Virus record (IMG/VR): IMGVR_UViG_3300008266_000461
Location: 1 to 23,971 of that record
From: a virus
Reading direction: 5' to 3' (one strand)
DNA: 23,971 nt
Positions within the stretch are counted from its first letter, which is position 1. Every line of letters starts with the position of its first letter. Below the pieces are notes generated by a model. That model saw only the letters and a program-made list of their open reading frames with translations. It did no database searches and had not been told where the DNA came from. A program made the position numbers and the translations under genes. Of this stretch, positions 1-23,971 are shown piece after piece.

Positions 1-1
1 G

Positions 2-11
2 TATATTTATA
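2..11 (+). promoter_or_regulatory. Candidate late promoter box TATATTTATA
   Basis: A TATATTTATA box lies 19 nt before the ATG at 31 and is followed by an A-rich leader. The same decamer, with A or T at the last position, recurs upstream of several structural genes. The first eight bases resemble the Bacteroidetes -7 element TAnnTTTG. No -33 element can be judged because the window begins here. The promoter role is inferred. Confidence 0.4.
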
Positions 12-30
12 TAAATTAAAATTAAATAGT

Positions 31-258
31 ATGATTAAAAGTAATTATGATTTTGTATTAGAAGTAATTAAGAGTTATGAAATGGAGAAAGTATTGAGTG
101 ATTTTAAGGATAGATTTGTTGAGGGTGAGAATATAAGTAGAGAGGATTATTTTGATTTTTGTGGTAATTATGTAGATGATGTAAGTGAAGGATATTATAT
201 TGATTTGAATTGGAAGTGGATTGAAAGTGGTGGTGATTGGGATGTTTATAAGGATTAA
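31..258 (+). CDS. Small acidic hypothetical protein (75 aa)
   Basis: I do not recognise this 75-residue protein. It is acidic and rich in aromatic residues, with a Trp/Tyr-rich C-terminal third (around residues 54-73), and shows no signal peptide or membrane segment. The start is supported by an A-rich AAATTAAAATTAAATAGT leader directly upstream, the style used by the neighbouring small genes. Its codons contain more GTG, GAG and GGT than the structural genes, which may indicate a different origin. It is the first of a row of small accessory genes. In such phages these are commonly early host-takeover genes, but nothing in the sequence shows its role. Confidence 0.65.
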   Translation: MIKSNYDFVLEVIKSYEMEKVLSDFKDRFVEGENISREDYFDFCGNYVDDVSEGYYIDLNWKWIESGGDWDVYKD

Positions 259-280
259 AAATTAAATGTTAAAATTAGAA

Positions 281-306
281 GTGGGTGGTCAGGACTGATC
301 ACCTAC
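281..306 (+). other. Intergenic hairpin upstream of the small lipoprotein gene
   Basis: Two 12-nt arms (281-292 and 295-306) pair around a 2-nt centre, with two G-U pairs. No U-tract follows, so it is not a classic intrinsic terminator. It sits immediately before a TTCATGTCACA box and A-rich leader, the same hairpin-then-box arrangement seen at 786, 1000 and 1675. Confidence 0.5.
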
Positions 307-331
307 CTTCATGTCACACAAAAATTAAAGT

Positions 332-478
332 ATGAAACCACAACGCGAACTCGACTTCACAATTCCACTCATTGCACTAGTAATCCTAATTGCCGTTATG
401 GCTTCCAGCTGCTCCAGATCAATCACTCCATTCCAAGCAGCGAATGGAATGGCTAAGTGTGGTGTTGGGTTGAAATAA
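332..478 (+). CDS. Tiny predicted lipoprotein (48 aa)
   Basis: A 48-codon ORF with a lipoprotein signal: a charged N-terminus (MKPQRELD), a hydrophobic stretch at residues 11-23 (IPLIALVILIAVM) and a lipobox-like ASSC with the acceptor Cys at residue 27. After processing only about 22 residues would remain, including a second Cys at 43 in an AKCG motif. The start is supported by the AAAATTAAAGT leader. Very small outer-membrane lipoproteins occur in phages as o-spanins or superinfection-exclusion proteins and also in Bacteroidetes hosts. Nothing here decides between these. The ORF is short, but the leader and lipobox together make it credible. Confidence 0.6.
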   Translation: MKPQRELDFTIPLIALVILIAVMASSCSRSITPFQAANGMAKCGVGLK

Positions 479-503
479 ACAGGGCTGGTCAAAATTAAAC
501 ACA

Positions 504-530
504 TACATTCACATTATAAAATTAAAACGT
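504..530 (+). repeat. Repeated leader cassette, copy 1 (TACATTCAC type)
   Basis: TACATTCAC followed by an A-rich block ending in AAAACGT, 18 nt from the box to the ATG at 531. It is nearly identical to the leaders at 807, 1020 and 1177. It probably acts as a combined promoter and translation-initiation module. Confidence 0.6.
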
Positions 531-782
531 ATGAACGAACAAACATTAAAGCGAGTATTATGGGTATTAATGGGTATATTATTAACATTGGTATTCCTAG
601 CAGCCGGTAATGATGGGCCTATGGATGTATCTGTAGCAGCAATAGTATTAATGGTGGGTGTAATTGCTATAAGTACCACTATAATGATATTATTATTAAT
701 AGCCAACAGCAGTAAACCAAAAAATAAACCACCCAGAACAATAGAACGGGATGGGGTGAAATATTGGACCTATAATGATTAA
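531..782 (+). CDS. Small two-helix membrane protein
   Basis: An 83-residue protein with two hydrophobic segments, about residues 8-26 and 34-58, separated by a short polar turn (GNDGPMD), then a basic, proline-containing tail (residues 60-83). This is a helical hairpin inner-membrane topology. The start is fixed by the conserved TACATTCAC leader 18 nt upstream. Small two-helix proteins in phages can be holins, antiholins or superinfection-exclusion proteins. The distance from the GH19 lysin gene (about 9.3 kb) argues against a simple holin-endolysin cassette. It is followed at once by a hairpin and the leader of the next gene. The function is not recognised. Confidence 0.7.
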   Translation: MNEQTLKRVLWVLMGILLTLVFLAAGNDGPMDVSVAAIVLMVGVIAISTTIMILLLIANSSKPKNKPPRTIERDGVKYWTYND

Positions 783-785
783 GGT

Positions 786-804
786 AACGGGGCAAAGCCC
801 CGTT
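786..804 (+). other. GC hairpin between small genes (copy A)
   Basis: A perfect 8-bp stem AACGGGGC/GCCCCGTT with an AAA loop, 3 nt after the preceding stop codon. No T-run follows. Instead the next gene's TATATTCAC leader begins 2 nt later. The outermost usable pair differs from the copy at 1675 (A-T here, G-C there), a compensatory change that supports an RNA structure. Confidence 0.7.
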
Positions 805-806
805 CC

Positions 807-833
807 TATATTCACGCTATAAAATTAAAACGT
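807..833 (+). repeat. Repeated leader cassette, copy 2
   Basis: TATATTCAC followed by an A-rich block ending in AAAACGT, with 18 nt between the box and ATG 834. It is almost identical to the cassette at 1020 and directly follows the hairpin at 786-804. Confidence 0.65.
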
Positions 834-995
834 ATGAGTAAAAAATTATTAAAAAAAGGATTTAAGTGGGAAGATAAATTAGAAGACCTAATATTTGATA
901 TGGTTATAGATAATGAAGATGAAGATAGTTTGAAATATGCTATTAAAATATTAAAAGAAAAATTAGATAGTATATTTGAAGATGAAGATGAATAA
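834..995 (+). CDS. Very small charged hypothetical protein (53 aa)
   Basis: A 53-codon ORF beginning MSKKLLKKGFKWEDKLEDL and ending in an acidic FEDEDE tail. It has a basic N-terminus and acidic C-terminus and is predicted to be mostly helical, without a membrane segment. It is too short for routine calling, but it begins exactly at the conserved 18-nt spacing from the leader box and ends just before another hairpin-leader unit, as its neighbours do. The family is not recognised. Confidence 0.6.
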   Translation: MSKKLLKKGFKWEDKLEDLIFDMVIDNEDEDSLKYAIKILKEKLDSIFEDEDE

Positions 996-999
996 TTGG

Positions 1000-1016
1000 A
1001 CGGGGCGAAGCCCCGT
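1000..1016 (+). other. GC hairpin between small genes (copy B)
   Basis: A 7-bp stem ACGGGGC/GCCCCGT with a GAA loop, 4 nt after the preceding stop codon and just before the leader box at 1020. It has the same architecture as the hairpins at 786 and 1675. Confidence 0.7.
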
Positions 1017-1019
1017 TCC

Positions 1020-1046
1020 TATATTCACGTTATAAAATTAAAACGT
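1020..1046 (+). repeat. Repeated leader cassette, copy 3
   Basis: TATATTCAC plus an A-rich block ending in AAAACGT, 18 nt from the box to ATG 1047. It differs from the copy at 807 by a single base in the spacer. Confidence 0.65.
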
Positions 1047-1160
1047 ATGATTACAATTAGTGTATTATCCAATTTTAAAGGCACAACAACCGAGTGGATT
1101 AAAGCAGCAACCGTATGTTTACTCCTCGATTCTACTTATATAATAATAATGCTAGTGTAG
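1047..1160 (+). CDS. Possible micro-ORF (37 aa)
   Basis: A 37-codon ORF positioned exactly behind a conserved leader cassette. The product starts MITISVLSNFKGTTTEWIKA and ends in a hydrophobic stretch (YIIIMLV). Only the leader supports it. The coding sequence is short enough to be chance, or it may be the remnant of a longer gene. Confidence 0.35.
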   Translation: MITISVLSNFKGTTTEWIKAATVCLLLDSTYIIIMLV

Positions 1161-1176
1161 GTCAGAATTAAACACA

Positions 1177-1203
1177 TATATTCACACTATAAAATTAAAT
1201 AAT
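1177..1203 (+). repeat. Repeated leader cassette, copy 4
   Basis: TATATTCAC plus an A-rich spacer, 18 nt from the box to ATG 1204. No hairpin precedes this copy. Instead it shares a GGTCA(A/G)AATTAAACACAT segment with the copy at 504. Confidence 0.6.
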
Positions 1204-1353
1204 ATGAAATATAATTTAATCCAAGCAATTCAAATGATAGAGAAACAATATGCTAAATCTATAGAAATGATCGAGTATGAAGATGGATCAGGTAAATCAT
1301 TTAATGTACGATTTATGGGTGAATCTAGAAATATACACCTGCGATTAAAATAA
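1204..1353 (+). CDS. Small hypothetical protein (49 aa)
   Basis: A 49-codon ORF starting MKYNLIQAIQMIEKQYAKSI, with an amphipathic helical N-terminal half and a beta-like C-terminal half (SFNVRFMG, NIHLRLK). The start is fixed by the conserved leader 18 nt upstream. There is no membrane segment or motif that I recognise. Like the genes around it, it is probably a separate accessory gene with its own leader. Confidence 0.55.
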   Translation: MKYNLIQAIQMIEKQYAKSIEMIEYEDGSGKSFNVRFMGESRNIHLRLK

Positions 1354-1378
1354 ATACGGCCGGTCAAAATAATAACCG

Positions 1379-1409
1379 TATATTCATATCACAATTAAAA
1401 ATTAATTAT
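1379..1409 (+). repeat. Repeated leader cassette, copy 5 (long-spacer type)
   Basis: TATATTCATATCACAATTAAA-type leader with 22 nt between TATATTCAT and ATG 1410. It shares its sequence and spacing with the copy at 1696, defining a second subtype beside the 18-nt one. Confidence 0.6.
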
Positions 1410-1646
1410 ATGAACAACAATTACGTTATCGTTTACAAGACAGCAGATCAAGAAATCGGAGTAATCAACGTTACAGGTGAAGACCACGTTGATGCTGAAG
1501 CCACGTTTTATGTTATAGCAGATGAGAATGGATGGTGTATTGATGAAGTAATAAGTGTAACGGTGAATATGGAAATAGTAGATCCGGTATACGAGATGGA
1601 AGATTCAGATCAGTGGCTCGATAAATACGTTCACATTCACTACTAA
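1410..1646 (+). CDS. Small acidic hypothetical protein (78 aa)
   Basis: A 78-residue acidic protein with alternating beta-type stretches (YVIVYKT, IGVINVTG, VISVTVNMEIV) and a helical segment around DAEATFYVIADENGW, suggesting a small alpha/beta fold. There is no signal peptide or membrane segment. The start follows the long-spacer leader. A GC hairpin and another leader copy follow its stop codon. The family is not recognised. Confidence 0.65.
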   Translation: MNNNYVIVYKTADQEIGVINVTGEDHVDAEATFYVIADENGWCIDEVISVTVNMEIVDPVYEMEDSDQWLDKYVHIHY

Positions 1647-1674
1647 TAATAACTAACATATTGAACAATGGGGT

Positions 1675-1693
1675 GACGGGGCTAAGCCCCGTC
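1675..1693 (+). other. GC hairpin between small genes (copy C)
   Basis: A perfect 8-bp stem GACGGGGC/GCCCCGTC with a TAA loop. It directly precedes the leader box at 1696. The G-C outer pair replaces the A-T pair of the copy at 786, a compensatory change. Confidence 0.7.
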
Positions 1694-1695
1694 CC

Positions 1696-1726
1696 TATAT
1701 TCATATCACAATTAAAATTAAACATT
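1696..1726 (+). repeat. Repeated leader cassette, copy 6 (long-spacer type)
   Basis: TATATTCATATCAC plus an A-rich block, 22 nt from TATATTCAT to ATG 1727, matching the copy at 1379. It argues that translation of the downstream gene starts at 1727, not at the upstream in-frame ATG at 1661. Confidence 0.6.
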
Positions 1727-1963
1727 ATGAATTACATGATTAATGACAATGCAAGCAGGATAGTAGCAATCGAATTCGCTGCGTGGGTAGTATTGAATGG
1801 TATGTGGCAATCGGATCTGACGTTCGAAGAGATGTACGAGTGCTGGATGAGGGAGTTGGATGATCAGGCGTACGACGATAGATTGGCACACGATAGTATA
1901 AATGCCGATCATGAGTGCTGGATCAGCGAAATGTATGAGATGGTTGACAGGTTAAAGCCCTAA
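1727..1963 (+). CDS. Small acidic hypothetical protein (78 aa)
   Basis: A 78-residue acidic protein rich in Trp, Met, Asp and Glu, with a repeated Glu-Cys-Trp element (YECWMRELDD and HECWISEMYE). An in-frame ATG at 1661 would give 100 aa, but that extension is the translated hairpin and leader repeat, so 1727 is preferred. It looks helical and cytosolic. The family is not recognised. Its codon choice is more GC-rich than that of the structural genes, and it borders the GC-rich repeat region downstream. Confidence 0.65.
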   Translation: MNYMINDNASRIVAIEFAAWVVLNGMWQSDLTFEEMYECWMRELDDQAYDDRLAHDSINADHECWISEMYEMVDRLKP

Positions 1964-2231
1964 TAAAAAACCGTTGATATCGGGTCGTTATCGATTGATA
2001 GCGGTCCGATAGCGGTTTGATAGCGATCTGCTCCCATGATGGCCGCGGTCCATCGATGGGGCGGTGGCGGCGTAAAAAAAAGCAGGTGTATTCACGACAG
2101 ACGCACGATCTTTACCCACCGACAGTATATACTCATATACTCACCAATATTTATAGCACGGTTTCCATTTAACCCCTTTTTAACCAAAATGTCAAAGATC
2201 TAAAATCTCTTTTTAACAACCTCTTTTGTCG
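1964..2231. other. 268-nt non-coding region with GC-rich patch
   Basis: No credible ORF. The first half contains 11-bp-period repeats (1976-2029), then CCGCGG (2043-2048), the palindrome CCATCGATGG (2050-2059), a G-rich run and A8 at about 2073-2080. The second half is AT-rich and contains ATATTTATA (2147-2155), which is 76 nt from the next ATG. The base composition contrasts strongly with the AT-rich surroundings. It could be an origin, a regulatory region or an intergenic insertion. The sequence does not decide. Confidence 0.5.
1976..2029. repeat. Iteron-like 11-bp tandem repeats
   Basis: Three consecutive 11-mers GATAGCGGTCC, GATAGCGGTTT and GATAGCGATCT (1997-2029) follow two degenerate units (GATATCGGGTC, then the 10-mer GTTATCGATT). 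The period of about one helical turn is what would be expected of an array of protein-binding sites on one DNA face. Function unknown. Confidence 0.6.
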
Positions 2232-2405
2232 ATGAAAAAGTATATACACGATAGTTTCCTACTAACAAAAGAAGACATTGCAAACAGTATATTAAGACAA
2301 CGTCTAGAACAAGCAGCGCGCTTTGGTCTCACGTTGGAACAGTTTATGGAAGCCGTGGACAAGGGATATACTCTTACCCCAATCTCAGGTTCACTACCAA
2401 GTTAA
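2232..2405 (+). CDS. Small hypothetical protein (57 aa)
   Basis: A 57-codon ORF beginning MKKYIHDSFLLTKEDIANSI with a helical, charged middle (LRQRLEQAARFGLTLEQFME) and a short polar tail. There is no membrane segment. It lacks the conserved leader of the genes before 1964 but has a distinct protein-like composition. It could be a small regulatory or host-modifying protein. I recognise no family. Confidence 0.5.
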   Translation: MKKYIHDSFLLTKEDIANSILRQRLEQAARFGLTLEQFMEAVDKGYTLTPISGSLPS

Positions 2406-2450
2406 TATAAAGTTTTCGCCTGGCAAAATAAACTAATTAATTTCCAGGAT

Positions 2451-2615
2451 ATGAAAAAACATATTATCGCGCTTATAGGTCATATCGCTATCGCTACCTT
2501 ACATTACCACTTGATGATGACTAAGGGAATTACTGGATTTCAATTCATTTCCTTCGCCGTCGTACATTACGTGTGGCATGACTTAATGATAAATCGTATA
2601 TACGGATTGAAGTAG
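2451..2615 (+). CDS. Small His-rich membrane protein (54 aa)
   Basis: A 54-codon ORF with hydrophobic segments at about residues 4-17 and 31-42 and six histidines (H4, H11, H18, H20, H39, H43), several close to the predicted membrane boundaries. The start is preceded by an A/T-rich leader (AACTAATTAATTTCCAGGAT). The family is not recognised. Clustered His in a small membrane protein can mean metal or cofactor binding, but this is only suggestive. Confidence 0.5.
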   Translation: MKKHIIALIGHIAIATLHYHLMMTKGITGFQFISFAVVHYVWHDLMINRIYGLK

Positions 2616-2672
2616 TTAGGTAAGGGGCCACAATGCTATGTGGGGGTTGGATCTTTATTATATTTATTGTAA

Positions 2673-3191
2673 ATGACATTTAAGATAAAACTTGAGGATA
2701 AAGCGGCTTTTCTTAATCGCATGGAAAAACAAGGCGAGGCAGTAGGAAGCGAACAAATTCAAGATAATAAACTTGAAGGTTATTTTGAAGTCAATATCGA
2801 CGACCCAAAACAATTAGAAATAGCAAAAACAATTTTAAAACAATCCCCAAAAATAAACACACTATCAGAAATGGAAAAGAAAAAACTTACCAAAAGTGAA
2901 TTAGCTGAAATGGTTCGCCAAGAATTACAAGCTGTTTTAGCTGAAAAGAAAAAAATGAAGGACGAAGATAAGAAAGAAAAATTAGATGAAAATGAAGAAT
3001 TAGAAGAAGGAGGAGTTGGCTCTCTTACTGATCCTAACTTTATTGCAGGTGTAGCTACTCTTCTCGGAGTTGGAGGCACAATTCTTACAGCCTATATTAG
3101 TGCATTAAAAAAGGCTAAAACCCCAGAAGAAAAAGCTAAAGTTAAAGCTGATTTAGGAAAAGCTGTTACTAAAGCTAATTTAATGGTATAA
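2673..3191 (+). CDS. Hypothetical protein with charged helix and C-terminal membrane segment
   Basis: A 172-residue protein. Residues 1-60 look alpha/beta. Residues 62-112 are a highly charged helical region, including a TKSELAEMVRQELQAVLAE helix. Residues 122-145 form a glycine-containing hydrophobic segment (FIAGVATLLGVGGTILTAYI), followed by a Lys/Ala-rich helical tail. The amphipathic helix resembles one common in small structural-region proteins of marine T4-like phages (from memory). TATATTTATT ends 4 nt before the ATG. A strong terminator follows the gene. It may be virion-associated or a membrane protein; the role is unknown. Confidence 0.75.
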   Translation: MTFKIKLEDKAAFLNRMEKQGEAVGSEQIQDNKLEGYFEVNIDDPKQLEIAKTILKQSPKINTLSEMEKKKLTKSELAEMVRQELQAVLAEKKKMKDEDKKEKLDENEELEEGGVGSLTDPNFIAGVATLLGVGGTILTAYISALKKAKTPEEKAKVKADLGKAVTKANLMV

Positions 3192-3212
3192 TTTAATTAT
3201 TAATTATTGTAA

Positions 3213-3238
3213 AAGGGCGTCTTGAAAAAGATGCCCTT
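3213..3238 (+). terminator. Intrinsic terminator
   Basis: Arms AAGGGCGTCTT (3213-3223) and AAGATGCCCTT (3228-3238) form an 11-bp stem with one G-U pair and a GAAA tetraloop, followed by a T-rich CTTCTTT. It lies 22 nt after the stop of the 172-aa gene and insulates it from the sigma-factor cluster. Confidence 0.85.
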
Positions 3239-3242
3239 CTTC

Positions 3243-3274
3243 TTTGGAAGTATAAAATTTCTTTGGTATATTTA
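3243..3274 (+). promoter_or_regulatory. Candidate Bacteroidetes-type promoter
   Basis: TTTG (3243-3246), then 20 nt, then TATATTTA (3267-3274), close to the Bacteroidetes housekeeping consensus TTTG-N19-21-TAnnTTTG. It lies just after the terminator and about 80 nt before the ATG at 3355. It could drive the 3355-4661 cluster by host polymerase. Confidence 0.45.
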
Positions 3275-3330
3275 ACCTACGAGAGGTTTGAAATGAGAGA
3301 ACGTGAGGGGTTGGGGAACATAGGTTATCA

Positions 3331-3340
3331 TATATTTATA
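3331..3340 (+). promoter_or_regulatory. Candidate late promoter box TATATTTATA
   Basis: TATATTTATA 14 nt before ATG 3355, the same spacing as the boxes before 4691 and 10118. There is no clear TTTG at the right distance upstream, as would be expected for a promoter read by a gp55-like sigma that needs only the -10 element. Confidence 0.45.
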
Positions 3341-3354
3341 TATAAACATATATT

Positions 3355-3555
3355 ATGCGTTACAAAAACAATGTAATAGACAAATTAACTCAACTAGACG
3401 CAACTGCTAACAGAATACAGTTTCAAGTTAATCGTGGTGTTGATCAAGAACAACTTTTAGAATCTGTTGAACAATTAAAAGACCAAGTTGAAAAAATTCG
3501 TGAAATTATTTCTTTAGAAGGAGATGAATTTGCTCAACAATTTGCCGATAGATAA
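3355..3555 (+). CDS. Small coiled-coil protein
   Basis: A 66-residue, almost entirely helical protein (MRYKNNVIDKLTQLDATANR, then a heptad-like region to about residue 55). There is no membrane segment. From memory, similar short proteins starting MRYKNNVI and containing coiled coils lie next to tail and sigma genes in marine T4-like phages, where they are unassigned. The downstream gene starts 2 nt after its stop, so the two are very probably cotranscribed and translationally coupled. Confidence 0.75.
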   Translation: MRYKNNVIDKLTQLDATANRIQFQVNRGVDQEQLLESVEQLKDQVEKIREIISLEGDEFAQQFADR

Positions 3556-3557
3556 TT

Positions 3558-3830
3558 ATGATGTGGATTTGGTTAATAGGAATTCATTTAATTGAAATAA
3601 TAGGGATAGGTATATTTTTACTTATTAGACGCAATAATGCACTTGAAAAAGCAGTTACCGAACAGCAACAATATATTGATGCTATTAGTATTATTATTGC
3701 TAATTCTGATGCTAAATTAAGAGAATTAGATACATTAGGTGCATTTCAAACAGATGATGAAGTAGGAACTTTCTTTACTAATTTAAGAGAAATTCAAGAA
3801 ATCCTTAATCAATTTTCTAATAAGAAATAA
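3558..3830 (+). CDS. Single-pass membrane protein with cytoplasmic helix
   Basis: A 90-residue protein with one N-terminal membrane segment (about residues 2-23, ending in positive RR) and a soluble, acidic helical domain (24-90). ATG codons at 3558 and 3561 are both possible starts. It is coupled to the 66-aa coiled-coil gene upstream (2-nt gap) and precedes the sigma gene by 57 nt. The function is not recognised. The arrangement of a membrane anchor plus coiled coil suggests that the two products could interact. Confidence 0.75.
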   Translation: MMWIWLIGIHLIEIIGIGIFLLIRRNNALEKAVTEQQQYIDAISIIIANSDAKLRELDTLGAFQTDDEVGTFFTNLREIQEILNQFSNKK

Positions 3831-3831
3831 G

Positions 3832-3864
3832 TTTGGTTATGTAATTTTTTCTCATTATATTGAG
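3832..3864 (+). promoter_or_regulatory. Candidate promoter of the sigma-factor gene
   Basis: TTTG (3832-3835), 20 nt, then TATATTGAG (3856-3864), 23 nt before ATG 3888. The combination TTG-N20-TATATTGAG recurs exactly upstream of the primase gene (19727-19758), suggesting a shared promoter class for regulatory and replication genes. Confidence 0.5.
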
Positions 3865-3887
3865 ATTAAAAATTAGGAAATCATACT

Positions 3888-4661
3888 ATGTCATATTTTG
3901 ATAATTACGGCTCCGATATATTTGCTGATGATTCATTAGCATTAACTAAACGAGGAAAGCCACGCAAGCGCAAACCAAAAGAACCCCGCATTTATTTTAC
4001 TCAGGATACTGAGGATGCTATTGTAGAATATCTTGTTACTACCGATACTGCTACACGTAATCGTATCTATAATGAACGTATTGAATACGGCTTTTATAAA
4101 TTAGCCGAAAATATTATTCATACGTTTAAATTTTACTATACGGATACAGATACGATAGAAGAACTCAAACACGAGGTTATTACTTTCCTCCTTGAAAAAC
4201 TTCACTTATATAAACCAGAAAAAGGTAAAGCATTTTCTTATTTTGGCACTATTGCAAAGCGTTATTTAATTGTTTACAACGAAAACAACTACAAAAAACT
4301 CCAGGAACGAGCCGATGTAGATGAATCGGATGACGATCAAATGCAACTGTATGAAAATGATAAAAGTATAGAAAACCTATTTAATGAAAATAATTTTATA
4401 GATCAATATATTAAGTATATTGACACTCATATATATAAATTATTTCCAAAAAAACAAGACGCTCAAACTGCAGACGCAATTGTAGAATTATTCCGTAAAC
4501 GTGAAACATTAGAAATATTTAATAAAAAGGCACTATACATTTATATTCGTGAGATTACTGATGTGTCTACTCCCCAAATTACTAAAATAATTAAAAAACT
4601 TAAATCGTTATACGTCCAATTATATAATGAATATTATAATCATGGATATATAAAAATTTAA
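3888..4661 (+). CDS. T4 gp55-like late sigma factor
   Basis: A 257-residue protein. After a basic linker (residues 18-34), residues 58-137 look like the sigma-70 region 2 core of T4 gp55-type phage sigma factors: a helix around AENIIHTFKFYYTD, then EELKHEVITFLLEKL, and a YKPEKGKAFSYFGTIAKRYL segment matching the conserved basic/aromatic helix that contacts the -10 element. Residues 215-249 (IREITDVSTPQITKIIKKL) resemble a helix-turn-helix. T4 gp55 (185 aa) recognises late promoters with only a -10 element when coupled to the sliding clamp. The expected role is to direct host RNA polymerase to structural genes. It sits just before the baseplate block. Assignment is from family memory, not a search; the C-terminal extension relative to gp55 is notable. 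Confidence 0.75.
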   Translation: MSYFDNYGSDIFADDSLALTKRGKPRKRKPKEPRIYFTQDTEDAIVEYLVTTDTATRNRIYNERIEYGFYKLAENIIHTFKFYYTDTDTIEELKHEVITFLLEKLHLYKPEKGKAFSYFGTIAKRYLIVYNENNYKKLQERADVDESDDDQMQLYENDKSIENLFNENNFIDQYIKYIDTHIYKLFPKKQDAQTADAIVELFRKRETLEIFNKKALYIYIREITDVSTPQITKIIKKLKSLYVQLYNEYYNHGYIKI

Positions 4662-4666
4662 TTATT

Positions 4667-4676
4667 TATATTTATT
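4667..4676 (+). promoter_or_regulatory. Candidate late promoter box TATATTTATT
   Basis: TATATTTATT 14 nt before ATG 4691, at the head of the tightly packed run of baseplate genes. It matches the other boxes in sequence and spacing. Confidence 0.45.
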
Positions 4677-4690
4677 GGTAAACGCAAATT

Positions 4691-5077
4691 ATGTCTAATT
4701 TTGATGATGTTACAATATTTGGCAACACATCTCTAGCAGACCTGTTTAAGCAGATACATAGGAATAATAAAGATGTTGATAAACAAATTAACGAATTAAT
4801 CGATACTCTTAAACCTATTGCTACATCTAATGCAGGTTCCGCTGTGATGTTGATGCCTACTGTTAAGGATTTAATTGATGTTAATGTTAAAAACAACGAA
4901 CAATTAATTAAAATGGCAGGTATAGCACAACGTGCTGCTAGTGTTAACGCTAGTGCTGGTCAAGAATTAATTGATATGGATGAAATTAATGCTTTGCTTG
5001 AGGAACAAAAAGCAGTACAAGAGCAGGGTAATAAATTATTAGAACAAGCTCCTATAATACAACTTGAAAATAAATGA
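4691..5077 (+). CDS. Helical hypothetical protein at the head of the baseplate operon
   Basis: A 128-residue, mainly helical protein with a low-complexity Ala/Ser/Asn region around residues 105-110 counted from the DNA (AASVNASAGQELID lies in the last third). There is no signal or membrane segment. From memory, proteins of this type (a helical region ending in a Lys/Asp-rich stretch, then an LIKMAGIAQRA-like helix) sit immediately before the gp5-like gene in marine T4-like phages, without known function. It overlaps the spike gene by 4 nt (ATGA), indicating translational coupling and a probable baseplate-assembly or chaperone role (inference). Confidence 0.75.
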   Translation: MSNFDDVTIFGNTSLADLFKQIHRNNKDVDKQINELIDTLKPIATSNAGSAVMLMPTVKDLIDVNVKNNEQLIKMAGIAQRAASVNASAGQELIDMDEINALLEEQKAVQEQGNKLLEQAPIIQLENK

Positions 5078-6246
5078 GAGTAAGAGATAATCTATCATCC
5101 GTTGTATCTTCAATAGGTAAAAATAATTATTCTCCTTCTAAAAAATCTCAAGTAGGTAGAGTATATGGAGTTGTTACTACTGAAAATACTCCTACTAAAG
5201 CTATGTTTGAAAAAGCTGGTGGTTGGACAGGTATAGGTACTGTTTTTTATTTAGATTATATTCAATCTAAAAATACTGTTGGTAGTATAGATGATAATTT
5301 TTTAAATTCTTGTAAATTAGCTAAACCTCTTTACCCTCAAAATCAATATTATCCTTTAAAAGGAGAATTAATATACATAGATGAACTTCCATCTCCTGTA
5401 TCTCAAATATCTAATACCTCATTTTCAAAATACTATATAAGTACTATTAATTTATGGAATAATCAACAGCAAAACTCACAACCAGCAGATGATAATGCTA
5501 GTTTAGGAGTTACATTTGTTGAAAATCCAAATATAAAAGCTTTACTTTCATTTGAAGGAGATAATATAATTCAAGGAAGGCAAGGTGCTGGTTTAAGATT
5601 TAGTTCTACAACTAAATTATATAGTAATTTAAATGAATGGAGTACTATAGGAAATGATACTGATCCTATCACTATATTAAGTAATGGTTTTGCATACAAT
5701 CCTAATGAAAAATATCATGTTGAAAAAATAAATAAAGACTTATCCTCTATTTATCTTACTTCTGCTCAAAAAATACCTTTAGTAACCGATAAAACTGGTG
5801 TATTAAATAATCTTACTAATCCATTAAATATACCTGATTATTTTAATGCTCAACTTATTTTTAATAGTGATAGAGTAGTAATTAATTCTAAACGAGATGA
5901 AGTAATGTTATTTGCAAAAACAAATATTGAATTAAATACTAAAAACATTATTAATTTAAATGCTGATGAAAGGGTACATTTAAATTCTAACACTGTATTT
6001 TTAGGCCCGTATGATAAAAATCTTCTTCCCCAACCTGTACTATTAGGAAATGAAACAATAAAACTTTTAATTCATTTACAACAAACATTAACTAGACTTG
6101 CTTCTTATTTATCTAAAACAGTAAGTACATCTGAGGGTTCTCCTATAGTAACTTTAAATTCTGCAGGTAGAGAGCTATTTAATGATATGAAAAAAACAAG
6201 TGATCTGCTAAGTAAAATAACTTCTAAAAAAGTATTTACATCATAA
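5074..6246 (+). CDS. gp5-like baseplate spike protein
   Basis: A 390-residue protein. Its N-terminal region (about 25-125) has the look of a gp5/VgrG OB-fold (GRVYGVVTTENTP). It is followed by the GDNIIQGRQGAGLRFSS segment (about 178-194), a DPITIL element and SIYLTSAQKIP (about 226-236), which recur in spike proteins of marine T4-like phages. Residues 260-310 are Asn/Thr-rich beta repeats (NIELNTKNIINLNADERVHL) typical of the gp5 triple-stranded beta-helix. No lysozyme domain is present, unlike T4 gp5. The trimer would form the membrane-piercing central spike. The gene overlaps its neighbours on both sides (4 nt upstream, 1 nt downstream). Confidence 0.8.
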   Translation: MRVRDNLSSVVSSIGKNNYSPSKKSQVGRVYGVVTTENTPTKAMFEKAGGWTGIGTVFYLDYIQSKNTVGSIDDNFLNSCKLAKPLYPQNQYYPLKGELIYIDELPSPVSQISNTSFSKYYISTINLWNNQQQNSQPADDNASLGVTFVENPNIKALLSFEGDNIIQGRQGAGLRFSSTTKLYSNLNEWSTIGNDTDPITILSNGFAYNPNEKYHVEKINKDLSSIYLTSAQKIPLVTDKTGVLNNLTNPLNIPDYFNAQLIFNSDRVVINSKRDEVMLFAKTNIELNTKNIINLNADERVHLNSNTVFLGPYDKNLLPQPVLLGNETIKLLIHLQQTLTRLASYLSKTVSTSEGSPIVTLNSAGRELFNDMKKTSDLLSKITSKKVFTS

Positions 6247-7499
6247 TGGCTAATACTACTAATATATCACCTATAATATCTCCAGATATTTTAAAAGCAA
6301 TATCTACATCTACTGCTATTAAAACTTTTGGAACACAAACAAAAGATGAAAATAAAGAAACAATAATTATAGGCAATCAAACTAAAACTGCCGAATTAGA
6401 TAATGAATTAGATAATTTAGATAAGCGTGAAGAACAAGCCGGAATAAATAAAGATAATACTATTCAAAATGCCTTATACCAACTTGACACAAATCAAATC
6501 ACTCAGGACCAATATAATGAAATATATAAACAAGCTGAAATTTCATATGGCGCTGAAATAGATGCTATTAATATTCAACGAAAAAAAATTGATCAAGATA
6601 AAGATATTATAGAAGATGATCCTTATACAGGAATAAAAAATGAACAAAAAAGTCTTAATACTAGTATAAAAAAATCAAAAAAAGATACTCAAAATGAAGA
6701 AAATAAATCTAAAAAAGATTTAACAAAACAAATAGTCTCTAACGTTACAAAAACATTAGCTCCTGTTTTAGCTCTTCAATTAACAAATAGTTTTTTAACT
6801 TTAATTTCTCAAAGAAAAAAATTAGAAGAATTAGTAAACCAAGTAAATAATTATATAGATACTCAAGTTAAAGATCAAGCTACTATAACTATAGCAACTA
6901 ATTTAAGAAATAATGCTATAACATTAATTAATAATAATATTAAAAAATTAACTGATTTAGAAAAAATACTTAAAACGGTAAGCGCTATAATAATTACAAC
7001 TACTTTAATAATAACTATAATTGAAAGAATTTTAAGTTTACCTATACCAGTTTTAATCCCTATAAAAATTCAACTTCAACCTAAACTACAAAAAATATTA
7101 AAACTAATATCAGCATTAAGTGCTTTACTAGTTATAGCTACTATGTTATTATCTAATGAAATAATATATCTAAATGAATTAAGAGACCGCTTAAAAGAAA
7201 TCAGTTTAAAATTAGATGGTAAAACATTAGAAAATTTAGATGATAAACAATTATCTGAACTATCAGATGAATTTTTACCAATAGGTAAAGATTATGGTTC
7301 TTACAAAGAATTTAGATTTGCTATTAAAGAAGAACAAAATCCAAAATTTGTTGTTAAAGGTAATAAACGTCGTTATGCTGTAGCTATTAATAGTTATGGT
7401 GTAGAAATAATTAAAAGTGAATATTCATTTACTTTAGACCCAAACGATTTAATTGAACAATTAAAACTAATTATCGATCAACGAAATTTACAAGGATAA
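6246..7499 (+). CDS. Coiled-coil protein with two hydrophobic segments, baseplate block
   Basis: A 417-residue protein: a polar Lys/Gln/Asn-rich helical N-terminal part (about 40-160), a further helical region (160-240), two strongly hydrophobic segments (about 241-262 and 284-303) separated by a proline-rich loop (LPIPVLIPI), then a soluble C-terminal domain (345-417) with RRYAVAINSYGVEIIKSEY. Its TAATG junction with the spike gene (1-nt overlap) indicates coupled translation. Its place between spike and wedge genes suggests a structural or ejected protein. Candidates are a short tape-measure-like or membrane-inserting protein. I know no assigned function. Confidence 0.75.
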   Translation: MANTTNISPIISPDILKAISTSTAIKTFGTQTKDENKETIIIGNQTKTAELDNELDNLDKREEQAGINKDNTIQNALYQLDTNQITQDQYNEIYKQAEISYGAEIDAINIQRKKIDQDKDIIEDDPYTGIKNEQKSLNTSIKKSKKDTQNEENKSKKDLTKQIVSNVTKTLAPVLALQLTNSFLTLISQRKKLEELVNQVNNYIDTQVKDQATITIATNLRNNAITLINNNIKKLTDLEKILKTVSAIIITTTLIITIIERILSLPIPVLIPIKIQLQPKLQKILKLISALSALLVIATMLLSNEIIYLNELRDRLKEISLKLDGKTLENLDDKQLSELSDEFLPIGKDYGSYKEFRFAIKEEQNPKFVVKGNKRRYAVAINSYGVEIIKSEYSFTLDPNDLIEQLKLIIDQRNLQG

Positions 7500-7512
7500 A
7501 ATATTTATAATT

Positions 7513-7836
7513 ATGAATGCTAAAATATTTAAAAATTTAATTAAAGAAGCAGTTCGCGAAGCCGTTCGTGAAGAAATCGGTGTTTTGTTATTAGAACAAA
7601 AGAAACAAGAATTAAACGAAAACAAAACATTTAGTTTTACTAGCAATGATGTACCTATTAATGGTGAAGCTAAAGCAGCTTTACGTAGTAAAATGGGGTC
7701 TATGTTCGGATATGAACAACCTCAATCTCATTTAAAAGTTGATACTGCTTCTGATAATCCATTTGCAGCTTTTATTGCAGATGCTGGAGCTAATATGACT
7801 GCCCAGGATTTATCTGGATTAAGAAATTTAGGATAA
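7513..7836 (+). CDS. Small structural-region hypothetical protein
   Basis: A 107-residue protein with an amphipathic N-terminal helix (about residues 5-33, KNLIKEAVREAVREEIGVLL) and an Ala/Gly/Ser-rich C-terminal half. The helix resembles that of the 172-aa protein at 2673. AATATTTATA ends 3 nt before the ATG. The gp25-like gene begins 1 nt after its stop, so it belongs to the baseplate operon. Function not recognised. The helix may be a docking peptide for another virion protein (inference). Confidence 0.75.
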   Translation: MNAKIFKNLIKEAVREAVREEIGVLLLEQKKQELNENKTFSFTSNDVPINGEAKAALRSKMGSMFGYEQPQSHLKVDTASDNPFAAFIADAGANMTAQDLSGLRNLG

Positions 7837-7837
7837 T

Positions 7838-8242
7838 ATGCCAATACCTCAAACGATACGAGTAAATCCACTTGATTTACAAAAAAATATTGCTATTGGG
7901 GTATCTCTTCCTTTTAGTAAACCATTTACTAGTACTTATACTACTAAAGATCAAATAAAATCTAATTTAGTTAATTTATTGTTAACCTCTAGAGGAGAAA
8001 GAATAATGAATCCTTTTTTTGGTACAGGGTTAAGAGATTTTTTATTTGAAGGTATTACTGATTTTAATGTTGGAAATTTAAAATTAGATTTAATTAATAG
8101 TATTAATACTTTTATTCCTGAAATAACCGTATTAGAAATTAGTGTTATTCCTAATATTGATTATAATCTTATAGATTTAAGTGTTAATTATGTATTAAAT
8201 ATTTCAAATACTCCTGATCAAGTAACAGTACAATTTACCTAA
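7838..8242 (+). CDS. gp25: gp25-like baseplate wedge protein
   Basis: A 134-residue protein of the GPW/gp25 family, close to the usual length (about 130). The diagnostic central motif is visible: a helix with NLLLTSRGER (about 46-55) and then PFFGTGLRDFLFE (59-71), in which the Arg-Gly-Glu-Arg and the following aromatic/Gly positions match gp25/W proteins and their type VI secretion relatives (TssE). Gp25 bridges the wedge to the sheath ring and primes sheath polymerisation. It is followed 2 nt later by the gp6-like gene, the conserved partner order in contractile systems. Confidence 0.9.
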   Translation: MPIPQTIRVNPLDLQKNIAIGVSLPFSKPFTSTYTTKDQIKSNLVNLLLTSRGERIMNPFFGTGLRDFLFEGITDFNVGNLKLDLINSINTFIPEITVLEISVIPNIDYNLIDLSVNYVLNISNTPDQVTVQFT

Positions 8243-8244
8243 TA

Positions 8245-10095
8245 ATGGCTAACGAAGACAAAAACATATCATATTTAAATAAAGATTTTACAAGTTTTAA
8301 AGCTGCTCTACAACAGTATGCCAAAACCTATTTTCCTACAACATATAATGACTTTTCAGAAGCCACTCCTGGTAATTTATTTATTGAAATGGCTTCATAT
8401 GTTGGAGATGTAATGTCATTTTATTTAGATACTCAAACGCAAGAAAATTTTCTTTTATATGCTAAAGAAAAGGAAAATTTATATGCTTTATCTTATGTAA
8501 TGGGTTATCGTCCTAAAGCTTCATATGCGTCAACTACTACTATAGATGTATACCAATTAGTTCCTGCTACTATTGATGCTCTTCCTGGTACTATAATACC
8601 TGATACTTTTAGATATGGTCTAATAATTCCATCTAATACTAGTATAACTTCTAATTCTACAGGAATTAAATTTTTAACTACACAACAAGTAGATTTTACT
8701 GATACAACAGATACTCAAGTTACGTTTATTAATAATGATTATTTTCTTGTTAAAAAAACAGTACCTGTAATTTCTGCTGAAAAAAAATCTACTACTATTT
8801 CATTCCCTGGAAACCAAAAATTTGCAACATCTAACATAACTGATACTAATATATTACAAATATTAAATATTACTGGAAGTGACGGGAATTTTTGGTATGA
8901 AGTTCCATATTTAGCTCAATCAACTATTTATAAAAAAATTGCTAACCCTAATGCTACTACTGATCAAGTACCTTATTTATTACAATTACAAAAGGTACCT
9001 AGACGATATGTGTCTAGAATTCTTTCAGATAATACATTACAGTTAGAATTTGGGGCAGGTCTATCCCAAAATAAAACAGATGAACAAATCATACCTACTC
9101 CAGATAATATTCAATTAGGTTTAGTACCTGGTATTTCATTATTAACTAATAACTATAATGAAGCATCAGTAATGTTTACCCAAGAATATGGGCTAGTTCC
9201 TTCTGGATCTTTTACTGTAAATTACTTAGCAGGTGGTGGTATAACATCTAATGTACCTGCTAATGACTTAACTATTATAGACACTTCAGCTATTTATTTT
9301 AAAAATGGAACCCCTCCAGTTCCAGGAAGTGTAAATGTTGTTTTAAATAGTGTAGTTTCAAATAATCCTTTCCCTTCAGTTGGTGGAAGAAATGGAGACA
9401 CAATTGATGAAATTAGACAAAATGCTTTAAATACATATTCAACTCAATTAAGAGCTGTAACTAAAGATGACTACATAGTAAGAACTTTATCTTTACCTTC
9501 TGATTATGGAAATATTGCTAAAGCTTATATATCACAAGATTTTAATGGAAATCTACAACAAACTGTAGCTCCTACCTCTCTTTATAATCCATTAACTTTA
9601 GATTTGTATGTATTATCTTATAATAATAACAAACAGTTAACCCAAGCTTCAGATACGTTAAAACAAAATTTAGTAACCTATTTAAATCAATATAAAATGG
9701 TTACTGATGCTATTAATATTAAAGATGCTTTTTATATCAATATAGGAATTAATTTTGATATTACTATTTCTAGTGGATATTCAAATAAAGAAGTATTGAC
9801 AAACTGTATTAATATAATAAAAGATTACTTTAATATAGATAAATGGCAAATTAATCAACCAATTATACTTTCAAACATCACAGGTAATTTATTATGTGAT
9901 GTTAAAGGATTACAATCAGTTGTAAAATTAGAAGTTATAAATAAACAAGACCCAACAGGAGCCCTATATTCTCAATATGGATATGATATAGCAGGAGCAA
10001 CCAAAAATGGAAATATATATCCTTCCCTAGACCCAGCTATATTTGAAATTAGATACCCAAATATAGATATTCAGGGAAGAGTTGTTGTTCAATAA
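8245..10095 (+). CDS. gp6: gp6-like baseplate wedge protein (J-like)
   Basis: A 616-residue protein. The N-terminal segment (about 1-80: YLNKDFTSFKAALQQYAK, then DFSEATPGNLFIEMASYVGD with MSFYLD) is the hallmark of gp6/baseplate J-like wedge proteins of T4-like phages. The centre and C-terminus are beta-rich with J-like elements (GRNGDTIDEIRQNA, TKDDYIVRTLSLP). T4 gp6 is 660 aa and forms the continuous inner ring of the baseplate that transmits the contraction signal. Position directly after gp25 (2-nt gap) supports the assignment. Confidence 0.9.
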   Translation: MANEDKNISYLNKDFTSFKAALQQYAKTYFPTTYNDFSEATPGNLFIEMASYVGDVMSFYLDTQTQENFLLYAKEKENLYALSYVMGYRPKASYASTTTIDVYQLVPATIDALPGTIIPDTFRYGLIIPSNTSITSNSTGIKFLTTQQVDFTDTTDTQVTFINNDYFLVKKTVPVISAEKKSTTISFPGNQKFATSNITDTNILQILNITGSDGNFWYEVPYLAQSTIYKKIANPNATTDQVPYLLQLQKVPRRYVSRILSDNTLQLEFGAGLSQNKTDEQIIPTPDNIQLGLVPGISLLTNNYNEASVMFTQEYGLVPSGSFTVNYLAGGGITSNVPANDLTIIDTSAIYFKNGTPPVPGSVNVVLNSVVSNNPFPSVGGRNGDTIDEIRQNALNTYSTQLRAVTKDDYIVRTLSLPSDYGNIAKAYISQDFNGNLQQTVAPTSLYNPLTLDLYVLSYNNNKQLTQASDTLKQNLVTYLNQYKMVTDAINIKDAFYINIGINFDITISSGYSNKEVLTNCINIIKDYFNIDKWQINQPIILSNITGNLLCDVKGLQSVVKLEVINKQDPTGALYSQYGYDIAGATKNGNIYPSLDPAIFEIRYPNIDIQGRVVVQ

Positions 10096-10103
10096 TATTT
10101 ATT
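10094..10103 (+). promoter_or_regulatory. Candidate late promoter box AATATTTATT
   Basis: A variant box 14 nt before ATG 10118. It overlaps the stop codon of the gp6-like gene and could let the lysin be transcribed on its own. Confidence 0.35.
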
Positions 10104-10117
10104 AAAAACTATAAAAT

Positions 10118-10717
10118 ATGAACCTAGACAAATTAAAAGGACACATTCCAGATGCTGTAATTGCCCAATTACCAGACACAATTGCAAAATTTGAATTAAA
10201 TACTCCATTACGTTTAGCCCACTTCTTAGCTCAAGCAGGACACGAGTCCGGTGGATTTAAAGCAGTAAATGAAAATTTAAATTATGGTGCTAAGGGTTTA
10301 TTAGGTATATTTAAAAAGTATTTTCCAACTGCTGATAAAGCAGCTTTATACGAGCGCAAACCAGAAAAAATTGCTAATTTAGTTTATGGTGGTAGAATGG
10401 GTAATGGTCCTGAAGCATCTGGTGAAGGTTGGAAATTTAGAGGTCGTGGTTATATCCAATTAACTGGTAAAGATAACTATAAAGCATTTGATGCTGTTGT
10501 TCCTGAAAATTTACTTGAGTCACCAGATTTAGTTGCTACTAAATATCCATTATTATCTGCTGCTTGGTTCTTTCATAAAAATGGCTTACATAAAATCGCT
10601 GATAAGGGTGCTACTGATGCAGTTGTAACTGAAGTTACAAAGCGCGTTAATGGTGGTGTTATTGGTTTAGCTGATCGTATTAAACATTTTAAAGAATATC
10701 ACGCATTGCTTGCGTAA
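10118..10717 (+). CDS. GH19 (chitinase-like) peptidoglycan hydrolase
   Basis: A 199-residue single-domain GH19 enzyme, typical of phage endolysins that cut the glycan strands of peptidoglycan. The family signature is clear: AHFLAQAGHESGGF (34-47), NENLNY (51-56) and GWKFRGRGYIQLTG (104-117). E43 and E52 are the likely catalytic pair, with T116, by analogy with the Salmonella phage SPN1S endolysin. There is no signal peptide and no separate cell-wall-binding domain. Codons are more even (more CGT/CGC) than in the flanking structural genes. It lies inside the baseplate block without an adjacent holin or spanin, so it could be either the lysis enzyme or a virion-associated lysozyme replacing the domain missing from the spike. 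Confidence 0.9.
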   Translation: MNLDKLKGHIPDAVIAQLPDTIAKFELNTPLRLAHFLAQAGHESGGFKAVNENLNYGAKGLLGIFKKYFPTADKAALYERKPEKIANLVYGGRMGNGPEASGEGWKFRGRGYIQLTGKDNYKAFDAVVPENLLESPDLVATKYPLLSAAWFFHKNGLHKIADKGATDAVVTEVTKRVNGGVIGLADRIKHFKEYHALLA

Positions 10718-10734
10718 AACAGTTTGATAGTTAC

Positions 10735-10744
10735 TATATTTATA
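10735..10744 (+). promoter_or_regulatory. Candidate late promoter box TATATTTATA
   Basis: TATATTTATA 17 nt before ATG 10762, in the 44-nt gap after the lysin gene. No TTTG at 19-21 nt upstream. Confidence 0.45.
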
Positions 10745-10761
10745 TGTAGTAATTACTAATT

Positions 10762-11868
10762 ATGGCTGTTTATAAAATATTCCCTGAAAAGAGTGCTACT
10801 CTCTATTCATATTATCCTAATCTCAATTCAGGACAGGATGAAATATTAGAATTAAGTACATATAAATCTATAACAGGTACTAATGAAGTATCTCGTCCCC
10901 TTATTAAATTTCCAACAGATCAAATAAATGATATTATAGATAATAAAATATCTGGGGCATCATATGATACTTACTTAAAAATGTATTTATCTAATGCTTC
11001 TGAATTACCAGTAAACTATACTGTATTTTGCTATGCCTTAACTCAGGATTGGAATGTAGGAACAGGAAGGTTGGGTAATTCTCCTATTACAACAAATGGG
11101 GTTAGTTGGATATATACTAATGAATTAAATGGCAATGTGTGGACTGATACTACGTTTCAGTCTTCCCAAACAGGTTCATATAGTCCTGATGGAGCAGTAG
11201 GAGGAGGAACTTGGTGGGATTATCCTTCTCTTCAAGTTAGTCAATCATTTAATAATATTTCATCAAAAGATATTGAAATTAAAGTAACAGATATTGTAGA
11301 TATTTGGTATGATAATGGTATTTATTTTCCTAATTATGGTTTTATTCTTAAACATTCTTCATCTTTAGAATTTACAGACGCTCCTAAATTTGAATTAAAA
11401 TATTTTTCTGGGACTACTCATACAATTTATCCTCCATCTCTTGAATTTAGATGGGATGATTCAATATATAATACAGGTTCTTTAAATGTTGTTACTTCAA
11501 GTTTATTTGCTTTAACCTTAGGTAATAACAAAGGAGAATTTCAACAAGACTCAATACAACGTTTTAGAGTAAATGTAAGGGATATTTATCCTTCGGTAGC
11601 ATTTAGGACATCTATTAGTTATGCTAATGCAAAAGCATTACCTTCTTCTTCATACTGGTCAATAAAAGATTTGGATACTGAAGAAATTGTCGTAGATTAT
11701 GATACATCATATACTAAAATAAGCTGTGATCCAAATGGTAATTATTTTGACGTTTATATGAATGGTTTAGAACCTGAACGTTATTATAAATTATTAATCA
11801 AAACAATAGTAGAAAATAAAGAAGTAGTAATATCTGATAAGGATTATATTTTTAAAGTTATAAGATAA
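10762..11868 (+). CDS. Virion structural protein with DNRLRE-like N-terminal domain
   Basis: A 368-residue beta-rich protein. Residues 1-215 resemble DNRLRE-type beta-sandwich domains: an opening VYKIFPEKSATLYSYYPNLN, a middle TWWDYPSLQVSQSF and a DIVDIWYDNGIYFPNYGFIL strand pair. A second region (about 220-368, from PPSLEFRWDD) looks like another beta-sandwich. Such proteins lie between wedge and fibre genes in marine T4-like phages. A baseplate-peripheral or carbohydrate-contacting role is plausible but not shown. It overlaps the next gene by 1 nt (TAATG), so the two are coupled. Confidence 0.7.
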   Translation: MAVYKIFPEKSATLYSYYPNLNSGQDEILELSTYKSITGTNEVSRPLIKFPTDQINDIIDNKISGASYDTYLKMYLSNASELPVNYTVFCYALTQDWNVGTGRLGNSPITTNGVSWIYTNELNGNVWTDTTFQSSQTGSYSPDGAVGGGTWWDYPSLQVSQSFNNISSKDIEIKVTDIVDIWYDNGIYFPNYGFILKHSSSLEFTDAPKFELKYFSGTTHTIYPPSLEFRWDDSIYNTGSLNVVTSSLFALTLGNNKGEFQQDSIQRFRVNVRDIYPSVAFRTSISYANAKALPSSSYWSIKDLDTEEIVVDYDTSYTKISCDPNGNYFDVYMNGLEPERYYKLLIKTIVENKEVVISDKDYIFKVIR

Positions 11869-12200
11869 TGTCTCAAATTCCAATACAAAAAACCGTATTT
11901 ACTAAAGATACTTATGGAAGAGTAATTGACACCCAATTTCGCCAGTTACTTACTCAGGGAGGAGAAGAACAATTATCTTTTACTGTTGATGATTTTTTTG
12001 AACTTTATGATCAGCTATTTTATCAAATTCCTAGAGAAGGAGAAATAAATTCACATCAATACATTTTACAAAGAGAAGCAGATTATTTAGGTATTAGTAT
12101 TAGTCAAGATGATGTACAAGCACTTCTAGATGAAATTACATCATTAAGACAACAAATATTAGATGCTCAAACTACAATAAACGATTTGACTAAACAATAA
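11868..12200 (+). CDS. Small structural-region protein with C-terminal coiled coil
   Basis: A 110-residue acidic protein with a helix-rich N-terminal body (residues 1-75, FTVDDFFELYDQLFYQIPRE in the middle) and a C-terminal coiled coil (about 83-108, ALLDEITSLRQQILDAQTTI). It overlaps both neighbours by 1 nt and so is probably translated in step with the large protein that follows. The coiled coil suggests an oligomerisation or assembly partner of the 1484-aa product. No family is recognised with confidence. Confidence 0.75.
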   Translation: MSQIPIQKTVFTKDTYGRVIDTQFRQLLTQGGEEQLSFTVDDFFELYDQLFYQIPREGEINSHQYILQREADYLGISISQDDVQALLDEITSLRQQILDAQTTINDLTKQ

Positions 12201-15200
12201 TGGCAGATAATATTAAAATAATAGGTGAAATTTTAAATACACAACAAGTATCTCGTTATGAAGATGCTGATCTTAATTTACTTTCACCTCAGTTATTAAA
12301 AGAAGATTTTGGACAGCAAAACGATTATATTGAATATTTTGTTTACGATGCTGGAAATAATCTTTTAAATATTAATTATAGTTATAAGGATTTTAAATCT
12401 CCCTCTACATCATATATTAATCCAATAGATGGAACCTTACCTATTATTGAAATAGACCCTGTTACAGATCTGCAAAACTTAGGATATTCCTCTGGAGAAT
12501 TTACAGTTCAATATAATTTTTTTAATAATCAAGTTTCCAATCCAAACGCAGAATTATTTTTAAAAGAAATATCATCAGATAGAACTGAAATAAGAGTAGG
12601 ATCTACTATTTTAACAAATAAAGAAATTGAAACTGCTGCTTTATCTCTTATAAATGCATATACTGGGTCTACTTATTTTGTTGATTATCTTATTAATTTT
12701 GGAAACAATGAACAAGTAGTAGCAGTAAATGTTGCTCTTAATAGAATAGATTCTGGTTATGAAATTTTATTTAAACTATATCAACCTCTTCCTAGCACAA
12801 TTGAGGATAAATCAACTTTATGGGTTGTACAAGAAAAAGTTAATCCATATGTTTTTAATATTAATTTAGATAAATTTGTTATTCCTGCTCCTGGCCCTCA
12901 GTTAAGAGGTCCTAATTTTAGTATTGATATTTCTAATCAAAATAATATAGCTACTTCATATCAAACCTATGAAGGTTTAGTAAATAGTCTTCAAAATGTA
13001 TCTTCTTCATATCACCAACTTTTAAATCTAATTACTTCTCAAAGTATTGATATTAATACTAACTATACTAATTTTAGTAACTTTGTATTTTTTAGCTCAG
13101 CGGAGCAAAGAATAATAAAATTTTATAATAAAGTAAAAGAAATAGAAGATTATACAAATAATATATCTGTTTACACTTCATTAACTTCTAGTAGACCTAA
13201 TCTAACTAATGACCTAAATTCAGCTACAGCTAGTATAAATAATATTATATCTAATTTTGATGGATTTGAATACTATTTATATTTTGAAAGTGGGTCAACT
13301 CTTATCTCATCAGAAGATTTTGGAATTAACCCATACCCAAAATCTACTTCTACCAAACCCTTTACTCTACAATCAACAGGATCAATAAATGCTTCTTTAT
13401 GGTATAATAGTGCTATTATTAAAGCTATTAATTATGACGAACAAAATCAAAATAATTTAGTATATACAATACCTACTTTTATCCAAGATGATGATAACAA
13501 TACTCCATATTTTACTTTCCTTAATATGGTTGGTCATTATTTTGATAATATTTGGATTTACTTACAAGCAATTACCGATATTAATTTAGCAAATAATAAT
13601 TTAGAACAAGGTGTTTCTAAAGACTTAGTATATACTGTTTTACAATCATTAGGTACTAAATTGTATAACAAATATGGTGATTCTGAAACAGATTTATTTT
13701 TAGTTGGGCAAGATAGTGGTAGTGCTAATTTTGATAATAATTTTACTCCTACTGGCTCTTATTTAAATAATATTCCACGCAAAGATCTACTTGCAGAGAC
13801 ATATAAACGTATTTATCATAATTTACCTTTATTATTAAAAACTAAAGGTACAACTTATGGATTACAAACATTAATATCTACTTTTGGTATTACTAGTAGT
13901 ATACTAAATGTTAAAGAATACGGAGGTGATCTGAAAGTTAATATGTTAGACGAGTATAATAATGATAAAATAAGAATAGTTACCAATAGTATAGCATCAG
14001 GTAGTGTTTTATCTCCTTTTATTAGTCTTCAAACAAACCCTTCTATATCTCAACTTAGAACTACAGACTATCACTATGTTGATGTTTCATTTTCCCCTGA
14101 AACCCAAATTGATACGTATGCTTCAGCTTCAATAGCAATAGCTAAACCTAATTGGAGTTTAGATAATATTATTGGAGACCCTAATTATCTATACAGTGGA
14201 TCATATACAGAATTAGATATAGATAAAAATACCTACTATAATTTTAATCCATCATATATGGATTATGCCGGATTTATCCGTTTAATTCAATTTTTTGATA
14301 ATTCATTATTTAAAATGCTAAAAGATTTTGTCCCTGCAAGGGCAAATTTATCCACAGGCATTACCATTAGCTCCCCAGTTTTAGAAAGAAATAAATTTGT
14401 ATATTCGAATCCATCTTCTACTTCTAAGATAGAAGTAAATGAAGGTATTATTGAAGGCCCTACTATTGGGACTGAATATACAGACATATATCAACACTTA
14501 ACAGGTAGCAGAGTAGCTTATTACACAGGTGAATTTGAAGGAGATGTTGTTGATTATAGTGATATTTTTGATGAAGTTAATTTTAACCCTTATTTATTTC
14601 CTACTTCTAGTATAGATTTAAACGCCTTTAACCACTCAGACTTTAATGTATTATTTAATAATATATCTTCTAGCATATTATCTATTAATCGTAAATTATT
14701 AGAACCTATATATGTAATGAATAGTCCTCTTAGATTAGCAGGATATTCATCTAGTTACTATGCAGAATTGCAAGACTCATATGAGTCTCTAAAAACACAT
14801 CAACTTTCACGTTATGAAGGAGTAAAAATATCTAGTTTAAAATATAATACTTATACTAGTGCTTCTTCAACTTATAATGGAGATATATCATTTGGAAAAG
14901 AAGCTACAATAAATAAAAATACAAGAAAAATAGGACTATTTACAGAAATAGTATCTTCCTCATTTCTACCTGGTCGTAATAGATTGTCTTTAAAATATCT
15001 TGTAGATGAATTTGGTGGGTTAACTGAATTAAATCAGCGTAATAAACATTGGGAAGAGGTTCAAAGAACTTTTATTGCTGGTGATTATTTAAATGTATCA
15101 CAATTTGATAATCAAAAATATGGCAATCAAAAAACAACAGATGGAGATAAACTAATATTTGATAGTGGATATGCCTATTATCCAATAATATATTTTAGTA

Positions 15201-16654
15201 GTTGTAGTGTTGATCCTAAAATATTTTTTGAAAATTTAGGGGAATCAAATAGTTACCAAATAAATGCAATTAATGGCACCTCTCCTTTAACTATTAGTGG
15301 ATCAGGAACTATGGGATATCCTATCACTAGTAGCAATATATTAAATATATTTAATACAGAAATTGAAGACCCCAATAATATTTTCACCCCAGGTACTATA
15401 TTTACTCCTCCTACATATTCTGTACAAGAATCTGGTGATTATAGGGTACAAGCTTCATTTGCTGTGTCTGCAAGTGTAGTAGGAGGGACTACTTACTTAA
15501 CTGGGTCTTTAATACTTTTTAAAAATGGAACTGAACTTCTTCGAGATACCTATAATCTTGATCTAGTAGCAGATCCTGCCATTAATACAGGTTCACTAAT
15601 AACTGGATTTTACAGTAGCCCCGGGGGGAATGCTAATTTAACTTATACTAATTTTATATTCACCGGTAGAAGTCTTCGCTTTGGGGCAACAAGTTATCCG
15701 GCAGGAACTAAATTATATAGATATACTACCCAAGTATTTGGATCTGCAGATACTAGTGATTCTAATAATTGTACTGTATCAAATCCTCAATCCACACCTT
15801 TTTATTTAGTATCAAATATTGATCCTTCTCCTTTTCCTGCAACTAGTTTAGGATGCGTAAATGGTATAGTCCAATACAATACCGGAATAAATAATCTTTA
15901 TTCTATTTATGATCCCGAAGCAGCAGATATTAGCTCCGATTCAGCCTTATTTAATATTAATAGGCCCGTTTCCTTTCCTGTAAGTAATTTAGCTGTAAAT
16001 GATAAATTATCTCTAATATTTAATATTTCCGCTAGTAATTCTAATTTTACAGCATCATTAACAGAAGGAAGTTTAGTAATTAGTTCTTTAGCCACATCAA
16101 CAGGATATGCTTCTACTACTTGCCCTTATTTTAATTCTTCTTCTATATCTGCTTCTATAGCTTCTGGCAATAGAAATGTAATTACCTTTAATTCGGGTAT
16201 AAGTAATTTTCATAATAGAAATTATCAATTTGTTCCTAACCCATTAACAGGCTCTTTAAATAGTCTATATCCAATATATGGAGATGTTGATTATTCTTTC
16301 TCTATTAAACCCTATGATATAGTATTAACTTACCTATCAGATAATACCTATGTTGAATCTAGAGTATTAAGTTCATCTATATCTGCTAGTTTACTACAGT
16401 TATATTTAGATAATACCTTATCTAATCTGTATGCTAGTAATTTACAATCTAGTTCATATCAACGCTTTTTAATATTAAAACGTGTTGAAGATGAAACAAA
16501 TGCTCACCTAACCTTTAGAAAAAGACCAGGTAAAACATCGTATGGTTTTACAATACCATCAAACATTGCTACTAATTTCTTAGATAATATTGATACAATA
16601 ACTAAAGAAGTAAAACAAAAATTATTGGCTGATCAACAGGGAATCACATCATAA
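12200..16654 (+). CDS. Very large tail/baseplate structural protein (1484 aa)
   Basis: The largest gene in the window. The protein is rich in Ser, Asn, Thr and Tyr and mostly beta, with a more helical middle. Several segments recall very large structural proteins of marine T4-like phages (family memory): YKRIYHNLPLLLKTKGTTYG (about 535-554), FGITSSILNVKEYGG (about 563-577) and LFKMLKDFVPARANLSTG (about 703-720). Its place after gp6 suggests the gp7-like wedge or a protein that connects wedges to fibres. T4 gp7 is 1032 aa. The C-terminal 500 residues are beta-rich and low in charge, as in receptor-binding or decoration domains. There is no signal peptide. The exact role is uncertain. Confidence 0.7.
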   Translation: MADNIKIIGEILNTQQVSRYEDADLNLLSPQLLKEDFGQQNDYIEYFVYDAGNNLLNINYSYKDFKSPSTSYINPIDGTLPIIEIDPVTDLQNLGYSSGEFTVQYNFFNNQVSNPNAELFLKEISSDRTEIRVGSTILTNKEIETAALSLINAYTGSTYFVDYLINFGNNEQVVAVNVALNRIDSGYEILFKLYQPLPSTIEDKSTLWVVQEKVNPYVFNINLDKFVIPAPGPQLRGPNFSIDISNQNNIATSYQTYEGLVNSLQNVSSSYHQLLNLITSQSIDINTNYTNFSNFVFFSSAEQRIIKFYNKVKEIEDYTNNISVYTSLTSSRPNLTNDLNSATASINNIISNFDGFEYYLYFESGSTLISSEDFGINPYPKSTSTKPFTLQSTGSINASLWYNSAIIKAINYDEQNQNNLVYTIPTFIQDDDNNTPYFTFLNMVGHYFDNIWIYLQAITDINLANNNLEQGVSKDLVYTVLQSLGTKLYNKYGDSETDLFLVGQDSGSANFDNNFTPTGSYLNNIPRKDLLAETYKRIYHNLPLLLKTKGTTYGLQTLISTFGITSSILNVKEYGGDLKVNMLDEYNNDKIRIVTNSIASGSVLSPFISLQTNPSISQLRTTDYHYVDVSFSPETQIDTYASASIAIAKPNWSLDNIIGDPNYLYSGSYTELDIDKNTYYNFNPSYMDYAGFIRLIQFFDNSLFKMLKDFVPARANLSTGITISSPVLERNKFVYSNPSSTSKIEVNEGIIEGPTIGTEYTDIYQHLTGSRVAYYTGEFEGDVVDYSDIFDEVNFNPYLFPTSSIDLNAFNHSDFNVLFNNISSSILSINRKLLEPIYVMNSPLRLAGYSSSYYAELQDSYESLKTHQLSRYEGVKISSLKYNTYTSASSTYNGDISFGKEATINKNTRKIGLFTEIVSSSFLPGRNRLSLKYLVDEFGGLTELNQRNKHWEEVQRTFIAGDYLNVSQFDNQKYGNQKTTDGDKLIFDSGYAYYPIIYFSSCSVDPKIFFENLGESNSYQINAINGTSPLTISGSGTMGYPITSSNILNIFNTEIEDPNNIFTPGTIFTPPTYSVQESGDYRVQASFAVSASVVGGTTYLTGSLILFKNGTELLRDTYNLDLVADPAINTGSLITGFYSSPGGNANLTYTNFIFTGRSLRFGATSYPAGTKLYRYTTQVFGSADTSDSNNCTVSNPQSTPFYLVSNIDPSPFPATSLGCVNGIVQYNTGINNLYSIYDPEAADISSDSALFNINRPVSFPVSNLAVNDKLSLIFNISASNSNFTASLTEGSLVISSLATSTGYASTTCPYFNSSSISASIASGNRNVITFNSGISNFHNRNYQFVPNPLTGSLNSLYPIYGDVDYSFSIKPYDIVLTYLSDNTYVESRVLSSSISASLLQLYLDNTLSNLYASNLQSSSYQRFLILKRVEDETNAHLTFRKRPGKTSYGFTIPSNIATNFLDNIDTITKEVKQKLLADQQGITS

Positions 16655-16668
16655 ATTTAAATTTTTAA

Positions 16669-16678
16669 TATATTTATA
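16669..16678 (+). promoter_or_regulatory. Candidate late promoter box TATATTTATA
   Basis: TATATTTATA 19 nt before ATG 16698, in the 43-nt gap that separates the fibre-type genes from the long baseplate run. Confidence 0.45.
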
Positions 16679-16697
16679 ATATATACAATAAACGAAT

Positions 16698-17360
16698 ATG
16701 GCAATTTTAAATCCTACAACAATTACTGTAGATGCAATATTAACCAAAAAAGGACGTGAATTATTAGCACGTAATGATGGTTCATTCAAAATTACACAAT
16801 TTGCATTAGCTGATGATGAAATCGATTATACCTTATATAATCCAACTCACCCATCTGGTTCTGCATTTTATGGTGAAGCAATTGAAAATGTTCCTGTATT
16901 AGAAGCATTTCCTGATGATTCACAAATAATGCGCTACAAACTTGTAACATTGCCTCGTGGTACTTCTAAGTTACCTGTTATTAATCTTGGATACAATAGT
17001 ATTTCACTTAAACAAGGTGCTTCATTAACAATTACTCCACAAACACTTAATTATTTAGGTGCTACAAGTACATTTGAAGCTAATGGATATGTTGCTACAA
17101 TTGCTGATTCTCGTCTAGTATCTACATTCACTGGAACTGGCATTACAACATCAACACCAATTTCAGGCCTAAATACAACTACAGGAACTGTATTATCAGT
17201 AACACAAGTTGGTACTTCATTTACAATTACAGGCACAACAATTAATACTTTATTTGGATCTAGTTTAACACAATTAGCTACTACTATTACTGTAATTGGT
17301 AGAGATAGTGGTGCTAGAATTACTATTCCTCTTAATATTTTAAAAGTATCAACACTTTAA
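16698..17360 (+). CDS. Virion structural protein (fibre or decoration type)
   Basis: A 220-residue protein. The N-terminal half (1-110) begins MAILNPTTITVDAILTKKGR, an opening that I associate with virion proteins next to fibre genes in marine T4-like phages. The C-terminal half (115-220) is Thr/Ser/Gly-rich beta sequence with repeated threonine strings, resembling an Ig-like or fibre-shaft segment. The codon usage (CGT, GGT) is slightly different from the gene upstream, as in highly expressed genes. There is a 13-nt gap to the next gene. A role in tail fibres or whiskers is inferred. Confidence 0.65.
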   Translation: MAILNPTTITVDAILTKKGRELLARNDGSFKITQFALADDEIDYTLYNPTHPSGSAFYGEAIENVPVLEAFPDDSQIMRYKLVTLPRGTSKLPVINLGYNSISLKQGASLTITPQTLNYLGATSTFEANGYVATIADSRLVSTFTGTGITTSTPISGLNTTTGTVLSVTQVGTSFTITGTTINTLFGSSLTQLATTITVIGRDSGARITIPLNILKVSTL

Positions 17361-17373
17361 TATAATATAAACT

Positions 17374-18378
17374 ATGTCATTTTCAAGATATAATACAGAA
17401 GACCAAGTAGTAAGCTCAGAAACAGTAGTACGTGGAGCCTGGAGTGGAGATAGTTCTCAATTAGGAGCAGGTCAATTTTATACATCTAGTACTTATACTG
17501 AATATTATCTAAATGTATATAATTCTTCTACTACTGAATCTATACAATTTTCTATCCAATATGGTAATTTACAAGGATCAGGATCAAAATTAATTAATAA
17601 TAATGTTCCTGGGTATACTCCTTCTCGTGTTATTTATGGAGAATATAGAAATTTAGTTTATGGAACTGAAGCTACCAATTTTAGCTTTGATAATAGTTCT
17701 ACAACAGCAAATCAAATTTATGTAATTAATGTAGCTCGTGCTCGATATAAAGAATCTTTATTACCTGGTTCTTTTGTTTTAAATCTTCAATCCCCTAGTG
17801 CTAGTGTTACTAATTCTATTACATTAGTAGATGATAGTACTACTACAAATCTAACTCGTTATATTGGAGAAAATAGAGTATATTATATTGTTAGTGGAAG
17901 TACAGCAGGTGTACCTTTAACTTCTACTACTTCTTCCTATTATGGAATGATGTTTCCTGATCTAAATATAATTGTGTTAAATGCAACATCAGGTTCATCT
18001 ACTTCCCTTCTCCCATATCTTACCTCTTCAGTTAATGTAAGCCAAATAACAGCCTCGGCTGCTAATAATAGCTTATTATTATGGAGATCTATTAGCAGCG
18101 GATCTTTATTTAAACTACAATCAGAAGAAACAGTGTCATCAACCTATTTCTTCACACGTGTAAAAAACAGTGAGTTTAACTATACAACTAATCCGTCCAT
18201 TATAGATGATAATGGTAATTTATTATATACTACTTTAATTAACAATCCACAAACATACATTACATCAGTAGGTATGTATAATGATAATAATGAATTATTA
18301 GCTGTAGCTAAATTAAGTAGACCATTAACAAAAGACTTTACAAAAGAAGCCCTAATTAGAATCAAACTAGACTATTAA
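17374..18378 (+). CDS. Fibre-type structural protein A (paralogue pair)
   Basis: A 334-residue, Ser/Thr/Tyr/Asn-rich beta protein with few charges. Its last 30-35 residues contain the module MYNDNNELLAVAK (about 301-313), which is also present at the C-terminus of the next gene. The pair also share the YFFTRVKNSEFNYTTNPSII versus VKESDFNLSYNPSLI stretch just before it. They are therefore diverged tandem paralogues or share a recombined C-terminal domain. A probable role is tail-fibre or whisker protein, with the conserved C-terminus docking onto a common partner. Confidence 0.65.
   Translation: MSFSRYNTEDQVVSSETVVRGAWSGDSSQLGAGQFYTSSTYTEYYLNVYNSSTTESIQFSIQYGNLQGSGSKLINNNVPGYTPSRVIYGEYRNLVYGTEATNFSFDNSSTTANQIYVINVARARYKESLLPGSFVLNLQSPSASVTNSITLVDDSTTTNLTRYIGENRVYYIVSGSTAGVPLTSTTSSYYGMMFPDLNIIVLNATSGSSTSLLPYLTSSVNVSQITASAANNSLLLWRSISSGSLFKLQSEETVSSTYFFTRVKNSEFNYTTNPSIIDDNGNLLYTTLINNPQTYITSVGMYNDNNELLAVAKLSRPLTKDFTKEALIRIKLDY
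18280..18314 (+). repeat. 35-bp exact direct repeat, copy 1
   Basis: Identical over 35 nt to 19216-19250. It encodes the shared NDNNELLAVAK module of the two adjacent fibre-type genes in the same reading frame. The two copies are 936 nt apart. Confidence 0.85.
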
Positions 18379-18381
18379 TGC

Positions 18382-19314
18382 ATGTCTTCATTCAAAAAGC
18401 TAAGCAAATCAGACGTGTCAGTTGTACAATACCCTGCTAATAAGCAGTGGAATATTGCTTCTTCTTCTTTTTCTAGTTATTTAAAAATATATCAAGGTTC
18501 CAATATTACCGGTGCTTTTTCAACTAGTGAAACTACTACTGCTGATAATCAATATCAAAGATTAATATACTCTCAAATAAATCAATTATATTATCAAACC
18601 TATATTTCTCCCCTAAACACATCTTCACTAGCAAATTCAATATACTATGAATCTGCTTCTCAGCAACGCCCAACTGCTTCTTATTTTATATATAATGATA
18701 AAAAAGAATTAATAAAAAATTATCCAACAGGAGTAAATGAAACTGTTCAAGTAATATCTGTTAATCAAAATGTATATGGTAATAAAATATTACCTACTAC
18801 TTTTATTATGTCTTCTTCTGTTTATTTTATTGTTGATGACGGATACGGTAATCTTGTAGATTTAAGAGGAGATATAGATAGATATATTAATATTAATTAT
18901 TTTGATTATGAAGGTTATTTTGTTGAAAATGTAGTAACTCCTGAAAATTATATAGGGAATATATTTTATGCTCAAGGATTAGCTGTTATAACAAATCAAG
19001 AATTATCAACAGCTCCTGAAACAAATGGCTGGCAAATTTCTTTTAAAAATGAACATACTATTTATGAACATGAAGTGCGTTGTTTAGTAAAAGAAAGTGA
19101 TTTTAATTTATCTTACAACCCATCACTTATAACAGGCAGCTACACAGGTAGTGTTTTAAGAGACTTTGCTACTGGTTCTGATTTTTATACTTATGCTACT
19201 GCTTTAGGATTATACAATGATAATAATGAATTATTAGCTGTAGCTAAATTTGGTAAACCCATGTTAATGTCTCCTGACACTGACATGACTTTTGTTGTGA
19301 AATATGATACCTAA
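18382..19314 (+). CDS. Fibre-type structural protein B (paralogue pair)
   Basis: A 310-residue beta-rich protein beginning MSSFKKLSKSDVSVVQYPAN. The middle contains a distinct acidic stretch (VDDGYGNLVDLRGDIDRYIN, about 152-171). Its end carries LYNDNNELLAVAKFGKP, homologous to the end of protein A. The gene follows protein A after 3 nt. Its 3' end is overlapped by 11 nt by the GIY-YIG endonuclease gene in another frame. From memory, proteins with this N-terminus are virion components of marine T4-like phages. The function as a fibre or adaptor is inferred. Confidence 0.65.
   Translation: MSSFKKLSKSDVSVVQYPANKQWNIASSSFSSYLKIYQGSNITGAFSTSETTTADNQYQRLIYSQINQLYYQTYISPLNTSSLANSIYYESASQQRPTASYFIYNDKKELIKNYPTGVNETVQVISVNQNVYGNKILPTTFIMSSSVYFIVDDGYGNLVDLRGDIDRYININYFDYEGYFVENVVTPENYIGNIFYAQGLAVITNQELSTAPETNGWQISFKNEHTIYEHEVRCLVKESDFNLSYNPSLITGSYTGSVLRDFATGSDFYTYATALGLYNDNNELLAVAKFGKPMLMSPDTDMTFVVKYDT
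19216..19250 (+). repeat. 35-bp exact direct repeat, copy 2
   Basis: Identical over 35 nt to 18280-18314, in frame in the second fibre-type gene. Confidence 0.85.
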
Positions 19315-19735
19315 ATGGAAAAGTTGGGACACACCTAATCCCGAAAAATATTATGGTTTTGTTTATAAAATTACCAATCTAAAAACAGGTAAATTTTATA
19401 TTGGTAAAAAAGTATTTTGGAATAATAAAAAACACAAACTCACCAAAAAACAGTTAGCTGAACAAACAGGCCCAGGCCGTAAACCAACTCACGAAGTAAT
19501 TCGTACTGAAAGTAATTGGCAAAAATATTGGGGCTCAAATAAACAATTACTTGCTGATATTAAAGAACACGGTGAGGAAAATTTTGAGCGTTGGGTTTTA
19601 ATACAATGCAAAACCAAAAAAGCATTAACATATTACGAAATGCATTTCCAGTGTAAAGAAGAAGTTTTAATTGGAAAGGACAGATCATATAACGATAATA
19701 TATTAGGTAAATTCTTTACTAAAGACTTGTTGTAG
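19304..19735 (+). CDS. GIY-YIG endonuclease (Seg-like)
   Basis: A 143-residue single-domain nuclease. The GIY-YIG core is present as YGFVYKITNLKTGKFYIGKK (17-36), with the first element written YGFVY and the second FYIGKK. The basic region 40-63 (KKHKLTKKQL and PGRKPTHEVIR) contributes to DNA binding, and SNWQKYWGSN (66-75) is a further conserved element. Cyanophages and pelagiphages carry similar free-standing enzymes, often considered homing endonucleases that spread their flanking DNA. It starts inside the end of the upstream fibre gene (11-nt overlap) and ends 26 nt before the primase gene. I cannot see whether it is a mobile homing enzyme or a domesticated host-DNA nuclease. Confidence 0.85.
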   Translation: MIPKWKSWDTPNPEKYYGFVYKITNLKTGKFYIGKKVFWNNKKHKLTKKQLAEQTGPGRKPTHEVIRTESNWQKYWGSNKQLLADIKEHGEENFERWVLIQCKTKKALTYYEMHFQCKEEVLIGKDRSYNDNILGKFFTKDLL

Positions 19736-19758
19736 GCAAAGTTATTTCGTATATTGAG
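19727..19758 (+). promoter_or_regulatory. Candidate promoter of the primase gene
   Basis: TTG (19727-19729), 20 nt, then TATATTGAG (19750-19758), only 3 nt before ATG 19762. It matches the element before the sigma gene at 3832-3864 in -7 sequence and spacing. The short leader means the transcript could start inside the gene, so a weaker interpretation (initiation-region sequence) must be kept. Confidence 0.35.
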
Positions 19759-19761
19759 GTT

Positions 19762-20703
19762 ATGGATAATACAGCTCTCCTATTTTTAGTGGAATCCGTA
19801 CTAGGCAAAGGACAATCTACAAGCAAAGGTAACTATGCTTTTAAATGTCCCTTCTGCACCCACCATAAAAACAAAATGGAAATTAACTTACGTACTACTG
19901 AAAAACGTGAGAATTTTTGGCATTGTTGGGTGTGTGGTGCTAAAGGTAAATCGTTGCTTTCATTATTTAAGAAAATTAAAGCACCACAAAATAAAATTGC
20001 TGAATTAAATATTTTAATAGTCCCTAACAAGAAAGAAATTAGTATATCTTCAGATATACTTGAACTTCCTAAAGAATTTATATCTTTTTCAAATATAACT
20101 GAAGATAGAATTATACAAATTGAAGCAAAACATGCTTTGAAATTCCTTAAAAAACGTGGTATAACACAAAACGATATTATAAAATATAATATTGGTTTTT
20201 GTAAAGAAGGTAAATATGAAGGTCGTGTTATTATACCTTCATACGATGCTAACACTAAATTAAATTATTTTATAGCACGTGACTATAAAGAAACATCATC
20301 ACAAAAATATAAAAATCCTCCTGCATCCGCTAAAGATGTTATCGGGTGGGAGTTATTTATAAATTGGGATGCACCAATTATTCTTGTTGAAGGAATATTT
20401 GATGCTCTCACTATTAAACGAAATGTTATTCCTTTATTTGGTAAAGTAATACACGGTAAGTTAATGGAAAAATTAGTTAAAGCCTCTGTTGATAGAATTT
20501 ATATTGCTTTAGATGCTGACGCTAGGCGCGATGCTTTGAAACAAGCTGAAATGCTTATGTCGTATGGTAAAGAAGTATACCTTGTTGAAATGGAAGGTAA
20601 AGACGCTAATGAAATTGGTTTTGAACAATTCCTTAACACTCTTGAGCAAACAAAACCTCTGAATTTACAGAGCTTGCTTGAGAAAAAATTACAATTAATA
20701 TGA
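19762..20703 (+). CDS. DnaG-type primase (CHC2 zinc finger and TOPRIM)
   Basis: A 313-residue primase of the T4 gp61/DnaG class, which makes RNA primers for lagging-strand synthesis. The zinc-binding domain is at residues 28-61: C29PFC32 and C55WVC58, with H35 nearby. A middle DnaG-like catalytic-core segment follows (RVIIPSYDANTKLNYFIARD, 155-174). The TOPRIM domain has the metal-binding glutamate E210 (ILVEGIFDAL) and the D251xD253 pair (IALDADARRDA), then KDANE. It is about the length of T4 gp61 (342). It starts a packed replication cluster, overlapping the methyltransferase gene by 4 nt (ATGA). No helicase domain is fused, and no helicase is present in this window. Confidence 0.9.
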   Translation: MDNTALLFLVESVLGKGQSTSKGNYAFKCPFCTHHKNKMEINLRTTEKRENFWHCWVCGAKGKSLLSLFKKIKAPQNKIAELNILIVPNKKEISISSDILELPKEFISFSNITEDRIIQIEAKHALKFLKKRGITQNDIIKYNIGFCKEGKYEGRVIIPSYDANTKLNYFIARDYKETSSQKYKNPPASAKDVIGWELFINWDAPIILVEGIFDALTIKRNVIPLFGKVIHGKLMEKLVKASVDRIYIALDADARRDALKQAEMLMSYGKEVYLVEMEGKDANEIGFEQFLNTLEQTKPLNLQSLLEKKLQLI

Positions 20704-21254
20704 TAGAAATTTTAAATTACACCCCAATTGAAAGAGACAACCCAAAAGTACTAAATGTAATTACTGCTTGGGGAGATATTCCAACTATTTTAAAAGATTT
20801 AATTAAAAAATTTAATATTAATACTGAAAAGGCTCTTGAGTTTGGTGTACATCATGGATATTCAACTTCTGCTTTGGCAAATTATTTTAAAGAAGTAGTA
20901 GGAGTAGATACTTTTGTAGGGGATATTCATGCTGGAATAGAAGATAATTTTTTTGAAAGAACAAAAAATAATTTAAAAGATTATACAAATGTAAAATTAA
21001 TTGAATCTTCTTATCAAGATTATATTTTAAACAAAACCGAAAAATATAACCTAATTCATATTGATATAGTACATACATATGAAGATACTTATGCTTGTGG
21101 AGAATGGGCTGTGAATAATGCTGATGTTGTAATATTCCATGACACTGAATCCTTCCCAGAGGTAAAACAAGTATGTATAGATTTAGCAACAAAATACAAT
21201 TTATCTTTTTACAACTATTATCCTTCTCATGGGTTGGGTATCTTAACTAAATAA
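20700..21254 (+). CDS. Class I SAM-dependent methyltransferase
   Basis: A 184-residue protein with a Rossmann-type SAM domain: motif I ALEFGVHHGYST (45-56), acidic motif II VVGVDTF with D70, and LIHIDIVHTYEDTY (118-131) with VVIFHDT (143-149), the pattern of Methyltransf_24-like enzymes that modify small molecules or sugars. There is no DNA-methylase (D/N)PPY motif, so it is unlikely to be a DNA adenine/cytosine-N4 methylase. It is coupled to the primase (4-nt overlap) and lies 10 nt before the nuclease gene. Possible substrates are nucleotides, surface glycans or a protein; the sequence does not say. Confidence 0.8.
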   Translation: MIEILNYTPIERDNPKVLNVITAWGDIPTILKDLIKKFNINTEKALEFGVHHGYSTSALANYFKEVVGVDTFVGDIHAGIEDNFFERTKNNLKDYTNVKLIESSYQDYILNKTEKYNLIHIDIVHTYEDTYACGEWAVNNADVVIFHDTESFPEVKQVCIDLATKYNLSFYNYYPSHGLGILTK

Positions 21255-21264
21255 TATTATTACT

Positions 21265-22050
21265 ATGATTGATAGACACGTTAATGTCATAAAAGACCCT
21301 AAAATTAAGCGCATCGTTGAATATACCCAGGGAGATAAGCAAGTAAATGTTTTAGATTCTCGATTTTACAGACGCAACGACAAATATTACCCCTCAGTAA
21401 CATCAGTACTAAATTATTTCCCTAAAAATCAATTTTTCCATAATTGGTTAAAAGATGTAGGACACAATTCAGATATCATTGCTTCAAAAGCAGCATCCGA
21501 AGGTACACAAGTACATACTGCTATTGATCGTTTTTTGAATGGTGAAGAAATTAATTGGTTAGATGAAAACGGAAGAGCAGAATATAGTTTAGAAGTTTGG
21601 AAAATGATTCTTAAATTTGCCGCATTTTGGAACACACACAAACCAGAACTAATTGCTACAGAATACCATTTATTCTCAGACGCTCACGAATATGCTGGTA
21701 CTGCTGACTTGATTGTTAGATTAAATGATCAAGTTTGGTTACTTGACATTAAAACATCAAATTCACTTCATACATCATATGATTTGCAATTAGCAGCATA
21801 CGCTGTTGCTTGGAATGAAACACACGATACTCTTATTGAACGTACAGGTATTTTGTGGTTAAAAGCAGCTACTCGTGGTGAAGGTAAAAAAGATGCAATT
21901 CAAGGTAAAGGATGGCAATTAAAATCATCAGACAATATTGCTACTAATTTTACTATGTTCAAAAATATATATGAAATTTATAAGCTTGAAAACCCAGATT
22001 TTAAGCCTATGACGGAGTTATTACCCACGAGTATTAAACTAAATGGATAA
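21265..22050 (+). CDS. PD-(D/E)XK (RecB-like) nuclease
   Basis: A 261-residue nuclease of the PD-(D/E)XK superfamily, RecB/Cas4-type. The motif series is visible: H84 in EGTQVHTAID, E133 in ATEYHLFS, D148 in GTADLIV, D161-I-K163 in LLDIKTS, and the Q-x3-Y motif Q175LAAY179. D148, D161 and K163 would bind the catalytic metal. There are no Cys clusters for an iron-sulfur site as in Cas4/AddB. In T4-like phages such enzymes act as exonucleases in recombination, replication or host-DNA degradation. The gene follows the primase and methyltransferase, indicating a replication/repair module. Confidence 0.9.
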   Translation: MIDRHVNVIKDPKIKRIVEYTQGDKQVNVLDSRFYRRNDKYYPSVTSVLNYFPKNQFFHNWLKDVGHNSDIIASKAASEGTQVHTAIDRFLNGEEINWLDENGRAEYSLEVWKMILKFAAFWNTHKPELIATEYHLFSDAHEYAGTADLIVRLNDQVWLLDIKTSNSLHTSYDLQLAAYAVAWNETHDTLIERTGILWLKAATRGEGKKDAIQGKGWQLKSSDNIATNFTMFKNIYEIYKLENPDFKPMTELLPTSIKLNG

Positions 22051-22055
22051 TACGT

Positions 22056-22082
22056 ATGCGTGAAACAAAATCACTCGTTTGA
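22056..22082 (+). CDS. 8-codon leader ORF overlapping the receptor start
   Basis: ATG at 22056 opens an 8-codon ORF (MRETKSLV) whose TGA (22080-22082) overlaps the TTG at 22079, giving TTGA. This geometry is that of stop-start reinitiation. It may let a weak TTG start be used, or hold receptor expression low. There is no other evidence that it is translated. Confidence 0.35.
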   Translation: MRETKSLV

Positions 22083-23971
22083 AACATTTATTATTCTTGT
22101 TGTTGTGTCCTTTATTTTTATTTTCTCAAGACACATTATTTAACAAAAAATTAGACAATATTACGGTTCGTTCCGTAACTAAAAAAGAAACTAACGTAGC
22201 TGTTCTTAACACAATTAGGAACAGCTCCGTTGTTTCTGATGGACTATCAGTTGAATTTATTAAAAAAACACCAGATCGTACAGTAGGTGATGCTCTTAAA
22301 AGAGTAAATGGTGTTACAATACAAAACGATAAATTTGTATTAGTACGTGGTTTAGCTGATAGATATAATTTAGCTTTACTAAATAAAACCTACTTACCAT
22401 CAACTGAACCTGATCGTAGAGCATTTTCATTTGACATTATACCTTCAGGGTTAATAGATAATATAATTGTAGCCAAATCAGCTACTGCTAATTTACCTGG
22501 AGATTTTGCAGGTGGTGTTATTCAAATTGCTACTAAAGATGTTTCTAGCAATTTTTTCTCCTTAAGCCTGGGGTTAAGTTATGGAATGGTGTCTACGTTT
22601 CAAAAATTCAACTTGGTGGAATCTATTCAGTTCCCTTCAATGTTCCCTTCTACTTACAAATACCGCATAAGTAGTAATGGAGACAAAAGAGCATACACCA
22701 AGTCAATTAATTCACCTCAGGCTAAACAATTTATATCTATTCCTAATACAAATGGATCTTTATCTTTTGGTTTAAAGAAAAACAATTGGAATTTCTTATT
22801 TAGCTCTACCGCTAGAAATACTTATTCTTTAAATTATATAGATAGACAAGATTATCAATCATCAACCGAATTAGCATATAAGTATAAAGATACGCTATTT
22901 ACTAAAACAACACTATTAAACGGTTTAGCTAATATCACTTATACAGGTAAAAACAAATATAGTTTAAAAACATTATTTAATCATCAAATTGAGCAATCAT
23001 ATTTGACTCGTAATGGTGAAAATTATGATAATGTTCAAAATGTAAGAAGTAACTCTTCTAACCACATTATTAAAACTGTTATAAACTCACAATTTGAAGG
23101 TAAAATTAAAACATTAGATTTTAACTTAGGTTATAATTTAATGTTACGTGATCAACCTGATTATAGAGTAAATCCAATTACAAAATCGTTAGGTATAAAT
23201 GAACTTTATGCTGTAGCATGGAGAGACACATACCGTTTTTGGAGTGTAATGGATGAAAATAGCTTTAATGGTAATTTAAATAAATCATTTAATAAAATTA
23301 AAGTTGGTGGCGGTTATCTTAAAAGATTAAGAAATTTCAAAGCCAGAATATTCAGATATGAAGCAGCAGATATGCTAAATGAAATTACAAACAATACAGA
23401 CAAATATGTAGCTGATTTTGATTTAGCAAATGGATATGTGATGTATGATAATGAGTTCGGAAAATGGAAATTAAATACTGGTTTAAGAACAGAATACAAT
23501 TTATTTAATGTACAAACAGCTGATTTTAGCGGTACAAAAATTAATGTAAATAGAAAGTATTTAGATGTTTTACCATCATTAAATTTATCTTATAATTTAG
23601 ATAAAACTAAATACCGCTTATCAGCTAGTAAAACATTATCACGTCCTGAATTTAGAGAAGTAGCTAATTTTGCTTACTATGATTTTGTTCGTAACGCACA
23701 ATTATTAGGTAACCCTAATTTAGAAAAATCAGACATCTATAATTTAGATCTTAAATATGAATTTTACCCTAAATCAGGTGAAAATATATCTGTAGCTTTA
23801 TTTGGTAAAAACTTCATTAAACCAATTGAGCAAATTGTAGCAGACGGTTCTGTACCCTCAAATTTACTTTTATCATTCACCAACCCCAAATCAGCTATAA
23901 TTTATGGTGTTGAATTTGAAATTCGTAAAAAAGTAAATGAGTGGTTAGATTTTTACACAAATACAGCTTTA
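22079..23971 (+). CDS. TonB-dependent outer-membrane receptor (3'-truncated by window)
   Basis: An open frame of 631 codons that runs off the window without a stop. No ATG is available: an in-frame TGA lies at 22061, so TTG 22079 is the best start, giving the signal peptide [16 protein letters not shown] before QD. A TonB-box-like NITVRSV (about 25-31) precedes a complete plug domain: [51 protein letters not shown] and [13 protein letters not shown]. The rest is alternating beta-barrel sequence, including the [14 protein letters not shown] barrel element. This matches Bacteroidetes TonB-dependent receptors, which import siderophores, vitamins or glycans and also serve as phage receptors. The N-terminal carboxypeptidase-regulatory-like domain common in Bacteroidetes members is absent. 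Its presence behind phage replication genes is highly unusual. Confidence 0.85.

Follow-up and report, generated by a model that had tools for sequence, protein, structure and literature searches.

A TonB-dependent receptor (TBDR) gene at the end of a myovirus fragment and the beta-helix lipoprotein gene that follows it in relatives probably constitute a phage auxiliary cassette for outer-membrane phosphorus uptake during infection, the viral counterpart of a receptor-lipoprotein pair that cells induce upon phosphate starvation. The DNA analysed (the window), a linear fragment, comprises all 23,971 bases of an IMG/VR record. The initial annotation had recognized the receptor; it missed the two-gene cassette, its movement among phages and its phosphorus context.

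The receptor reading frame (22079–23971, plus strand) starts with a TTG codon, as it does in the related contig L002, and is free of stops over 631 codons up to the contig end, which cuts the gene. It represents the 5' 631 of about 748 codons, or around 84% of the gene, full-length relatives having 748 residues. The signal peptide in the initial annotation is borne out by inspection (17 residues, 22079–22129, with a conserved hydrophobic N-terminus), while its TonB box is best regarded as a candidate, the motif LDNITV at residues 25–30 (22151–22168), also found by inspection. Pfam matches are to the Plug domain PF07715 at residues 53–147 (22235–22519; 2.4e-8) and to the barrel family OMP_b-brl_3, PF14905, at residues 392–629 (23252–23965; 4.7e-24). 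A structure model of a full-length relative, of moderate quality (pLDDT 65), was matched by Foldseek to the TonB-dependent transporters FoxA and FecA with E-values of about 1e-18; Pfam and this model agree on the architecture of a TonB-dependent receptor, a plug before a barrel of the 22-strand type. Between the window and L002 receptors dN is 0.014 and dS 0.251, which argues that the frame is under selection and rules out a decaying fragment, in keeping with the initial description of an open, undecayed frame 28 nt after a phage nuclease gene.

Full-length receptors come in a short form of about 748–760 residues and a long form of about 825–850. The extra N-terminal domain of about 77 residues, carboxypeptidase-regulatory-like (CarboxypepD_reg-like, pf13715), is found in the long viral forms and in Aquirufa and is missing from the window receptor and the other short forms. 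PHROGs contains no family for the window receptor, PDB sequence searches with the receptor, the lipoprotein and PlcP as queries returned nothing useful, and neither did searching the window for Rfam families and tRNAs.

Upstream of the receptor, the window is a myovirus segment with baseplate genes, a SegE-like endonuclease, a DnaG-type primase (19762–20703, plus strand), a methyltransferase and a PD-(D/E)XK exonuclease (21265–22050, plus strand). The latter, matching phrog_298 (7.5e-39), is the nuclease of the initial annotation and forms the 5' border of the insertion slot. In L002 (97% identical), the order is primase, exonuclease, receptor, lipoprotein and then homologues of the phage genes gp089 and gp088. 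Among cultured phages, Flavobacterium phage immuto has the exonuclease nearest to that of the window (54.8%); there, gp089 and gp088 come directly after it with no insert, and the site is empty in other phages too. L002 has the insert and immuto has none, so the junction at 22050 is a slot for insertions within the phage backbone. As might be expected of a chimera, a prophage edge or host contamination breaking at about 22050, this linear contig ends within a gene, but the independent contigs L002, L003, L005 and L080/L094 share the junction, with phage genes resuming after the cassette, and empty sites exist in immuto and others. These observations refute an artefact or prophage edge, the probability of which we consider negligible, and uphold the initial assignment of the receptor to the phage. 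By this comparison of gene orders, the receptor is a genuine phage-borne gene and its junction is real. A host-type gene in a phage backbone, missing in related phages and under selection, it has the attributes of a phage auxiliary metabolic gene.

Used as a query against viral contigs, the receptor found 79 loci with 69–97% identity; among 84,980 bacterial and archaeal species, each represented by one genome, the only close match was in Aquirufa antheringensis (69%). In all 69 loci that reach beyond the receptor, a lipoprotein gene of about 400 codons lies next to it, overlapping it by 4 nt in 63; in the 14 loci without it, the contig stops at most 39 nt past the receptor, and the window's own partner gene would likewise fall beyond the contig end. 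The partner proteins begin with a lipoprotein-type signal sequence and have no Pfam or NCBIfam match. The AlphaFold2 model of the lipoprotein is beta-rich (pLDDT 85, pTM 0.86) and resembles right-handed beta-helix proteins, pectate lyase among them, too weakly (TM 0.40, E about 0.01) for an activity to be named. A SusCD-type glycan importer was considered and rejected: there is no SusD, and the partner lacks a Pfam match and has a beta-helix-like fold.

At a 95% identity threshold, 41 non-redundant receptors sit between 33 different flanking-gene pairs, and 16 of the 25 long cassette-bearing contigs contain a terminase gene (15), a T4-type Gp23 capsid gene (14) or both. The gene contexts indicate that the cassette is mobile and has moved among many phages. 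Median dN/dS, for pairs with dS of 0.2–1.5, is 0.146 for the receptor and 0.151 for the lipoprotein. Were the cassette a passenger, i.e., neutral host DNA caught by chance and without a role in infection, broken copies would be no surprise, and in one 182-kb contig (L070, 10001–12155) the receptor frame is indeed interrupted by a 92-nt deletion, either an inactivated copy or an assembly fault. The dN/dS of about 0.15, the conserved two-gene structure and the repeated insertion into unrelated gene contexts nevertheless make a passenger very improbable. In one phage context, a Nol-like carbamoyltransferase gene (phrog_1601; L018, 13829–15508) is located near the cassette.

A tree with host receptors, a check proposed in the initial annotation, groups the viral copies and Aquirufa into a single clade (100/100) that has a long stem; Aquirufa lies inside the viral clade as sister to six viral copies (98/93). 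Apart from a transfer from phage to Aquirufa, as this nesting would suggest, two host-to-phage transfers are also possible.

The slot after the exonuclease has alternative occupants. A search with the exonuclease yielded 80 loci, 38 of which have cargo directly after it. Nine hold the receptor, so that the nuclease-receptor adjacency pointed out initially recurs in other phages, and one holds a lipoprotein variant alone. Sixteen contain a GT2 gene, a PlcP-like gene or both, one of them together with the receptor; the GT2 and PlcP-like metallophosphoesterase pair is present in L083, L087, L089, L094, L103, L118, L126, L138 and others. Twelve have a large TBDR of 986–1121 residues with OMP_b-brl_4 and PF13620 domains (L099, L105, L115, L123, L125, L135 and others), some cut by contig ends, and one has a Porin_O_P gene, annotated as a phosphate-selective porin (L102, 10827–12005), whose product shares 65% identity with the porin encoded in the Aquirufa pitA operon. 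The large TBDRs are tied loosely to phosphorus by the pf13620 domain that they have in common with the low-phosphate-induced Fjoh_3841. The phage PlcP-like proteins are 42–47% identical to one cellular PlcP, encoded near an alkaline phosphatase, and retain the metallophosphoesterase motifs. In cells, PlcP and a glycosyltransferase allow glycolipids to substitute for phospholipids under phosphorus stress (PMC4796936), and the phage pair is possibly a membrane-lipid remodelling operon of this kind, differing in that its glycosyltransferase is GT2-like rather than Agt/GT4 or GT28.

The cellular counterparts have a phosphorus neighbourhood. Directly after the compact pair of A. antheringensis (L161, 9647–13397) come genes for an AlkP-superfamily protein and for a phosphate transporter of the PitA type; genes for a phosphonate HD oxygenase, an alkaline phosphatase and a TIGR03364 oxidoreductase lie nearby. 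This compact form is present in only three of 38 Aquirufa genomes; most of the others contain a native lipoprotein about 48% identical to it. In the sister genomes examined, the native pair (L244, L251) occupies the same chromosomal position in the phosphorus island as the compact pair does in A. antheringensis and in L242, from a near relative; therefore, the compact pair appears to have replaced the native one in place. Of the 241 genomes of the order, 190 encode lipoproteins of this type, beside a TBDR in all loci viewed. For cell homologues outside the genus, a canonical phosphorus gene lies near 8 of 34 loci, compared with 1 of 40 random windows from the same genomes (p 0.0095), the set of neighbours scored (Pst, PhoBR, Porin_O_P, NptA, Ppk/Ppx) having been partly picked after the loci were seen. 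As 26 of these 34 distant homologues have no phosphorus neighbour by the same test, the wider receptor family may serve several ligands.

Among the closest described systems is the low-phosphate TBDT/FII lipoprotein pair Fjoh_0545/Fjoh_0546 of Flavobacterium johnsoniae (PUSIV, phoBR operon), in which the TBDT and the lipoprotein are upregulated by log2 values of 8.0 and 9.9 upon phosphate depletion and are not induced by nitrogen or iron depletion (PMC8115612). Fjoh_0545 has pf07715, pf13715 and pf14905 domains and Fjoh_0546 is an IPR011050 lipoprotein; related lipoproteins are homologous to a low-phosphate lipoprotein of Caulobacter (PMC8115612), namely ElpS, which is located at the surface and produced under phosphate starvation (PMC2996285). 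In both systems, the gene of a Plug and OMP_b-brl_3 receptor precedes that of a surface lipoprotein with a beta-helix (IPR011050-like), and both have a phosphorus gene neighbourhood in cells. The likeness is one of domains and gene order, with homologues beside PhoB/PhoR-type genes (L281, L283, L287) standing in for the F. johnsoniae sequences. The cassette differs in being phage-borne, compact (about 748–850 plus 400 residues) and present in many phage contexts, and the window form also in being without the N-terminal CarboxypepD_reg-like domain and without promoter repeats.

Upstream of the cell pairs, TTAACAT-like heptamers recur once every 11 bases. An 11-base period is the spacing of PhoB boxes. 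The strict pattern TAAYA-N6-TAAYA-N6-TAAYA has just three sites in the 2.5-Mb A. antheringensis genome (none in the reversed control), located before the plcP-glycosyltransferase genes, the pitA-porin genes and the compact cassette. A matrix built from five cell promoters, none of them from compact copies, gave a median score of 8.1 for the promoters of phage receptors located elsewhere than in the exonuclease slot, against −1.0 for 207 further upstream regions on those contigs (p 9e-13), with a signal peaking at period 11. For 26 non-redundant phage upstream regions (less than 70% identity), the mean was 5.95 compared to 0.50 ± 0.61 for dinucleotide shuffles (z 8.9); the reversed-sequence control gave weaker separation than the shuffles (p 0.015). 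Copies in the exonuclease slot, including the window lineage, have only 27–42 nt upstream of the receptor and no 11-bp repeats in them; in the window, 28 nt (22051–22078, plus strand) separate the exonuclease stop from the receptor start, and they are without the Pho-box-like repeats of most other phage copies. A Pho linkage, through regulon genes or Pho-box-like repeats, is seen for Aquirufa and for most of the phage copies that lie elsewhere than in the exonuclease slot, but not for the window lineage, which must rely on phage transcription since the repeats are missing there.

Import of another substrate, such as an iron chelate, cobalamin or a glycan, would agree with the receptor fold, which is common to siderophore transporters, including XusA, the partner of the surface lipoprotein XusB, with the weak resemblance of the lipoprotein to pectate-lyase-like beta-helices, and with the interpretation of the TBDR of megaphage Mar_Mega_1 as a carbohydrate importer (PMC9723777). 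It is unlikely, as close host copies lie in phosphorus islands behind Pho-box-like promoters, the F. johnsoniae counterpart responds to phosphate depletion and not to nitrogen or iron depletion (PMC8115612), and a SusD partner is absent. Among the roles suggested in the initial annotation, altered nutrient uptake is the one favoured by the host phosphorus context and the promoter sites.

The other suggestions, receptor masking, exclusion and decoy, found no supporting evidence in our analysis. TBDRs are common phage receptors, and a phage copy that replaced or masked the host receptor could block the adsorption of other phages; the short form of several phage branches, from which the N-terminal domain is missing, shows that phage copies are structurally modified. 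Yet the lipoprotein partner is retained in every locus that extends past the receptor, the promoter sites match those of phosphorus genes, and the slot also hosts lipid-remodelling enzymes and a phosphate porin, which would be unfit for such a role. Exclusion of other phages is possible as a side effect; as the main function it would leave the lipoprotein, the promoter sites and the alternative slot occupants unexplained, and we rate it slightly below import of another substrate.

For phosphorus uptake, the preferred role, the following course can be envisaged. Upon infecting a phosphorus-limited cell, the phage would place the receptor and lipoprotein in the host outer membrane, in the window lineage by expressing the cassette through phage transcription. 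The lipoprotein may bind a phosphorus-containing ligand at the cell surface or help to process it, and the receptor would import this ligand using host TonB energy. The imported phosphorus would supply the synthesis of phage DNA, a phosphorus-rich molecule. The surface location, the ligand, its transport, the benefit to the phage and PhoB binding are what we infer. A wider scheme, credible but put forward tentatively, is that a widespread group of Bacteroidota myoviruses keeps interchangeable phosphorus modules (TBDR plus lipoprotein, OprP-like porin, PlcP plus glycosyltransferase) in a post-exonuclease hotspot, that other phages put the cassette under host PhoB, that the envelope of the starved cell is rebuilt, and that the compact cassette went from phage to Aquirufa, replacing the native pair.

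To our knowledge, phage phosphate genes described so far work at the inner membrane, within the periplasm or as regulators; what is new here is the level of action, the outer membrane, in Bacteroidota phages and by exchangeable modules. In Synechococcus viruses, pstS and genes related to it have pho boxes (PMC10976474). These cyanophage genes and the cassette are both phage copies of host phosphorus-uptake genes, many with host Pho-type promoter sites, whereas those described here concern the outer membrane (TonB receptor, surface lipoprotein, OprP-like porin) or lipids. A survey of phosphorus genes in soil phages covered 17 functional genes, and the terms TonB, porin and plcP are absent from its main text (PMC10987575). 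The initial statement that no established phage system built on a whole TBDR is known needs narrowing: such receptors, SusC-like and read as serving carbohydrate uptake, have been reported in Mar_Mega_1 and LR745206, with no lipoprotein cassette described (PMC9723777), but in open-access papers we found no phosphorus-linked phage TBDR. The LR745206 and window receptors are 28.6% identical. If the proposed role is correct, a phage receptor and the surface lipoprotein paired with it carry viral control of nutrient uptake to the outer membrane, control of phage genes by the host Pho system extends from cyanophages to Bacteroidota phages, and viruses become linked to membrane-lipid remodelling under phosphorus limitation. 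The cassette also offers a route to what the abundant, uncharacterised low-phosphate TBDT/lipoprotein pairs transport.

Three further features of the window were observed. A Methyltransf_24 gene (20700–21254) between the primase and the exonuclease is missing in L002 and immuto, a gene-order difference that marks it as a second cargo insertion in the slot neighbourhood. The gene at 19304–19735 encodes a GIY-YIG SegE-type endonuclease, relatives of which are labelled "NAD synthetase" in phrog_447 and immuto, apparently a misannotation. Finally, the region 487–1740 contains copies of a 49-nt repeated leader with TATAAAATTAAAACGTATGA and a hairpin-like ACGGGGC-AAGCCCCGT, located 5' of several small open reading frames; these are probably phage promoter/terminator units.
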